This document shows, piece after piece, positions 1-64,000 of a stretch of DNA of 64,000 nucleotides. This DNA is from Clostridia bacterium (GTDB lineage: Bacteria; Bacillota; Clostridia; Lachnospirales; Anaerotignaceae). The stretch's first letter is position 1. Every line of letters starts with the position of its first letter. The stretch covers positions 1 to 64,000 of the forward strand of contig RZZU01000006.1 of NCBI GenBank assembly GCA_009929735.1, written 5' to 3'. The translations under genes and the position numbers were made by a program. The notes below the pieces were generated by a model. It did no database searches, was not told where the DNA came from, and saw only the letters and a program-made list of their open reading frames with translations.

Positions 1-3
1 CAT
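1..3 (-). CDS. start codon of a gene leaving the left edge (partial)
   Basis: Read on the minus strand, a GGAGG ribosome-binding site lies five bases before an ATG whose last base is position 1. A TATAAT box sits about 24 bases further upstream. Only the start codon is in the window, so the product cannot be named. The strong RBS plus promoter make a real minus-strand gene likely. Confidence 0.6.
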
Positions 4-26
4 AATTTCCTCCTAATCTATGGACA

Positions 27-92
27 ATTATAGCGCAAAAATAGACCCCATAAAAGAAGCAGTTATTTTTTAACTGTCCATCTTATAGGGTC
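27..92 (-). promoter_or_regulatory. promoter and nested inverted repeats for the left-edge gene
   Basis: On the minus strand TATAAT lies at 32-27. Upstream, GACCC (44-48) pairs with GGGTC (88-92), and inside it CAGTTA (60-65) pairs with TAACTG (71-76) across five bases. The nested palindromes cover the expected -35 region, so they are a candidate operator. The binding protein is unknown. Confidence 0.4.
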
Positions 93-198
93 CATTTTAC
101 AAAGTTTATGCGGTTTTTTATTTTTTTAGATATAGAGAATCTTGACGCATGAGTGATATAAGGATTGAAAAAAATGACAACGAATCAACAAAGGCAGT

Positions 199-1554
199 CT
201 ATTCTATGATATGAATTACTTTAGCAGCTTCTTTGATCCATGCTTGTTGTTGGGGTGGCAGCATAAAAATATGCTGACTTAAACGGTTGCATAGAATCAC
301 CTCGCTTGTGCGTAAATCAGATTGCTCCCATTGGGAATAGACAAGGTATTTTTTTGTAAATGCCGCAAGCTCGGCAGGGCTTAATACTTGAAAAATAGCC
401 GACATTTCAGTTTCGGCTAATTCAGTATCAAGTAGGACATCCTCTAAATCGGCAAGGGAACGGACATTTTCTTTTATCAACTTAATTTTCGCCGCAGAGC
501 TTTGGCAACACATAATTTCTTCTGCAATTTTTCGGTATAGTTTATCATCCATTTTATTGCCAAAGGAACATTGAAGTATAGGCGTGTTTTGGGGATATTG
601 CGGGATGAGAAAAACGCTTTTGGTTGTATCCATGGTAATCGCCAATTCTATTGTAGAAGCAACTTTTTTGAGGCTTTTTTTTAGATATTGAAAGGTAGAT
701 TCGGACAAAGAAAGCTCTATTTTTAATGCCTCCAATGCGTAGAATAATTGATATTCAATTTCAGCCTTGTTACTAAATATTTCTTCAAGATATGCGATGT
801 CAGAAAAGCTTAGTTTCAAGCTTTTTACATCCTTATGAACAAGGATACAGCCAAGTGCACAGATAAAAACTGGTTCAAAAAGATTTATCAACAGATTTTG
901 ATAGTCTGTATGATACGCACAAAGTAAATGATGAATATTATCTGAGGGAAATCTATTGCAAAAATCATTTTCGTAAAAGATATTTTCCAAATACTGTTGG
1001 ATAAACTCTATTCCGACGAAGTCACTGACCTCATGGTCAGTGGGGTAGTCCGCAGTGATATGAATTTCCTGCGCAAAAAAATCGGGTCGATAAAGCTTGA
1101 AAAAGCCATGAATACCATCCACAATTGTTGAACGATAGAAAATATTTGGGGTATCAAGGAGATTGCTTATGATATGACTATGGAGAAACTTTGATGTATT
1201 TATCAGTGTATCCATTTGTTTTCTTCCCAATTGATATAGCAAATCGATGCGCTCTTTTTGCAAAGCCTCTACAGCTTCATCAGGGGAAATATAGTTTTTT
1301 AGATGGATGCCAATGGTAAACAGAATCGAGGTCAGTATTTTTTCCGCAGTTTCTACCCGAATAGAACTGCTGTCCCCATTGTTATATTGTTCAGTGAGTT
1401 TTGCTAAAAGAGTAAGGCAATCAAGCTGTATTTTTTCCAATTCCTTATCAGACAACAATCCCACCAAATAAGCCTGCTCCATAAGAGATTGAGCATAGTG
1501 TGCATTCTTTAAGTTCAATTTGTCAAGTTTGCTTCGTTTTTCAATATTCCCCAT
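199..1554 (-). CDS. DUF6179-type protein of unknown function
   Basis: About 451 residues, soluble, with no signal peptide, membrane helix or catalytic motif that I can recognise. I place it in the DUF6179 group from memory of its usual partnership with DUF6323; no search was run. The open frame extends further upstream, but the ATG at 1554 or 1560 has a GAGGAAGATGAGG ribosome-binding site, which leaves an overlap of under 20 bases with the preceding gene. It is the last gene of a three-gene unit (TetR regulator, DUF6323, this gene), so it should be repressed by that regulator. Function is unknown. Confidence 0.7.
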   Translation of the reverse strand: MGNIEKRSKLDKLNLKNAHYAQSLMEQAYLVGLLSDKELEKIQLDCLTLLAKLTEQYNNGDSSSIRVETAEKILTSILFTIGIHLKNYISPDEAVEALQKERIDLLYQLGRKQMDTLINTSKFLHSHIISNLLDTPNIFYRSTIVDGIHGFFKLYRPDFFAQEIHITADYPTDHEVSDFVGIEFIQQYLENIFYENDFCNRFPSDNIHHLLCAYHTDYQNLLINLFEPVFICALGCILVHKDVKSLKLSFSDIAYLEEIFSNKAEIEYQLFYALEALKIELSLSESTFQYLKKSLKKVASTIELAITMDTTKSVFLIPQYPQNTPILQCSFGNKMDDKLYRKIAEEIMCCQSSAAKIKLIKENVRSLADLEDVLLDTELAETEMSAIFQVLSPAELAAFTKKYLVYSQWEQSDLRTSEVILCNRLSQHIFMLPPQQQAWIKEAAKVIHIIE

Positions 1555-2035
1555 CGTCATCCTCATCTTCCTCGTCGACAGTATCACAATCGTCGGCGGC
1601 ATATCCATATCGTAGGTTCCTCGCCAATCGATCTAATTCACGCCCTGACAGCAATTCCAAAGATCCTTGACATACTCCGTCATAGGACTGTTTCATAAAA
1701 TGAATCAAATCATCATCGCTGAATAAGTCAAGGGCTTCATTTTTGTAATAGTAGAAGATTTCTATCAAATCGTGTAAGGTTTGCTCATAATGATTTGAGG
1801 AAAGATAGGGAGAGTCTAAAAATTCATAGATCAGTTTCTCTATCACACCTCCGCCAAACTCAATTCGCCCATTTTCTTTTAATGCAAAGGTGCGTGTTTC
1901 TACTAATGCAACTGCTTGTTGCTCTGTAAGGACAAGGCCATAACGAGCAGTAAGGTCATTGTATTTTAAGATTTCTTGAACAGCTTGCGTTTGAATTAAG
2001 GTATTGCAGTTTAATATCGAAAGTGCAAAGCTCAA
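1541..2035 (-). CDS. DUF6323 family protein
   Basis: 164 residues, probably started at TTG (2035) with GAGGTGAT seven bases upstream. The TTG overlaps the TGA of the TetR gene by four bases, so translation is likely coupled. The protein has a GRIEFGGG segment, a helical middle (DLIEIFYYYKNEALDL) and a very acidic C-terminal tail (DEEDEDDDGEY). These fit DUF6323 as I remember it. No enzyme motif is visible. It always seems to travel with the DUF6179 gene that follows it here, so the two may form a complex; that is inference. Confidence 0.7.
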   Translation of the reverse strand: MSFALSILNCNTLIQTQAVQEILKYNDLTARYGLVLTEQQAVALVETRTFALKENGRIEFGGGVIEKLIYEFLDSPYLSSNHYEQTLHDLIEIFYYYKNEALDLFSDDDLIHFMKQSYDGVCQGSLELLSGRELDRLARNLRYGYAADDCDTVDEEDEDDDGEY

Positions 2036-2637
2036 TGTGTATCACCTCGCATATAAAGGTTAAAAATATGAACGGCTTGATGTACAACATATTCCTTCAA
2101 TTCTGTTTCGTTTTCAATTAAACCTCTGCCTGAAATATAATTTGAAACTTCACCGATAATGTAACAATGAATATTGTGCACAACACGGTCAATGGTTTCT
2201 ATTGTGGGGGTAACTCCAGCCATTTCTGTCCAAATTTCAGTTGCATAGTGCAATAATTCTGCGTGTGATTTTTGGATTGCAATACGATTGCTTTCTGGCT
2301 GATGCTCGCCGATATATACAAGCCAAGCTAAACGAAACCAACCCTTGTTCTCTAAATATACCTGCAAAAAAGTGTGAAAGAAACAATTTAGCTTCATTTG
2401 TGCTGTGGTTGTTTCGAAAAGATTATCCCTCATTATCTGCATAAATACCTCTTGCAGATTGGTATGGGTTTCCCAAAGCAGGTCCGTATAGGAAGAGAAG
2501 TAGTTATAAAGGTTTGTATGTGCGCACCCAAGAGTGCGGGCAATTTCTCTAAGATTTAGGCTTCGCAAATCCTTTTTATTACGTATTAAGTCCAGCGCAG
2601 TATCTATAATTTGTTTTTTTGAAATGCTTTTTTTCAT
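2032..2637 (-). CDS. TetR/AcrR family transcriptional regulator
   Basis: 201 residues with the family architecture: an N-terminal helix-turn-helix at about residues 10-50 (NLREIARTLGC then TNLYNYFSSYTDL) and a variable helical ligand-binding half. GAGGTGAT precedes the ATG. It is the first gene of the unit with the two DUF genes. A promoter with consensus boxes and two abutting palindromes lies just upstream, so it probably represses its own operon. The ligand is unknown. Confidence 0.88.
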   Translation of the reverse strand: MKKSISKKQIIDTALDLIRNKKDLRSLNLREIARTLGCAHTNLYNYFSSYTDLLWETHTNLQEVFMQIMRDNLFETTTAQMKLNCFFHTFLQVYLENKGWFRLAWLVYIGEHQPESNRIAIQKSHAELLHYATEIWTEMAGVTPTIETIDRVVHNIHCYIIGEVSNYISGRGLIENETELKEYVVHQAVHIFNLYMRGDTH

Positions 2638-2653
2638 TTTATCACCTCACAAG

Positions 2654-2679
2654 TTACCTGCGGTAATTACCATTGGTAA
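2654..2679. promoter_or_regulatory. two abutting 13-bp palindromes, candidate TetR operator
   Basis: TTACCTGCGGTAA (2654-2666) is followed directly by TTACCATTGGTAA (2667-2679); both are TTACC-N3-GGTAA. They lie immediately downstream of the -10 box of the minus-strand promoter, around the expected transcription start, where a bound repressor would block initiation. Confidence 0.7.
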
Positions 2680-2683
2680 TTAG

Positions 2684-2712
2684 ATTTTATCGCCGGAGTT
2701 CTCTCTTGTCAA
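2684..2712 (-). promoter_or_regulatory. sigma-A promoter of the TetR-DUF6323-DUF6179 unit
   Basis: On the minus strand TTGACA (2712-2707), a 17-base spacer and TAAAAT (2689-2684). This is the strongest housekeeping promoter visible in the left part of the window. Confidence 0.7.
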
Positions 2713-2988
2713 TAGGATTGTCAAAATTGCGCTGAATATTAACCCAGTCACCGGTTCGAAACGAGCAAAGTCAAGAAGCTTCGCCAATTTATGCAACAAA
2801 TTATGCAAAAAATTGATGGAATCCTTGTGAAAAACAACAGCCCAAGAAATGATAAATATAACTGATAGTAGTATCGTATGAATTTTAGCGATATATAAGG
2901 GATTTTTATAAAGCTCTTCCTATTGAAATTTTTCTTTTTTTAAGGTTATAATTATTTATGCAGTTTTAACGAGTTATGAGGTGGAATT
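2713..2988 (+). promoter_or_regulatory. intergenic region with promoter for the MerR-type gene
   Basis: No gene is visible here. On the plus strand TTGAAA (2923-2928) and TATAAT (2947-2952) are 18 bases apart, then GAGGTGG precedes the TTG start at 2989. An elongated spacer is common at MerR-regulated promoters, but I see no clear dyad in it. Confidence 0.5.
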
Positions 2989-3786
2989 TTGAAAAAGAAA
3001 TATACAATTGGCGAAACGGCATCCTTATTAGGAATTTCAACACAAACATTACGTTACTATGATAAAATTGGCTTAATTTCTCCAGGGTATACAGACGAAA
3101 GCACAGGCTATCGATATTATTTCTACAATCAATTTCACTATATTGATAGAATCAGGTACCTTCAAAGTCTTGGTATGCAGCTTGAGGATATACGCAAAAT
3201 TATACACTGTGGCAGCGTAGATTTGCTGCTGCCTTATTTGCGAAAAAAAAGAGATGATGCAATACAGGAAATAAAGGAAACCGAAGAAAGAATTAAAGAT
3301 ATCGAGTGGTATATTGATTATTTTACTTATATCAATAAGGGGAGAAATTTAGATAATTTATATAAGGTTCAAAAAGAGGAAAGATATATTTTAAGTGTTC
3401 CCTGTTTTTATAAAGAACAATTGCCACAGATGGAAATTCGTTTGGCCGCCGCAAAAAGCAAAATTGAATATACCCACACAAAATTTAGAAGGCAATATGG
3501 ATATAAAATAGATGTAGAGGCTTTACTGAAAAAAGAATTTTACCCAAGAGAGTATTTTGTTTATTTCAGGGAAAAGCCTAATTTGGACAAGTCGTTGTAC
3601 GATGTGATTCCAGCTGGAGAATATTTGTGTTTTCAGACACAGGCGTTATCGGAAAATTGGGATATTAATATGCTTACAAATTATTTTGTTAACAAGCCCA
3701 AACCCAAGATGGTACTAGCTATGGAATTTGAGGATAATTTGGTCGATTATTCTGATGCACAGTATGAAGTGCAGATACTTCTTTAG
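2989..3786 (+). CDS. MerR family transcriptional regulator
   Basis: 265 residues starting at TTG after GAGGTGG. The N-terminus is a standard MerR winged helix (YTIGETASLLGISTQTLRYY at residues 4-23, then KIGLISPGYTDESTGYRYY), followed by a dimerisation coiled coil near residues 85-115. The C-terminal half is BmrR-like, possibly an effector-binding domain of the GyrI type, and is not well conserved to my eye. It lies 67-80 bases before a PLP lyase gene and is probably its regulator. The effector is unknown. Confidence 0.85.
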   Translation: MKKKYTIGETASLLGISTQTLRYYDKIGLISPGYTDESTGYRYYFYNQFHYIDRIRYLQSLGMQLEDIRKIIHCGSVDLLLPYLRKKRDDAIQEIKETEERIKDIEWYIDYFTYINKGRNLDNLYKVQKEERYILSVPCFYKEQLPQMEIRLAAAKSKIEYTHTKFRRQYGYKIDVEALLKKEFYPREYFVYFREKPNLDKSLYDVIPAGEYLCFQTQALSENWDINMLTNYFVNKPKPKMVLAMEFEDNLVDYSDAQYEVQILL

Positions 3787-3868
3787 CAATAAATACTAAT
3801 TGACATTATAGTAGGAATAAGAATTACCATTTTATTAATGAAAATTTAAGAAAGTGGTGGGTTATTTG

Positions 3869-5035
3869 TTGAAACAAAGCACAGAAATCCTTTATAAAGG
3901 AACGGAAGATAGAGAAGGTGCGATTCATCCGGAAACGCCGCCGATATACCCTTCTTCAGCATATATCATTGAAGATACTAGGGATTATGATTTTGCAAAC
4001 AATGGCGGAAAATATTTTTATAACAGAACAGCGAACCCCAATAGAGATGGATTGGCAGAGGCTATCTCATATTTAGAAAATGGTGAGGCTACCTTAATTT
4101 GTTCCTCTGGCATGGGGGCAATTTCCACGACGTTGTTAGGGCTCTTAAGATGTGGCGACCATGCAGTGTTTAATAAAAGTATTTATGGTGAAACAATTGA
4201 GTTGATAGAGATACTAGAAGGTTTTGGAATAAACGTTACTTTGGCGGATTTTACAGATATTGCAGAATTTGAACATGCCATGAAAAGTGGCACAAAGGTT
4301 GTTTATACAGAAATCATTGCAAATCCTTTGACACAGGTTGTTGATATTGAAAAAATCAGCAAAATAGCACATTCATATGGTGCCACTGTCGTTGTAGATA
4401 GTACATTCACTACGCCTTTTGTCATAAAGCCGCTTGATTTTGGTGCAGATATTGTCCTTCATAGTTTGACAAAATTTTTTGGCGGACACAGCGATGTGAC
4501 AGGCGGCTCTATTACAGCAAGCAATGCGATGATAAAAAAGCTTAGAACAAGTTATTTATTATTGGGTGCAGCACTGGATGCAAATTCTGCATGGCTTTTA
4601 CAAAGAAGTATCAAAACAATGGGGTTAAGAATGAAAGCACAATTGGATAATGCAACGCTTGTTGCAGAAGCATTGAGTAAAAATCCTCAAATTAAGTGCG
4701 TGTATCATCCCAGTTTAACGAACCATCCGCAGTATGAATTAGCCAGCCAAATTTTTTCCTATGGATATGGGGCGATGATTAGTTTTTCCGTAGAAGACAA
4801 CAGAGAAAAAGTGGACGAATTTATCCGTCGGCTAAAAGTAATTAAGTATTTAGGTACCCTAGGTGGAATCAGAACGACATTAGCTCACCCTGCAACAGCC
4901 TTTCGAAATGAATTTACAGAAGAGGAGTTGAGAAAAATGGGTATCCATGAGGGACTCATTAGAATTTCGACAGGCGCAGAAGATGTAGAAGACTTAATTG
5001 AGGACTTGAACCAAGCACTAGAGGTATTTAACTAA
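3869..5035 (+). CDS. Cys/Met-metabolism PLP enzyme (methionine gamma-lyase or cystathionine lyase type)
   Basis: About 388 residues of fold-type I PLP enzyme, full length for the family. Visible are YNRTANPNRDGLAEAI near the N-terminus, the cofactor loop SSGMGAISTTLLG, and the Schiff-base lysine in SLTKFFGGHSDVTGG (about K202). Such enzymes cleave methionine, cystathionine or cysteine to a keto acid plus thiol; which substrate is used cannot be read from sequence. The TTG at 3869 has GGTGGG seven bases upstream and is preferred to a GTG at 3854, which has none. It sits between the MerR regulator and an amino-acid symporter, so a catabolic role in amino-acid use is likely. Confidence 0.82.
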   Translation: MKQSTEILYKGTEDREGAIHPETPPIYPSSAYIIEDTRDYDFANNGGKYFYNRTANPNRDGLAEAISYLENGEATLICSSGMGAISTTLLGLLRCGDHAVFNKSIYGETIELIEILEGFGINVTLADFTDIAEFEHAMKSGTKVVYTEIIANPLTQVVDIEKISKIAHSYGATVVVDSTFTTPFVIKPLDFGADIVLHSLTKFFGGHSDVTGGSITASNAMIKKLRTSYLLLGAALDANSAWLLQRSIKTMGLRMKAQLDNATLVAEALSKNPQIKCVYHPSLTNHPQYELASQIFSYGYGAMISFSVEDNREKVDEFIRRLKVIKYLGTLGGIRTTLAHPATAFRNEFTEEELRKMGIHEGLIRISTGAEDVEDLIEDLNQALEVFN

Positions 5036-5087
5036 GTATAGACGTTGCAATCCATGTTTCAATAGGATCGGAGGGGGTTTTTAAAAG

Positions 5088-6521
5088 ATGGAAAATATCT
5101 TAAATGTATTATGGGCAATTTCGGACTTTTTATGGGGAACACCTATGACAGTTGCACTGGTAGGAACAGGACTTTATCTTACAATTAAATTTAGATTTTC
5201 TTACATTACTAAAATGAAGTTTCATTTTAAAAACACATTTGGTAAAATGTTTAAAGGTGGCGAAGGGGAAGGAACGGTTTCGGGATTTGCAGCTGCGTGT
5301 ACAGCTATGGCCAATACCATTGGTGTAGGAAATATAGGTGGTGTTGCAACGGCAATTACGATGGGCGGTCCAGGTGCGATATTCTGGATGTGGATGTCAG
5401 GACTCTTCGGAATGAGTACAAAAGCTTGTGAAATTATTCTAGGACAAAGATACAGAGTAAAGTATGAAAAATCAATGGACGAATATCTTTGTGACAGATC
5501 CTTTGTTATGAAAAATGCCCTTGGATGGAAAAAAGGGTCTATTATCCTTGCGGTATTTGTATTTATTTTTGGACCTTGGACAAATGCGGTTCAAACAGAA
5601 TCTGTAACAAGCTCTCTTTATGAAGCATTTCAAATTCCTCCGATTATCTCCGTTGCTGTCATTGGGTTTACATGCTTTATAACAATTGCAGGAGGTTTAA
5701 AGAGAATTTCCAGTGTTATGGAAAAAGTAGTGCCATTTATGGCTTTGGCGTACATAGTATCAGGAATTGGGATTTTAGTAATGAATATTGAAGCCGTTCC
5801 TGCTTGTGTGGCATTAATTTTTAAAAGCGCTTTTACACCTATGGCCGGAGTTGGCGGTTTTGCAGGTGCCTCGGTAAGAGAGGCGATAAGATATGGTATT
5901 GCTCGTGGGCTTTATTCCAATGATGCGGGAACCGGTTATGGTATCGTTGCTCATGCGTCAGCGCAAACAGACCATCCTGTGCGCCAATCCTCTTGGGGCT
6001 GGGGAGAAGTATTCTTGGACACCATTGTTGTTTGTTCGGTTACGGCATTATCGATTATTCTTACCAATTCTTATATTGATTTCCCCGATATTACCAGTGC
6101 ACAATTGACTACAGTAGCATTTAAAGTTGCTTATGGAAAATTTGGCGGTTATTTTATGGCCTGCGCAATTTCAGTTTTTGCTTGGACTACGATTATCGGA
6201 ATGTATTATAGCTGTGCAAAGTCGGTAAACTATGCGCTTGGTGATACTGAGTGGAATAAAAAGTTTGCACCGGTTTATATGGTATATTTCTTAATTCCTG
6301 CACTTGTATTTTATAATATAGAGGCAGATATGCTTTGGGCATTTACGGATATTTTAAGTGCGATGTATGTAATCATTACTTTGACGTTTATTTATGCAAA
6401 ACGTAAAGAGATATTTAGATTATATAATGATTTCTGGAACCGCTTTATCCCTGAATTAAATGCAGGAAAAAAACCGGAAAGAGTTTCTTATGAAACCATT
6501 GAGCATGACAATAAAAAATAA
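5088..6521 (+). CDS. AGCS family sodium:amino acid symporter
   Basis: 477 residues with about ten to eleven hydrophobic segments. Family signatures are visible: GVGNIGGVATAITMGGPGA, GMSTKACEIILGQRYR, REAIRYGIARGLYSNDAGTG and WGWGEVFLDTIVVCSVTA. Members carry alanine, glycine or serine into the cell with Na+. GGAGGGGG precedes the ATG. Between a PLP lyase and an alanine racemase, it probably supplies an amino acid used by one of them. A strong hairpin follows the gene. Confidence 0.93.
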   Translation: MENILNVLWAISDFLWGTPMTVALVGTGLYLTIKFRFSYITKMKFHFKNTFGKMFKGGEGEGTVSGFAAACTAMANTIGVGNIGGVATAITMGGPGAIFWMWMSGLFGMSTKACEIILGQRYRVKYEKSMDEYLCDRSFVMKNALGWKKGSIILAVFVFIFGPWTNAVQTESVTSSLYEAFQIPPIISVAVIGFTCFITIAGGLKRISSVMEKVVPFMALAYIVSGIGILVMNIEAVPACVALIFKSAFTPMAGVGGFAGASVREAIRYGIARGLYSNDAGTGYGIVAHASAQTDHPVRQSSWGWGEVFLDTIVVCSVTALSIILTNSYIDFPDITSAQLTTVAFKVAYGKFGGYFMACAISVFAWTTIIGMYYSCAKSVNYALGDTEWNKKFAPVYMVYFLIPALVFYNIEADMLWAFTDILSAMYVIITLTFIYAKRKEIFRLYNDFWNRFIPELNAGKKPERVSYETIEHDNKK

Positions 6522-6533
6522 TTAGTTCTAAAT

Positions 6534-6566
6534 AAAGTGCCTTAAGAAGAATTCTTAAGGCACTTT
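6534..6566 (+). terminator. 15-bp perfect hairpin between symporter and racemase
   Basis: AAAGTGCCTTAAGAA (6534-6548) pairs perfectly with 6552-6566 around a GAA loop. No long T-run follows and the alr RBS starts five bases later, so it may act as a partial terminator or mRNA-stability element that uncouples alr expression. Confidence 0.65.
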
Positions 6567-6580
6567 CAGCGGAGGGCATC

Positions 6581-7723
6581 ATGGATTTTATCAAGCGTGC
6601 ATGGGTAGAGATTTCTATTGAAAATCTAAAGCATAATTTTTATAGAATAAAGGGCTTACTCGGAAAAAATGTGAAGGTTATGGCTGTTTTGAAAGCCAAC
6701 GGATATAACTGCGGTGATGTGAGAATAGCGCAGGAACTAGCTGCTTTAGATCAGCAGATTCAATTTGCGGTATCCAATGTTGAGGAGGCTGTTCACTTAA
6801 GAAGCGGCGGAATAGAAAATCCCATTCTTATCCTAGGCTATACGCCTCCTGAATATGCGCACCTATTAGTGCAATATGATCTTACCCAAACGTTGGTGTC
6901 CTATGAATATGCATTAGAGTTTGAAGAAGCACTCCGTAAGGCTGAACAAAAATTGAAAATCCATATAAAGCTTGATACGGGTATGGGTAGAATTGGTATT
7001 CGTTGTTATGACGGTTACTTTTATGAGGCGACAGATAAAGTAAAAAAAATTTGTACCTGTACTCATTTTCAGGTAACTGGATGCTATACACATATTGCAA
7101 CTTTTTATGAAAATGATGAAGACTCTGTGAATTATGCAAGACTTCAGTTTCAACGATTTAAAAAATTTACGGAAACATTATTGTTGGAAAATATTGTTCT
7201 TGGAATTTTACATTGTTTGAATTCAGCCGGTACCGTGAATATGCCGGAAATGCAGTTGGATATGGTAAGAGTAGGAACGCTCATTTATGGTGCATTGCCC
7301 CAAATCAATAACCATAATGATATTGTGTTTCGACCAATTGTAACAATAAAGTGCCGTGTTGCGAAAATAAGTGACGTTAAAGAAGGCGATTTTATTGGGT
7401 ACAGCAGAGCTTTTTGTGCGGATAAAGAATTAAAAGCAGCTGTTTTGACCATTGGGTATTCTGATATATTACGTTTGGGATCAGGCAAAGGCTTTGTTTT
7501 GATTAATGATGTGGCGTGCCCTGTGATTGGCGGTGTTTGCATGGATCAGATGGTAGTCGATATATCGGGTGCGGGTGAAGTGAAAACAGGGGATATTGCG
7601 GTGATTCTGGGTCAATATCATAATAATGAGATAGATTTTGCAGCAATGGCAGAATTTTTACAATGTGGTGAAGAAGAAGTATATTGCCACATTACCTATC
7701 GTCCAACTAAAATATATGTATGA
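6581..7723 (+). CDS. alr: alanine racemase-family enzyme
   Basis: 380 residues, normal length. Fold-type III racemase: the PLP lysine is in AVLKANGYNCGD (K38), the barrel motif is KLDTGMGRIGIR, and the C-terminal domain carries IGYSRAF with the second catalytic tyrosine and ends YRPTKIYV. The usual VRPG..LYG element reads VRVGTLIYG, and NSAG replaces the usual NSAA. It interconverts L- and D-alanine for peptidoglycan, but a place next to a PLP lyase and amino-acid symporter allows a catabolic racemase acting on another small amino acid. GGAGGG precedes the ATG. Confidence 0.9.
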   Translation: MDFIKRAWVEISIENLKHNFYRIKGLLGKNVKVMAVLKANGYNCGDVRIAQELAALDQQIQFAVSNVEEAVHLRSGGIENPILILGYTPPEYAHLLVQYDLTQTLVSYEYALEFEEALRKAEQKLKIHIKLDTGMGRIGIRCYDGYFYEATDKVKKICTCTHFQVTGCYTHIATFYENDEDSVNYARLQFQRFKKFTETLLLENIVLGILHCLNSAGTVNMPEMQLDMVRVGTLIYGALPQINNHNDIVFRPIVTIKCRVAKISDVKEGDFIGYSRAFCADKELKAAVLTIGYSDILRLGSGKGFVLINDVACPVIGGVCMDQMVVDISGAGEVKTGDIAVILGQYHNNEIDFAAMAEFLQCGEEEVYCHITYRPTKIYV

Positions 7724-7728
7724 TTCAC

Positions 7729-7760
7729 CTTAAGCTATTAGGATATTCTGATGGCTTAAG
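7729..7760 (+). terminator. hairpin after alr
   Basis: CTTAAGC (7729-7735) pairs with GCTTAAG (7754-7760), followed by CCTATTTAT. It is a weak terminator-like structure that ends the MerR-lyase-symporter-racemase unit. Confidence 0.45.
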
Positions 7761-7848
7761 CCTATTTATAAACATAAGCAGGAAGCCTATATGAGAAATA
7801 GTTTTGAAAAAGATTTCAAAGAAAAAAGTAATTATTTTGGAGGGTACA

Positions 7849-7950
7849 ATGACTAGAGAGCTTGAAATAGTGGCGTGTGGATTCAATGATGAAATTTGGC
7901 GTACAAAGGCGTTGGCAGAACAACCAAAGCTCCGAAAGCAGAGCTTTTAA
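7849..7950 (+). CDS. 33-residue ORF, possibly the 5' end of a lost gene
   Basis: A GGAGGG ribosome-binding site stands properly before an ATG that opens a 33-codon frame (MTRELEIVACGF start). The last codons coincide with a hairpin, AAAGCTC (7926-7932) with GAGCTTT (7941-7947) plus T's. The peptide resembles nothing I know. It could be a real small protein or the remaining start of a deleted gene, since the DNA after it looks decayed. Confidence 0.3.
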   Translation: MTRELEIVACGFNDEIWRTKALAEQPKLRKQSF

Positions 7951-8293
7951 TCTGTCGCAATGCTTATCACAGAACTGGTAGTGCCTCCATTAAAGAAATG
8001 CTTCCTTCGATTAGCGGCTAATAAAAAATCAGGAACCTCTTACTATTTCCGAATATATAACAAATCAAAAAAATGCCGCAAAGGGAACAACAGGATTAAA
8101 AATGCAGCGTTATGCAGTGAGCAGATCATAACGTGCACCAAGCAGCCCCCCATTTGTCAGCTGTGTCATGTTCAGGCGTATTTCAAGAATAGATGCAACT
8201 TCAGTTGCTTGATAGGTGTTCCTATTTTGCATCACTTTTTCAAAATCACTCGCATAAATACCACTGCTTATGTTTATAGTTCAGGCGAATACG
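7951..8293. other. decayed intergenic DNA with a minus-strand frame remnant
   Basis: No intact gene. On the minus strand the frame ending at 8110 is open for about 55 codons without a good start and reads YQATEVASILEIRLN and then GGLLGARYDLLTA, which looks protein-like rather than random. I do not recognise the family. A 128-codon plus-strand frame over the same bases is compositionally unlike a gene. Confidence 0.3.
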
Positions 8294-8341
8294 AAAAAGC
8301 AAATTACATTATAAAAATACAAAATGTAATTTGCTTTTTTT
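8294..8341 (+). terminator. strong bidirectional terminator
   Basis: AAAAAGCAAATTACATT (8294-8310) pairs with 8323-8339 as a 17-bp stem, with T's on the right side and A's on the left. It could end transcripts from both directions. Confidence 0.75.
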
Positions 8342-8708
8342 GTTGATATTTGGTAAAATAGAAATAGCTGAAATGTATTCTAACAACGCAGTAATTTCTG
8401 TATATTTTTTTGAATAACATATATTATTAAACATTAATTTGTAACTTTCCTAAAAAGGCCAGAGGGCTAATAAAAATAAGGATTTTATTGCGGTGCTGTA
8501 GTAAATCTGAGAAGTTTTATGAAAAAAATGATATAATATTTTTGTAAGTTACACTTTATACGCATCATCGAATATCATTGAATTATTAGAAAAAAATAGA
8601 AAAAAATAAAAATCAGAGAAAAAAAGTATTTCAAATTGCTGTTTTCTGATATTATAGATATGCAAAGAAAAAAGTCTGAGAGCCGAGAAAGTAAATAGGT
8701 GGCAAAAA
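8342..8708. other. AT-rich leader upstream of the HD-GYP gene
   Basis: No gene. The region is very AT-rich; a weak TATAAT-like stretch occurs near 8532 and AGGTGG precedes the ATG at 8709. I looked for c-di-GMP riboswitch landmarks and saw none. Confidence 0.35.
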
Positions 8709-9716
8709 ATGCGATATTTACCAATACATCAAATAAAAGAAGACTCCATACTCGCAATTCCGGTGTATAACGATAGCGGAAGTATTCTTCTAAACGCAAA
8801 TACAGTATTGAAGCATGCCTATCTTACCAAATTATCGACACTTGGATATTCGGGGTTATATATATATGATGGTATTTCCGATGGTGTCGTTGTAAACGAA
8901 TTGCTTTCTCAACAGATCAAAAGAAATACAGTAACAGCATTAAAATCACTAAATCTGGATTCCTGCAGGCTGATGGCACATTCCATTGTGGATGAATTGC
9001 TGGACCAATCCGATGTTTCGTTTGACATGATCAATATTGCTGCATTTGATAATTATACATATATTCATTGCCTTAATGTGGCCGTTTTATCGGTGATTGT
9101 AGGTATTGGAATGGGCTTAAATTATTCTCGGCTAAAGCATCTTTCAGAGTCAGCGTTGCTTCATGATATTGGGAAAATTTCTATTAGTCTTGATATTTTA
9201 AATAAAAAGGGCAAGCTCACGGATGATGAAATGAAAATTATTCATTCCCATCCCGAAGAAGGATACAATATGATAAAAGATAATTGTATGATTTCGGGTC
9301 TGGTGAAAAATGCAGTGCTATCTCATCATGAAAATGAAGATGGCACTGGTTATCCTCGCCAGCTGGCAGGGAAAAATATACATATTTATGCCAAGATTAT
9401 TCATGCCTGTGATGTATATGACGCCTTGGTGTCGAATAGGGTTTATCGAAAAGCAATGAATCCGGCAGATGCGCTCGAATATTTAATGTCAAATTGTTAT
9501 ATTATGTTTGATGTAAACTGTGTTAAAAAAATATTGGAATATGTATCACCATACCCTACTGGTATTACTGTTGAGCTATCCAATGGGCAAGAGGCGATTG
9601 TGGTTCAGCAAAACCGTACGCATCACTTAAGACCAAAGGTTGTCATTACCGAAACCAAAGAAGAAATTGATTTAATGGAAGTTTTCAATTTAACAATTGT
9701 AAAGATATTGACATAA
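8709..9716 (+). CDS. HD-GYP domain protein, probable cyclic-di-GMP phosphodiesterase
   Basis: 335 residues. The N-terminal third is a small unassigned domain. The HD-GYP domain covers about residues 105-285, with LLHDIGKI, HSHPEEGY, the double-histidine motif LSHHENEDGTGYP and HACDVYDAL. These are the metal ligands and the GYP-equivalent signature of enzymes that hydrolyse cyclic-di-GMP. No receiver or membrane domain is fused. It stands alone between terminators, so its signalling partner cannot be inferred from neighbours. Confidence 0.9.
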   Translation: MRYLPIHQIKEDSILAIPVYNDSGSILLNANTVLKHAYLTKLSTLGYSGLYIYDGISDGVVVNELLSQQIKRNTVTALKSLNLDSCRLMAHSIVDELLDQSDVSFDMINIAAFDNYTYIHCLNVAVLSVIVGIGMGLNYSRLKHLSESALLHDIGKISISLDILNKKGKLTDDEMKIIHSHPEEGYNMIKDNCMISGLVKNAVLSHHENEDGTGYPRQLAGKNIHIYAKIIHACDVYDALVSNRVYRKAMNPADALEYLMSNCYIMFDVNCVKKILEYVSPYPTGITVELSNGQEAIVVQQNRTHHLRPKVVITETKEEIDLMEVFNLTIVKILT

Positions 9717-9727
9717 AGCAAAAAAAC

Positions 9728-9792
9728 ACTCCCTATTCCTATATATAATTGCCGTTTCAAGCGGCAGATAAAGTAGAATAGGGAGTTTTTTG
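9728..9792 (+). terminator. terminator of the HD-GYP gene
   Basis: ACTCCCTATTC (9728-9738) pairs with GAATAGGGAGT (9776-9786) and is followed by TTTTTT. An inner GCCG/CGGC hairpin (9751-9765) sits inside the loop. Confidence 0.85.
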
Positions 9793-10155
9793 GGCTTTAG
9801 GGAAGCCCCCATTTGCTTCAGTTCATTTCCAATGGGGAAGGGATTCAAAACAACTTTTGATAAATCATATCAAAGCAGAGAGGCAAAAATGGGGATTGCA
9901 GCCTGCAAACAAAAATGAAAGCTATGGAACCGCTGATTAATTCCGTGTGCACATTTAACTGCTTGGTAAATTTTCCACTTGGACGGCGTCAAAAGGCCTC
10001 GCAAATGCGCTGCGATTTCTGCGTTTTTTCCCTTGCCAATCGAAAAACCTCCTCGATCATCTGCAAACCCTTCATTTAAGCAGCGGTTCCCTCTATGAAA
10101 CAAAGCAATCTTCGTAAAAGTTTCAAAGAAAAAAGCCGAATCTGTTTTTGCAAAT
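9793..10155. repeat. gene-free block, possible dispersed repeat or structured RNA
   Basis: No convincing gene. CCCCATT (from about 9808) pairs with AATGGGG near 9831. The stretch 9960-10100 is richer in GC than its surroundings and contains CGTCAAAAGGCCTCGC and TGCGATTTCTGCGTTTTTTC, which look like an intergenic repeat unit rather than coding DNA. Only one copy is seen in this window, so the repeat status is a guess. A 112-codon minus frame here overlaps the end of the activase gene and is not believed. Confidence 0.3.
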
Positions 10156-11064
10156 TTATCGATATTCAATGATTTCAATGCCGTAACTTTTAAAAATATC
10201 ATAGGCATGGTTTATTTGCGCTGCTGTAGGTGTTGTAAACGGAATAAATTTATCCTCGATACCTAAAGAAATATACTTGGCTTTTCCCAGCGCATGATAT
10301 GGAAGCAGTTCAATATTGGCTGTTGGTAAGTTTTTAAGGATAAACTGTGCTGTTTTTTCAATATTTTCATCATCTAAATTTACTTCAACGATGGTTGGTA
10401 TGCGAATGGTCATTGGAACGCCTGTTGCATATATTTTTTTTGCATTTTCCAAGATTAATTCGTTGCCGCAGCCAGTGAAATTTTTATGCTTTTCGCTATC
10501 CATATGCTTGATGTCCAGAAAAATATGGCTGAATTTCGGTATTAAATCTTGCACTGTCTCAAAATCAAAGTGGCCGCAGGTTTCAACCCAGCTATCAATA
10601 CCCAATTCTTCAAATTTACCTAATAGAACTCTCATAAATTTATGCTGCAAAAAAGGTTCGCCACCGGAAAAAGTAACGCCACCGCCGGAATATCGAAAAA
10701 ATAAAGCATCTCGTTCTATTTTTTTCACCAAAGCAGATGCGCTTTTTTCGGTGCAGGCAATATCCAAGGCTTTTTGCGTACAAACCTCAACGCATTTTCC
10801 GCAAGCAGTACAGGTATCATTGGGACGTTCCATTTTGCAGGGAATTAAATCGATAGGGCAAGCAGTGGCGCATTTCATACAACCAATACATTTATGTCGA
10901 TAAAAGACCAATTTACTTTTTGTTGTCCAAGATTCGGGGTTAGCGCACCATTGGCAGCGCAGTTTGCATCCAGCAAGGAATATCGTTGTCCTTACGCCAT
11001 CACCATCATGAATAGAATAGTCCTGCATTTGGATGACGATGCCGGTATTTGAACATTCTTCCAT
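10156..11064 (-). CDS. glycyl radical enzyme activase (radical SAM)
   Basis: 302 residues. The radical-SAM motif CKLRCQWC begins near residue 33, followed by an inserted pair of ferredoxin-type clusters (CIGCMKCATACP and CTACGKCVEVCT, residues about 59-99), then the SAM-binding GGVTFSGGEPFLQ. This two-cluster insertion is the layout of activases for non-PFL glycyl radical enzymes. It would abstract hydrogen from the enzyme's glycine using 5'-deoxyadenosyl radical. AGGAGG precedes the ATG. It lies downstream of the enzyme gene on the same strand, separated by a hairpin. Confidence 0.93.
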   Translation of the reverse strand: MEECSNTGIVIQMQDYSIHDGDGVRTTIFLAGCKLRCQWCANPESWTTKSKLVFYRHKCIGCMKCATACPIDLIPCKMERPNDTCTACGKCVEVCTQKALDIACTEKSASALVKKIERDALFFRYSGGGVTFSGGEPFLQHKFMRVLLGKFEELGIDSWVETCGHFDFETVQDLIPKFSHIFLDIKHMDSEKHKNFTGCGNELILENAKKIYATGVPMTIRIPTIVEVNLDDENIEKTAQFILKNLPTANIELLPYHALGKAKYISLGIEDKFIPFTTPTAAQINHAYDIFKSYGIEIIEYR

Positions 11065-11085
11065 AAAGACCTCCTATTTTTAGAT

Positions 11086-11110
11086 GCCTGCTCCCCAAAA
11101 AGGAGCAGGC
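11086..11110 (-). terminator. hairpin between glycyl radical enzyme and activase genes
   Basis: GCCTGCTCC (11086-11094) pairs with GGAGCAGGC (11102-11110). It lies in the 62-base gap between the two genes. On the minus strand only short T-runs follow, so partial termination that keeps activase below enzyme level is plausible. Confidence 0.55.
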
Positions 11111-11126
11111 AAATTGTTTTTAAAAT

Positions 11127-13499
11127 TTACATGGTTGTATGTGCTGTTCTGGAAATAATTGCTTCCTGCATTTCGGGAGAAAGATTTACAAACTGCGTGC
11201 TGTAGCCTGCCACACGAACCAAAAGATCTTTGTATTCCTCAGGATTTTTCTGCGCCTTACGAAGCACCTCCGTGGAAAGGGTGTTAAATTGCACATGGAA
11301 AGCGCCAAGGGAAAAATAAGCACGGATGATATTTCCCAAGTCTTTTCTCCCCTTTGGTGTCTTTACCATTTCCTCGCTTAAACGCAAATTGAGCAGTGTG
11401 CCCCCTGTGTGCACATCATGGTTCATCTTTGCGCTGGAGCGCATTGCTGCAAGGGGGCTGGATACATCGCTTCCGGCATAAGGGGAAACGCCTTCAGTGA
11501 TTGGCTTTGTTGCCTCTCTGCCGCAGGGGGTTGCACCGACTACCTTTCCTGTTGGAATATAGTTGGAAATTCCCATGAAAGCCGAGTTAAATTTCGAGCC
11601 GAAAATATCCTTATGGGCTCTGGTTTCCTTGTAGTAATCGTTCGCAATTTCTCTTGCAATATCATCTACATAATCATCATCATTGCCATATTTTGGAACG
11701 CTCAAAGCTTTTGCCCTTAAATCTTCAAAGCCTACCCAGTTTGCATTCATAGCTTCATCGAGTTCTTCCATGGTTGCAACCTTATCTTCAAAAACAAGCT
11801 TTTTGATTACGGCAAGGGAGTTTGCAACCACAGCAAGGCCGATGCCCGTTAAAACGGGCCCAACGTTATAGTGGGCGCCGCCGCAGGAAAGGTCTTTGCC
11901 GTTTTTGATACAGTCCTCCACACAGGTGGAAAGGAAGGGGCGGGGAACAAGCTGTGTATGTAATTTTTGCGCTACAACGGTAGAAACAACACTATGATAA
12001 ATTAAGTTTTTCATTTGTTCCAAGGTTGCATTCTTTACCTCTTCAAAAGATTCATAGCTTGAAACCGGTTTTGACTCCAGTCCCATTTTCTCGCCCGTAA
12101 GCCTGCTTTTTCCTTCGTTTAATGCGTATTCCATCGCTGCTGCAAAGTTGATATTTACAGCGGCTGTCCATTGCCCTGTTTTGCGGAAATGGGGTACGAC
12201 GCAGCCACAGTTGCTCCAATCTCTTGCGTCTTCGGGTTCATAGCCAGCTTGAAGAAGCATCTGTGCGCCTGTTTGATCATTGTGAATTGCTGGAAAGCCA
12301 GTGCCTGTGCTTACAAGAGCTGTTACAGCATCTAAAAACTTTTGCGGGCAGTCGGAATGAATGCGTACGCTTAAACCGGGTTGATGTGTTTTTACCTTAT
12401 CTGTTGCCTCAAGGCAGATATAGGAAAGCTCGTTGGTTGCGTCGGAGCCATCCCTTTTTCTTCCGCCAACGGTAAGGTTTTGGAATTGGTTGTAGCCGGC
12501 AAAATATCCTGTTGTGTTTGCGGAAATCGTCCACACCCATTCAGAAAATTTCAACCAAAGGGCTTGCACCAGTTCTTCAGCTTCCTCTTTATGCATGATG
12601 CCTGCTTTGATATCGGCGTCGAAAAAGGGGAACATATATTGATCGAACCTGCCGGGGTTGAGCGCCAAAGGATTTTCGGAAATAATTGCGCCCAGTTGCA
12701 CAAACCATACAAATTGGACTGCCTCGTGGAAAGATTTTGGAGGATTTGCAGGAACATTACGGCAAACTTTTGAGATTTTCAAAAGCTCGTTGCTTCGGTT
12801 GGTATCTTTTTCCTCTTTTGCCATTTCTTCAGCCAAATCTGCATACCTTTGGGCAAGACGCATAATCCCTTTAGTTGTTAAAATGGTTGATTTGTAGAAA
12901 GTAATTTTATCGATGTCTTCGGGATTTGCAAAATCCAGCTTTGCCAAATTATCTTCTGCCTGTTTTAAAATGCCTTCAAAGCCCAAGGGGAAAAGGACAT
13001 CTTGATAGTCGGGCGTTACTTCTCCAACTGCTTGGCGCCATTTTGAGTCATTATCCACAATGCCCGTGTCTACGGCGATTTTTGCGGTTTCCTTGGGTAG
13101 TATAGAAAGAAAATGCTCTTCCAGAGATTTGCCTTTCCAGTAGGGAAAGATATTTTCCCGCACATAGGCTCTCTGTTCATCCGTCATTTCATAGGGGTCT
13201 TGCGGACGTTTGTCAAACATATCCATTTCTTTGTCAACCCATTTCCACGAAAATTCAGGCGTAAGAATGCCGCTTCTTCTAAATTTTCCCGCGGTGCCTA
13301 CAATTAACTCATCTGTAAATATTTTGATGTCAAACTCATTGCAAAAATCATAAAACGCCTGTGCTCTGCGAATGGGGGTGGGCATTCCCTCTGTGCGCAT
13401 ATGAGATTCGGTAAAAATTCTTGCTCTTTCAATACAAACAGATGGTTTTGAATTTACATAATTTTGTCTTAATCGTTCAATTCGTGTGGTTGTATTCAT
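11127..13499 (-). CDS. glycyl radical enzyme of unassigned substrate (GCVV active-site loop)
   Basis: 790 residues, starting at the ATG at 13499 after GGAGGC; the longer frame upstream lacks an RBS. It has the PFL-like domain and a C-terminal glycyl radical loop RVAGYSTQF (G765). The thiyl-radical cysteine should be C433 in NCGCVVPH (residues 430-437). Dehydratases and C-N or C-S lyases of the family carry GCxE here, but this protein has valine at the glutamate position and a histidine four residues after the cysteine. A decarboxylase or a new reaction class is therefore more likely than diol dehydratase or choline lyase; the substrate is not readable. No small subunit of the HPA-decarboxylase type is present. 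Confidence 0.88.
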   Translation of the reverse strand: MNTTTRIERLRQNYVNSKPSVCIERARIFTESHMRTEGMPTPIRRAQAFYDFCNEFDIKIFTDELIVGTAGKFRRSGILTPEFSWKWVDKEMDMFDKRPQDPYEMTDEQRAYVRENIFPYWKGKSLEEHFLSILPKETAKIAVDTGIVDNDSKWRQAVGEVTPDYQDVLFPLGFEGILKQAEDNLAKLDFANPEDIDKITFYKSTILTTKGIMRLAQRYADLAEEMAKEEKDTNRSNELLKISKVCRNVPANPPKSFHEAVQFVWFVQLGAIISENPLALNPGRFDQYMFPFFDADIKAGIMHKEEAEELVQALWLKFSEWVWTISANTTGYFAGYNQFQNLTVGGRKRDGSDATNELSYICLEATDKVKTHQPGLSVRIHSDCPQKFLDAVTALVSTGTGFPAIHNDQTGAQMLLQAGYEPEDARDWSNCGCVVPHFRKTGQWTAAVNINFAAAMEYALNEGKSRLTGEKMGLESKPVSSYESFEEVKNATLEQMKNLIYHSVVSTVVAQKLHTQLVPRPFLSTCVEDCIKNGKDLSCGGAHYNVGPVLTGIGLAVVANSLAVIKKLVFEDKVATMEELDEAMNANWVGFEDLRAKALSVPKYGNDDDYVDDIAREIANDYYKETRAHKDIFGSKFNSAFMGISNYIPTGKVVGATPCGREATKPITEGVSPYAGSDVSSPLAAMRSSAKMNHDVHTGGTLLNLRLSEEMVKTPKGRKDLGNIIRAYFSLGAFHVQFNTLSTEVLRKAQKNPEEYKDLLVRVAGYSTQFVNLSPEMQEAIISRTAHTTM

Positions 13500-13780
13500 T
13501 GTAAGCCTCCTTATTGGAATGAAATGAAAGTATTCAAAATAAAAACGTACGTTATAACATTTTGTTTTGCACATTTTTAAAGTTTCATAAAGATTAAAAG
13601 CAATAGAAATTGTATGTTATAACGCTCAAACTATATTTTTAATATTGCATCATTTTTTAAAAATGTCAATCGTTTTTGCAAAATACATATGAATTTTTTT
13701 GATTTCAACACATATTTGTAAATTATGTTGAAGAAAACATTGCGGCAATAAAAATGTCTTTAAAAAATAAAAGATTCATA
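13500..13780 (-). promoter_or_regulatory. promoter region of the glycyl radical operon with inverted operator candidates
   Basis: CGTTATAACAT (13550-13560) and its exact reverse complement ATGTTATAACG (13614-13624) form an inverted pair with 53 bases between them. On the minus strand a TTGCTT/TTAAAA promoter pair could lie between them. Such symmetrical flanking sites suit a dimeric repressor or activator, most simply the XRE-cupin protein encoded next door. The rest of the block is AT-rich with no gene. Confidence 0.5.
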
Positions 13781-13783
13781 TTA

Positions 13784-13822
13784 ATAATTCTGCAAATCCC
13801 AAATTTAAGTTTGCAGAATTAT
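13784..13822. terminator. 13-bp perfect inverted repeat
   Basis: Positions 13784-13796 (ATAATTCTGCAAA) pair perfectly with 13810-13822. It lies between the regulator's terminator and the glycyl radical promoter and could be a second terminator or an operator. Confidence 0.5.
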
Positions 13823-13841
13823 AATAAGTATTTCGGCATTA

Positions 13842-13880
13842 AAAAAGACAAAAACCAGTAGCTTTGATTTTTGTCTTTTT
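13842..13880 (-). terminator. terminator of the XRE-cupin regulator gene
   Basis: AAAAAGACAAAAA (13842-13854) pairs with TTTTTGTCTTTTT (13868-13880), just past the minus-strand stop codon at 13887. It is symmetrical and may work both ways. Confidence 0.75.
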
Positions 13881-13886
13881 CATTTT

Positions 13887-14438
13887 TTATTTATATCTGA
13901 TTACATTATGGAATATTGTTTCTTCATTTGACGGATTGGCATATACGTGGGTTATATCTCCTTTAAAAGATACGGCATCACCTTTTTGCAATAAATAAAC
14001 TTTTTGGTTTATTGTCATTTCCAACTGCCCTTTGATTACAACAATATATTCATTTAATACATTTGTATGCGGGAATGACTCATGCCGGCAATGAGGCTCC
14101 ATGTGTATTTGCAAAAAGTCCAAGCCGGAAATCGGATCAAATGGGAAAATGTTAAAGAGAAGCATCGCCCCATTTTCTTCTTTGATAGGATATATTTCAT
14201 CAATACTTAAAATATTGTTTTCTTCTGAAGGGTGTGAAATAAAATTGGAAAAGGTAACCTTATACCCGGTTGATATTTTCCATAGGGTGGAAATGGTAGG
14301 AATGGATTCACCTCTTTCAATTTGCCCAAGCATAGCCTTGGAAACACCAGTAAGCCGAGCGGCGGTGTCAAGGCTGATTCTCATTTCTGTTCGTATTTTT
14401 CGCATTTCCTTGCCGATGTCAGGGGGTATGTTGTACAT
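13887..14438 (-). CDS. XRE-family regulator with C-terminal cupin domain
   Basis: 183 residues from the ATG at 14438, which has AGGAGAT upstream; longer frames have no RBS. An N-terminal helix-turn-helix (DTAARLTGVSKAMLGQIERG, about residues 20-39) is followed by a small cupin barrel holding HCRHESFPHTNVLNEYIV and LQKGDAVSFKGDITHVY. Members sense a small metabolite in the cupin and control neighbouring catabolic genes. Its place directly upstream of the glycyl radical operon makes it the likely regulator. Confidence 0.85.
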   Translation of the reverse strand: MYNIPPDIGKEMRKIRTEMRISLDTAARLTGVSKAMLGQIERGESIPTISTLWKISTGYKVTFSNFISHPSEENNILSIDEIYPIKEENGAMLLFNIFPFDPISGLDFLQIHMEPHCRHESFPHTNVLNEYIVVIKGQLEMTINQKVYLLQKGDAVSFKGDITHVYANPSNEETIFHNVIRYK

Positions 14439-14981
14439 TTTTATCTCCTTTGTATCATTAGAACCTCTCTTTGAAATGTTTTCATTATAGCAAAAACAAA
14501 ATTTTATGGCAACCTTTTTACTTGATATTTTTGATTGCTTTGACGTTTTCGAAGATATTTTAGGCAATACCACACAATTCTGGGTGTTCAGATGTGAAGT
14601 GTTGTCCTTGGCAAACTACATGAGGAGTATCAGCGATAAATACTGTAGAAAGAGTCGTAAATAGCATAAACATGATTGCTAAAATTACCAATTAATTGTA
14701 ATTATGAAGGCATATTATGAAAATGTTGGAACATTTTTGTTGTATTTTGGGTGTGAAGCTGGAAAAAACAATGAGTAATAAAGGGGAAAATAAGTAAAAT
14801 GCAATACAAGATTTATATGAGTTTTTGGGACAGGTGGAAACCTTAACAACATTAATTTTGGAGTTATAAAATACAGCTCCCGTTGATGAAATTTGTGGAG
14901 GAAGAAATATTTTTTGTACAGATAAAAGGAGAAATGCTTTGACTAAACGTTTGAGTCTGTGTTACTGAAATGGGGGTATAT
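14439..14981. other. gene-free upstream region of the cas13a relic
   Basis: No intact gene. A short frame near 14800-14870 reads QDLYEFLGQVETLTTLILEL in one register, perhaps a fragment of a lost helical protein. GGGGG stands before the ATG at 14982. No CRISPR repeats are visible on this side of the effector remnant. Confidence 0.35.
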
Positions 14982-16054
14982 ATGAAAATATCGAAGGTTG
15001 ATAACGCAACAGCAGGTGTACTGTTAAAAGGTGGGGTAGTTAAAGGAGATATTTATCAGTTTCCTAAAAAAGATGACGGCGTGACGTTAGATAAACATCT
15101 TGCCAATAGGATTGAAGCTGCAAAAAGATTATATAACATTTTTAATTTGAAAAATATAAATATGATTCCTGATGGAATAAAACAGTTTAACGCTTTGTTG
15201 TTAGTAAAGGTTGATGGGAAAAATAAGATCAGAGATAGACAGGCAATCAAAGAATATAAAATTGAAGAATTTGCTGGTAAGCAGGGTAAGGATGCAGACG
15301 AATATGCTGCCGAAATAATGAATACCTATTTACGCAAAAGTTTAAGAAAACACAGCGCTTTATTGATTGAGGTTTTTACTTGCTTTTGTGACCAGGAGCT
15401 GTTTTGTAAAAAAATGCAGGAACCGGAAATAGATGAAAAGCTGGATCGTCTGATTGAAATATTAAATGAGGATTTTAACAGGGAAAAACAAAAGGAGGAG
15501 TGGGCGAAATCCATTGAAAATCAAGCTGTTCGGGTTCAGGTAGAGAAGGAATTCAATCGACTTGCGTTAGCATCTTATTTTCCTAAGAATGACCAGAAGG
15601 ACAAGAAGAATAAGAAAGAAGATATTTTTAAGTTTTTAATTGCATTTGCAGAAAAAAGCGAAAAGTCAGCCTTTGATAGCCTTGTACAAGATTTTATTGG
15701 GAAAAGGAAGCATATGAGGCGTGGTTAGAAAATGAAAAAATACAATCTATGCGGGGCAGCAAGGATTGGAAGGCTTTGAAAAAAGAACTTTTTAAATGGT
15801 CTTCTGGAAGGTATTAGGTAATCAGCAAAAATGAGGATACTGGATTGTATGGTAAACTCCGCAACAAAGAATATCTCGTGTTGTATGCGAAAATTCAGGA
15901 TGAATTTGAAAGCTATATCCAAAAAAACGGCAATTTGGATGAGGACAAGCTAGAATATGACCATTTGCGAAAGATGCTTTCGACCAAGCTGCGGATTTTT
16001 CTGATGTATAAATTTGTAGATATAGGAAAGGCGGTATATCATTTTTTGATATAA
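14982..16054 (+). pseudogene. cas13a: truncated, frameshifted cas13a (type VI-A effector, N-terminal lobe only)
   Basis: The product begins MKISKVD, the start of Lachnospiraceae Cas13a proteins as I remember them. Further family landmarks follow in order: YLRKSLRKHSALLIEV, LDRLIEILNEDFNREKQ, SIENQAV, YEAWLENEK and finally IGKAVYHF, which matches the AVGKAVYHF element at the end of Helical-1. A one-base shift near 15702-15706 breaks the frame (KEAYEAW continues in the new one). An in-frame TAG at 15815-15817 and a TAA at 16052 end it. About 350 of roughly 1,150 residues remain: NTD and Helical-1, the crRNA-recognition lobe. Both HEPN nuclease domains (RxxxxH) are gone, so RNA cleavage is impossible. 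A CRISPR relic starts 25 bases downstream. Confidence 0.83.
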
Positions 16055-16078
16055 TTTTTTCCTCAAATAGAATTTGAG

Positions 16079-16182
16079 GTTTTGGAGTACCTCAATTTAA
16101 CAGGGGTATAAAACGGCATAAATACCCGTGGCTCGTATCGGTAAGTTTTGGAGCCCCCCAAGAAACGAGAAATTTTACAAAC
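16079..16182 (+). CRISPR. relic type VI-A array: one full repeat, one 30-nt spacer, one degenerate repeat
   Basis: A 36-base unit (16079-16114) starts GTTTTGGAG and ends ATAAAAC; inside, TACCTC pairs with GGGGTA over a 9-base loop, the stem-loop plan of Cas13a repeats, which commonly read GACTACC(T/C)C...AC(T/A)(A)AAAC. Exactly 30 bases later (16115-16144, a normal Cas13a spacer length) GTTTTGGAG recurs at 16145-16153, followed by a decayed half ending ACAAAC near 16182, as terminal repeats often are. No other copies are seen in the window. Confidence 0.7.
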
Positions 16183-16186
16183 AAAA

Positions 16187-16216
16187 AACCCGTCAAAAAT
16201 GGCGGGTTCTCATTTT
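16187..16216 (+). terminator. terminator after the CRISPR relic
   Basis: AACCCG (16187-16192) pairs with CGGGTT (16203-16208), followed by CTCATTTTT. Confidence 0.65.
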
Positions 16217-16341
16217 TCAAAAGAAAGTTTGAATAATGAAAAGTTTTGATTCAGGCTGAAAGATTGAATTTTATAAATGCCAGAAAGCAAATTATTTTGA
16301 AAATCTATGTTTAAAATAAATTAATAAATTAATGACAAAGA

Positions 16342-16383
16342 AAAAGCCCAAAACATAAAAAATCTTATGTTTTGGGCTTTTCT
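16342..16383. terminator. strong bidirectional terminator
   Basis: AAAAGCCCAAAACATAA pairs with TTATGTTTTGGGCTTTT around a short loop, with T's following on the right and A's on the left. Confidence 0.75.
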
Positions 16384-16792
16384 GCTTGTTAAATTTAAAA
16401 ATGGTTAAACCTTGGTTTTCAGTGAAAATTTTAGGGCATGGTGCGGCGGTTATTACTTGGGAAATAGTCCTTCTTTAATTCCTCCCTCAATTTCAATATC
16501 CTTCATCGGTAGTATAGTCTTTCCTGCAAAGAACAGGGGAATCCCTTCGGGCTGGAAAGATTTTATGAAAACCCCTGATTTTTCTAAGTATAGAAGCAAT
16601 CAGCTTCTGCGTGTTCCTTTGCAACGTGTTTATCAAACGAGAATTGGTTATTCATAAACGCAATGCTTCAAGGTTAGTTTTTACTGAAGCAGAAAGAACC
16701 GCTGTTACAAGTCCAGTATTAGCGCACTTTTTATTTTTTCGAACGAAAAATTTGACTGCTTTTCAGAACGCATAGAATGATGCGGTATTACC
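16384..16792 (-). pseudogene. gene-free block with a 48-codon minus-strand fragment
   Basis: On the minus strand the frame 16599-16453 reads GVFIKSFQPEGIPLFFAGK then LPMKDIEIEGGIKEGLFPK and stops. It has protein-like composition but no start signal, so it looks like the C-terminal end of a lost gene that I cannot name. The rest of the block shows nothing. Confidence 0.3.
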
Positions 16793-18181
16793 CTAAAACA
16801 ACTCAGATAAACGTTTCACAGATTCCACAATTTTATTACTGTCCACGCCTGAATAGTTGAGCACGAGTATGTGATTGGTATTGTTATTTTCATTCAAATA
16901 ATATTCTGATAAAAATGATAGCTTGATGTCTTTCTCAAAAGCCTTTTGTTTTAATTCTGAATCCGCCATCTGTGTTTTTACTTTTAAAAGAAAATGAAGA
17001 CCTGCATTTTCTTCATGTATCGTCACTTTTTCTCCAAAAGGGCTGTCTTTAATTGCTTGAATGATAGCATCACGATGTTTTTTGTAGTAATTTCTCATGC
17101 GGTTCATGTGTCGCTCAAAATAGCCTTTTGATATAAATTTCGCTAAGGTATATTGTTCAAAACTTGGTACAGTACAGGAATAAAAATTCAAGGTATCATT
17201 AAACTTCTCTATTAGGTGATAGGGCAGCACCATGTAACTGATACGCATGGATGGAGCGATTGATTTAGAAAACGTATTGATGTATATTACTTTTTCATTT
17301 TTATCTATACTCTGCAATGTTGGGATTGGCCTGCCAACAAAACGGAATTCACTATCAAAGTCATCCTCAATAATATAGCGGTCATTTTTTTCATCAGCCC
17401 AGTTTAAAATTTCCTGCCGCCTTTTTATGGGCATAACAATACCAGTTGGATAATGATGCGCTGGTGAAATATGTACGATTTCTGCTTCGCTTTCCCTTAA
17501 TTTTGAAATAGACATTCCGTATTTATCCAAGTCTATAAACTCACATTCTACATCGTTAAAATGATAAATTTGTGCAATCTTCTTATAGCCAGGACTTTCA
17601 ATGGCGAACGTTTTTTTTCTTCCTAAAAGTTGAATCAAAAGACTATATAAATATTCAGTTCCAGCACCAACAATAATTTGATTTGCAGAAACTGATATTC
17701 CTCTAAAATAATATAAATGCTCTGCTATGGCAGTGCGTAATTCTTCAACCCCGTTATAGGTTACTACATCCAAAAGCTGCGTGTTGTGCTCCAACAAAAC
17801 CTCTCGCATCAATTTCGACCATATGGTAAAAGGAAATTTCTCGGAACAAATACTGTTGCTTGCCAAATCTAAATAAAAAGCATTTCTGTTTTTCGTATTT
17901 TCAAATTTTATTTCTCCCATTTGAGGGGAGCAAGCATTTGTTTTTTCCAAAGCACAAACAAAGTAACCTTTCTTTTCAAGAGCGTAAATGTAACCTTCTA
18001 AAATCAGCTGTGCGTAGGCGTTTTCTACCGTAACAACGCTGATTTTTAAATGCTGGGCAAGATTTCTTTTTGAAGGAAGTTTTTGGTTTGCCTTTAATTT
18101 CCCCTGCAAAATATCTGCTTTAATATTCTTATATAGAGAATCATATAAAGGAAGCCTACTATCAAAATTATATGTTAACAT
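16793..18181 (-). CDS. pdxR: MocR/GntR-type PLP-binding regulator, probable PdxR
   Basis: 462 residues. The N-terminal GntR winged helix covers about residues 1-75 (LPSKRNLAQHLKISVVTVEN). A fold-type I aminotransferase-like domain follows, with the PLP lysine expected in INTFSKSIAPSMRISY. MocR proteins use PLP as a sensor rather than for catalysis. The gene is divergent from pdxS-pdxT with 112 bases between the starts, the standard arrangement for PdxR, which activates PLP synthesis when PLP is scarce. AAGGAGAGG precedes the ATG. Confidence 0.9.
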   Translation of the reverse strand: MLTYNFDSRLPLYDSLYKNIKADILQGKLKANQKLPSKRNLAQHLKISVVTVENAYAQLILEGYIYALEKKGYFVCALEKTNACSPQMGEIKFENTKNRNAFYLDLASNSICSEKFPFTIWSKLMREVLLEHNTQLLDVVTYNGVEELRTAIAEHLYYFRGISVSANQIIVGAGTEYLYSLLIQLLGRKKTFAIESPGYKKIAQIYHFNDVECEFIDLDKYGMSISKLRESEAEIVHISPAHHYPTGIVMPIKRRQEILNWADEKNDRYIIEDDFDSEFRFVGRPIPTLQSIDKNEKVIYINTFSKSIAPSMRISYMVLPYHLIEKFNDTLNFYSCTVPSFEQYTLAKFISKGYFERHMNRMRNYYKKHRDAIIQAIKDSPFGEKVTIHEENAGLHFLLKVKTQMADSELKQKAFEKDIKLSFLSEYYLNENNNTNHILVLNYSGVDSNKIVESVKRLSELF

Positions 18182-18293
18182 TTTTCCTCTCCTTATCTGG
18201 TATTAAAACAATTAATTGAAATGACTATTTTAATAATATCAGAATTCATTATAATATGGGTAAACCAAATTGTATAGAAGGAGATATGAAAAA
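18182..18293 (+). promoter_or_regulatory. pdxR-pdxS divergent control region
   Basis: TATAAT lies at 18250-18255 for pdxS, but no good -35 box stands 17 bases upstream, as expected of an activator-dependent promoter. AAGGAGA (18278-18284) is the pdxS RBS. Candidate PdxR sites should lie between 18200 and 18250; I see no clean direct repeat there. Confidence 0.5.
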
Positions 18294-19169
18294 ATGGAAA
18301 ACGAACGTTATAGATTAAACAAAGAACTGGCACAAATGCTTAAAGGTGGCGTAATCATGGATGTTACCACTCCGGAACAGGCTAAAATTGCAGAAGCCGC
18401 AGGTGCTTGTGCCGTCATGGCATTGGAAAGAATTCCTGCGGATATCCGTGCGGCAGGCGGCGTTTCCAGAATGAGCGATCCTAAAATGATACGGGGGATT
18501 CAACAGGCTGTTTCCATTCCGGTTATGGCAAAAGTAAGAATAGGACACTTTGTTGAGGCACAAATATTGGAAGCCCTTGAGATTGATTATATCGATGAAA
18601 GTGAAGTATTATCCCCGGCCGATGATGTATACCATATTGATAAGACGAAATTTAAAGTTCCCTTTGTCTGCGGTGCGAAGGATTTGGGTGAAGCACTTCG
18701 CAGAATTAATGAAGGTGCTTCCATGATCAGAACAAAGGGCGAACCGGGAACTGGTGATATTGTTCAGGCAGTTCGGCATATGAGAAAAATCAACGCCGAA
18801 ATACGCCGTGTACAGTCTTTACTGGAGGATGAATTATTTGATGCTGCAAAAAATCTAGAAGTTCCATATGATTTATTAAAATTTGTACATGAAAATGGGA
18901 AACTCCCAGTTGTAAATTTTGCCGCAGGCGGAATTGCAACACCAGCAGATGCCGCTCTCATGATGCAGCTTGGAGCCGAAGGTGTTTTTGTAGGTTCGGG
19001 CATATTTAAATCCGGAAATCCAGAAAAAAGGGCGGCCGCAATCGTAAAGGCAGTTACAAATTTCAATGATGCAAAATTACTTGCAGAGCTTTCAGAAGAT
19101 TTGGGTGAAGCCATGATAGGCATTAACGAAGGTGAAATAGAGTTACTTATGGCGGAGCGTGGTAAATAA
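18294..19169 (+). CDS. pdxS: pyridoxal 5'-phosphate synthase subunit PdxS
   Basis: 291 residues from the ATG after AAGGAGA. The (beta/alpha)8 synthase has the expected catalytic residues: MDVTTPEQ (Asp), [11 protein letters not shown] (first lysine) and [10 protein letters not shown] (second lysine). It condenses ribose 5-phosphate, glyceraldehyde 3-phosphate and ammonia to PLP, working as a 12-mer with PdxT. Its TAA overlaps the pdxT ATG by one base (TAATG). Confidence 0.98.
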
Positions 19170-19741
19170 TGAATATCGGTGTTCTCTCATTACAAGGTGC
19201 ATTTATTGAACACAGAAATATTTTGGAAGCCCTTCATGTAAACAGTATAGAAATAAGGAATAAAAGTGATTTATCAAAAAATATAGATGGTATGATATTA
19301 CCGGGGGGAGAAAGCACCGCGATAGGTAAACTGCTGATGGATTTTGATATGCTTGATTCGATTAAGAATTTCATTGAAGAGGGTATGCCTGTTTTCGGAA
19401 CTTGTGCTGGGATGATTTTGCTTGCTAAAAACATAGAAAACAGTTCAGTAAAGCATTTCGCAACGATGGATATTTCGGTAGTCAGAAATGCATATGGTAG
19501 GCAGCTTGGAAGTTTTCAGGCAATCTCAGCATTTGGTGATTTTGATAAAACCCCAATGACCTTTATTCGTGCACCGTATATAAGAAGTGTTGAAAGCAAT
19601 GTAAAAATCTTATCTACAGTGAACGGAAATATTGTAGCAGCACAGCAAAACAATCAACTTGTAACAGCATTTCACCCTGAATTGACAGATAATACTGTAG
19701 TTCATGAATATTTTTTAAATATGATAAAAGGTAGATGTTGA
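19169..19741 (+). CDS. pdxT: PLP synthase glutaminase subunit PdxT
   Basis: 190 residues, a class I glutaminase. The catalytic cysteine is in GTCAGMILLA and the His-Glu pair in TAFHPELT; the oxyanion strand is LPGGESTAIGK. It hydrolyses glutamine and channels ammonia to PdxS. Start overlaps the pdxS stop, so the two are translationally coupled. Confidence 0.97.
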   Translation: MNIGVLSLQGAFIEHRNILEALHVNSIEIRNKSDLSKNIDGMILPGGESTAIGKLLMDFDMLDSIKNFIEEGMPVFGTCAGMILLAKNIENSSVKHFATMDISVVRNAYGRQLGSFQAISAFGDFDKTPMTFIRAPYIRSVESNVKILSTVNGNIVAAQQNNQLVTAFHPELTDNTVVHEYFLNMIKGRC

Positions 19742-19805
19742 AAAAATAAAAAAGTCCATTTCGAGAAGATCGTATCAAGTTGGAACTGTAGACAAAATGC
19801 CTCTG

Positions 19806-19855
19806 CAACCCTCTTTAAGGTATAAAAAGTACCATAAAGAGGGTTGCTTTTATAA
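19806..19855 (+). terminator. terminator of pdxST
   Basis: CAACCCTCTTTA (19806-19817) pairs with TAAAGAGGGTTG (19835-19846), with GGTA/TACC pairing inside, followed by CTTTTAT. Confidence 0.85.
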
Positions 19856-19967
19856 TGGGGAGATTAGGTGCACGGATCCTATTTTTTGTTGTGCCCCGAA
19901 TAGATGCTCATTTTATATTTTGTTAATCTTTTATGAAAAAAGAGGGGTGAAATTTTCGTGTGTTTTG

Positions 19968-19976
19968 TGGTATAAT
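19968..19976 (+). promoter_or_regulatory. extended -10 promoter of agrA-agrC
   Basis: TGG followed by TATAAT (19971-19976) is an extended -10 element; the -35 region is weak. GAGAGGTGG stands before the ATG at 20001. Confidence 0.6.
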
Positions 19977-20000
19977 TTACCAAGAGAGGTGGTGACTATC

Positions 20001-20729
20001 ATGATGAAAATAGCGATATGTGATGATGATAATTATGTATGTACGGAAATTGAACAAATCATTTTAGAAGACAGCATAAAGTGTAACACAAAAGTTGACA
20101 TAGAGGTTTTTTATGATGGAAAAGAATTAATTAGCTATATTGAAAATGAACATTATTTTGATTTAATTTTTCTTGATATAGAGCTAAGAACTACAACTGG
20201 TATTAAAGTTGGAAATAAAATTAGAAATGAACTTGATGATTATATTAGTAAAATTGTCTTCATATCATCAAAAACGGGATATGAAAGACAGCTATTCGAT
20301 GTGCAGCCATTAAATTTTTTAGATAAACCCATCGACAAAGAAAAATTGATAAAATGCATCAATTTAGCATTGAAATTGTTAGATAAAGAGAAAAAAATTT
20401 TTAAGTATAAAGTAGGACATGAATTTAAACAAATAGCTTTTCAAGATATAATATATTTTGAAAATAAGCTTAGAAAGGTGAAAATTACCACCATAAACGG
20501 AACAGATGAATTTTATGGAACTTTAGAGAACATCAAAATGCAGTTACCAAATATTTTTGTAACAGCGCATGTGTCATACATAGTAAATTATATTTTTATT
20601 GAAAAAATTTCAGGTGAAACAATTTTGATGAAAAATGGAGTGTTGATTCCTATTAGCAAAAGGAACCTTAAAGATATACACCATTTGCAAATCCAATTTG
20701 TAAAGGAGCTTAGAAATGTCAATTTATGA
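20001..20729 (+). CDS. agrA: AgrA-type response regulator (receiver + LytTR)
   Basis: 242 residues from the ATG at 20001 or 20004; the much longer frame upstream has no start signal. The receiver domain has ICDDDNY and the phospho-accepting aspartate in IFLDIEL. The C-terminal LytTR DNA-binding domain begins near FKYKVGHEFKQIAF. Such regulators bind paired direct repeats about two helical turns apart; one such pair lies upstream of agrD. The sensor gene overlaps its end by 14 bases. Confidence 0.9.
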   Translation: MMKIAICDDDNYVCTEIEQIILEDSIKCNTKVDIEVFYDGKELISYIENEHYFDLIFLDIELRTTTGIKVGNKIRNELDDYISKIVFISSKTGYERQLFDVQPLNFLDKPIDKEKLIKCINLALKLLDKEKKIFKYKVGHEFKQIAFQDIIYFENKLRKVKITTINGTDEFYGTLENIKMQLPNIFVTAHVSYIVNYIFIEKISGETILMKNGVLIPISKRNLKDIHHLQIQFVKELRNVNL

Positions 20730-21996
20730 AATCTTTTTTATTTTAACAATGCCTATTTATTTAATATCAATATATAAGTTAAATTGTAGTTTTTTAGGTG
20801 AACGGATTTATAGTAAAAGAATTGAACTTGTTTCTTATATTTTATATGCTGTATGCCTAGTTATCATTTATTTGACTACAAGAAAACCAATCGTATTTTT
20901 AATATACAATCTTTTATCGTTTTTTTGTATATCATTAAATTACTATGCAGATATGGTAGGAAGAATCGTATATGCATTTTTGTTATATCTATTTTTATTT
21001 ATTATTGAAGTAGTTTTATGGAGAATAACTGGTTATTTTCGACTAAATGCGCTAGAGAATAGTGAATTTAATTCTATCGTTGGTATCGTTTTAATGCGAG
21101 TAATCATGTTGATTTTTGCCTATTTCATACATAAACTTAGAAAATCTAAAACAACGGGCTTCTATATTCCAGCATATTATTATTTTGCGCAGATTCTTAT
21201 TTTGCTTGGTATTCTATATTTTTTTCTGATGTCAATTGAAAAAAATAATATATCAACCACTCAAGTGATAATTAGTAGCATCATCGTGCTATTGGTAGAT
21301 GGGATGATTATACTTATTGATGAGAAGATTTATGCTGCCATGATTGTCAGTGTTGAAAGAAATTTATTAAAACAACAAAATATTGCATATGAAAATCAAG
21401 CTGAGATTATAAATAGGTCGTTATCCACAATCAAAGCTTTGAAACATGACATAAAAAATCATATACTAACATTACAATTAATCTATAAAAATAAGCAGTA
21501 TCAGGATTTTGAAGAGTATACAAATAAAATATTGTTTGAAATAAACGGTGATAAGAATTTTACCTATTCTGAAAACTTTATTGTAGATAGTATTATTAAT
21601 TTTAAATTAAAAGAATTAAATGAACAGGAAGCTGACATTAAGCTGGATATTAATATACCTCAAAATCTTAATATTTTAGCTTTTGATTTAACTGTGATAC
21701 TTGGGAATTTACTGGATAATGCAATAACAGCAATTAAGCAAACAAAATACAATAAAATACTAAGTTTATATATGCATTGTACCAAAGGAAGCTTGGTTAT
21801 TTTGCTTGACAATTCATTTAGTGGTGAACTTAATATGAAAGACGGAATTTTTCAGACAACAAAACCGCTTAAAGAAAATCATGGAATAGGGATCAATAAC
21901 ACGCAAAAGATCATATCGAATTATAATGGAGAAATGCAAATTCACCATACAAATGACACATTTTCGGTTGTTGTTTTAATTCCTGATATAGACTGA
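20716..21996 (+). CDS. agrC: AgrC-type sensor histidine kinase
   Basis: 426 residues. About six hydrophobic segments fill residues 1-200 (the peptide-sensing membrane domain). Then come the H-box LKHDIKNHILTL, N-box LGNLLDNAITAI and a G-box GIGINNTQKI, the short GHKL kinase of the agr family. AAAGGAG precedes the ATG, which overlaps agrA. It would sense the processed AgrD peptide outside the cell and phosphorylate AgrA. Confidence 0.92.
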   Translation: MSIYEIFFILTMPIYLISIYKLNCSFLGERIYSKRIELVSYILYAVCLVIIYLTTRKPIVFLIYNLLSFFCISLNYYADMVGRIVYAFLLYLFLFIIEVVLWRITGYFRLNALENSEFNSIVGIVLMRVIMLIFAYFIHKLRKSKTTGFYIPAYYYFAQILILLGILYFFLMSIEKNNISTTQVIISSIIVLLVDGMIILIDEKIYAAMIVSVERNLLKQQNIAYENQAEIINRSLSTIKALKHDIKNHILTLQLIYKNKQYQDFEEYTNKILFEINGDKNFTYSENFIVDSIINFKLKELNEQEADIKLDINIPQNLNILAFDLTVILGNLLDNAITAIKQTKYNKILSLYMHCTKGSLVILLDNSFSGELNMKDGIFQTTKPLKENHGIGINNTQKIISNYNGEMQIHHTNDTFSVVVLIPDID

Positions 21997-22009
21997 AAAA
22001 AATGTGACG

Positions 22010-22074
22010 ATTATTACATCAAAACATACCAATTATTACAACTTATCGTATAGATAGACAAAATATGTTATTAT
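22010..22074 (+). promoter_or_regulatory. candidate AgrA (LytTR) site and agrDB promoter
   Basis: ATTATTACA occurs at 22010-22018 and again at 22032-22040, a direct repeat with a 22-bp period, the geometry LytTR dimers use. -10-like sequence TATGTTATTAT (22064-22074) follows. AgrA activation of agrDB would close a positive feedback loop. Confidence 0.55.
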
Positions 22075-22118
22075 CAAATCATCAAAAAACAATTACAACT
22101 ATAGAAGGAGGAAGTCAG

Positions 22119-22277
22119 ATGAGAAATGGGGTTTTTAAAAATTTTTTGTATTCTTTAGGAGGGATGGTTGCTACGCTTGCCGTGGTGATAACGACTTTAA
22201 ATGTAAACACGACTTGCTTGTATATGGCTCATCAGCCCAAACTACCGGATGCAGCAAAAAAATTGCGTAAATTCTAA
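22119..22277 (+). CDS. agrD: AgrD-type cyclic thiolactone autoinducer precursor
   Basis: 52 residues from the ATG after AGAAGGAGGAAG. It has the three-part plan of AgrD: an amphipathic hydrophobic leader, a small cysteine-containing core (TTCLYMA), and a charged recognition tail (HQPKLPDAAKKLRKF). The mature signal would be a ring closed from the cysteine, most simply CLYMA with a short N-terminal tail. Its TAA overlaps the agrB ATG by one base. Confidence 0.88.
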   Translation: MRNGVFKNFLYSLGGMVATLAVVITTLNVNTTCLYMAHQPKLPDAAKKLRKF

Positions 22278-22864
22278 TGTTTACAAAACAGATGGGAAAA
22301 CTTGCAGATGTATTGATTAAAAACGAAATAGCGAAAGGCCAAAACAAAGATGTAATTGTTTTTGGACTTTCCACTGGAATAGAGTTAGCTTTTAATATCA
22401 TCACAACAGTCGTTTTGGGTATTATGTTTGGATTGGTATTAGAAAGTCTTATATTTCTTGGGTCTTTCTCTTTTATTCGTACATATGCAGGTGGGTATCA
22501 CTGTGAGAAAGCGATTAACTGTTACATAATGTCAAGTGCAATTGTGGTACTGGTACTGTTTGTAGTTAAGTTTACGCCAAGAGATTATATTTTGATTTTA
22601 AGTATCGTTCTTTTGGTGGTATCAGTACCAATTTTATTAAAAATTGCACCGATTGAGGCAAGTAATAAACCTTTAGACAAGGATGAATTCTCCTATTTCC
22701 GAAAAAAAACCATATTACATTTATGCATAGAAGCTATTTTGATACTAGGTTTGTTTGTTTTATCTTTATATAAGTTTGCATTTCTTATATGTCTAGGGTT
22801 AGGCATATCAGGAGGTTTAATTTTTATGCAAAGGATTTGTTGTAAGAAATCTCTTTGTAGTTAA
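22277..22864 (+). CDS. agrB: AgrB-type peptide-processing endopeptidase
   Basis: 195 residues, polytopic membrane protein. The catalytic His and Cys of AgrB are in RTYAGGYHCEKAINCY, seven residues apart as in characterised AgrB. It removes the AgrD tail and forms the thiolactone. Gene order here is A-C-D-B, unlike the B-D-C-A order of Staphylococcus. Confidence 0.95.
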   Translation: MFTKQMGKLADVLIKNEIAKGQNKDVIVFGLSTGIELAFNIITTVVLGIMFGLVLESLIFLGSFSFIRTYAGGYHCEKAINCYIMSSAIVVLVLFVVKFTPRDYILILSIVLLVVSVPILLKIAPIEASNKPLDKDEFSYFRKKTILHLCIEAILILGLFVLSLYKFAFLICLGLGISGGLIFMQRICCKKSLCS

Positions 22865-23530
22865 TGTGCATATTTTACAATATTTTATCAGATGTTGTAA
22901 AATTGTTATTGAAAAAACTTATTGGAAAATTATCTTTTTTAGTATTTGCCTTTGCTTTAGATTTACCAGTCTCTGCTAGTGCAGCTACGATTGAGACAGT
23001 AAACAGTGACAGTTATTATACTAAGCTTTCGCAAAGGCAACTTCTTAGTCAGGATGGGGTAACTATAAAATAAATGACGATAAGCTTGTTCAAGTTGAAT
23101 TTCCTAATGAAAGTGTTGAAATGCTTACTGATGCAGTGGAAGATATAGCAAGTACAAACGGTGTAATAGCAGATGGCACCATAGGTGTACGAGCAGCTGC
23201 TACCACGAAAAAAGTATATGGAACAAGAGGTATAAAAATAGTTTCTTCAGAATTATGGGGATACGCAACATGGAATAATAGAAGTGTGTCCTTTGATGAT
23301 GATGTGTTTTTAGATTATTGGGGTACCAACATATCAGTTGACAAAAACGGATATGGGTTAATCAGGGAGCCGGTAGCAATAATCCTTAGGCAAAAGCAAG
23401 AACAAGAGGCGTTTGCACTGATTTTGAACTGCAGATGGGGAAAGAATACAATAAAACTTTTGATTTTGAAATGTGGTTGGATCCTGTCAATTTTTCAATG
23501 TATATCTCCATACTACCAGATAAAAAGTGA
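22864..23530 (+). pseudogene. broken gene for a secreted protein next to agrB
   Basis: The frame opens with a signal peptide (KKLIGKLSFLVFAFALDL, cleavage near ASAAT). It stops at 23071, but the next register continues smoothly as NYKINDDKLVQVEFPNE and then VSFDDDVFLDYWGTN, so one base has been lost near 23055. A second shift near 23366 and an in-frame TAG leave the true C-terminus, EMWLDPVNFSMYISILPDKK, in another register, ending at 23530. Family not recognised. It was presumably an extracellular protein under agr control, now inactivated unless the shifts are sequencing errors. Confidence 0.7.
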
Positions 23531-23543
23531 AGGAGACTAGACA

Positions 23544-23687
23544 ATGGCATGGTTAACAATCATAATTCCGGTAATTAATACTTTATTAGATTTTTCTATT
23601 AAGGTTATCGTAATTGTTTTATTGTGCAAATTAATTCCTTTGATAAAAAACGTAAAGCTCTTTACTGAAACAAAATCTGATGAATAG
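23544..23687 (+). CDS. 47-residue single-span membrane protein
   Basis: AAGGAG stands seven to eight bases before the ATG, and the peptide has a long hydrophobic stretch (WLTIIIPVINTLLDF, then VIVIVLLCKLIPL) with a charged tail. No family known to me. It follows the broken secreted-protein gene at 13 bases and precedes a terminator, so it belongs to the agr transcript. Confidence 0.55.
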   Translation: MAWLTIIIPVINTLLDFSIKVIVIVLLCKLIPLIKNVKLFTETKSDE

Positions 23688-23863
23688 AAATTTCTTTGAT
23701 TAATTACTTATGGATAAAACCATTAAATGATAGTAGTAATTATTTAAAGTAATAGGGGAATCTAGTCGTATAGGCAAAGGTAAGAGTTTAAACGGTAAAA
23801 TATTTCCTACATAGTTTGAGAACTTTTTTACTAACTTAAAAATTAAAATTATCAAACATTCAT

Positions 23864-23902
23864 AAAAGATGGGTTGGAAATTCTACCCATCTTTTATTTT
23901 TG
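23864..23902 (+). terminator. terminator of the agr transcript
   Basis: AAAAGATGGGT (23864-23874) pairs with ACCCATCTTTT (23885-23895), followed by ATTTTT. The 170 bases before it hold no gene. Confidence 0.8.
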
Positions 23903-23978
23903 GCGAAGAAGAAAATGAGTAAATGGTAATGCCAAGGTAATATATACACAAAATAATTTCAAAGCCAGTACAAATGCA

Positions 23979-24273
23979 ACAGAGGAAGTATATATAACTT
24001 ATCATAAGATGGAACGCATGGAGGGACATCTTGAAGAAAAAGATGCGGCAAAGAGCAAGATATTATATAGCAACCAAGACACTGAGAACACCCTTTGAGA
24101 AGATATGATTCCAAATTTGTCTGTTTTGGATAAAACAGAATTAAAACGAATTCAAGTAACGCTTTTTGATTGATATTCTTAAATGAGCGTTAGCAAACTA
24201 ACAGGTATTCTACGAAGAACAATCGGTTATCAAAAGCACTGATCACTAGAAAAACTAAAAAAGCTATTCAATG
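23979..24273 (+). pseudogene. remnant of a mobile-element sigma-70-like HTH regulator
   Basis: Broken frames read YHKMERMEGHLEEKDAAK, then EDMIPNLSVLDKTELK, and after shifts SVSKLTGILRRTIGYQKH and EKLKKLFNE. These resemble the small sigma-region-4-like proteins of Firmicutes conjugative elements. Several stops and frameshifts make it dead. It lies directly before a serine recombinase remnant, its usual companion. Confidence 0.5.
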
Positions 24274-24286
24274 AGTAAAATAAATT

Positions 24287-24334
24287 GCCAAACCCCCTCA
24301 CTTTTTCTGCTAAGTAGTGAGGGGGTTTTTCTAG
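24287..24334 (+). terminator. terminator repeat, copy 1
   Basis: AACCCCCTCAC (24291-24301) pairs with GTGAGGGGGTT (24317-24327), followed by TTTCTA. Nearly the same hairpin with the same flanks occurs at 40489 and 49609. Confidence 0.8.
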
Positions 24335-24340
24335 GCCTTC

Positions 24341-24946
24341 AATTAGTTCTCTATGATGCTACGATCTATGTTCGCCTATCCAAAGAAGATGGGGATAAAG
24401 TTGAAAGCGATAGCATCTTAAACCAAAAGGAGTTAATACGAGATTACTTAAAGTCAATGCCAGATATCCGCATTTGCTTAGAAAGTGTAGATGACGGATA
24501 TCGTAATTTTGATTTTCTGTGCCCATCTTTTATAAGAATGATGGAGGATATTAAGGTAGGCACAATCAATCATGTTGTAGTCAAAGACTTCTCACGTTTT
24601 GGGAGAAACGATATTGAAGTGAGAAAATATTTTGATCAAGTTTTCCCTTTTTGGGGTGTGCGTTTTATTTCGGTAAATGACAGATATAATAGTATATTGA
24701 AACGTACATCATCTGATGTATTGATTTGTCCTATTTAAACATTTGGTGAATGACCTAAAGACCATGATATCTCAGTAAAAAGCTGCAGTCAGTTAACTGT
24801 AAAGTGTAAAAAAAAGGGAACTTTTAGGTACCTTTGCAGTGTTTGGGTATTTAAAATCCCTTGAAAACAAAAACAAGCTTATCATAGACGAATATGCTTT
24901 CGAAATTGTGAAAGATATTTCTGAAAGGATTGGTTTTCTGAGGTAA
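24341..24946 (+). pseudogene. truncated large serine recombinase (TnpX/TndX type)
   Basis: The N-terminal resolvase domain is readable: ATIYVRLSKEDGDKVESDS with the catalytic serine, VDDGYRNFDFLCPSF and VVVKDFSRFGRNDIEV. A stop at 24736 breaks it. Beyond that, NLVNDLKTMISQ-like and then GYLKSLENKNKLIIDEYAFE continue the family pattern in other registers up to 24946. Only about 200 of some 500-550 residues remain. An IS3-family element begins 19 bases later and may have cut it. Confidence 0.78.
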
Positions 24947-24964
24947 GTGTTGATCAAGTATGCA

Positions 24965-25978
24965 CTATAGTTAAGAAAATAGACACGTTTTTTAACAAAA
25001 ACTATCTGAGAGCATTTCATTAGCTGTTCTCTCAGTATAAATTTTCGTTCTCATTAGGGGTTAACATACCAAGTGAGCCGTGAGGCATTTGGGAATTGTA
25101 GTATTCCTTAATGTATTTAAAGACATTGATTTGCAGATTTTGAAAAGAGTGATAAGTTCGTCAATTGGTTTCTTTTTTTTAGATATTTGAAGAAACTTCC
25201 ACAATATGCATTATCAAAAGGATAGTCTTTTTTAGAAAATGATTGCACAACATTCAGAGAATCTAACAGTTGCCGAAAAGAAAGGGCGGTATATTGAGAT
25301 TCTCGATCAGAATGGAACATAGGCCCGTAAGGAGCATTTTTCTTTTTATATGCCTTCTTGAACCAAGTCGACATTTGCTTTGACGGAAATATGCCATGCA
25401 ATTACTTTACGAGAAAAGAGCTCCATGACTATACAAAGGTAGTACCATTTTCCATTGACATTGATGTAAGTAAAATCACTTGTACAGACCAAGTTGGGAG
25501 GCTTTTGACTAAACGCTTGCTGTATTTTGAAGGATAGCGTTTGTAGTAGGAGCTTCTATTTACCCCTAAAACATGGCATAAAGTTTTATATTATGCTGAA
25601 CTCTAAAGTTATGAACGGGTGCGAATCGTTCATTGCGTGTGGGGTGAAGATGGCAATTATTTTTTTAATATAAGGCTTTCTTCTTCGAGTTGAGCATTTC
25701 GTTTTTGAAGTTCTTTTACTTGTTTGGAAGTAAGGACTTCGCCAGCATTAACTTCTACGGTGGAAGCCTGTTTAATCCGGCGGGTAAGAGCAGTCTGCGA
25801 AACACCGTATTCTTTGCAAAGCTGAACTTGTATCTTACCATATTGACAGAGCATGACAAGAGATTTTTTAATTCTTTGTGATAAAGATTTGATTTTTTTG
25901 TGGATATGTGCAACTTCCTTTTTGTGTCTAATTAAATGGAACGGGTAGTTAATTAATGGGTCTGCTTTTTTAGCATAG
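24965..25978 (-). mobile_element. decayed IS3-family (IS150-like) insertion sequence
   Basis: Imperfect terminal inverted repeats: CTATAGTTAAGAAAATAGAC (24965-24984) against the complement of 25959-25978, with about four mismatches and one gap. On the minus strand orfA remains as KIQVQLCKEYGVSQTALTRR plus a leucine-rich tail (25857-25657). orfB is broken but shows the DDE-type HSDRESQYTALSFRQLL, SFSKKDYPFDNAYCGSFFK and the terminal MPHGSLGMLTPNE (stop at 25032). At about 1,014 bp it is shorter than usual IS3 elements, so part of orfB is deleted. Confidence 0.75.
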
Positions 25979-26264
25979 ATCCATTTCTAGCATGGGATAT
26001 TTGTAAAAAACAATGCTACCGAAATCAGTTTGTAGATTCAATTTGTAAATATATTAGGGTCAATGAAATTTCACGAGAAATGGTTTAAGGCCTTGTTACA
26101 AAGGTTTAAATTTTTTTATGGATACTTTGAAGACTTTATAACGTAGTGCAATAGGGAAATTTCTTTATCTCTGTCAGGTAATGAAACGAACCTTAGTAAA
26201 TACCTAAAAAGAGAAATAAATTTTAAATAAACAGTTCCAACTTTGTTCTATTCCTGTTTATTAT
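25979..26264. other. decayed DNA between the IS and spoIVA
   Basis: No intact gene. One register reads LQRFKFFYGYFEDFIT, a stop, then SGNETNLSKYLKREINFK before stopping near 26229, possibly the tail of a lost protein. Nothing else is visible. Confidence 0.3.
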
Positions 26265-26292
26265 TCATAGAAATATATTGTATGGATACAGT
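26265..26292 (+). promoter_or_regulatory. candidate sigma-E promoter of spoIVA
   Basis: TCATAGA (26265-26271) and GATACAGT (26285-26292), 13 bases apart, fit the sigma-E pattern TCATATT / CATACAnT moderately. Mother-cell sigma-E control is known for spoIVA in Bacillus. The implied leader is short, ending just before AAAGGAGGAA. Confidence 0.4.
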
Positions 26293-26316
26293 TTGAAATT
26301 AAAGGAGGAAATTACT

Positions 26317-27795
26317 GTGGAAAAGTTCGATATTTATAAGGATATTGCAGAAAGAACGGGTGGAGATATTTATATTGGTGTGGTTGGCCCTGTGCGCACA
26401 GGAAAGTCAACATTTATCAAGCGATTTATGGATTTATTGGTGCTTCCAAACATTCCCAATGCTCACTCCAGAGAGCGGGCGAAGGATGAATTACCGCAAT
26501 CCGCATCGGGTAAAACAATTATGACGACAGAGCCGAAGTTTGTTCCCAATGAAGCGGTTCAGATTACGCTTGGTGACAATACCAATATGCGAGTGCGCAT
26601 GATTGACTGCGTGGGGTATTTAGTTCCAGAAGCGGAAGGTCATATGGATGGGGAAATGCCCCGTATGGTACATACACCTTGGTCAGAAGATGCAATGCCA
26701 TTTTTGGAAGCGGCAGAAATGGGGACAAAAAAGGTAATAACGGATCATTCTACCATTGGGATTGTGGTAACAACGGATGGGTCGGTAACCGAATTGTCCA
26801 GAGAAAATTACGTTGAGGCGGAGGAAAGAGTTGTAAATGAGCTTAAGGATATGGGGAAACCTTTTGTCATCCTTTTGAATACAGCCACACCCTATGGTGA
26901 GCCGACTGCTTTATTAGTGCAGGAATTGGAAGAAAAATACGGTGTTCCGGTTATCGCTGTAAATGTTGCACAGTTGAAGGCGGACGACATTAAAAAGATT
27001 TTGGAAGAGGTATTATATCAATTTCCAATGCGTGAGATTCGGTTTTATTTCCCCGGTTGGGTAGAAACCTTGGAGGATGGGCATTGGCTGAAAAAATCTC
27101 TGGTTGAGGGATTGAAAGAGATTATGGGGAAGGCAGAGAGGCTGGCCGATGTTCCCAATGCGATTATAGGCTTAGAAAATAAAGATTTTTTAAAGAAAGT
27201 TTTTTCAGATCGTATGCTGCCCGGCGAGGGTGCTGTGGATGTGGTGTTAACGTTTGATGACGGTTTATTTTATCGTATTTTAAGCGAAACGGTTGATCTT
27301 CCCATTGAAAATGATTACGCCTTGATTTCTACCATTCGTATGCTTTCTGAAACAAAGAAAGAATATGACAAAATTTCATCTGCATTGAATGATGTAAAAC
27401 GCAAGGGGTATGGCGTGGTTACACCTGTGTTCGAAGAAATTTCTTTAGAAAAGCCTGAGGTATTTAAGCAAGGAAGCCGTTATGGCATTAAGCTGCGGGC
27501 AAAGGGGGAATCCATCCACTTAATTAAGGCGGATGTGGAAACGGAAGTATCACCGATTATCGGGAATGAGGAGCAATCCAGAGAGTTTATAGATAATTTG
27601 ATTGCAGATTATGAATCAGAGCCTGAAAAAATTTGGGACTTAAATATTTTTGGACGTACATTGAGCTCCATGGTAAGCGATGGTATGCAGAACAAGATTT
27701 ATCGTATGCCTGAGGATGCCCAAATGAAGTTGGCAGAGACCCTGCAAAAGATCGTAAACGAAGGAAGCGGCGGTTTGATTTGCATTATTCTTTAA
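26317..27795 (+). CDS. spoIVA: stage IV sporulation protein A (coat morphogenetic ATPase)
   Basis: 492 residues from the GTG after AAAGGAGGAA, the same length as the Bacillus protein. Walker A is GPVRTGKST near residues 24-32, and TMTTEPKF-type switch (IMTTEPKFVPNEAV) and IDCVGYLVPEAEGHM follow. The C-terminus ends EGSGGLICIIL, typical of the family. It polymerises with ATP hydrolysis on the forespore to form the basement layer of the spore coat. Its presence marks the organism as an endospore former. It is monocistronic between its promoter and a strong terminator. Confidence 0.98.
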   Translation: MEKFDIYKDIAERTGGDIYIGVVGPVRTGKSTFIKRFMDLLVLPNIPNAHSRERAKDELPQSASGKTIMTTEPKFVPNEAVQITLGDNTNMRVRMIDCVGYLVPEAEGHMDGEMPRMVHTPWSEDAMPFLEAAEMGTKKVITDHSTIGIVVTTDGSVTELSRENYVEAEERVVNELKDMGKPFVILLNTATPYGEPTALLVQELEEKYGVPVIAVNVAQLKADDIKKILEEVLYQFPMREIRFYFPGWVETLEDGHWLKKSLVEGLKEIMGKAERLADVPNAIIGLENKDFLKKVFSDRMLPGEGAVDVVLTFDDGLFYRILSETVDLPIENDYALISTIRMLSETKKEYDKISSALNDVKRKGYGVVTPVFEEISLEKPEVFKQGSRYGIKLRAKGESIHLIKADVETEVSPIIGNEEQSREFIDNLIADYESEPEKIWDLNIFGRTLSSMVSDGMQNKIYRMPEDAQMKLAETLQKIVNEGSGGLICIIL

Positions 27796-27840
27796 TGCGC
27801 AAAACGGTTGTTGTCAAAAGACAGCAACCGTTTTGTTTTA
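27790..27840 (+). terminator. spoIVA terminator; copy 1 of an island-flanking repeat
   Basis: AAAACGGTTG (27801-27810) pairs with CAACCGTTTT (27825-27834), then GTTTTA. The segment from 27790 to 27837 recurs with roughly ten differences at 36986-37032, on the far side of the hydrogenase genes. Confidence 0.85.
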
Positions 27841-27863
27841 TAATAAACAGGCCACCGTTTTGA

Positions 27864-27971
27864 GATTGCTACGACGAGGTTAAAAACCCTGCTGGTAAAT
27901 CAGCCGAAGCTACAAGCAACGCAGCGAAAGACTAGTAGCTGAAAATGATCAGTGAAGGAGAAGGGTGTTGA
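27864..27971 (+). pseudogene. possible 3' tail of an IS605-type tnpB with structured RNA
   Basis: One register reads DEVKNPAGKSAEATSNAAKD, two stops, then LKMISEGEG. The SAE(A/G)TSNAAKD string recalls the C-terminal tails of some clostridial TnpB proteins. The same DNA forms three successive hairpins (GGTTaaaAACC, GCTG/CAGC, AGCTAC 27908-27913 with GTAGCT 27935-27940), as expected at the RNA-encoding right end of such elements. The rest of the element is absent. The identification rests on memory and a short match. Confidence 0.35.
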
Positions 27972-28096
27972 AAAAGCCATATTTCTTGAAACAAAGTTTG
28001 GCATGGTAATAAACAAAATAAAATAAGCATAGTATGTACTTAGGATAAGCTTTAATTAGCACTGGCATATGTCTAATAAAAAAGAGGAGGAAAAAT

Positions 28097-28531
28097 ATGG
28101 CGTGTTTTGTTGTACCTATGACAGAAGCAATTATTGTTTCTGTGGTAAAACATATTGCGAAAAAGAAGGAGGAAAAGGCTTTATCAGAAGCTTCAACTTT
28201 AGGGAAAGGCGAGGACGTTTCTTTCATGGAAGAAAACCATACCACACAGACCGGTTTAAGTTGGACGCAAAAACTAGGCTGGTTAAACGCTTTGTTATGG
28301 GGTGGTGTATTTTTACTGGCTGTCGAACATATTTGGCATGGGGAAGTAATTCTATGGCCGCCGTTTTTAACAGCAATGAGAAATCCAAATGATATTCCTA
28401 TTATGCTTCATGAGATGGCTTCGGTTGGTACGTCTATGGCAATATTTGTGACATTGGTGTGGGTGGGTATGGTTTTTATTGCGGAACAGAAAATGAAGCG
28501 CAGTTTCTGCAAAGGCTTCAACAGAAATTAA
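28097..28531 (+). CDS. hydrogenase-associated membrane protein
   Basis: 144 residues after AGAGGAGG. A cytoplasmic N-terminal stretch with a charged segment (KKKEEKA) is followed by two hydrophobic helices: WLNALLWGGVFLLAVEHIWHG (split by a conserved-looking EHIWHGE) and GTSMAIFVTLVWVGMVFIA. Several histidines face the membrane (EHIWH, LHEMA). First gene of the hydrogenase operon, so with the next protein it may anchor the enzyme or pass electrons to the membrane. No named family. Confidence 0.72.
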   Translation: MACFVVPMTEAIIVSVVKHIAKKKEEKALSEASTLGKGEDVSFMEENHTTQTGLSWTQKLGWLNALLWGGVFLLAVEHIWHGEVILWPPFLTAMRNPNDIPIMLHEMASVGTSMAIFVTLVWVGMVFIAEQKMKRSFCKGFNRN

Positions 28532-28543
28532 AGGAGGGATGAT

Positions 28544-28825
28544 ATGTATTTTATTCTTACGGCATTAGCAGCCATTGTCACCACAATATTATGGTATAGG
28601 ATATCAGAAGATAAGTATCAGTTGAGCACACTTTGTTTTATCTATTGGGGTGCAACACTCATGTGGCTTGTAGATCATGTGATTGCCTTTTTGGATGAAG
28701 GCGGAGCATTTTTTGAAATGACACTGGATGCAACCTTGCTGGGAATTATTGTTGTTCTATGCGGTTTTTTCGTATGGGGAATGATTACATTTGTAAAGGT
28801 TACAAAGGGAACACTAAAAAATTAG
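28544..28825 (+). CDS. small hydrogenase-associated membrane protein
   Basis: 93 residues with three hydrophobic helices (ILTALAAIVTTILWY; LCFIYWGATLMWLVDHVIAF; LLGIIVVLCGFFVWGMITFV). A histidine sits in WLVDHV at the end of helix 2. GGAGGGATGAT precedes the ATG, 12 bases after the previous gene. Probably acts with that protein; function unknown. Confidence 0.72.
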   Translation: MYFILTALAAIVTTILWYRISEDKYQLSTLCFIYWGATLMWLVDHVIAFLDEGGAFFEMTLDATLLGIIVVLCGFFVWGMITFVKVTKGTLKN

Positions 28826-28862
28826 GGTTTCATAGCGTACGAATTAAGAACGGGGTAGAGGC

Positions 28863-29324
28863 ATGATAAAGCTGGTTGCCATCGGGAATCGATTTATGAA
28901 GGATGACGGTATTGCAATTAAGGTTGCTGAGAACTTGGAACAAAGCCTGCATAATCTAAATGTTGAGGTTATTTTCGGCGAAACAGACTGTCAAAGCAGT
29001 TTCTGTTTATTAAATCAGGAGGATTTTGTGTTTATTTTGGATGCATTTTATGAAGGAGCAGAGCCGGGAAGCATTCATTTATTCAGCCTTAAAAATGCCA
29101 TGGCGCTATCTTCGGGCTCCTTGATGCAGCATGATATGAGTATCATTGACTTAATGAAGCTTTATAAAAGTAAATGGAGGGGCTACTTTATTGGCGTTGA
29201 AATCGCTGAATTGGACTTTGGGGATGAACTTAGTTCTGTTTTGCAAGGGAAGTTTCAACAAATTTGTTTAGAGGTAGAGAAAAATATAGAAAAAATTATA
29301 TTGGAGGAAATCAATTATGCATGA
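28863..29324 (+). CDS. hydrogenase maturation protease (HycI/HyaD type)
   Basis: 153 residues. The nickel-sensing residues of this peptidase family appear as GNRFMKDDGIAI, the aspartate in FILDAFYEGAEPGS and the histidine in MQHDMSI. It should cut the C-terminal extension after His444 of the large subunit encoded at the end of the operon. The gene overlaps the next by eight bases. Confidence 0.85.
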   Translation: MIKLVAIGNRFMKDDGIAIKVAENLEQSLHNLNVEVIFGETDCQSSFCLLNQEDFVFILDAFYEGAEPGSIHLFSLKNAMALSSGSLMQHDMSIIDLMKLYKSKWRGYFIGVEIAELDFGDELSSVLQGKFQQICLEVEKNIEKIILEEINYA

Positions 29325-29577
29325 TACTTTTTTAAATCAAAATTTATATGATGCGATTGTTAACTTGTGTAAAGAAAGTGCAATAGAAAAAATTACGAAA
29401 CTGGCCATTACGGTACATACACACAGCCATATCAGCGAAGGCAGTATTCGTGAATATTTTGCGGATAGGAAAAACAAACTCATGGGAACTTGGACGAATA
29501 TCGTGGTTGATAAGAAAGAAATAGAGCCACTTACTGCAACCATTGAACAGATTGATGGAGAAAAAAAGAATGAGTAA
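29317..29577 (+). CDS. minimal HypA-like nickel chaperone lacking the zinc domain
   Basis: 86 residues beginning MHD, where HypA begins MHE with the nickel-binding His2. The helix-strand pattern (NLYDAIVNLCKESAIEKI, KLAITVHTHSHISEGS) follows HypA, but the protein ends where HypA would have its CxxC...CxxC zinc domain. It has just one cysteine and an HTHSH cluster. Given the hyp context a nickel-delivery role is reasonable but unproven. The start overlaps the protease gene, and its own end overlaps hypF. Confidence 0.55.
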   Translation: MHDTFLNQNLYDAIVNLCKESAIEKITKLAITVHTHSHISEGSIREYFADRKNKLMGTWTNIVVDKKEIEPLTATIEQIDGEKKNE

Positions 29578-31858
29578 AGCTGCAAGTTTACGGATACAAA
29601 TCCATGGAATTGTGCAAGGGGTCGGTATGCGGCCCTTTATTTATAAAACGGCAAAAGCCTTTCAACTCACAGGTTTTGTAAAAAACAAAGGCTCGTCTGT
29701 GGAGATTGTTGTTTCTGGTGAACAATGTGCAATGGATGGGTTTTTATATGAATTAAAAAACAATCCGCCGTCCAATGCAATAATCCACAACATCAGCATG
29801 ACACCTCATACAAAAGTTGATTTTCAGGATTTTAGAATTTTACATAGTTCCAAAAATACACAGATAGAGGGATGTATTCTTCCTGATCTGGCAGTATGCG
29901 AGGACTGCTTGGAAGATATCCGAAATCAAAGGAACAGACGGTTTGAATATGCATTTACAAACTGCACAAATTGCGGCTCCAGATATTCTATTATAAAAGA
30001 GCTTCCCTATGACAGAGGGAATACATCAATGGGTTGTTTTTCCATGTGTTCTAAGTGCAGTGATGAATATGAAAAACCCGAGGACAGGAGATTTCACGCA
30101 CAGCCCAACTGTTGCCCCGCTTGTGGGCCAAAGTATAGCTTATTGAACTGCCATGGTTTACAAGTCAATTGTGAAAGCCCGATTGAAGAAACCAAACAAC
30201 GACTGAAGGAAGGAAAAATTATAGCAATAAAGGGGATAGGGGGTTATCATCTTGTTTGCAATGCAGAGGATGAAACTGCAATTTCAACTTTACGAATTAG
30301 AAAAAAGAGGCCCTGCAAGCCGTTTGCAATTATGGCATATAAAATAGAAGATATAAAACAAATTTGTACTTTAAGCAATTTAGAAGAAGAGACCATTTCA
30401 AACAACAAACGGCCAATTGTACTACTGAATAAAAATAGTAATACATTACTTTCTGATATGATTGCACCGAATATTCATCAATATGGTGTTATGCTGCCCT
30501 ACACACCCCTTCATTATCTTCTATTTGAGGATAGTTTGAAATATTTGGTTATGACCAGCGGGAATATCAGCGGAATGCCTATTTGTTATAAAGATAAAGA
30601 TGCACAAGAGCGTTTAAGTCAAGTGGCTGATTTTTTCCTTGTATACAATCGTGAAATCATGACGCCAATTGATGATTCTGTTGTCAAAGTACTTAATGAG
30701 GATGTGTTAATTAGCCGGTGTGGTCGGGGGTATGCCCCCATGTCATTACCTATGGACTCACCCTATGAAATATTATCGCTGGGTGGTAATCAAAAAGCAT
30801 CTGTTTGTTTCCTACATCATAAGATTGCTCATATCAGCCAATATTTAGGAGAGCTTCATTTTTTGGAAGCTTGTAATGAATATAGAGCTGTGATAGATAG
30901 GCTATCTCGACTTTTAAATGCAAACCCTGAAATCATTGCCCATGATTTACATCCTAATTATTTTTCAACCCAATTTGCAAAGAAACTGGAAAAGAAAACG
31001 ATAGCGGTTCAGCATCATCATGCACATATGGCTGGGTGTATGGCAGAGCATGGATTTCAAGGGGATGGAATTGGCATTATTTTTGATGGCACCGGTATGG
31101 GAATAGATGAAACCATATGGGGCGGCGAGTTTTTGGTTGGCAATCGATCAAAATTTAAGAGGGTTGGGCATTTAGAGTATGTTACGTTACAGGGGGCTGA
31201 CTCTGCCATAGAAGAACCTTGGAAATGTGCGTTATCCTATCTTTATACAATGAATGAAGACATAGAAATTTATTTCCCTGGTTTAGATGGACTACAGATG
31301 CAGATTGTAAAAAAAGCGTTGTTAAACAAGGTGAATTGTTATCAATCATCCAGTATGGGTAGGTTTTTCGACTGCATCGCAGCCCTTACTTTGCATCGCA
31401 GCCACATTTCTTATGAGGCACAGGCGGCAATTGAGCTTGAGGCAATGGTGGATTCAACAATAAATGATGAATACTATTTTTCAATAGTTGAAGTGGAGGA
31501 TGGCACGATCATATTGGAGTATCAAAGTATCTTAAGAGGCGTATTGGAGGATTTAAAAAATCAACAACCTATTTCGGGCATATCTGCGAAATTTCACAAT
31601 ACAATTTGTAATGCAACCGTAGCGTGCGCTTGTCGCATCAGAGAAAAATTTCATTTAGACAATGTTTTTTTAAGTGGAGGGGTTTTTGAAAATGCTTATC
31701 TCTTAAAAAATATTGTTTTTGGGCTAAAAAGGTCTGGCTTTCATGTGTTTTTTAACAGGAAAGTACCTTCCAATGATGGAGGTTTGTCTTTTGGCCAAGC
31801 AGCCGCAGCGGCATCAATTTTGGAGGAGGGAGCTTATGTGCCTGGCAATTCCGACTAA
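29570..31858 (+). CDS. hypF: carbamoyltransferase HypF
   Basis: 762 residues from the ATG at 29570. In order: acylphosphatase domain (HGIVQGVGMRPFIYKTA), two zinc fingers (CEDCLEDI, CTNCGSRY, CSKCSDEY, CPACGP), a YrdC-like domain (GGYHLVCNAEDETAI) and a Kae1-like domain with QHHHAHMAGCMAEH and FDGTGMG. It uses carbamoyl phosphate to carbamoylate HypE as the source of the cyanide ligands. The end overlaps hypC by 23 bases. Confidence 0.96.
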   Translation: MSKAASLRIQIHGIVQGVGMRPFIYKTAKAFQLTGFVKNKGSSVEIVVSGEQCAMDGFLYELKNNPPSNAIIHNISMTPHTKVDFQDFRILHSSKNTQIEGCILPDLAVCEDCLEDIRNQRNRRFEYAFTNCTNCGSRYSIIKELPYDRGNTSMGCFSMCSKCSDEYEKPEDRRFHAQPNCCPACGPKYSLLNCHGLQVNCESPIEETKQRLKEGKIIAIKGIGGYHLVCNAEDETAISTLRIRKKRPCKPFAIMAYKIEDIKQICTLSNLEEETISNNKRPIVLLNKNSNTLLSDMIAPNIHQYGVMLPYTPLHYLLFEDSLKYLVMTSGNISGMPICYKDKDAQERLSQVADFFLVYNREIMTPIDDSVVKVLNEDVLISRCGRGYAPMSLPMDSPYEILSLGGNQKASVCFLHHKIAHISQYLGELHFLEACNEYRAVIDRLSRLLNANPEIIAHDLHPNYFSTQFAKKLEKKTIAVQHHHAHMAGCMAEHGFQGDGIGIIFDGTGMGIDETIWGGEFLVGNRSKFKRVGHLEYVTLQGADSAIEEPWKCALSYLYTMNEDIEIYFPGLDGLQMQIVKKALLNKVNCYQSSSMGRFFDCIAALTLHRSHISYEAQAAIELEAMVDSTINDEYYFSIVEVEDGTIILEYQSILRGVLEDLKNQQPISGISAKFHNTICNATVACACRIREKFHLDNVFLSGGVFENAYLLKNIVFGLKRSGFHVFFNRKVPSNDGGLSFGQAAAAASILEEGAYVPGNSD

Positions 31859-32063
31859 GATAACTTCGGTTTACGGAAGTTATGCCTATGCTGAAACAAT
31901 GGGAATTCGGCAAAAAATAAATATTCAGTTAATCGAAAATCCTATGCCTGGTGATTTTGTGCTATTACATGCTGGCTTTGCCATTGAAAAAATTGACCAA
32001 CAGGAATATATTTTTCTGAATCATACACTGAATGAGATGATAAAAGATGATGAAAATGAATAA
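31836..32063 (+). CDS. hypC: hydrogenase assembly chaperone HypC
   Basis: 75 residues from ATGTGC; the N-terminal MCLAIPTKI is the HypC signature with the Cys2 that binds the Fe(CN)2CO precursor. GGAGGGAGC precedes the ATG. It carries the iron unit from HypD to the large subunit. Confidence 0.95.
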   Translation: MCLAIPTKITSVYGSYAYAETMGIRQKINIQLIENPMPGDFVLLHAGFAIEKIDQQEYIFLNHTLNEMIKDDENE

Positions 32064-33090
32064 AGAATGTAAGAAGACAATACGAATTATGGAAGTTTGC
32101 GGAACGCATACACAAGCCATTTCAAAATCAGGCATACGATATTTGTTGCCGAATCATGTGAAGCTGTTGTCAGGCCCAGGTTGTCCCGTCTGTGTTACAA
32201 ACGAGTCTTATATTGATGCGGCAATCGGATTGCTTTCTCATGATCATGTGATTCTCGTCACCTTTGGGGATATGTTAAAAGTGAGAGGCACTTCTTCAAG
32301 CCTTTCTGAAAAAAAGATGAAAGATAATGTGATTACCATATATTCTCCAGAGGATGCAATCACATTGGCACGGAAATGGCCACAAAAAATAGTTGTATTT
32401 TTAGCAGTAGGATTTGAAACCACAGCGCCTATTATGGCGGCAACCATAAAAAATGCATATGAAAATGGGCCGGAGAACCTTTTTTTTCTAACAGCGCTAA
32501 AACGGATGGAGCCAATCCTACGTTTTATCCTTGAGGATGAGAGAAACAAGATTGATGGGCTCATTTGTCCCGGCCACGTTGCATCGGTTTTGGGGGCGGA
32601 TGCATTTCAATTTGTGACGAAAGAATATCAGGTTCCAGCCGTAGTATGCGGGTTTGAAGCAGAGGATTTGAAAGCAGGAATTTACAACCTTTTAGACCAA
32701 ATAGAAGGGGAAAGACCCGTTTCTTTTCTCAATTTATATCAGCGTTGTGTTCGTAATACCGGAAACAGATTGGCAAAAGAATGTATGGACGAAGTTTTTC
32801 AAAAAGAAGATGGATATTGGAGAGGTATCGGGAAAGTTTCAAATTCTGCATTGGGGTTGAGGGAGAAATATCAAAGACTTGATGTGAAAAACAAATTTGA
32901 TCTTTCCGAAGAAATCATTTCGAATCCTTCTGCTTGCCAATGTAGGGAGATCATTCTTGGATTAAAAGCACCCTATGAATGTAAGCAATTTGGGGTAAGG
33001 TGTACGCCTGAAACTCCATTGGGACCTTGTATGATATCTTCTGAAGGGTCTTGCTCCGCTCATTACAAATATGGGAGGGTAATTTTTTGA
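32047..33090 (+). CDS. hypD: hydrogenase maturation factor HypD
   Basis: 347 residues. Conserved motifs: VCGTHTQAISKSG, LSGPGCPVCVT, VGFETTAP and a C-terminal cysteine set for the [4Fe-4S] cluster (CQCREI, CKQFGVRCTPETPLGPCM). It assembles the Fe(CN)2CO unit with HypC and HypE. The stop TGA overlaps the hypE TTG start (TTGA). Confidence 0.96.
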   Translation: MMKMNKECKKTIRIMEVCGTHTQAISKSGIRYLLPNHVKLLSGPGCPVCVTNESYIDAAIGLLSHDHVILVTFGDMLKVRGTSSSLSEKKMKDNVITIYSPEDAITLARKWPQKIVVFLAVGFETTAPIMAATIKNAYENGPENLFFLTALKRMEPILRFILEDERNKIDGLICPGHVASVLGADAFQFVTKEYQVPAVVCGFEAEDLKAGIYNLLDQIEGERPVSFLNLYQRCVRNTGNRLAKECMDEVFQKEDGYWRGIGKVSNSALGLREKYQRLDVKNKFDLSEEIISNPSACQCREIILGLKAPYECKQFGVRCTPETPLGPCMISSEGSCSAHYKYGRVIF

Positions 33091-34088
33091 CAAATAAAAT
33101 TGAATTGCATCATGGTGATGGTGGCGTAAAGACAAGTGAGTTAATTCAAAAAGTTTTTCTGAAATGCTATGGCAACGATAGGGAAGTTCCCTTGAGTGAT
33201 TCATTTGTTTTTACAACAAAATCCAGTAAATTAGCTTTTACTACTGATAGCTTTGTTGTGCAACCACTGTTTTTTCGTGGTGGAGATATTGGTAAGCTTG
33301 CGGTGTGTGGCACTTTGAATGATCTTGTAACAGCGGGGGCAAAACCCCTTTATCTCAGTGCAAGTTTTATTATTGAAGAAGGCTTTGACATAGATATTTT
33401 ATGTAGAATAGCACAGTCGATGGGTGGTATTTGCAAAGAGAACGGCGTAAGAATTGTTACGGGAGATACAAAGGTAGTTGAAAAAGGAAGTGCTGACGGA
33501 TTATTTATTAATACCGCTGGAATTGGAGTTGTGTCTGGGCATTATTCTCCTTGTGAAATCGAAGCTGGGGATGAAATTATTATTACAGGTACCATTGCAG
33601 AGCATGGCACCGCCATTTTGCTTGATCGATATGATCTTTCTGTAGAAACCAATATGATCAGTGATTGCTATGCTCTGAATTATCTCATTACAGACTTAAA
33701 AGCGGAACTTCCATATATAAAATTGATGAAAGATCCAACAAGAGGAGGGGTGGCAACGGCTCTGAATGAAATAGTAGCCCATGTGGGCAATAACGTGGAA
33801 TTAATTGAAAATAGAATACCAATCACTACACAAGTGAAAGCAATCAATAATATTTTAGGAATTGACCCGTTGTATCTTGCTTGTGAAGGCAGAATGATTT
33901 TGGTGGTCAAAAAAGGTTTTGGAAACAGGACGCTTCAAGCGTTAAAACAAATTTGTGGTAATCACGATGCACAAATGATTGGTCACTTTACGAAAGACTG
34001 CCAAAAGCTTGTTTATTTGCAGACGGATATTGGAGGGAAACGTGTACTTCCAAGTTTGGAGGGTCAGACTGTGCCTAGAATTTGTTGA
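33087..34088 (+). CDS. hypE: hydrogenase maturation factor HypE
   Basis: 333 residues from TTG at 33087, with GGGAGGG upstream and coupled to hypD. ATP-binding motifs are HHGDGGVKTSELIQ, FTTDSFVV and GDTKVVEKG. The chain ends PRIC, the C-terminal cysteine that is carbamoylated and dehydrated to thiocyanate. Full length. Confidence 0.96.
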   Translation: MTNKIELHHGDGGVKTSELIQKVFLKCYGNDREVPLSDSFVFTTKSSKLAFTTDSFVVQPLFFRGGDIGKLAVCGTLNDLVTAGAKPLYLSASFIIEEGFDIDILCRIAQSMGGICKENGVRIVTGDTKVVEKGSADGLFINTAGIGVVSGHYSPCEIEAGDEIIITGTIAEHGTAILLDRYDLSVETNMISDCYALNYLITDLKAELPYIKLMKDPTRGGVATALNEIVAHVGNNVELIENRIPITTQVKAINNILGIDPLYLACEGRMILVVKKGFGNRTLQALKQICGNHDAQMIGHFTKDCQKLVYLQTDIGGKRVLPSLEGQTVPRIC

Positions 34089-34116
34089 CATAATCACGGC
34101 TTAACATAGGGGGGGT

Positions 34117-34590
34117 ATGATGGAATTAGAACTATTTTTGGAATCAATTCGTAAAAGCATGAAGGAAATACATACAGATATCGACGAGCTTTGCGTCAAT
34201 AACACCATGAATGATCATCACGTGTTAGAGCATTTGAATCGAGAAATTATGATACTTGACGGTAAAATACAAAAGCTTGTCAAGTCAAATCAGCTAGGAG
34301 CTGCAGAAATCCCTGTCCCTCATCCTAAAGATAATGCAGAGGACATAAACGAAATTAGCACAACAAGATCTATTTCAAGGGAAGAATTAGCGATGAGCGA
34401 TGGAAAGAATGGAAATCCTGCGTATGTTGCAATTAATGGGTTTGTCTATGATGTGACAAATAGTCCGGCTTGGGCAGCAGGTACGCATTTTGGTCTGAGT
34501 GGAGGGCGAGATTTGACAAATGCATTTGCGTCCTGTCATGCAGGAGAAAATATTCTAAACAAGCTACCTGTTGTAGGTTTTTTATCCTAA
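34117..34590 (+). CDS. cytochrome b5-like heme-binding domain protein
   Basis: 157 residues after GGGGGG. The N-terminal half is a helical or coiled segment (residues 1-60). The C-terminal half is a cytochrome b5-like/MAPR domain: NPAYVAINGFVYDVTNSPAW, GTHFGLSGGRDLT and FASCHAGENIL. The two heme-side positions would come from Y/H residues in these strings. No signal peptide, so it is cytoplasmic. Lying directly before the hydrogenase subunits, it may be an electron carrier for the enzyme; that is inference. Confidence 0.82.
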   Translation: MMELELFLESIRKSMKEIHTDIDELCVNNTMNDHHVLEHLNREIMILDGKIQKLVKSNQLGAAEIPVPHPKDNAEDINEISTTRSISREELAMSDGKNGNPAYVAINGFVYDVTNSPAWAAGTHFGLSGGRDLTNAFASCHAGENILNKLPVVGFLS

Positions 34591-34609
34591 TGAATAGTTG
34601 GTGAGAAAT

Positions 34610-35506
34610 ATGAGTGTAGATAACTTGAAGTGTCCCTATCAAGAAGGCAAATTAAAAGCCACCGAAAGCCTTGTTGCAAGGGTAAAAAGTGAGATAATCC
34701 ATAAAAAATTAGAAAAAACGAATCTTGTCTGGCTTGAGTTAAATGGATGCGCAGGAAATATCATTTCGTTGCTTAATGGTCAAAGTCCAGATTTTCAGTA
34801 TCTTATTACACAAATGACGAACTTCATGTATAGCAATAGCTTGGTTGCCGCTGAGGGAAGCGAGGCTATGGATCATTTATTTCGTGTAATTGGTTCGGAT
34901 TTCATTCTTGCGGTGGAGGGAGCTGTTTCCTTAAAAGAGGATGGAATTTATAACATTATTGGTCGGCAAAAGGAGCATGCAGTGACGGGGTTGGAAGCAG
35001 TCAAAAAACTGGGGGAAAAAGCAGCATATGTTATCGCAGTGGGGGCGTGTGCAGCCCATGGCGGTGTATCAGCAGCAAGGCCTAATCCAACAGAATGTGT
35101 TGGTGTACATGAGGTTTTGCAAAGAAAAGTAATTCAATTGCCAGGTTGTCCATGCCATCCCGATTGGTTTATGGGGACGCTTGCATATATTATGTTATAT
35201 GGGGATCCCCCCATGGATAGCAGAAATCGTCCTTTGATGTTTTACAGCACAACCATTCATGATAGGTGCCCAAGGAGATCTTACTTTGAGCGTGGAATTT
35301 TTGCAAGTAAGCTTGGAGAAAAAACGTGTATGTTTAAAATGGGCTGTCGTGGCCCCGTAACCCGAATTGATTGCCCCATTCGACAATGGAATGGACATGT
35401 AAATTGGCCGATTGAGGATGATTCCCCTTGCATTGGTTGTGCGCAATTCGGTTTTCCTGATGCCATGGAGCCTTTTGTTAATTTTGATACAACGAAAGGG
35501 GAGTAA
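34610..35506 (+). CDS. [NiFe] hydrogenase small subunit
   Basis: 298 residues from the ATG at 34610; no Tat signal is visible, so the enzyme is probably cytoplasmic. The proximal-cluster region reads ELNGCAGNIISLLNG, with C47 present but Asn50 where the usual CxGC has its second cysteine. The other proximal ligands are in GACAAHGG and LPGCPCHP. Distal and medial clusters look normal: HDRCPRRSYFERG, CMFKMGCRGP, DCPIRQWN and PCIGCAQFGFPD. It relays electrons from the NiFe site. Confidence 0.93.
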   Translation: MSVDNLKCPYQEGKLKATESLVARVKSEIIHKKLEKTNLVWLELNGCAGNIISLLNGQSPDFQYLITQMTNFMYSNSLVAAEGSEAMDHLFRVIGSDFILAVEGAVSLKEDGIYNIIGRQKEHAVTGLEAVKKLGEKAAYVIAVGACAAHGGVSAARPNPTECVGVHEVLQRKVIQLPGCPCHPDWFMGTLAYIMLYGDPPMDSRNRPLMFYSTTIHDRCPRRSYFERGIFASKLGEKTCMFKMGCRGPVTRIDCPIRQWNGHVNWPIEDDSPCIGCAQFGFPDAMEPFVNFDTTKGE

Positions 35507-35508
35507 AT

Positions 35509-36885
35509 ATGCCGGAAAGAATAACCATAAACCCCGTTACTCGAATTAGTGGCTTTATGGAAATAGAGGCGGATATTGAAAATCATATTGTAGTGGATGC
35601 AAAAACAAAGGGTCTGATGTTTCGAGGGTTTGAAAAAATGCTCATTGGTAGAGCCCCTTTTGATGCCATTTATTTTACCCAAAGAATCTGCGGAATTTGC
35701 TCCACAGCACATTCTGTGGCATCCTCCCTTGCATTGGAAGACGCTATGAATTTTGCGCCTTCCGAGCAGGGGCGGTACCTTAGAGATATTGTTCATGGAT
35801 GTGAGTTTCTACAAAATCATCTACGGCATTTTTATCAATACACACTTCCTGATTTTGTAAAGCTGCCCGAAAATTATCCCTTGTTCAAGACGGATCATAA
35901 TGATTACAGACTCCCCAAAAATCTAAATGACAAGATGGTAGAGGATTATTTTGCTTCTCTTGAGTTCAGCAGGAAGGCGCATCAAATGTTAGCGATATTG
36001 GGAGGAAAAGCACCTCACAATCATGGTGTTTTTATCGGTGGCATTACAGCGCAAATGACCATAGATAAGATGATTGCAATAACTTCAATTCTTGATGGGA
36101 TTGGGGAATTTATAACTGATAAAATGATTCCTGATGTATTTAAAATCGGAGAATATTATTCCGAGTATTATCATATTGGCAGAGGCTACGGCAATTTGTT
36201 AAGCTATGGCTGCTTTGACAATTACAAAGAGTTGGGAACGTTATATGTCAATCCCCTTGTGTATTCAAATAATACAATAACAGCCTTCCATCAGGATGAA
36301 ATAACGCAGCAAAACACCTATGCTTGGTATAATGAGAATAATGAACCAGATATTCATAAGCAGCAAGCGTATTCATGGATAAAAGCACCCAGATACAATA
36401 ATCTTCCCTATGAAGTGGGGCCTTTGGCAAGACAGTGGCTTTGCGGGGATTACAGAAATGGAATCTCTGTTATGGATCGGACGATTGCAAGGGTACTGGA
36501 AGCCAGAAAAATTGCCGGGATTATGAAAACGTTGTTGGAGCATTTAATTCTTGGGGTGTCTGTGCAAGAAGAATATACTGTGCCGGAAAAATCCACGGGG
36601 AGTGGACTGATTGATACAACGAGAGGGGCCCTTGGGCATTGGATTACAATAGAAAATAGCAAAATAGCTTTTTATCAAATTATAACGCCCTCTGCTTGGA
36701 ACTTATCAACGCAAACAGAAACGATGAAGGGAACGGGAGAACAGGCATTAATTGGAGCTCCTGTAAATGACATAAATTCCCCTGTTGAAATTGGAAGGAT
36801 CATACGGTCTTATGATCCATGCGTATCGTGTGCAACACACGTTTTTTCAGAAGGAAAGCATATAAATACAATACAGGTTGTATAA
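35509..36885 (+). CDS. [NiFe] hydrogenase large (catalytic) subunit
   Basis: 458 residues, on the short side for the family. The L1 motif RICGIC (C61, C64) and the L2 motif DPCVSCATH (C438, C441) supply the four cysteine ligands of the NiFe site. After H444 a 14-residue extension (VFSEGKHINTIQVV) remains, the expected substrate of the operon's protease. The start codon is two bases past the small-subunit stop. The subgroup cannot be fixed by eye. Confidence 0.96.
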   Translation: MPERITINPVTRISGFMEIEADIENHIVVDAKTKGLMFRGFEKMLIGRAPFDAIYFTQRICGICSTAHSVASSLALEDAMNFAPSEQGRYLRDIVHGCEFLQNHLRHFYQYTLPDFVKLPENYPLFKTDHNDYRLPKNLNDKMVEDYFASLEFSRKAHQMLAILGGKAPHNHGVFIGGITAQMTIDKMIAITSILDGIGEFITDKMIPDVFKIGEYYSEYYHIGRGYGNLLSYGCFDNYKELGTLYVNPLVYSNNTITAFHQDEITQQNTYAWYNENNEPDIHKQQAYSWIKAPRYNNLPYEVGPLARQWLCGDYRNGISVMDRTIARVLEARKIAGIMKTLLEHLILGVSVQEEYTVPEKSTGSGLIDTTRGALGHWITIENSKIAFYQIITPSAWNLSTQTETMKGTGEQALIGAPVNDINSPVEIGRIIRSYDPCVSCATHVFSEGKHINTIQVV

Positions 36886-36985
36886 TTTCTGAGATTTTAA
36901 TCTTTGTAAAAGGCAAGAAAATAAATTTAACATACAATTTAATTAGGGCAGTCAGCTGAAAATTTGCTATGAGGGATAAAGTAAT

Positions 36986-37032
36986 CTTTAATACGCAAAT
37001 CGCTTGTTGTCAAAGAAAGCACCGTTTTGTTT
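36986..37032 (+). repeat. copy 2 of the spoIVA-terminator sequence
   Basis: This 47-base stretch matches 27790-27837 at most positions (shared: GCTTGTTGTC versus GGTTGTTGTC, and ACCGTTTTGTTT). One arm has lost its pairing, so it no longer makes a good hairpin and looks like a decayed duplicate. Confidence 0.6.
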
Positions 37033-37144
37033 GGTTTTAAAGGTTCTCCTTCAAAGCACCAATCGTTTCCGAATTAATATTCCCCTCTCCAAGTCTAAAG
37101 TGATTTTTGTAAGGATATGGTATAAATAGGGACATTTTTTACCT

Positions 37145-37166
37145 CCGTAGGGTCCCCTACGGTTTT
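37145..37166 (+). terminator. probable terminator of the hydrogenase operon
   Basis: CCGTAGGG and CCCTACGG form an 8-bp perfect stem with a two-base gap, followed by TTTT. Confidence 0.6.
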
Positions 37167-37495
37167 AAACTGATTATGTTTTTCTTTGGCAGGGTTTTTG
37201 CCGATTCTGTCAGTACTGAAATCAGATTATAAGATATCGAAACAATAAGAGCTGTACTTGCAAATTTAAATATCCTTTTTTCGTATTGAGTAGTCATCTT
37301 TAGCAGTTTGATGTTAGGGCAACACAGCATAATTCACAGCTGATGCTTTGCGTGCCCATCTGCTTGCATCTTTTCCGTCAGCTTGCACAAAAATGCTCGC
37401 CAATACCTCCAGTATTAGCTGAGATTTTTGTTTTAGCTGACGAAAAAGCTGGCTGCACATCTGGACAAGCAGAATTATGCGGGATTGCATTAGGT

Positions 37496-38119
37496 TTATT
37501 TGTCATTTAAAAAATTAGCAAACTCTTGAAAAAACAATCTGGATCTTAATTTGAAATACGCTACTTCCGCCTCGGAATAGGTGTTTTTATCAAGATATGT
37601 ACAGTCAATTAGAATAAAGGATTCTCTATATATTATAATAAATTGATCATATGGGTAACGTGTCACATCATCATTGAACCAAGCCTTCGTTTGTTTTTTG
37701 TACAAAGTATCTATAGCAACGATATCTGGTTCTTTAAATTTGTTTGTATGAAAACATGAAATTGTAAAAAGAATTTTTTCTTTTTGATCCAGAAAAATAA
37801 GCTTTTTATTTCTGGGTTTGAGAGCATTTTTCTGAAAGTTGTCACATTTTGCAGTTATAAGCATATTTTCTGTACTTGAAATACTGGTTTTGCTTTCTGA
37901 TGAAACTACAACCTTTTTACAATCACCTGGTTTAAATTGGGCCTTTGCAAATAAATAGTCATTTTGCAAATCCTCGTAATCTGCTGTTTCTTTGGATTGT
38001 TTCGGATAAAAATAATAGGCATAAACAATCGTAGTGGAAGTAAGAATTATGATCAATACGGCTAAGTTTTTAATGTTAAGAATTTTTCTCATAATGAATG
38101 GATAATACATCTTTGTCAT
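37496..38119 (-). CDS. membrane-anchored protein of unknown function
   Basis: About 207 residues (198 if the inner ATG at 38092 is used). One hydrophobic N-terminal helix (NLAVLIIILTSTTIVYAYYF) is followed by an extracellular domain of about 165 residues with three cysteines and mixed strands. No RBS is obvious for either start; overlap with the preceding gene suggests coupling. Not recognised. Confidence 0.6.
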   Translation of the reverse strand: MTKMYYPFIMRKILNIKNLAVLIIILTSTTIVYAYYFYPKQSKETADYEDLQNDYLFAKAQFKPGDCKKVVVSSESKTSISSTENMLITAKCDNFQKNALKPRNKKLIFLDQKEKILFTISCFHTNKFKEPDIVAIDTLYKKQTKAWFNDDVTRYPYDQFIIIYRESFILIDCTYLDKNTYSEAEVAYFKLRSRLFFQEFANFLNDK

Positions 38120-38411
38120 AAACGGTTGCTTTAACAGCTTTCGCTACATATAGATCATTACTTGGGTTAGCGGTATTAAATTGTTTATAATGAGCCACGC
38201 CTCCAACTTTCTCGCCCTCATAATACATATCCATAGATCCTACAGCATGGTTAGCAATCCGTCTTTTTTTATCGTTATATCCTACATTTGCCTTTAATGC
38301 AGCTAAAATTTTAACTTTACATTCACTACCAATCCCTGCTCTAAAACGCCAATCACTTCCTTGACTTGAACGTTTAGATACTACTACTGTCATGGTTGCT
38401 TTGTTTTTCAT
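38076..38411 (-). CDS. small protein of unknown function
   Basis: 111 residues; AAAGGAGTTGAT precedes the ATG. Basic and soluble, with strand-rich segments TMTVVVSKRSSQGSDW and HYKQFNTANPSNDLYV. No signal peptide and no family known to me. It overlaps the following membrane-protein gene by up to 44 bases, so the two form one unit, perhaps a secreted or immunity-type pair; that is a guess. Confidence 0.6.
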   Translation of the reverse strand: MKNKATMTVVVSKRSSQGSDWRFRAGIGSECKVKILAALKANVGYNDKKRRIANHAVGSMDMYYEGEKVGGVAHYKQFNTANPSNDLYVAKAVKATVYDKDVLSIHYEKNS

Positions 38412-38770
38412 AAAATATCAACTCCTTTGGATTTTTGTTTTCAAGTCGTAATGTTCTTTTTCTTGATAGTTTAAAAAATTTAGAATTTAATGATAGAATT
38501 TAGATTTTCCACAGTAAACTACAAACTTTTTACGCTTTACCCCATTTCTTATCTCCGAAACTACGAATTCATGTTACCGCCTCAGAAAGACAACAAATAT
38601 CAATGTATACATATAAAAATTAATACAAATATATATAGTTATATACAAGTGAATTATATTTCATATGACTGTATATGTCAATAAATAAAAACATAATTGA
38701 CTTATTGACTGTTTTATTATTTAACGCTATAATTTATAAAAAATCATACTTTAAAAGAGGTATTAAAATT
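38412..38770 (+). promoter_or_regulatory. control region of the BlaI/BlaR-like pair
   Basis: TTGACT (38705-38710), a 17-base spacer and TATAAT (38728-38733) make a strong plus-strand promoter. TGACTGTATATGTCA (38666-38680) is a dyad just upstream and a candidate BlaI-type operator. No gene otherwise. Confidence 0.6.
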
Positions 38771-39175
38771 ATGGGAAAATCTATCTCACTAACAAAAAAC
38801 GAACAAGAAATTATGAATCTTTTATGGGAAGAGAATAGACCCTTATCCCGTTCCGACATTATTAATCTTTCAACAGAACGCTCATGGAAAGCTAGTTCTA
38901 TCCATATTTTGCTGAATCAGCTATTGGAAAAGGAAGCAATTCGTGTAGATGGGTTTGTTAAGACTGGAAAAAATTACGGCAGAACCTTTTCGCCTGCATT
39001 TTCCGAAGAAGAATATCATGTTATGCAATTTCAAAGCAGTGGGTGCTATCAACAATCAAAAGCCGCTTCTTTGGTAGACTTTGTTTCCGCATTTATTCAA
39101 GATGAGAAGATTGATCGTAATACCATAGACCGCTTAGAAGCCTTGTTAGAAGAAAAAAGAAAGGAATTGAAATGA
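38771..39175 (+). CDS. BlaI/MecI family repressor
   Basis: 134 residues from the ATG at 38771 with AAAGAGG upstream; the longer frame lacks start signals. Winged-helix family motifs: LTKNEQEIMNLLWEENRPLS and WKASSIHILLNQLLEKEAI. These dimeric repressors are cleaved or released when the partner M56 protease is triggered. The next gene overlaps by four bases. Confidence 0.9.
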   Translation: MGKSISLTKNEQEIMNLLWEENRPLSRSDIINLSTERSWKASSIHILLNQLLEKEAIRVDGFVKTGKNYGRTFSPAFSEEEYHVMQFQSSGCYQQSKAASLVDFVSAFIQDEKIDRNTIDRLEALLEEKRKELK

Positions 39176-40320
39176 GCGTATCTGTATTTTCATTTCTTAT
39201 GGCGGTTTTCTGGTGCAACATCTTTATTATATTTATATCAATCATGCGAAAACAAACAGGGTTTATTGCCCACTTTAGTGTTGCACCGTTACTTCTTTTT
39301 TTAGGAGTTTGTGTTTTTCGTTTGTGCTTTATTTTTGAAATTCCAAATGCAATTGTGATTCCTTCTAGCCATATATTTCCGGCTGTTATCCATGGTTTGA
39401 CAAAAGTGCGAGTTTCAGCAATGGGCTATAAGCTTTCTGTATTAGATTTGCTTCTTGCTCTTTGGGTAGTAGGTACCATATATTTTATTGTAAAATATAT
39501 GAAAGAAGCAAAACGGCTAAAAAACGTTCTCCAAAATAAAACAGTCATCAAAAATCAACGTGCGATTCAAATTTTGAATGAAATTCTATCCAATTTTAGA
39601 AAAAATGTAAAGGTAAACCTGGTAGAATTGGCGGGTATTTCATCCCCAATGATTTCGGGATATATTTTTCCTACAATTTATCTGCCTGCAATTTCTTTTA
39701 CTGATGAGGAACTCCGCTGTATTCTTTTGCATGAATGGACGCATTTTTTACATAAAGATTCATGGATTAAATTAGTAATGTGTTTCATCTGCGCTCTTTT
39801 TTGGTGGAACCCATTTGTACATATTTTAAAATCCAATCTGCTTCACATTTTGGAATTACGCTGTGATGCAAAATTAATTTCTCAATTTGACGAAAAAGAA
39901 AAAATCCATTATCTGGAATCTATTACGAAGGTATTAAAGTATCAGCTTTCAATCAGACAAGCATTCCATCCCTCAATGGATGGATCTACCGCATCAGTCT
40001 TAGTAAATACAAGACAAATAAGTAATGTGGAGCAAAGATTTCGGCTCATTGTAAAGAAGGATTATGCGAAGAAATATAGGCCTATGGTGTATGGCGTTTA
40101 CATATCAATCGTAACACTGTTTCTTGTGTCTAACTTGTATGTCATCCAGCCAGTATTTTCTTGTGACGAACCAGGGGTATTTTCCATTTCCCCTGAAGAG
40201 GCTTATCTGTTAGATAACCACGATGGTACGTATTCGTTATACACAGAGGGAGAAATTCGGGCACGGATTGATAAAGAGGACATTGCCAGTGAGCCATTTT
40301 CGGCACTCCAAATAAAATAA
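39172..40320 (+). CDS. BlaR1/MecR1-type M56 metalloprotease without sensor domain
   Basis: 382 residues. Four or so membrane helices flank the zinc-protease motif in LLHEWTHFLHKDSW (HEWTH). ILELRCDAKLI follows as in M56 proteases. The chain ends after a last helix and a short outer tail, without the penicillin-binding domain of true BlaR1, so the signal may not be a beta-lactam. No beta-lactamase gene is nearby. Confidence 0.85.
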   Translation: MSVSVFSFLMAVFWCNIFIIFISIMRKQTGFIAHFSVAPLLLFLGVCVFRLCFIFEIPNAIVIPSSHIFPAVIHGLTKVRVSAMGYKLSVLDLLLALWVVGTIYFIVKYMKEAKRLKNVLQNKTVIKNQRAIQILNEILSNFRKNVKVNLVELAGISSPMISGYIFPTIYLPAISFTDEELRCILLHEWTHFLHKDSWIKLVMCFICALFWWNPFVHILKSNLLHILELRCDAKLISQFDEKEKIHYLESITKVLKYQLSIRQAFHPSMDGSTASVLVNTRQISNVEQRFRLIVKKDYAKKYRPMVYGVYISIVTLFLVSNLYVIQPVFSCDEPGVFSISPEEAYLLDNHDGTYSLYTEGEIRARIDKEDIASEPFSALQIK

Positions 40321-40729
40321 TATGTTTCATATATAAGCAGGGTAATATGCTAAAATTTAAAAAAAATGCTGCTTGTATCTTGTCTTGAAATAATATTACT
40401 GTCTTCCTGCCATGTATTAGGAACAGCTTATGTTGTTTATAATGCAGAGCGCATTACTACTGTTACAACGCGTAAATTAAAGTTGTCTAACCCCCTCACT
40501 TTTTCGCTTACATAGTGAGGGGGTTTTTCTATCCGCCCAATTAGAAAAAACAATGGGTAAGGTTGGATTGCCGTCACCCATGAACGGGATCATGATACTG
40601 AATATAGCGTCGCAATGATTGCAAAACGGAAAATTTATTTCTTTGTACGATTACATAGTTGTGGAAAGAGTTATTTTCGTGTACAATGAGCATAAGATTT
40701 TTGAGACATAAACGAAAATGAAAGGGGCG
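40321..40729. other. gene-free region before acoR
   Basis: Holds terminator repeat copy 2. A 49-codon frame (40366-40515) runs into that hairpin and is not believed. A possible stem TGGGT/ACCCA (near 40554-40580) lies upstream of acoR. I see no clear acoR promoter. Confidence 0.35.
40489..40532 (+). terminator. terminator repeat, copy 2
   Basis: AACCCCCTCAC (40489-40499) pairs with GTGAGGGGGTT (40515-40525), then TTTCTATCC. Same stem and same CTTTTT/TTTTTCTA flanks as the copies at 24287 and 49609. It ends the blaI/blaR-like transcript. Confidence 0.85.
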
Positions 40730-42664
40730 ATGGTGGTGGAAATTGAGATTTTGCAAGAGATTTGGGAGAATTTTGTGAAAACGGGTGAGACAGATGAGAG
40801 AATGAATCCAATTGTTGAAAAGTCATGGAAAAAATGCCAGCGCAATGGTTTAGATCCCATGAAAGGCAGAGGGCGCCGCGCGGATGAAAAGGTATTTCAA
40901 AGCATTCGAGTGGCAAACAAGGAGTTATTGGAAATTTCCTTGCCGGTAATGCAAAGTGTTTATGAAATTGTGAAACAATCCCATTTTTTATTGGTTTTGA
41001 CAGACAGCGTGGGTTATGTTTTGGAAACCATAGGGGATTTGGCGGTGCAGCAAATGTCCAAGGAGCTTGAGTTCGTCAAGGGCTCCCTTTGGAGTGATTT
41101 GGAAGTGGGCACCAATGCCATCGGAATCGCATTGGATTACGATACATCCATTCAAATGGTAGGGCCGGAGCATTATGGCTTGCCCCATCATAAATGGACC
41201 TGCTCTGCCGCACCCATACATGGTGTCAATGGTGAAATCATAGGTTGTTTAGATTTGTCAGGGGATTCCCACTGTTCCCAGCCTCATACCCATACCTTAG
41301 GGCTTGTGGTAGCTGCGGCATTTAGTATTGAAACCATGATAAAACAGCAGCATAGCGCAAGGCTGATGCGCAAAACGCTGGATAGCAGTGAAAATGGAAT
41401 TGTGCTGCTCAATGATGCGTTTTGTCCAATTTGGATTAATCAGGCTGCTGAAAAAAATTTTGGCCTATCAATGTCACTTTTGGAAAATTCGGATTTTCGG
41501 GAATTTATGCCTGATGTGGATTGGACGCAGCTGCAGCATTGGGAGCAGGAAAGACAATATCGAACAAACGATACCCGTCTTTTGGTGGGTCGGCACGTAT
41601 ATGATTGCAGTGCTACCATGTCGCCCACGCTGGACGCCGATTCCCGAACCTTTACTGTGACGTTAAAGAGGCAAGAATATTTAATTGCTTCTGTTAACAA
41701 GGTTTCGGGAAATCGAGCCAATTATACCTTTGAACATATTTATGCGCAAGATTCTTTGATGAAAAAAACCATACAGCTGGCGCAAAAATTTGCTTGTTAT
41801 GATGGTGTAGTTTTGATTGAAGGTGAAAGCGGAACGGGGAAAGAATTGTTTGCCCAAGCAATCCACAATGAGAGCAAGCGGGCGAAGGGACCCTTTGTGG
41901 CAGTAAATTGCGCCTCTTTGCCACGGGATCTCATTGAAAGCGAATTATTTGGTTACGAAAAAGGTGCGTTTACAGGTGCGTTAAAGGAAGGAAATCCAGG
42001 GAAATTTGAACTAGCGAATACAGGAACGCTGTTTTTAGATGAAATTGGGGAGATGCCCTTGGAATTTCAGGCGAAGCTTCTGCGTGCGGTGGAATCCTTG
42101 CGTATTCGTCGCTTGGGCGGAACGCAGGAAAGAAAGCTTGATGTAAGAGTGATTGCTGCGACAAACCGTAATTTGCGCATGGAGTCGGAACAGGGGCGTT
42201 TTCGGCAAGACCTGTTTTACCGATTAAATGTACTAAAATTGGACATTCCGCCTTTGCGTGATCGACCGTTAGACATCAAGGGCTGTGCCGAGATATTTCT
42301 GGATCGTTTTAACGAAAGGTATCCGGAGCAGCAGAAAAATATGTCTAAGGGATATTTGGATGCGCTGATGCAGTATGAATGGCCAGGAAACGTGCGAGAA
42401 CTGCAAAACAGCATAGAAAGAACATTTTATGCTTGTAATGAAGATACGTTAACACCAGAGGATTTTTGCTATGTTATTGGCACCACAAAACTACAGTTGG
42501 AAAGTGTTTCCCAGTCGGATACGATGTACAATGAGGTAGTGCAAGCCTTGCAAGGTGCAAAAGGAAATATTGACGAGGCGGCAAAAGAGTTGAAAATAAG
42601 TCGTGCGACCTTTTACCGGATTTGCAAAAAATGCGGTGTACAGCCGAAGAAAATTAAAATATAA
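40730..42664 (+). CDS. acoR: sigma-54-dependent activator AcoR
   Basis: 644 residues if started at the ATG at 40730, which has AAAGGGG upstream. Layout: N-terminal GAF-type domain ([36 protein letters not shown]), a PAS-like segment near residues 215-310, the AAA+ domain with Walker A GESGTGKE, the sigma-54 loop GAFTGA and Walker [11 protein letters not shown], and a C-terminal Fis-type helix-turn-helix ([19 protein letters not shown]). It should sense acetoin or a related signal and drive the aco operon, whose promoter is a perfect -24/-12 site. Confidence 0.95.
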
Positions 42665-42673
42665 TTCTCAAAT

Positions 42674-42693
42674 TTCTCATGTCATCATGAGAA
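42674..42693. promoter_or_regulatory. palindrome upstream of aco, candidate AcoR site 1
   Basis: TTCTCATG-TCAT-CATGAGAA is a perfect 8-bp inverted repeat, 157-176 bases before the -24 box, a normal distance for a sigma-54 enhancer site. Confidence 0.5.
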
Positions 42694-42700
42694 AACATTG

Positions 42701-42753
42701 AAACCGTGAGATATTTGCGAGAAAGTTTTTCTCAAAAATCTTACGGTTTTTTT
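42701..42753 (+). terminator. terminator of acoR
   Basis: AAACCGTGAGAT (42701-42712) pairs with ATCTTACGGTTT (42738-42749), with an inner GAGAAA/TTTCTC hairpin, followed by TTTT. Confidence 0.8.
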
Positions 42754-42781
42754 GCGTTTTATACAGAATAAACAAAAAAAT

Positions 42782-42798
42782 CTTGAGATAATCTCAAG
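42782..42798. promoter_or_regulatory. palindrome upstream of aco, candidate AcoR site 2
   Basis: CTTGAGAT-A-ATCTCAAG is a perfect 8-bp inverted repeat 52 bases before the -24 box. It shares TGAGA/TCTCA with site 1, so both may bind the same protein. Confidence 0.5.
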
Positions 42799-42849
42799 GA
42801 ATTGCATTGTGTTTGTGCAAGTGTACAGAGATTGTTTGGCTAGTGATTG

Positions 42850-42864
42850 TGGCACAAAGTTTGC
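42850..42864 (+). promoter_or_regulatory. sigma-54 (-24/-12) promoter of the aco operon
   Basis: TGGCAC-AAAGT-TTGC matches the sigma-54 consensus TGGCAC-N5-TTGC exactly. It lies 40 bases before the first gene and downstream of an AcoR-type activator gene. Confidence 0.9.
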
Positions 42865-42903
42865 TTATTAATAGGGCAGGAACAAAAGTATAGGAGGTGA
42901 AAT

Positions 42904-43266
42904 ATGAAACGCTATATCATTGAATTTGGGATGGGCACGGATTTCCATGGACAGGATGCAGGAAAGGCGGCAGTAAAAGCAGTGCGGGATGCGGTTTCTC
43001 GCAGTTGCTTATGCGGCTTGACGGAAGTCTTGGGGTTGGAGAACTTGGACAAATCGGTAAAAATTCAAGTGACTGTGGCTGTGTCAAGACCGGAGGAGGT
43101 AGATCCTGCGGAAATCGCAAAATGTTTACCGATCGGAGAGGTAGAGGTAAAGGCAGTAGAAGGAGGGTTGCAGGTACCTGGGCTTTTGATACCAAGGTTT
43201 GGAGATAAAGACGATAGCATTGAGGTTGCCATTGCAGCGGTAGAGGTTGGGATTCTGGAACCATAA
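42904..43266 (+). CDS. Lin0512 family protein
   Basis: 120 residues after AGGAGGTGA. MKRYIIEFGMGTDFHGQD and AVSRSCLCGLTEVLGL are the landmarks of the small Lin0512 family, whose role is unknown. First gene of the acetoin operon, before acoA. Confidence 0.85.
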   Translation: MKRYIIEFGMGTDFHGQDAGKAAVKAVRDAVSRSCLCGLTEVLGLENLDKSVKIQVTVAVSRPEEVDPAEIAKCLPIGEVEVKAVEGGLQVPGLLIPRFGDKDDSIEVAIAAVEVGILEP

Positions 43267-43303
43267 GGCGTTCTTGAACAATATTTCAAAGGAGGTTTAT
43301 GAA

Positions 43304-44290
43304 ATGAAAGTACCTAAGGAAGTCATGAAGGACATTTATCTGCGGATGCTGCGTATCCGTGAATTTGAAAGCAAGGCACAAACCTTGTTTGCAGATGGAA
43401 AGATTCCGGGTTTTGTACATCTATATTTAGGGGAAGAGGCAGTTGCAACAGGTGTCTGCGCTTGCCTTGGCGATGAGGATTACATAACAAGCACCCATAG
43501 AGGACACGGACATATCGTTGCTAAGGGTGGAGATTTGAAGTTTATGATGGCAGAACTGTTTGGCAAAGCGACAGGCTACTGCAAAGGCAAAGGCGGCTCC
43601 ATGCACATTGCGGATCGTGATAAAGGCATTTTGGGTGCAAACGGCATTGTAGGTGCTGGTCATAATATTGCGGTTGGCGCAGGTTTATCGGCACAATTGC
43701 GTGAGACGGATCAGGTTTGCGTTTGCTTCTTCGGTGATGCTTCGACAAACCAAGGTACCTTCCATGAATCTTTGAATTTAGCTTCAATCTGGAAATTGCC
43801 TATCGTGTTTGTATGTGAAAACAATAATTACGGAATTTCCATGAGCCAAGCCCGTCACCAAGCAATTAAAGATGTGGCTGATCGTGGTGCGGCATATGGC
43901 ATCCCAGGTATCGTCGTAGATGGCAATGATGTGCTTGCGGTTTATGAAGCGGCATCCGAGGCAGTGGCAAGAGCCAGAAAGGGTCAGGGACCTACTTTGG
44001 TGGAATGCAAAACCTACCGTTGGAGAGGGCATTTTGAAGGGGATCCCGGAAACTACAAGCCAAAGAAAGAGCAAGAAGAGTGGTTGAAGAAGGATCCAAT
44101 TCCCAGATTTGAGGCATTCTTAAAAGAAAACGCAATTTTGAGCGACAAAGAAATTGCGGCTTGTGGACAACAAGTAATGGATGAAATTCAGGAAGCAATC
44201 CGTTTTGCAGAAGAAAGTCCTGATCCTGACGTGGCATCTGTTGTGCAGGACATCTATTCCGATATTGTAGAGGAGGTACGGGTAAGATGA
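43304..44290 (+). CDS. acoA: acetoin dehydrogenase E1 alpha subunit
   Basis: 328 residues from the ATG after AAAGGAGG; a longer frame overlaps the preceding gene. The thiamine-diphosphate motif is GDASTNQGTFHESLNLASIW...CENNNYG, and the phosphorylation-loop-like YRWRGHFEGDP is present. With AcoB it cleaves acetoin and transfers the acetyl group to the E2 lipoyl arm. Homologous pyruvate E1 is possible by sequence alone, but acoR and acoX favour acetoin. Confidence 0.93.
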   Translation: MKVPKEVMKDIYLRMLRIREFESKAQTLFADGKIPGFVHLYLGEEAVATGVCACLGDEDYITSTHRGHGHIVAKGGDLKFMMAELFGKATGYCKGKGGSMHIADRDKGILGANGIVGAGHNIAVGAGLSAQLRETDQVCVCFFGDASTNQGTFHESLNLASIWKLPIVFVCENNNYGISMSQARHQAIKDVADRGAAYGIPGIVVDGNDVLAVYEAASEAVARARKGQGPTLVECKTYRWRGHFEGDPGNYKPKKEQEEWLKKDPIPRFEAFLKENAILSDKEIAACGQQVMDEIQEAIRFAEESPDPDVASVVQDIYSDIVEEVRVR

Positions 44291-45255
44291 AAAAGATGAG
44301 TTATGCAGAGGCTATCCGAGAGGGCATGAGTATTCGGATGCGCGAAAATCCCAATGTAGTGTTGTTTGGTGAAGATGTTGGTGCATTTGGCGGTTGTTTC
44401 GGTGTTTCCGCAGGAATGTTTGATGAATTCGGCGAAAAGCGTGTGCGTGACACCCCTATTTCCGAAGGTGTAATTATTGGTACTGCAGTAGGTTCGGCGG
44501 CGACAGGCATTCGTCCTATTGCGGAATTAATGTTTTGTGATTTCTTGACGGTTGGTATGGATCAGTTAGTCAATCAAGCGGCAAAGATGCGTTATATGTT
44601 CGGCGGCAAAATATCCATGCCTATGGTTGTGCGTTTGCCAAACGGCGCAGGCGTAAGCGCAGCGGCACAGCACTCCCAGTCCTTAGAAGCGTGGATTACC
44701 CATGTACCCGGCTTGAAGGTAATTTATCCTTCTACACCACAAGATGCTTTGGGCTTAATGTTATCTGCAATTGATGATGATAATCCCGTTATGTTTCTCG
44801 AACATAAGGCAATGTATAGCATGAAGGGTGACGTAGAAAGCTTTGAACCCATTCCCATTGGCAAGGGCGATATCAAACGTGAGGGGAATGACGTAACGGT
44901 GATTGCCACCGGTAAGATGGTCCATGAAGCGTTGGCAGCGGCAAAACAATTAGAGGCAGATGGTGTTTCTGTTGAAGTGCTTGACCCTCGTTCCTTATAT
45001 CCCTTGGATAAAGCATTGATTGCCCAATCCTTAAAAAAGACACATAAAGCTGTCATCGTGACGGAAGAAAACAGACGTGGCGGTTACGGCGGTGAAATTT
45101 CCGCAATTATTGCAGAAGAAATGTTTGATTTATTGGATGCCCCTGTTGTACGTATTGGTGCGTTGGATTCCCCCATTCCTTTTGCACCAATACTGGAGCA
45201 GGTGTGTATCCCCAATGCAACAGATATTTTATCAGCAATTCGCTCATTGACATAA
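44287..45255 (+). CDS. acoB: acetoin dehydrogenase E1 beta subunit
   Basis: 322 residues; ATGA overlap with acoA. Transketolase pyrimidine-binding domain (FGEDVGAFGGCFGVSAG, RVRDTPISEGVIIGTAVG) and C-terminal domain (EVLDPRSLYPLDKALI, TEENRRGGYGGEISAII). Forms the E1 tetramer with AcoA. Confidence 0.94.
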   Translation: MKKMSYAEAIREGMSIRMRENPNVVLFGEDVGAFGGCFGVSAGMFDEFGEKRVRDTPISEGVIIGTAVGSAATGIRPIAELMFCDFLTVGMDQLVNQAAKMRYMFGGKISMPMVVRLPNGAGVSAAAQHSQSLEAWITHVPGLKVIYPSTPQDALGLMLSAIDDDNPVMFLEHKAMYSMKGDVESFEPIPIGKGDIKREGNDVTVIATGKMVHEALAAAKQLEADGVSVEVLDPRSLYPLDKALIAQSLKKTHKAVIVTEENRRGGYGGEISAIIAEEMFDLLDAPVVRIGALDSPIPFAPILEQVCIPNATDILSAIRSLT

Positions 45256-45279
45256 GGAATATGGGGAAGGAGGGCGTTT

Positions 45280-46275
45280 ATGTCCAGCATCGGCATTATT
45301 GCAAATCCCGCTTCGGGTAAGGATATTCGCAGGCTGGTTTCCTACGCGACAACCATCGACAACCAAGAAAAAATAAATATTGTAAAACGAATCGTATTGG
45401 CTGCCCAATCTCTTGGCATTGATTCGGTTTGGTTTATGCCTGACACGTTTCAAATAGGCTACACCGTTATTTCAGACTTATCCATGGATGAAAAATTGCT
45501 TATCGATTGTAAAGTGATGGATATTCCCTTAACGGCTACGGCTGATGATACGACAAGGGCGGCGGCTGAAATGGAAAAAATGGGAGTGGGCTGCGTGATT
45601 GTTCTGGGGGGAGATGGTACAAGTCGGGCGGTAGCAAAGGGCTTGAAGGACACCCCTCTTCTCCCTCTTTCCACAGGGACAAATAACGTTTACCCTACGA
45701 TGGTAGAAGGGACAGTAGCCGGGATGGCGGCGGCAGCAATCGCACGTATGCCGAATCCTAAGGAGTGCTGTATACAAGATAAACGGATTGAAGTATATAA
45801 AAATAGTGATTTTTTGGATATCGCCTTAATTGATGCGGTGATTACCGATGATCTTTGGGTAGGGGCGAAAGCCATTTGGGACGTGGAAAAATTGAAGCAT
45901 ATTTTTGTGACCCGCTGTCATCCGGCAAGTATCGGATTTTCTTCAGCGGCAGGATGCCTTCGGATTGTGGAGGATATTGACCCATATGGCTTCGCCCTAA
46001 CCCTTGGGGAAAAGGGCGAAGGAATCATTGCACCGATTGCGGCAGGCGTTTTGGCCCCCTTGGACTATTTGAAGGCGGAGCTTGTACCTTTGGGGGTACC
46101 GGTGGAAATGGATCTGGAGTGGGATTGTATGGTGGCGTTAGATGGAGAGCGAGAATTGCGTGGAAAAAAAGGCGATCGTCTGGCGTTTTTGGTGACACAA
46201 AGAGGACCTTGGCGGGTGCAGATTAAGAGGACGCTTGAAAAAGCGGTTAAATTGGGCTTCTTCAAAAGGTTCTAA
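45280..46275 (+). CDS. acoX: AcoX-type ATP-NAD kinase-fold protein
   Basis: 331 residues. GIIANPASGKDIRRLV at the start and VLGGDGTSRAVAKG near residue 110 are the NAD-kinase-fold signatures. AcoX accompanies acetoin dehydrogenase genes in several bacteria and its function is not established. GGAGGGCG precedes the ATG. Confidence 0.88.
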   Translation: MSSIGIIANPASGKDIRRLVSYATTIDNQEKINIVKRIVLAAQSLGIDSVWFMPDTFQIGYTVISDLSMDEKLLIDCKVMDIPLTATADDTTRAAAEMEKMGVGCVIVLGGDGTSRAVAKGLKDTPLLPLSTGTNNVYPTMVEGTVAGMAAAAIARMPNPKECCIQDKRIEVYKNSDFLDIALIDAVITDDLWVGAKAIWDVEKLKHIFVTRCHPASIGFSSAAGCLRIVEDIDPYGFALTLGEKGEGIIAPIAAGVLAPLDYLKAELVPLGVPVEMDLEWDCMVALDGERELRGKKGDRLAFLVTQRGPWRVQIKRTLEKAVKLGFFKRF

Positions 46276-46306
46276 CAAAAAATTGATATTATTTGGAGGT
46301 GAAGTT

Positions 46307-47638
46307 ATGGCACAGGAAGTTTTTTTACCCAAGTTGGGGCTGACCATGACAGAAGGAACCATCGATGAATGGAAGTTCAAAGAAGGCGAGTTTGTAAAAA
46401 AAGGAGATGCGCTATTTAGTGTTTCCACAGATAAATTGACAAATGACGTTGAAGCAGAAGCTGAGGGCGTGCTTTTGAAAATTTTGGTGCCTGCCGGTGA
46501 AACAGCGTTGTGCAAAGCAGTGGTGGCCTATCTTGGGCAGGCAGGAGAAACGGTTTCTCAGGTTTCTACATCAGGAGAAAAAACGGAAGAAAAAATTCAA
46601 GGGGAATCTGGAAAAGCGACAACACAAGCCGCAGCCGCACCTTCAAGAGAAAATATTTTAGCTTCGCCGGCGGCGAAAAAATTTGCAAAAGAAAATAACA
46701 TTGACCTTGGACTGGTTTCGGGAACGGGCCCCAGTGGCCGAATTACCTTGCAAGACGCAGAAGCATATTGTGCAAACTTGCAACAAGACAATAACGGAGA
46801 GAAAACAAAAACCAGTCCTATGGCGGCGAAGCTGGCAGAGGAATTGGGCGTGGATGTTGCAAAAATTACGGCCGACGGTAGAATCATGAAGCAAGATGTT
46901 TTGACGGCGGCTGGTGGAGATATAGAAAAGGTGGCAGAGGAAAGTGGAAACGACTTGCAGCCTGTAAAGGTAAATGCACTGCGTCGAAGCATTGCTGCAA
47001 ACATGACATTATCTTGGCATACCTCTCCTCGTGTGACATACACACACCCTGTGGACACTACAGCAATGAAGGAATTGCGGGAAAAATTGAAAGAAGCCTG
47101 CAAAGAACAGCAGATTAAGCTAACATATAACCATATTATTATCACAATGGCGGCAAAGGCGTTAATGGAGTTTCCCGATGTAAACGCCAGCTTTGCAGAT
47201 AATATGATTACAAGACATAGCCATGCCAATGTGGGCTTGGCGGTGGCAAAGGGAGATGGGCTGATTGTTCCCAATGTCAAGGGTGCGGACACAAAATCTC
47301 TCCTTGAGGTTGCGAAGGAAACGGAAGCTTTGATTGAAGCCACACGCAGCGGTAAAATCAGTATGGAGGATATGACGGGCGGAACCTTCACCATTTCCAA
47401 TTTAGGTCCCTACGGCATAACGAATTTCTCACCCATCATCAACCAGCCAGAATTGGCAATTTTGGGCGTTTGCGATATGGTGGAAACAGTAGTGGTGCGT
47501 AATGGACAAATGGAAATCCGCCCCATGATGAACCTTTGTTTGACTGCGGATCATCGTGTGGTAGACGGGGTAATGGCGGCAAAATTCTTAAAACGTCTTT
47601 GCGACCTTTTGGAAAACCCGTATCTTTTGTTTACATAA
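46307..47638 (+). CDS. acoC: acetoin dehydrogenase E2 (dihydrolipoamide acetyltransferase)
   Basis: 443 residues from the ATG after GGAGGTGAAG. The lipoyl domain has K43 in STDKLTND. Two peripheral subunit-binding domains follow, SPAAKKFAKENNIDLGLVSG and SPMAAKLAEELGVDVAKI, where one is usual. The catalytic domain ends with TADHRVVDGVMAA. It transfers acetyl from lipoate to CoA and forms the complex core. Confidence 0.95.
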   Translation: MAQEVFLPKLGLTMTEGTIDEWKFKEGEFVKKGDALFSVSTDKLTNDVEAEAEGVLLKILVPAGETALCKAVVAYLGQAGETVSQVSTSGEKTEEKIQGESGKATTQAAAAPSRENILASPAAKKFAKENNIDLGLVSGTGPSGRITLQDAEAYCANLQQDNNGEKTKTSPMAAKLAEELGVDVAKITADGRIMKQDVLTAAGGDIEKVAEESGNDLQPVKVNALRRSIAANMTLSWHTSPRVTYTHPVDTTAMKELREKLKEACKEQQIKLTYNHIIITMAAKALMEFPDVNASFADNMITRHSHANVGLAVAKGDGLIVPNVKGADTKSLLEVAKETEALIEATRSGKISMEDMTGGTFTISNLGPYGITNFSPIINQPELAILGVCDMVETVVVRNGQMEIRPMMNLCLTADHRVVDGVMAAKFLKRLCDLLENPYLLFT

Positions 47639-47745
47639 GAAAGCAGAAAACGGATGGGGGCAAACGCCTTTGTCCGTTTTTTACAAAAGAGAAAGAATCG
47701 AGAGCTTGTACGATGTAAAATATAAAGAAGAAAGGATTTGAGCAT

Positions 47746-49476
47746 ATGGCAAGTGAAATTTTGATGCCGAAACTGGGGCTGACCATGACGGAAGGAACCA
47801 TAGAGGAATGGAAAAAGAAAGAAGGGGAAGCGGTTAAGGCAGGAGAAGCGCTTTTTTCCGTGGCAACAGATAAATTAAGCAGTGATGTGGAATGCGATAA
47901 AGATGGGATATTGCTGAAAATTCTATGCTCCGCCGGAGAAACAGCTGCCTGCAAAAGCGTTGTTGCATATATTGGGCAGGCTGGGGAAAGCATTGCAGAA
48001 AAGGGCGGCACAGAAAAGCAAGATGCCCCTGTGCAGGAAGCTTCCGTTGCATCGGAAGCGCCGAAGAAGTCTGATAAAAAGTCGATTATCATTGTTGGAG
48101 GCGGCCCTGGCGGATATGTAGCGGCAATCCGTGCGGCACAATTAGGGGCAGAGGTAACGGTAATTGAAAAAGAATATTTAGGCGGTACTTGTTTAAATAT
48201 CGGTTGTATCCCCACAAAAAGCTTGCTGCATAGCGCAGAGTTATTTGAGCAAATCAAGCATCAGGGAAAAGAATTGGGTATCAACGCCACAGGACTTAGT
48301 GTGGATTTTTCTCAAGTAATGGCGCATAAGAATGCAATTTCCAAACAATTAACGTCAGGCGTTGCCGGACTGTTTAAGCTAAATAAAATTAAAAAAATCG
48401 ACGGGGAAGCAAGCTTTATTTCGCCAAAAACCCTATTGATTCAAAAAGCGGATGGGAAAAAGGAAGAATTGAAAGGGGATGCCATTATTTTGGCTACCGG
48501 GTCTGTTAATTTTGCACCTCCAATACCCGGTTTAAAGGAAAATTCCAATTGTATCGATTCTACAGGAGCCCTTAGTCTGGAAACCTTGCCCCAATCCATG
48601 GTAGTGATTGGTGGCGGCGTAATTGGTTTGGAATTGGCGTGTGCCTATGCCGCTTTCGGCACAAAGATTACGGTGGTTGAGGCACTTGGACGTATGCTTC
48701 CCATGATGGATGGCGAGATTACAGAGGTTGGCGTTGCGCATATGAAGAAAATGGGAATCGACTTTCATTTGGAATGCCCTGTGCAGGCAATAGAAGCTTC
48801 TTCTGTGGGTGCAAAGGTCGTTTGCAAGGACAGAGATGGTAAGGCGATCACATTTGAAGCGGAGAAGGTTTTGGTGGCAATCGGTCGTCGTGCTAATACA
48901 GCGGGGTTGCAGTTGGATTTGGGCGGTGTTAGCCATGATAATGGACGTATTGTTGTCAATGCAAAGATGGAAACAAATGTGTCCGGTGTATATGCCATAG
49001 GGGATTGTGTGAAGGGCTATGCACAGCTTGCACATACGGCGTCTGCTATGGGGGAAGTGGCGGCAGAGAATATTTGCGGACATTCTTCCCATTACGAAGA
49101 AGGCACAAGCCCCACTTGCGTATATATGATGCCCGAGGCAGCAGGCGTTGGACTTACGGAAGAAGCTTGCAAAAAGAAAGGGATCGATTATAAAGTTGGC
49201 AAATTCCCTATGTCGGCAAATGGCAAAGCCCTTATTTTAAACGGAGGCGAGGGTCTGGTAAAAATTATTACCGATGTGAAACATGAAGAAATCTTGGGAA
49301 TGCACATCGTAGGGCCAAGAGCAACCGACTTGATTGCGGAAGGGGCTTTGGCAATTCGATTGGAGGCAACGGCGGAAGAATTAATTTCCACCATACATTC
49401 TCACCCCACTGTTACAGAAACCATGCGAGAGGCAGCCCTGAATGTCGAAAAACGTGCCATTCATATGAAGAACTAA
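47746..49476 (+). CDS. acoL: dihydrolipoamide dehydrogenase (E3) with N-terminal lipoyl domain
   Basis: 576 residues. An extra lipoyl domain (ATDKLSSD, K43) is fused by a short linker to the flavoprotein: IIIVGGGPGGYVAAIRAAQ, the redox disulfide GGTCLNIGCIPTKS, NAD site VVIGGGVIGLELA and the catalytic HSHPTVTE at the end. The lipoyl domain resembles that of AcoC, so it probably arose by duplication. It reoxidises the lipoyl arms, making NADH. A 107-base gap separates it from acoC. Confidence 0.96.
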   Translation: MASEILMPKLGLTMTEGTIEEWKKKEGEAVKAGEALFSVATDKLSSDVECDKDGILLKILCSAGETAACKSVVAYIGQAGESIAEKGGTEKQDAPVQEASVASEAPKKSDKKSIIIVGGGPGGYVAAIRAAQLGAEVTVIEKEYLGGTCLNIGCIPTKSLLHSAELFEQIKHQGKELGINATGLSVDFSQVMAHKNAISKQLTSGVAGLFKLNKIKKIDGEASFISPKTLLIQKADGKKEELKGDAIILATGSVNFAPPIPGLKENSNCIDSTGALSLETLPQSMVVIGGGVIGLELACAYAAFGTKITVVEALGRMLPMMDGEITEVGVAHMKKMGIDFHLECPVQAIEASSVGAKVVCKDRDGKAITFEAEKVLVAIGRRANTAGLQLDLGGVSHDNGRIVVNAKMETNVSGVYAIGDCVKGYAQLAHTASAMGEVAAENICGHSSHYEEGTSPTCVYMMPEAAGVGLTEEACKKKGIDYKVGKFPMSANGKALILNGGEGLVKIITDVKHEEILGMHIVGPRATDLIAEGALAIRLEATAEELISTIHSHPTVTETMREAALNVEKRAIHMKN

Positions 49477-50430
49477 GGGTACAATCAAAGAAAGCGTTGA
49501 CGATATGACTGGGAATCAGTGCCATTCATAGTGTAATTACAATAAAAAAGGTGTTTTTGAAAGTAATAGTTGGATGTCAACTAAAAAATATAAAATAAGT
49601 TGCTTATTCCCCTCACTTTTTTGGCTAAGGCGTGAGGGGTTTTTTCTATCCTATCAAGTAGTTCTTTACAACTGAATTGGCTTAGTTTAAATACGTTTTG
49701 TTTCGCTCAAATAAATCACCGGAAATGTTGGTGGGGTGAATATATAAAGCAAAATTCAAGGTAAAATGCTGTTTTATAAAAATAAGCTTTTGAAACATAG
49801 GGAGCACCTAAAAGTGTTATTCATCAGCACTTCCCTAGATGCAAAAAATCTCCAACGCCCTAAAATGTTCAGAATACGATGTATTGGAAACATGATTAAG
49901 TGCAACGTTTGTTATAGTTGTTTATTTGGATATTTTTTAAGGAAAAATTCAGTGCGATGTGCAGCAAGGAGAAGGGTTTGTTTTATGAGGAATCTGTATA
50001 GAAAAGACATTTTGATGAGATGGAATAATGCTTTCCCCAAAAAAGCAGACACATATATCGGCGAAAAGCTGCCTTTGATGTGTTTGATGGTCAAAACCTG
50101 TGAAAAAAAAGCTGAAAAGACCGAAGAAGGTAAGGCAAGTAAGAAAGTTCTTTGCCATTGTAATGGTGTGGCTCCTCCTGTTTTTGCAAAAAAATGATTA
50201 GTATAGCCTGAGGAAGTTAAGCAACGCGGCTGTTTCGTTTTTAGACAGAGGCGGGGTGCGGGGCGAAGGGAAATTTAAAATATGATTAAAAAGCTGATTT
50301 TCTGCGCTGTTTTAGGCAAAGAAGAAAGAACGATGGAACATAATGGATTATTTTTTGTTTACCTTACGTGAAAAGTATTATATAATATTATGATACAATT
50401 TATTTGATAACGACGATAAGGAGGATTTCA
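49477..50430. other. mostly gene-free gap between the aco and division clusters
   Basis: Terminator repeat copy 3 is at 49609-49646. A 143-codon frame (49766-50197) has atypical composition and no RBS. A GTG-started 33-codon frame at 50100-50201 (VKKKLKRPKKVRQVRKFFAI then a hydrophobic end) looks like a basic single-span peptide but has no RBS. AT-rich sequence with AGGAGG precedes the gene at 50431. Confidence 0.4.
49609..49646 (+). terminator. terminator repeat, copy 3
   Basis: CCCCTCAC (49609-49616) pairs with GTGAGGGG (49632-49639), then TTTTTTCTATCC. Same design as the copies at 24287 and 40489. It closes the acetoin operon. Confidence 0.85.
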
Positions 50431-52080
50431 ATGAAAAAAGATTCCTCAAAGAATAGAAAAAAAAAGCGTCCTCATGGGGCTGAACCAAAAGTCCGCAGGC
50501 AGGCACCGCCGCCTAAACGCACCTATCCCACAACGGGGAATTTAAACAGATTGGACTCGTCCTATGAACAAAGCCGAGGAGAGCAAAGCAACAGAGAAAT
50601 CCGACCGCAAAAAGAGGTTCAAAGAACACGAAGAAAAACGAGGCGCATCCGTGTCAGTCGGGTGTTGCCAATGTTTGTATTTATGGTTATTGCAGTCTAC
50701 CTTTTTGGGCAGATGCTTACTATGTCTGCAAAAAAAACGGAAGTGGACGTGGAAACGGTTGACTATGGCGCGCTTGATACCCCGGAACGATATTCGGGGC
50801 TGATTGTGCGGGATGAATACGTTGTTGCCAGTAACCGTACAGGACAGCCATTTTATCAGTTTTCTGAGGGGGAGTATGTGTCAAAAGATGCAGTTGTTTG
50901 TACAGTAAAGGATACAAGCTCGACGGATGAGCTAGAGAGCAAGCTGGACGAGCTGGATATGGATATTTTAAAAAGCCAGAAAAACCGTTCTGATTTATCT
51001 GCTTTTTCCGAAGATATTGAAAGAGTGGAAGAAAATATTCAGCGTGGCGTTGATTCTTTTGCAGGAAGTTCTATGAAATCAGATGCAAGTTATTTTTACG
51101 ATATGAAGGAGCAGGTACAGTCCTTTATGACCCAAAGAAATGAGATTTGGTTGACAGAAAATGTGGACAGTCTTTCCCAGCTGACAGAGGAAAAATCTCA
51201 ATATGAGGAGAAATTAGCGCAGAATTTAAGTTCGATTCAGGCAAAGGAAAGCGGGATATTATGCTTTAGCTATGATGGGCTGGAAGAAACCCTGACAAAA
51301 GACACGCTTGAAGGAGTGACCGAGGGACAAGTCGGCGAAACGAAAACGAAGTACATTTCAAAGGCTAAGGCTGTTTCCGAGGGTGATCCCTTATTTAAAA
51401 TTGTTACCAGCAATCAGTGGGACATTGTTGCTTATTTGCCCAATTCTGTGGTTTTAAATTGGGAAAAGGGTGAAAGCAAAGTGCTGAATTTACAGCTTGA
51501 TGATGAGGTGCTTCAAATAAACACAAAATTAGAGTCCATTGAAGTGGGTGAAAAGAAAGCAAAGGTTGTGTTTTCCAGCTATGAGCAGATGGAACCCTTT
51601 ATAAACCAAAGGAGTTTGGAATTTTATTTAGAGGGAACAATCGTTGAAGGCTTGAAGGTTCCCAATGATGCCATCGTTGAAAAATCACTGATTAGTGTTC
51701 CGACGGACTGTATTATGGAAAGCATGGGCAACCAAGGCGTTCTTTTGGTGAACGGCAGCAACACCAAATTTTTAGCCGTTTCCATTGTTTCATACGATGA
51801 TGAAAATGATTATATTGACCAAAATGGGGAATTAAAGCTGGGAGATGTTATTTTGCAGGGAACGGGCGAGAATGCAGCGCAATATACGGTTTCTGAATTA
51901 TCACCTAAAAGCGGCGTTTACATTGCAAACAGCTCCATGGCAAAATTCGTAACCATTGATATTCTGGATCAAAATCAGGAATATGCGATCATTCGCTCTG
52001 GAGCGACATATGGTTTGCAGGCGTTCGATTTGATTGTTTCAAATGCAAAAAATATTAAAGAAGGACAAAGCCTTTATTAA
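50431..52080 (+). CDS. HlyD-like membrane-anchored protein of the division cluster
   Basis: 549 residues from the ATG after AGGAGG. A long basic cytoplasmic tail (residues 1-75), one membrane helix (VLPMFVFMVIAVYLFGQML), then a barrel-sandwich and coiled-coil layout like HlyD adaptors (YSGLIVRDEYVVAS; coiled coil near residues 165-270). Clostridia often carry such a gene directly before ylmE-sepF. The partner is unknown; there is no ABC or RND transporter nearby, so a role at the division site or cell wall is possible. Confidence 0.78.
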   Translation: MKKDSSKNRKKKRPHGAEPKVRRQAPPPKRTYPTTGNLNRLDSSYEQSRGEQSNREIRPQKEVQRTRRKTRRIRVSRVLPMFVFMVIAVYLFGQMLTMSAKKTEVDVETVDYGALDTPERYSGLIVRDEYVVASNRTGQPFYQFSEGEYVSKDAVVCTVKDTSSTDELESKLDELDMDILKSQKNRSDLSAFSEDIERVEENIQRGVDSFAGSSMKSDASYFYDMKEQVQSFMTQRNEIWLTENVDSLSQLTEEKSQYEEKLAQNLSSIQAKESGILCFSYDGLEETLTKDTLEGVTEGQVGETKTKYISKAKAVSEGDPLFKIVTSNQWDIVAYLPNSVVLNWEKGESKVLNLQLDDEVLQINTKLESIEVGEKKAKVVFSSYEQMEPFINQRSLEFYLEGTIVEGLKVPNDAIVEKSLISVPTDCIMESMGNQGVLLVNGSNTKFLAVSIVSYDDENDYIDQNGELKLGDVILQGTGENAAQYTVSELSPKSGVYIANSSMAKFVTIDILDQNQEYAIIRSGATYGLQAFDLIVSNAKNIKEGQSLY

Positions 52081-52099
52081 GAAGAAAGGAAAGAAAAAT

Positions 52100-52798
52100 A
52101 TGAGCCATATTGCAGAAAATATCAAGGCGGTTGAGGCTAAAATTGCGGCGGCGGCACGAAGAAGCGGCAGAAAAAAAGAGGGGATTCTTCTTTTGGCGGT
52201 GAGCAAAACACAGTCCGTTGATGTGATACGTCAGGCGGTGGAATGCGGGCTTACCTCGCTTGGTGAAAATAAAGTACAGGAAATTATGGACAAGTATGAG
52301 CCGATGGGTGAGGGGATACACTGGCACCTCATTGGGCATCTGCAAACCAATAAAGTGAAATACATTATTGACAAGGTGGATATGATTCACGCTGTGGAAA
52401 GCCTTAAGCTTGCGGAGGAAATTGAAAGACGTGCTGCGGCAAAGGGGCTGGTCATGGATATTTTAGTGGAAGTGAACATGGCTGACGAGGATAGTAAGTA
52501 TGGAATTACACCAAAAAATGCCGAGGAATTTATCAGAGAGCTTGCAAAGAAGGAGCATTTGCGTGTCAGAGGTTTGATGACGGTGGCACCTTTTGTAGAA
52601 AATCCAGAGGATAACAGGGAATATTTCCGCCAAATGAAGCAATTACAGGTTGACATCAATGCAAAAAAAATTGATAATATAGTAATGGACGTGCTTTCCA
52701 TGGGGATGACAGGTGATTATGAAGTTGCCATAGAAGAAGGGGCAACCATCGTTCGTGTAGGCACGGGTATTTTTGGCGAAAGAGATTACTCCAAGTGA
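52100..52798 (+). CDS. ylmE: YggS/YlmE family PLP homeostasis protein
   Basis: 232 residues from the ATG after AGAAAGGAAAG. Alanine-racemase-like single barrel with the PLP lysine in LLAVSKTQSVD, then LGENKVQEI, HWHLIGHLQTNK and LSMGMTGDYEVAIEEG. Members bind PLP and keep its free level in check. Directly upstream of sepF as in Bacillus. Confidence 0.95.
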   Translation: MSHIAENIKAVEAKIAAAARRSGRKKEGILLLAVSKTQSVDVIRQAVECGLTSLGENKVQEIMDKYEPMGEGIHWHLIGHLQTNKVKYIIDKVDMIHAVESLKLAEEIERRAAAKGLVMDILVEVNMADEDSKYGITPKNAEEFIRELAKKEHLRVRGLMTVAPFVENPEDNREYFRQMKQLQVDINAKKIDNIVMDVLSMGMTGDYEVAIEEGATIVRVGTGIFGERDYSK

Positions 52799-52837
52799 GG
52801 AAAATAAAGAAAGTAATGATTAGGGGGAAGCATACAA

Positions 52838-53353
52838 GTGGCTAAATTATTGGATAAAATGAAGGATTTAATGTTTGGCGAATATGATGACGATGAATAT
52901 TATGAAGATGAGGAATATGATGTTCCTGCAAGTCAAGCAGCACCTAGCGGATATGGTTTGCGTGAAGTTTCCAGAGAAACGGAGTATTCTGCGCCGGCAC
53001 CTCGTAAAACGACATCCAAGGGAAGTCCACAGGTATACAGTATTAACACAAATGTGCAGATGAGAGTGGTTATTATTAAACCCAGCTGTTATGAAGATGC
53101 GCAGGAAATTTGCGATCAGATTAAAACCAAAAGACCTGTTGTTGTAAATCTAGAGAAAGTGGAATATCCAGTTGCACAGCGCATCATGGATTTTTTAAGC
53201 GGAACCTGCTATTCTTTGGAAGGTTCTATCCAAAGAGTTGCAAACAATATTTTTATCATAGCACCGGAAAATGTTGATATTTCGGGTGATTTTAAAGAAG
53301 AACTGAAGACAAAGGGAGTTATTCTTCCATGGGTAAGCAACAGTGGTAGATAA
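52838..53353 (+). CDS. sepF: cell division protein SepF
   Basis: 171 residues, GTG start after GGGGG. The N-terminal MAKLLDKMKDLMFG is the membrane-binding amphipathic helix; an acidic linker (DDDEYYEDEEYD) follows; the C-terminal domain has VVIIKPSCYEDAQEI and VVNLEKVEYPVAQRIMDFLSG. It tethers FtsZ filaments to the membrane. Confidence 0.96.
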   Translation: MAKLLDKMKDLMFGEYDDDEYYEDEEYDVPASQAAPSGYGLREVSRETEYSAPAPRKTTSKGSPQVYSINTNVQMRVVIIKPSCYEDAQEICDQIKTKRPVVVNLEKVEYPVAQRIMDFLSGTCYSLEGSIQRVANNIFIIAPENVDISGDFKEELKTKGVILPWVSNSGR

Positions 53354-53367
53354 GGTGGTAGTGAATA

Positions 53368-53655
53368 TTGGAAAATTTACAGTTTTTGCTGATAAAAGCA
53401 GTTGATTTGTTTTTTTATGTGATGGAGCTTTTAATTTTTGGGCGCATCATTCTTTCTTGGCTGCCTTTGGGGTTTAATAACCCAATCGGACAATTTCTAT
53501 ATAACATGACAGAGCCGATTTTGGGGCCTTGCCGCAGGATGTTGGATAAATCCCCTCTTGGGGGCGGGATGATGCTGGATTTTTCACCGATCATTGCTTT
53601 GATTTTAATGATGCTTGCAAAGCAGTTAATTTTAGGGCTGATTACGATGCTGTAA
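53368..53655 (+). CDS. YggT family membrane protein
   Basis: 95 residues, probable TTG start with GGTGG upstream. Two hydrophobic helices around the family motif RIILSWLPLG...NPIGQFLYNMTEPILGP. Function not established; regularly found between sepF and ylmH. Confidence 0.92.
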   Translation: MENLQFLLIKAVDLFFYVMELLIFGRIILSWLPLGFNNPIGQFLYNMTEPILGPCRRMLDKSPLGGGMMLDFSPIIALILMMLAKQLILGLITML

Positions 53656-53670
53656 AAAGCAGGTGATACT

Positions 53671-54462
53671 GTGAATAAACAACAGATGCTCAAGGGCATA
53701 CAAGACCAAGAGGAGAGAATGCTTTTTGCGAGGGCGTTAGATCAAGTGACTTTTGCAATAAAGCGGCATGAAGTCCAGTTTGCCGATTTTATGGATGAAG
53801 CAAAGTGTGCAAGATTTTGGGAACGGCTGAAAAGCAGTGTTGATTTAGAGGTGCTTTCTTTTGGTGGGACGGAGGATGCAGAGCGAAGGATACTTGGTTT
53901 TGCGCCGAAGGAAATACCGCTTTTGGAGGAAAGTTTTCCGATAACAGCCTTGCAGATTGCTCCTAAAAATAAAAAATTCGGTCAGTCGGATTTAAGCCAT
54001 AGAGATTATCTTGGTTCTATCCTTGGATTAGGCATAGAGCGGGGAAAGATTGGGGATATTTTGGTTTCCGAGGATGGAGCGGTGTGCTTTGTCAAAGCGG
54101 AAATGGCGGAATATGTTCAAACGAATTTGGACAAGGTATCTAAAACAGCGGTTACTGTAACAATGGTGGATAAAGCACAGGCTTTGGCACCAAAACGAAC
54201 GGAACTGCGCCGTGTAACCACAGCATCAATGCGCTTGGATGCGATTTTGGGAGAAGCACTGCATCTCTCTCGTGGGAAGGCGCAAACTTTAATTTCAAGT
54301 GAAAAAGTAAGCGTAAATTGGTCATTGGCTGCCAATACGTCGTACATATTAAAAACTGGAGATATGGTTTCTGCCCGTGGCTTTGGACGCTTCCGTGTGG
54401 GCGAAGTGAGCGGTAAAACCAAAAAAGACAGAATTGGTTTGGAACTGGAACTGTACATTTAG
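53671..54462 (+). CDS. ylmH: YlmH family S4-domain RNA-binding protein
   Basis: 263 residues, GTG start after AGGTGAT. A central domain has FGGTEDAERRILGFAP and DYLGSILGLGIERGKIGDI. The C-terminal S4 domain is RLDAILGEALHLSRGKAQTL. Homologues bind ribosomal or other RNA and, in Bacillus, can take part in ribosome-associated quality control. Confidence 0.94.
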   Translation: MNKQQMLKGIQDQEERMLFARALDQVTFAIKRHEVQFADFMDEAKCARFWERLKSSVDLEVLSFGGTEDAERRILGFAPKEIPLLEESFPITALQIAPKNKKFGQSDLSHRDYLGSILGLGIERGKIGDILVSEDGAVCFVKAEMAEYVQTNLDKVSKTAVTVTMVDKAQALAPKRTELRRVTTASMRLDAILGEALHLSRGKAQTLISSEKVSVNWSLAANTSYILKTGDMVSARGFGRFRVGEVSGKTKKDRIGLELELYI

Positions 54463-54478
54463 ATAAGGAGGTTTTTGT

Positions 54479-54958
54479 GTGATTACACCGAATGACATTG
54501 CTACCAAGGATTTTAAGAAAGTTGCGGTTGGATATTCTCCCGAAGAGGTAGATACTTTTTTGGATGATCTATATGAGGATTACGAACGGCTTTATACCGA
54601 AGGCGTGAAAGAAAAAGTAAAGGTTGATGAAACAACCCCTCAAGCAGATCCATTTTCCAATTTGCAAAAAACCTTAGAGCGAACCCTGTCCTTGGCTGAA
54701 GCTGCGGCGGAAGATACAAAGGCTGCTGCAAAGGCAGAAGCGGAGTTGATGATCAAAAACGCAAAGCTTCAGGCAGAGGAATTATTGCAAAATGCAAGAA
54801 CCAAAACCTATGAATTGGAACAGGAAATGCTTGCGCTGGAAAATCGTTATGAATTGATGCGCACAAGAGTAAAGCTTTTATTGTATGCTGAAATTGAACT
54901 GCTCGATAAGAATGAAATTCTTGCCGAAAAGGATGAAGTACGAAAAACAACCGAATAA
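54479..54958 (+). CDS. divIVA: cell-division protein DivIVA
   Basis: 159 residues, GTG start after AAGGAGG. The N-terminal membrane-curvature module MITPNDIATKDFKKVAVGY plus EEVDTFLDDLYEDYE is typical. A coiled coil covers about residues 60-140. It marks poles and septa. A terminator hairpin follows. Confidence 0.95.
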   Translation: MITPNDIATKDFKKVAVGYSPEEVDTFLDDLYEDYERLYTEGVKEKVKVDETTPQADPFSNLQKTLERTLSLAEAAAEDTKAAAKAEAELMIKNAKLQAEELLQNARTKTYELEQEMLALENRYELMRTRVKLLLYAEIELLDKNEILAEKDEVRKTTE

Positions 54959-54964
54959 TAAGCC

Positions 54965-55006
54965 AAAAAGCGGTGGTCAGAGTTTTTTTAGCAGAAGCCG
55001 CTTTTT
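54965..55006 (+). terminator. terminator after divIVA
   Basis: AAAAAGCGG (54965-54973) pairs with CCGCTTTTT (54998-55006). The following 190 bases up to lspA hold no gene. Confidence 0.75.
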
Positions 55007-55198
55007 CTGCGGTTTGGGAAAGTTCATTCGCAAACAAAAAGCCGCCGACCATAAGCTGTGACAAAGCATTTTTGCTGCCACGGCTATTTTGCATTTTAAA
55101 GAAATTGCTTTTTTGGGTGCAGTCTGTTTTTTAGGAATAGGCGCATACAAGCGTATACGGTGAGGCTTGAAAAATAAAATAAAAAGGAAGAAAAAAAT

Positions 55199-55678
55199 AT
55201 GTGGTTAATACCTGCAATAGCAGCAGTCATTTTGATAGGATTGGATCAGGCAACAAAGTATTTGGCATTGGTAAATCTCAAACCCATAGGCTCAATGGTT
55301 TTGGCAAATGGATTTTTGGATTTAACTTTTGTGGAAAACAGAGGGGTTGCCTTTGGTATGTTTTCAGGACAGCGGTGGTTTATTCTGCTGCTGACAGGGG
55401 TCATTACTGTTGTTTTGCTGTATTATTTCGCAAAATTACCCAAAACAAATGAGTACAAATTTGTTCGTATGTCGATGGTGCTTATTTTCGCAGGCGCAAT
55501 CGGGAATATGATTGACCGAATTTTCCGTGGATACGTGGTGGATTTTTTTGAATTTGCTTTTATTGATTTTCCTGTATTTAATGTGGCGGATATTTATGTA
55601 GTGATTGGCGTTTTTGTATTGGCATTTTTGATTTTGTTTGTGATCAAGGATCCAGAAGAAAAAAAGAAGGATGAATGA
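55199..55678 (+). CDS. lspA: lipoprotein signal peptidase LspA
   Basis: 159 residues, four membrane helices. The two catalytic aspartates are in GAIGNMIDRIFRGYVVDFFE and FNVADIYVVIG. It removes signal peptides from prolipoproteins. Its stop overlaps the next reading frame. Confidence 0.97.
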   Translation: MWLIPAIAAVILIGLDQATKYLALVNLKPIGSMVLANGFLDLTFVENRGVAFGMFSGQRWFILLLTGVITVVLLYYFAKLPKTNEYKFVRMSMVLIFAGAIGNMIDRIFRGYVVDFFEFAFIDFPVFNVADIYVVIGVFVLAFLILFVIKDPEEKKKDE

Positions 55679-55679
55679 T

Positions 55680-56594
55680 ATGGAGTATTTTACTTTTGGA
55701 GCAGAACGGGAAGATGTCGGCTGTCGTATCGATGTTTTTATCGCTGAAAACATGGAAATCATTTCTAGAAGCGGTGTGCAAAGGCTGATCGAAGAGGGTC
55801 ATGTTCGTCTGAACGGTGCCGCAGTAAAGGCGAATTATAAGTTACGGGAGAAGGACGTTATTGATGTTGAGATTCCTGAGGCAAAGACCGTAGAAATTTT
55901 ACCGGAAAATATTCCGCTAAATATTTTGTATGAAGACAAGGATGTGATTGTTGTAAATAAACCGCAGGGCATGGTGGTTCATCCTGCGCCGGGGCATACC
56001 ACTGGTACGCTTGTGAACGCCCTTTTATACCATTGCGGCGATGAGCTTTCGGGTATCAATGGCGAAAAGCGTCCTGGTATTGTGCACCGTATTGATAAGG
56101 ATACCTCAGGGGTTTTGATGATTGCAAAAAACGATACTGCACATCAATCTCTTGCAGAACAGCTTTCGGAGCATAGCATTACAAGAAAATATAATGCCAT
56201 TGTTTTTAATGGCTTTCAAGAGGATGAAGGTACCGTGGATCAACCCATTGGCAGAAACCCCTTGGATAGAAAAAAAATGGCGATTACGCAAAAACACAGC
56301 CGCAAAGCCGTGACACATTACAGAGTAATCGAACGCATGGGTAATTTTACGCTTATCGAAGCACAGCTGGAAACTGGAAGAACCCACCAAATTCGTGTGC
56401 ATCTGACGTTTATTGGACATCCCCTTTTGGGAGATATGGTATACGGTCCCAAAAAACAGCCGTTTCAATTGGATGGACAAGCCCTGCACGCAAGGGTTTT
56501 GGGGTTTGTGCACCCGACAACTGGGCAGTACATGGAATTTGAGGCACCGTTGCCGGAGAGCTTTGAAAAGTTACTTTTGCGCATAAAAGGTTAG
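55680..56594 (+). CDS. rluD: RluD-family rRNA pseudouridine synthase
   Basis: 304 residues from the ATG at 55680 (an upstream in-frame ATG at 55671 is possible). An S4 domain (RSGVQRLIEEGHVRLNG) is followed by the catalytic domain with HRIDKDTSGVLMIAK, where the aspartate is catalytic. In Bacillus this gene (ylyB) lies between lspA and the pyr operon, matching the order seen here. Confidence 0.94.
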   Translation: MEYFTFGAEREDVGCRIDVFIAENMEIISRSGVQRLIEEGHVRLNGAAVKANYKLREKDVIDVEIPEAKTVEILPENIPLNILYEDKDVIVVNKPQGMVVHPAPGHTTGTLVNALLYHCGDELSGINGEKRPGIVHRIDKDTSGVLMIAKNDTAHQSLAEQLSEHSITRKYNAIVFNGFQEDEGTVDQPIGRNPLDRKKMAITQKHSRKAVTHYRVIERMGNFTLIEAQLETGRTHQIRVHLTFIGHPLLGDMVYGPKKQPFQLDGQALHARVLGFVHPTTGQYMEFEAPLPESFEKLLLRIKG

Positions 56595-56606
56595 GAGGGT
56601 CAGGAA

Positions 56607-57536
56607 ATGCCGCTGATGAAGAAGGATTTTTTCGGTCTGAAGGACCTGTCTGCGGACGATATTCGATACGTTCTTGGTACTGCAGAAACCATGAAATATA
56701 TTTTAAGCCAGAAAAACAAAACGTCCCCTCATTTGCGGGGAAAATCCGTTATTATATTGTTTTATGAGCCCAGTGCAAGGGCGAAGCTTTCTTATGAATT
56801 GGCGGCAAGGCATTTAAGTGCCAGCGTTGTTGATATGACTAGCTCTATTCAAAACAGGGAGTTCGACAGCCTTTTGGATATGGGACAGTTGGTAGACCAG
56901 ATGGGGGCGGATTTTATTATTTTACGCCATCCGATGGCTGGGGCACCTCAGCTTCTCTCAAGTGCGGTGGAAGCGTCTGTAATCAATGCAGGGGATGGCT
57001 TCAATGAAAACCCTGGACAATCCTTGCTGGATTTGATGACCATTAAGGAGCGAAAAGGCGGGTTTGAAGGTCTTAAGGTTGCCATAATTGGAGATTTGAT
57101 TCATAGCCGTGTGTCCAAAAGCAATATTTGGGCGTTGACAAAGCTGGGGGCGGAGGTTCGGGTATCAGGTCCGCCTACCTTAATTTCGCCCGAAATAGAA
57201 AAGTTTGGTGTAGATGTTTATTATGATGCCCGAGAGGCTGTGAATAATGCCGACGTTATTTTAACCACAAGAATGCACAAGGATAGTCAAAACACCATGG
57301 TTTTGCCATCCTTGGATGAATATAAGAGATTTTTCCGCATTGACGAGGCTTTACTGCGGTATGCCAAAAAGGATGCGATTGTCATGCATCCAGGACCGAT
57401 TCGCCGTGGTATTGAAATTTCCTCTGGGGTAATCAATGGGCCGCAATGTATCATAAATGACCAAATTGCCAATAGTGTTGCTGTCAGAATGGCAATTTAC
57501 TATATCTTGACGCAAATGGGAGGTGCATTTCGATGA
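56607..57536 (+). CDS. PyrB-like aspartate carbamoyltransferase homologue with altered active site
   Basis: 309 residues, overall a full-length ATCase fold (INAGDG, GDLIHSRVSKSN, MHPGPIRRGIEIS). Key residues differ: the carbamoyl-phosphate loop STRTR reads SARAK (56-60), the 80s-loop lysine is Asn83 (SIQN), HPTQ reads NPGQ (135-138), and the RxQ pair reads RMH. Arginines 58, 107 and 168 are kept. By known ATCase chemistry this should be a poor or inactive carbamoyltransferase, or act on another substrate. It overlaps the pyrC-like gene by four bases. No pyrR, pyrI or other pyr gene is adjacent. Confidence 0.85.
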   Translation: MPLMKKDFFGLKDLSADDIRYVLGTAETMKYILSQKNKTSPHLRGKSVIILFYEPSARAKLSYELAARHLSASVVDMTSSIQNREFDSLLDMGQLVDQMGADFIILRHPMAGAPQLLSSAVEASVINAGDGFNENPGQSLLDLMTIKERKGGFEGLKVAIIGDLIHSRVSKSNIWALTKLGAEVRVSGPPTLISPEIEKFGVDVYYDAREAVNNADVILTTRMHKDSQNTMVLPSLDEYKRFFRIDEALLRYAKKDAIVMHPGPIRRGIEISSGVINGPQCIINDQIANSVAVRMAIYYILTQMGGAFR

Positions 57537-58804
57537 AAACATTGCTGAAAAACTGCCATGTGGTATCTCCAGGTTTTCAAGAAGAGGAATTATACGATAT
57601 TTATGTGGTAAATGGTATGATTGAAGAAATCGGAAAGAATTTAGAGGTTGAAGCTGGCAAAACAATGGATATTGGCGGAAATACGGTTTTGCCGGGCTTA
57701 ATTGATATGCACTGCAATATTTGCGACCCTGGGTTTGAGTATTTAGAAAATATAGAAACGGTTTCCCGCAGTGCCGCAAGGGGCGGGTTTACAACAATCA
57801 CCTGCGAGCCGAATACAAACCCTGTCATAGACAACAAAACCGTTGTGGAATACATTGTTTCAAAATCGAAGAACCATGCTTTGGTTAATATACATCCCTA
57901 TGGGAGTATGTCTATTGGGTGCAAAGGGCAGAAAATGGCAGAAATCGGCGAGATGTTTAACGCTGGAATTGTAGGGGTTTCCGACGGGGATGAATTTACT
58001 GATGAGGCATCTTTTTTGCGAAATGTCATGCTGTATGTGAAAATGTTTGATATGCCTGTCATTACCCATTGTGAGGATAGAGGTTTATCGGGCAGCGGCG
58101 TAATGAATACAGGGTTTACCGCCTCCCGCCTAGGCTTGGCGGGTATGCCCCGAGAGGCGGAAGAGGTCATGGTTGCCAGAAATATTATTTTGGCGGAAAA
58201 TACAGGCGCAAGGCTTCATATTGCCCATGTCAGCACAAAAGGCTCAGTCCAATTAATTCGTGAGGCAAAAAAAAGAGGTGCCAAGGTTACAGGGGAAACT
58301 TGTCCGCATTATTTTCTTCTGACGGAGGAAACGGTGGAGAATTATAACACTTTTGCCAAGGTAAATCCGCCTTTGCGTACCAAAGAGGATGTGGAGGCAA
58401 TTATAAAAGGCATCGGGGATGGCAGTATTGATGTCATTGCCTCAGGGCACAGCCCCTCCAATGAGGGGGACAAAAACATGGTATTTACCAATGCCGTTTA
58501 TGGTATTTCTTCTTTGGAAACGGCATTTTCCTTAAGCTACACAGGCTTGGTCAAATCGAAGCTGATTTCGCTTTCAAAATTGGTTGCGCTGATGAGCACA
58601 ATGCCGGCGGAAATATTAAAGCTTGAGAATAAAGGGCGCATTGCCAAGGGGATGGATGCGGATTTGATTGTGGTGGATTTACGACAGGGCTACCGTATTG
58701 ATCCCAAGCATTTTGCCTCAAAAGCAAAGTTTTCACCCTTTGCGGATTGGGAAGTGCAAGGCAGAGTGATTTATACCATGGTGGGCGGAAAACTAATCAT
58801 GTGA
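57533..58804 (+). CDS. PyrC-like dihydroorotase homologue with lost metal ligands
   Basis: 423 residues, type I dihydroorotase fold (GLIDMH, GGFTTI, AHVSTKGSV, NPPLRTKED, GISSLETAF). The HxH metal motif and its arginine, normally HVHxREPG, read HCNICDPG (60-67). The catalytic aspartate and substrate histidine, normally TDHAPH, read SGHSPS (304-309). His179 and His232 remain. It should not hydrolyse dihydroorotate by the standard mechanism and looks like a pseudo-dihydroorotase. Such inactive homologues can scaffold ATCase in other bacteria. Translationally coupled to the PyrB-like gene. Confidence 0.86.
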   Translation: MKTLLKNCHVVSPGFQEEELYDIYVVNGMIEEIGKNLEVEAGKTMDIGGNTVLPGLIDMHCNICDPGFEYLENIETVSRSAARGGFTTITCEPNTNPVIDNKTVVEYIVSKSKNHALVNIHPYGSMSIGCKGQKMAEIGEMFNAGIVGVSDGDEFTDEASFLRNVMLYVKMFDMPVITHCEDRGLSGSGVMNTGFTASRLGLAGMPREAEEVMVARNIILAENTGARLHIAHVSTKGSVQLIREAKKRGAKVTGETCPHYFLLTEETVENYNTFAKVNPPLRTKEDVEAIIKGIGDGSIDVIASGHSPSNEGDKNMVFTNAVYGISSLETAFSLSYTGLVKSKLISLSKLVALMSTMPAEILKLENKGRIAKGMDADLIVVDLRQGYRIDPKHFASKAKFSPFADWEVQGRVIYTMVGGKLIM

Positions 58805-58825
58805 TCGTAATAAAGAGGTGCAGTG

Positions 58826-61800
58826 ATGTATTTAAAACGATTGGATTTGCAGGGTTTTAAGTCCTTTCCCGAAAAAGTAAAATTAGAGTTTAACCAAGGC
58901 ATGACTGCGGTAGTTGGCCCGAATGGGAGCGGAAAAAGCAATGTTTCCGATGCGGTTCGTTGGGTTTTGGGGGAGCAAAGAGCGAAAAGCCTCCGTGGGG
59001 ATAAAATGGAGGATGTTATTTTTGCGGGAACAGAAAACAGAAAGCCCTTGGGCTTTGCAGAAGTGTCTATTACCATCGATAACCAAGACCAAAAGCTGCC
59101 CTTGGCATACACAGAGGTGCAGGTAACACGCAGAGTATTCCGCTCGGGCGAAAGCGAATATCGTATGAACGGTACGGCTTGCCGCTTAAAGGATATTCAG
59201 GAGCTTTTTATGGATACAGGCGTTGGTCGGGAAGGCTATTCCATCATCGGACAGGGCAGAATTGACGAAATATTAAGTGCAAAGGGCGAGGAACGTCGAC
59301 GGATTTTTGAAGAAGCGGCAGGTATTGTAAAATACAAAACCCGGCGGAATGAGGCGGCAGGCAAGCTGGAGAAAGAACAGCAGAACTTGCTGCGTGTGGA
59401 CGATATTATCGGGGAGCTTGAGGTTCAGCTTGAGCCTTTAGAACAGCAAAGCGAAAAAGCAAAACAATATTTAACTTTGAAGGAAGAATTAAAACAAGCT
59501 GAGGTTGTATCATTTTGTACGGAATTAGACCGTATGGAGCAAGATCAGACAAAGCTTTTAAAGGATAAGGCGATAGCTGAGGAACAATTGCAGCAGCAGC
59601 TGTTTCAAGCGCAAAAAGATAAGGTAACCACGCAGCAGCAAAAAATAAAATCAGAAGAATTGGATGCGCTTTTGCAGCAGTTAAACCAAGGAATTACCGA
59701 GCTTCGGGCGGAAAAAGAGCGGAATGAGGGCGAAATCCGTCTGACGGAGGAGCAGAAGCAAAATGATGCGGCAAATTTTGAAAGAATTCAACGGGAAATT
59801 TTGCAAAAGCAGGAGCAAAAGGCGGAAAATGATAAGCAGCTTGAGCTATGCAACAGCCGCATGACTGCGTTGCGTATGGAAATGGAGCTCCGTCAGGACA
59901 AGCTTTCCAAGCTGGAGCAGGAGAACAGAACTTTAAATTCGGCTTTACACCATGATGAAACACAGGCTGAAAGCTTTAAGGACGAAATATTTGAGCAAAT
60001 TAAAATCGGAACTGAGGCGAAGGGTGAAATTGCCAAGCGTGAAGCTTTACAAGAGCAATTTATGAGCCGTATGCAACAGCTGCAATCGGAGAAAACGCAT
60101 TTGGAGAGCAGACTGCATCAGCTTGAAGTACATACACAGGTTTTGGATAAGCAGGAAGCTGAAATGAGAGAGAATATCTCTTTTATGGAAAAAGAACTGC
60201 TTGCTTTGGAGCAAGATCGGGTTGAAGCTCAAAAAGAAAAAGATGGGGTGCAGTTCAATCTTTCCAAAGAGGAAAAAGGACTTTTTGAAATCCAATCCAG
60301 ATTTTCAGTTTTAAAAGAGATGGAAAAGGAAAACGAAGGCTTTTTCCAGAGTGTTAAGAGTCTTTTAAATTTGCCCGATAAAGAGCAAAGGGGAATTTGT
60401 GGTGCAGTTGGGCAGTTATTAAAGGTGGACGAGGCTTATGAGGTTGCCATAGAGGCGGCTTTGGGTGCGGCATTGCAAAATGTTGTTACGAAAACCGAGG
60501 AGGATGCCAGAGAGGCAATTGGTTATTTAAAGGCAAATAATTTGGGACGAGCGACCTTCTTACCCATTTCTGCCATCAAGGGGCGCACCTTTGAGGGCAG
60601 ACCGCCTATATTAGATGAGGCTGGGGTGATTGGCACTGCCCATGAACTGGTTGCGCATGAGGGGATATATCGGCAGGTTGTGGAGAGCCTGTTGGGACGC
60701 ACGATCATCGTGGATCATTTGGAGCAAGGCGTAATCTTGGCAAAAAAATACAAGCATCAGTATAAAATGGTAACCCTAGACGGAGATATTTTAAACCCCG
60801 GCGGTGCCATGACGGGTGGCTCTAAGCAGAAAAAAGCTGCGCATATTTTTAGTCGCAGCAGGGAAATACATTCTTTGCAGGAAAAAATTGATAGCGCAAG
60901 CAGTGTCGTTGCAGAGCTGCATGAAAAGCTTCTTCTTTGCCAAGAGGACATGGAGGAGGTCGAGCAGGTAATTGCAGAAAGAAGATTAGAGCTGCAAAAG
61001 CTGACCGTAACGCTAAGTGGCAGTCATGGCGAGAAGGAAAAAACGAACGGTGATTCCAAAGAAAATCAGGAGCGTTTGAGCCTTGTTCTTCTGGAGGAAA
61101 GTCAGCTGAACGAGCAGCTTTTACGCACTGAAAAGGATATTCAGGAAAATAAAGAGAGGCTGTCCCTTTCTCAAAATAAAATGGAGGAAGTGAACGCAGA
61201 GCTGTTGAAGTTCCAAGACTGCTTGTCTGATGACAAGGAAAAGCGAGATGTATTGGCAGAGGAAATTACTTCCTTAAAAATTGGGATATCCAATAACGGT
61301 CAAAACATTTCCAATATCGAGGATACCGTTTTGCGAATCAAGTCCGAAAATCATGCGCTGTTGCAGCAAATAAAAGAGGATGAAGGGATAATTACGCGCT
61401 TAATGCAAAGAGGCGAAGAAAAGGAAAAGCTGAAAGCAAAATTGCGTAGAGAATCCGATACCATGGATGAAAAAACATTGGTGTTGCAAGAAGCGTTAGG
61501 TAAAGCCGTAGAAGAAAAAAGCAAAATCTCCCAAGAAGCCGAGCGCATGGAGCAAAGAGCGGCGGAACAGAGGGAGTCAGCACAGCAGATGGAAAAAGAG
61601 CTGTTCCGTATTGAAACAAAAAGAGAGAAAATTGAGGAAGAAAAAATTCGCATTACCGCCCAAATGTGGGAAGAATATGAAATGACCCATCGTATGGCGC
61701 AGGAGTATGCCGCAAACAGGCAGAACGGTTTCATAAGCCGTCCGATGAAGGAAATCAGGGCGGAAATCCGTGCTTTGGGCGATGTAAATGTGGGAGCCAT

Positions 61801-62389
61801 TGAGCAATTTAAAGAGGTTAAGGAACGATACAGCTTTTTAACGCAGCAAAGAGGGGATATTTTAGAAGCGGAGGAGAAGCTTCAGGCTATTATTGATGAA
61901 CTTTCCGTTTTAATGGAAAAGCAGTTCAGAGAGCAATTTCAGATGATTTCGGAGAGTTTTGGCCGTGTGTTTCAAGAAATGTTCGGCGGTGGCAAGGCAT
62001 ATTTAAAGCTGCTTGATACGGAACACGTGCTGGAATCTCCTATTGAGATCGTTGCACAGCCACCGGGAAAAAATTTGCAGAATATGCAGCTGCTCTCCGG
62101 CGGCGAAAGGGCTTTGACTGCAATTGCCATTCTATTCTCCATTTTGCATATGAAGCCATCACCGTTTTGTATATTGGACGAAATAGAAGCGGCATTGGAT
62201 GATGCGAATGTTAGTAAATTTGCGCAGTATTTAAAGAAATTTTCAGAACATACGCAGTTTATCGTGATAACCCATAGAAAAGGGACGATGGAGTATGCCG
62301 ACGTTCTGTATGGGGTGACCATGCAGGAAAAAGGCATATCAAAGCTGATTTCTGTTGACTTTTCCCAACAAGAAAAGGATGCAATGTAA
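58826..62389 (+). CDS. smc: chromosome segregation SMC protein
   Basis: 1,187 residues from the ATG after AGAGGTG. Walker A GPNGSGKSN near residue 32, two long coiled coils around a hinge (about residues 500-660, GAVGQLLKVDEAYEVAIEAA; LDGDILNPGGAMTGGS), the ABC signature LLSGGERALTAIA and Walker B FCILDEIEAALDD. It organises and separates chromosomes with ScpAB. Confidence 0.98.
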   Translation: MYLKRLDLQGFKSFPEKVKLEFNQGMTAVVGPNGSGKSNVSDAVRWVLGEQRAKSLRGDKMEDVIFAGTENRKPLGFAEVSITIDNQDQKLPLAYTEVQVTRRVFRSGESEYRMNGTACRLKDIQELFMDTGVGREGYSIIGQGRIDEILSAKGEERRRIFEEAAGIVKYKTRRNEAAGKLEKEQQNLLRVDDIIGELEVQLEPLEQQSEKAKQYLTLKEELKQAEVVSFCTELDRMEQDQTKLLKDKAIAEEQLQQQLFQAQKDKVTTQQQKIKSEELDALLQQLNQGITELRAEKERNEGEIRLTEEQKQNDAANFERIQREILQKQEQKAENDKQLELCNSRMTALRMEMELRQDKLSKLEQENRTLNSALHHDETQAESFKDEIFEQIKIGTEAKGEIAKREALQEQFMSRMQQLQSEKTHLESRLHQLEVHTQVLDKQEAEMRENISFMEKELLALEQDRVEAQKEKDGVQFNLSKEEKGLFEIQSRFSVLKEMEKENEGFFQSVKSLLNLPDKEQRGICGAVGQLLKVDEAYEVAIEAALGAALQNVVTKTEEDAREAIGYLKANNLGRATFLPISAIKGRTFEGRPPILDEAGVIGTAHELVAHEGIYRQVVESLLGRTIIVDHLEQGVILAKKYKHQYKMVTLDGDILNPGGAMTGGSKQKKAAHIFSRSREIHSLQEKIDSASSVVAELHEKLLLCQEDMEEVEQVIAERRLELQKLTVTLSGSHGEKEKTNGDSKENQERLSLVLLEESQLNEQLLRTEKDIQENKERLSLSQNKMEEVNAELLKFQDCLSDDKEKRDVLAEEITSLKIGISNNGQNISNIEDTVLRIKSENHALLQQIKEDEGIITRLMQRGEEKEKLKAKLRRESDTMDEKTLVLQEALGKAVEEKSKISQEAERMEQRAAEQRESAQQMEKELFRIETKREKIEEEKIRITAQMWEEYEMTHRMAQEYAANRQNGFISRPMKEIRAEIRALGDVNVGAIEQFKEVKERYSFLTQQRGDILEAEEKLQAIIDELSVLMEKQFREQFQMISESFGRVFQEMFGGGKAYLKLLDTEHVLESPIEIVAQPPGKNLQNMQLLSGGERALTAIAILFSILHMKPSPFCILDEIEAALDDANVSKFAQYLKKFSEHTQFIVITHRKGTMEYADVLYGVTMQEKGISKLISVDFSQQEKDAM

Positions 62390-62490
62390 CGAAAAAATCA
62401 TTCAATTTTAGGATTTTCTAAAATAATGATATAAAGTTGGAATTCAATGAAATGACAAACGAAGGAAAATTGATTTAGAGGTGAAATGGA

Positions 62491-63963
62491 ATGGGTTTGT
62501 TTGATTTTTTAAAGAAAAAAACAAAGGAAGAGTCTTTGTGGGAAGAAACCAAAGATGGTGTTATCGAACTAGGTGGCATTGAAGTTGAAACGCCCCAAAA
62601 TGAAACAGAGGAATTTGTTTTGGAAGTCGAAGAGGGCATTGACAAAACGGCTGCGGTAAATCAGGCGGTTGGCAAAGCTATGGGAGCGGAGAATATTCAT
62701 ATTTTCAGAGGGAATGCGGACACCTTATATCAGGAAACTGAACAAACAGGCGATACGGCTGAGGATGAGGTGGAAATTGAAATCACCTCGACGGATGGTG
62801 AAACATTTGTACTGGAAAATGCAGAAGAAGGCATTGCATTTATTGAGGAGCTTTCTGATTTGGCGTCGGGAATGCTTGAAAAGCCTGACGGTGACGAGGA
62901 AGTATTGATTACAACCGCAGATGGGGATTGCTTTGTGGAGGAAACCGCAGAGGATGCGGAAATTTTCATGGAAGAATTGACCGATTTTGTGGCAAACGCA
63001 TTGCAAGAAGAAGTGCCTGTAGTCGCAGAGCCTGAACAAGAAGAAAAAAAGATGGGCTTTTTTGCAAAGCTGAAAGCCGGCTTAGATAAAACTCGTAAAA
63101 ATATTATGGGCGGTGTGGACGCTGTATTAGGCGGGTTCACGAAAATTGATGAGGATTTATTTGAGGAGCTTGAGGAAGCTCTGATTATGGCGGATATGGG
63201 TGTGCAAACCGCTATGAATATTGTGGAAAATTTGCGTAAGCGTGTAAAACGGGAGCACACAACAGACCCTTCTTTGATTAAGGGAATGCTTGCAGACGAA
63301 ATCACTGCGATTCTATTGGAGGGCGTGCAGGAGGAAGAAAGTTTGCCAAGTCCATCGGTTGTATTGGTAATTGGCGTAAATGGCGTTGGGAAAACCACAA
63401 CCATCGGCAAATTGGCAAGCCGTTATAAGGCTGAGGGGCGTTCCGTTTTACTTGCGGCGGCGGATACCTTTCGTGCGGCGGCCATTGACCAGCTTGAGGT
63501 GTGGGGACAGCGATCGGGCATCGAAGTCATCAAGCAGGAGGAAAATTCTGACCCTGCGGCCGTGGTATTTGATGCAGTTCACGCAGCAAAAAATCAAAAA
63601 ACTGATCTTTTGATTTGCGATACGGCAGGACGTCTTCATAATAAAAAGAATCTCATGGAAGAATTGCGCAAGATTGCAAAAGTTATTGAAAGGGAGCACC
63701 CCAATGCTCACAAAGAAATATATTTGGTATTAGATGCGACAACAGGGCAGAATGCCTTACAGCAGGCAAAGCTGTTTCAGGAGGTTGCCGATATTACAGG
63801 AATCATTTTGACAAAGCTGGATGGAACTGCAAAGGGCGGCATTGTTGTTGCAATAAAAAGTGAGTTGCAAATTCCTGTACGATTTATTGGCATCGGGGAA
63901 AGCATTAACGATTTGCAGAGGTTTGATGCAAGGGAGTTTGCGAAAGCATTATTCGGGGAATAA
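62491..63963 (+). CDS. ftsY: signal recognition particle receptor FtsY
   Basis: 490 residues after GAGGTG. The NG domain is complete: GVNGVGKTTTIGKLA, AADTFRAAAIDQL, DTAGRLHNKKNLM, TKLDGTAKGG and the terminal GIGESINDLQRFDAREF. An acidic N-terminal extension of about 185 residues begins with GLFDFLKKK and contains two related units (about residues 96-129 and 138-171), each with DG(E/D)xFV...EExxxFxEEL. It docks ribosome-SRP complexes at the membrane. It lies 101 bases after smc, as in Bacillus. Confidence 0.97.
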   Translation: MGLFDFLKKKTKEESLWEETKDGVIELGGIEVETPQNETEEFVLEVEEGIDKTAAVNQAVGKAMGAENIHIFRGNADTLYQETEQTGDTAEDEVEIEITSTDGETFVLENAEEGIAFIEELSDLASGMLEKPDGDEEVLITTADGDCFVEETAEDAEIFMEELTDFVANALQEEVPVVAEPEQEEKKMGFFAKLKAGLDKTRKNIMGGVDAVLGGFTKIDEDLFEELEEALIMADMGVQTAMNIVENLRKRVKREHTTDPSLIKGMLADEITAILLEGVQEEESLPSPSVVLVIGVNGVGKTTTIGKLASRYKAEGRSVLLAAADTFRAAAIDQLEVWGQRSGIEVIKQEENSDPAAVVFDAVHAAKNQKTDLLICDTAGRLHNKKNLMEELRKIAKVIEREHPNAHKEIYLVLDATTGQNALQQAKLFQEVADITGIILTKLDGTAKGGIVVAIKSELQIPVRFIGIGESINDLQRFDAREFAKALFGE

Positions 63964-63978
63964 GGAGATTATTTATCG

Positions 63979-64000
63979 TGGAAAATCATAAAAATATTTC
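63979..64000 (+). CDS. start of a gene leaving the right edge (partial)
   Basis: AAGGAGATT stands before a GTG at 63979 that opens a frame MENHKNI and runs off the window. In Bacillus-type genomes ylxM then ffh follow ftsY, so a YlxM-like regulator is expected, but seven codons cannot confirm it. Confidence 0.55.

What the first reader, a model, noticed from the sequence alone, without database searches (positions are those of the whole stretch)
56607..58804. PyrB-PyrC pair with both active sites dismantled, at the ancestral pyr locus
In the PyrB-like protein STRTR has become SARAK, the 80s-loop Lys is Asn, HPTQ is NPGQ. In the PyrC-like protein HxH is HCN, the REP arginine is Cys, and the TDHAPH aspartate is Gly. 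The folds are otherwise intact and the genes stay coupled in the lspA-rluD-...-smc order, where Bacillus-type genomes place pyr genes; pyrR, pyrP, carAB and the rest are absent. Purifying selection on two linked pseudo-enzymes would mean a new, probably non-pyrimidine or regulatory role, perhaps tied to the division and segregation genes around them.
Basis: partly seen in the sequence, partly recalled or inferred. Interest (0 to 1): 0.8.

Follow-up and report, generated by a model that had tools for sequence, protein, structure and literature searches.

The report
Conserved dead pyrimidine-enzyme pair
Many gut and anaerobic bacteria of the order Lachnospirales carry a second, catalytically disabled copy of two neighbouring pyrimidine-synthesis enzymes that evolution has nevertheless preserved as strictly as the working copies, so the pair almost certainly has a new, still unknown job.

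Summary
The PyrB-like (psB, 56607-57536) and PyrC-like (psC, 57533-58804) proteins have lost the residues that define their enzymes, and the same genome has a complete canonical operon elsewhere (pyrC-carB-pyrK-pyrD-pyrF-pyrE-pyrB-pyrI).
They are not decaying: dN/dS is about 0.03 (psB) and 0.055 (psC), as low as or lower than for the working pyrB and pyrC of the same genomes.
The pair is one ancient clade, found in about 100 of 392 Lachnospirales genomes and 10 of 25 sampled families.
It sits after lspA-rluD. Outgroups have the active lspA-rluD-pyrR-pyrP-pyrB-pyrC-pyrF-car operon with PyrR elements there; early-branching lineages keep pyrR-pyrP-psB-psC. So the pair descends in situ from pyrB-pyrC.
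psC has abandoned its metal site. psB lost the catalytic residues (H134 in 75/75) but keeps R54, R105, R167 and R/K229, the residues by which plant ATCase also binds UMP.
Most likely mechanism (inferred): a catalytically dead psB-psC complex whose psB pocket senses an anionic metabolite.
The suggested tie to division/segregation genes is not supported: smc adjacency is confined to one family.

The parts
55199..55678 (+). lspA (signal peptidase II); upstream neighbour conserved with the pair in most of the order
55671..56594 (+). rluD (pseudouridine synthase); upstream neighbour conserved with the pair in most of the order
56593..56599 (+). Shine-Dalgarno AGGAGGG of psB
56607..57536 (+). psB: catalytically disabled PyrB/ATCase homologue, 309 aa (S-A-R-A-K, N-P-G-Q, no 80s-loop Lys; R54, R105, Q137, R167, R229 equivalents kept)
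   Evidence: AlphaFold model pLDDT 87.7, closest to PALA-bound B. subtilis ATCase Z 37.0
57518..57525 (+). Shine-Dalgarno GGGAGGTG of psC inside the end of psB (translational coupling, ATGA overlap)
57533..58804 (+). psC: catalytically disabled PyrC/type I dihydroorotase homologue, 423 aa (HCN, bridging Asp to Gly, SGHSPS)
   Evidence: model pLDDT 88.4, closest to Aquifex DHOase in the DHO-ATC complex Z 56.3, tied with Bacillus DHOase
58823..62389 (+). smc; adjacent only in the window's own family (Anaerotignum group), so not considered part of the system

Best explanation
psB-psC is an ancient, vertically inherited pair of pseudoenzymes. SHOWN (by sequence): the ancestor of much of the Lachnospirales had the active operon lspA-rluD-pyrR-pyrP-pyrB-pyrC-pyrF-car. 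Active pyr genes are now found elsewhere in the genome (a sister clade of the same PyrB/PyrC type, or an E. coli-type pyrBI operon), and the pyrB-pyrC left at the old locus lost catalysis once while staying coupled, co-inherited and under strong purifying selection. INFERRED: the two proteins still assemble with each other, as ATCase and DHOase do in the Aquifex and Pseudomonas dodecamers. psC acts as an inert scaffold, since its metal site drifts freely. psB trimers still close on an anionic ligand held by R54, R105, R167 and R/K229, but cannot transfer a carbamoyl group because H134, T55 and K84 are gone. The complex therefore works as a binding or sensing device rather than an enzyme. The ligand is probably linked to pyrimidine metabolism: UMP, which plant ATCase binds in its active site through the same four arginines, or a dicarboxylate such as aspartate or carbamoyl-aspartate. 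The output (which protein or process it controls) is not known.
For: Second canonical pathway in the same genome; 14 of the 18 pair-carrying genomes tested have a separate canonical ATCase over the model cut-off. Purifying selection: median omega psB 0.033, psC 0.055 against functional pyrB 0.047, pyrC 0.093, pyrE 0.037 in the same genomes, omega=1 rejected for every pair (smallest LRT 253 for the pseudo genes). One clade: psB 100/100 ultrafast bootstrap/SH-aLRT (careful tree, 49 rows) and psC SH-aLRT 99 (quick tree, 48 rows), with the catalytic columns removed. Retained pocket in 75 distinct psB: R54 74, R105 73, Q137 71, R167 75, R/K229 74; lost: H134 75/75, T55 69/75, K84 71/75; psC D151 70/70 Gly, metal His at about 55-60%. 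In situ origin and intermediates: outgroup operons with PyrR elements, pyrR-pyrP-psB-psC and sub-threshold PyrR sites of 48-49 bits. Coupling: psC follows psB directly in 59 of 61 loci, the two exceptions being a broken psC and one frameshifted assembly. Folds intact. Plant ATCase binds UMP through R136, R187, R248, R310, i.e. R54, R105, R167, R229 (PMC7878868; the E. coli numbering is my own mapping). D100 is fixed in psB (75/75) but variable in canonical relatives; its trimer-interface role is recalled from memory.
Against: No biochemical data: loss of activity, complex formation and ligand binding are inferred. The retained arginines could be structural, or kept for a different reaction. 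No conserved partner or output gene was found outside the lspA-rluD context. The pair is dispensable: many lineages lost both genes cleanly. One carrier (L250, genome G067) lost the pocket residues although its pathway genes (pyrF and an ATCase over the cut-off) are present, so the pocket is not essential everywhere. The Rfam PyrR sites in front of pair-containing operons are below the gathering score.
Confidence: 0.45

Rival explanations
1. psB-psC is a regulatory or dominant-negative partner of the active ATCase/DHOase: it mixes with the canonical subunits or competes for them and tunes de novo flux.
For: psB and psC descend from a kind of PyrB/PyrC whose relatives elsewhere form ATCase-DHOase dodecamers, and inactive DHO is required for Pseudomonas ATCase activity (PMC7053772). 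Pair-carrying genomes nearly always keep the pathway.
Against: The pair is kept both in genomes whose active ATCase is a close homologue and in genomes where it is the distant E. coli-type PyrBI (about 32% identity to psB); at genus level in the window's family 6 of 9 PyrBI genera and 3 of 8 close-homologue genera carry it, Fisher p 0.35. No co-conserved partner is known.
Confidence: 0.2
2. psB is still an enzyme with a changed reaction (for example transfer to another acceptor, or a phosphatase or lyase), the N/D134 and G/S136 being a new specificity, with psC as scaffold.
For: Strong constraint on psB. R54, R105, Q137, R167 and R/K229 are kept. Another carbamoyltransferase paralogue misannotated as ATCase proved to be a ureidoglycine carbamoyltransferase (PMC4016543).
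Against: Every known carbamoyltransferase family, including the published 'pseudo-ATCases', keeps SxRT and HPxQ (PMC4016543 Table 1, PMC4581275); psB keeps neither. No metabolic genes are consistently linked.
Confidence: 0.18
3. The pair works with its neighbours (signal peptidase, ribosome modification, chromosome segregation) as a moonlighting structural protein.
For: Tight operon lspA-rluD-psB-psC-smc in the window and its family.
Against: smc adjacency is confined to one family; some lineages have the pair after an unrelated gene rather than after lspA-rluD (L151, L155, L157); lspA-rluD is simply the ancestral place of the pyr operon.
Confidence: 0.07
4. Relics decaying towards loss.
For: Repeated clean losses; one lineage without OMP decarboxylase or canonical ATCase has a psC broken by an insert.
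Against: omega 0.03-0.06, open frames nearly throughout, single deep clade across 10 families.
Confidence: 0.02
5. They are after all the working ATCase and DHOase.
For: NCBIfam TIGR00670 and TIGR00857 score them over the cut-off (251.2 vs 236.95; 389.4 vs 279.05).
Against: All six DHOase metal ligands are never present together and the ATCase motifs are broken in every member; canonical copies are present.
Confidence: 0.03

Closest known systems
Class A2 ATCase of Pseudomonas (active PyrB + inactive pseudo-DHOase PyrC')
   Same: Linked pyrB-pyrC' genes, DHOase fold without activity, probably a scaffold
   Different: There the ATCase subunit is active and the pseudo-DHO serves it; here the ATCase subunit is also disabled and the cell has another pathway
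Class A1 ATCase-DHOase complex (Aquifex aeolicus; 3d6n, 4bjh)
   Same: psC models best on the ATC-bound Aquifex DHOase (Z 56.3, tied with Bacillus DHOase 55.7); psB on ATCase
   Different: Both Aquifex subunits are active
Published 'pseudo-ATCases' (PMC4016543), e.g. ureidoglycine carbamoyltransferase
   Same: PyrB paralogues annotated as ATCase in genomes with a genuine one
   Different: They keep STRT and HPTQ and lose the RxQ aspartate site; psB is the mirror image: it loses the carbamoyl-phosphate motifs and keeps the aspartate-site arginines
CRMP/DPYSL proteins and fungal Ura2 pseudo-DHOase
   Same: Amidohydrolase folds kept without the catalytic metal site
   Different: Eukaryotic, not paired with a dead transcarbamylase
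Plant ATCase with UMP in the active site (PMC7878868)
   Same: The UMP contacts R136, R187, R248, R310 correspond to the arginines kept in psB
   Different: Plant ATCase is an active enzyme; psB's 80s (CP) loop is hypervariable and does not carry a conserved counterpart of the plant UMP loop

Membership tests
Aspartate/other carbamoyltransferase (as an enzyme) | SxRT carbamoyl-phosphate motif | tested here: not met
   S-A-R-A in the window; T55 absent in 69 of 75 psB
Aspartate/other carbamoyltransferase (as an enzyme) | HPxQ motif | tested here: not met
   N/D/S in place of H in 75 of 75; all known families have H
Aspartate/other carbamoyltransferase (as an enzyme) | RxQxER aspartate loop and 80s-loop Lys84 | tested here: not met
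   R/K229 kept in 74/75; Q231 26/75, R234 11/75, K84 4/75
Aspartate/other carbamoyltransferase (as an enzyme) | HxLP / HP[LG]P loop | tested here: met
   HPGP in the window; H265 75/75, P266 74/75, P268 48/75
Carbamoyltransferase fold family | Two-domain ATC/OTC fold and profile score | tested here: met
   PF02729/PF00185 over cut-off; 3r7l Z 37.0, rmsd 1.9 over 288 residues
Carbamoyltransferase fold family | Catalytic homotrimer | not testable with these tools
   D100 fixed in 75/75; its trimer-interface role is recalled, no complex was modelled
Type I dihydroorotase (as an enzyme) | Metal ligands H59, H61, D151, H178, H231, D304 | tested here: not met
   0 of 70 psC have all six; D151 is Gly in 70/70
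Type I dihydroorotase (as an enzyme) | Substrate residues R63, N93, H308 | tested here: not met
   R63 0/70, H308 2/70, N93 42/70
Type I dihydroorotase fold family | Amidohydrolase barrel with DHOase profile | tested here: met
   TIGR00857 389.4 bits vs 279.05; 4bjh Z 56.3
Class A2 ATCase complex | Inactive DHOase subunit encoded next to pyrB | tested here: met
   by sequence
Class A2 ATCase complex | Active ATCase subunit | tested here: not met
   by motif only; activity itself not testable here
Class A2 ATCase complex | Dodecameric assembly | not testable with these tools
   only single chains could be modelled
'Pseudo-ATCase' subgroups 1-3 (PMC4016543) | STRT and HPTQ kept, RxQ lost | tested here: not met
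   STRT and HPTQ are lost in psB, R/K229 is kept

The most novel reading that the evidence does not exclude
An order-wide, catalytically dead ATCase-DHOase complex has become a pyrimidine-state sensor: psB binds UMP (or another pathway metabolite) in the old active site and the psB-psC complex relays this, originally in a PyrR-controlled operon with the uracil permease and later as a constitutive housekeeping device.
Probability: 0.25. Interest if true: 0.85.

Novelty: new variant of a known kind. Interest (0 to 1): 0.7.

Why it matters
A complete two-enzyme module of central metabolism was kept for the age of a bacterial order after both enzymes apparently died. That makes a clean natural case for studying how metabolic complexes turn into non-enzymes, with the ancestral operon, intermediates and clean losses all preserved. 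NCBI's automatic models call these proteins ATCase and dihydroorotase, so pathway reconstructions of many gut Lachnospirales may place active enzymes at the wrong locus. Carriers include Anaerotignum species and Clostridium sp. ASF356 of the altered Schaedler flora, so the function can be tested in cultured strains.

Tried and rejected
RNA elements: none in the window. PyrR sites in outgroup operons pass the gathering score; those in front of pair-containing operons are 48-49 bits, below it. Association of the pair with the type of active ATCase: none, Fisher p 0.35 over genera. Association with the presence of the de novo pathway: nearly all carriers have pyrF, but so do most non-carriers, so no correlation is claimed; the genome G089, without pyrF or canonical ATCase and with a broken psC, is a single case. 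Partner genes downstream of psC in deep lineages: no conserved one. Promoter and terminator scan in the region: at chance level. Two of the three pattern hits outside the family (G368, G165) are not PyrB relatives. Literature: no paper on an inactive PyrB-PyrC pair was found in the held library. ASF356 proteome papers gave nothing usable.

Full report
WHAT IS THERE. The window holds a tight transcription-unit-like row lspA-rluD-psB-psC-smc. psB (56607-57536, 309 aa) and psC (57533-58804, 423 aa) overlap by ATGA and each has its own Shine-Dalgarno. The nearest solved relatives are B. subtilis ATCase and B. anthracis DHOase. In addition the bridging Asp (D151, B. anthracis numbering) and H308 of psC are gone, and the RxQxER signature of psB is broken.

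A SECOND, WORKING PATHWAY. The 2.8 Mb genome (99.9% complete) has a canonical operon on contig C10: pyrC (HVHLREPG, TDHAPH), carB, pyrK, pyrD, pyrF, pyrE, pyrB (STRTR, K84, HPTQ) and pyrI. It also has a further carbamoyltransferase on C54 that looks like argF. Over 18 carriers, 14 have a separate canonical ATCase above the NCBIfam cut-off. The others are two incomplete assemblies (G031, G081), one 94% MAG that does have pyrF (G043), and G089, which has neither pyrF nor a canonical ATCase.

NOT DECAY. For five Anaerotignum-group genomes, pairwise ML codon estimates give median omega 0.033 for psB and 0.055 for psC. In the same genomes functional pyrB, pyrC and pyrE give 0.047, 0.093 and 0.037. 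omega=1 is rejected for every pair, smallest LRT 253 for the pseudo genes. In a first run psB (median 0.028) was the most constrained gene of its neighbourhood, below rluD, lspA, smc, ylmH and divIVA. dS is about 1.0-1.3, so omega values are approximate, but the comparison with the working genes is like for like.

ONE ANCIENT CLADE. A scan of GTDB genome contigs returned 67 loci, among them Anaerotignum neopropionicum, A. lactatifermentans, Anaerotalea alkaliphila and Clostridium sp. ASF356. With the catalytic columns removed, 49-50 psB form one clade (SH-aLRT 100; 100/100 in the careful tree) and 48 psC form one clade (SH-aLRT 99). The nearest kin are canonical, motif-intact PyrB and PyrC of the same order. 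An order-wide search with a psB profile shows a clean score gap: 97 genomes at 450 bits or more, the best motif-checked canonical at 421. With two fragmentary copies and one divergent copy that makes about 100 of 392 genomes, in 10 of the 25 sampled families. The motif was checked directly in the 75 distinct psB and in 20 further loci, partly the same organisms, not in every genome of that list.

WHAT IS LOST AND WHAT IS KEPT (75 psB, 70 psC, against 36 and 35 canonical relatives that are nearly invariant at these sites). psB: H134 lost in 75/75 (N 60, D 14, S 1), T55 lost in 69, K84 in 71, Q231 in 49. Kept: S52 70, R54 74, R105 73, P135 75, Q137 71, R167 75, R or K229 74. psC: D151 is Gly in 70/70, D304 lost in 64, R63 in 70, H61 absent or rare, and the remaining metal His drift (H178 and H231 at 39/70). 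So psC has given up its active site, while psB keeps the anion-binding half of its pocket.

WHERE IT CAME FROM. Outgroup loci L147 and L162 have the full active operon lspA-rluD-pyrR-pyrP-pyrB-pyrC-pyrF followed by car genes, with Rfam PyrR elements above threshold. Early-branching carriers have lspA-rluD-pyrR-pyrP-psB-psC (L232, L234; the same order with the locus cut at one end in L276, L277, L280, L286), pyrR-psB-psC (L156, L278) or pyrP-psB-psC (L152). Three of these (L234, L276, L286) have PyrR sites of 48-49 bits, below the gathering score of 54. In the window's family the regulatory genes are gone and smc has moved up to psC. Genomes of that family that lost the pair read lspA-rluD-smc with nothing between, in 11 loci. 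The pair is thus a direct, in situ descendant of pyrB-pyrC, and the link to smc is late and local.

COUPLING. psC follows psB within 62 nt in 59 of 61 loci. The two exceptions are L158, where psC is broken by an insert, and L110, an assembly with frameshifts in several genes.

STRUCTURE. AlphaFold models from homologues of the clade are confident (pLDDT 87.7 and 88.4) and match ATCase with PALA (3r7l, Z 37.0) and the Aquifex DHOase of the DHO-ATC complex (4bjh, Z 56.3, tied with Bacillus DHOase at 55.7). Folds are intact; this says nothing about activity.

MECHANISM. Steps shown by sequence: duplication or replacement of the active genes, single loss of the catalytic residues, strong constraint, coupled inheritance. 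Steps inferred: assembly of psB with psC by analogy with Aquifex and Pseudomonas (PMC7053772, PMC3880350), and ligand binding by the four arginines. psB keeps the arginines and loses K84 and Q231, which matter for the bisubstrate complex. This makes UMP a candidate, not a result. Dicarboxylates or phosphate are equally open.

COMPARISON. The three motifs said to define all carbamoyltransferases are SxRT, HPxQ and HxLP (PMC4581275); psB fails the first two. The published pseudo-ATCases keep both and lose RxQ (PMC4016543). Pseudomonas pairs an inactive DHO with an active ATCase. A pair with both halves dead was not found in the held literature; that library lacks most subscription journals.

VERDICT. 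The finding is real and stronger than first stated: an order-wide, ancient pair of conserved pseudoenzymes. The function is unknown experimentally; a non-catalytic ligand-binding complex is the best-supported reading.

Noticed in passing
L249:4991-6767 (same organism as L158; genome G089): In the one carrier lacking both OMP decarboxylase and a canonical ATCase among those tested, psC is interrupted by several hundred bp of unrelated sequence and psB has lost Q137 and R229. A possible natural link between the pair and de novo pyrimidine synthesis, but a single case.
   Followed up: partly
window 56607-58804: NCBIfam models TIGR00670 and TIGR00857 score psB and psC above their cut-offs, so automatic annotation will call them active enzymes.
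   Followed up: yes
L006 and L044-L069: Genera of the window's family use either an E. coli-type PyrBI operon or a B. subtilis-type pyrB-pyrC-pyrF operon as the working ATCase, a patchy replacement of the pathway type within one family.
   Followed up: partly
L151, L154, L155, L157: In one deep subgroup the pair has left lspA-rluD and follows a gene whose start looks like DNA topoisomerase III (read by eye, not searched).
   Followed up: no
L110: Assembly with frameshifts in ylmH, psC, smc and ftsY at once, probably sequencing errors.
   Followed up: no
L250:4148-5047: Very divergent psB (38% to a canonical PyrB) with the pocket residues replaced (R105T, H134S, Q137R) in a genome that still has the pathway.
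   Followed up: partly
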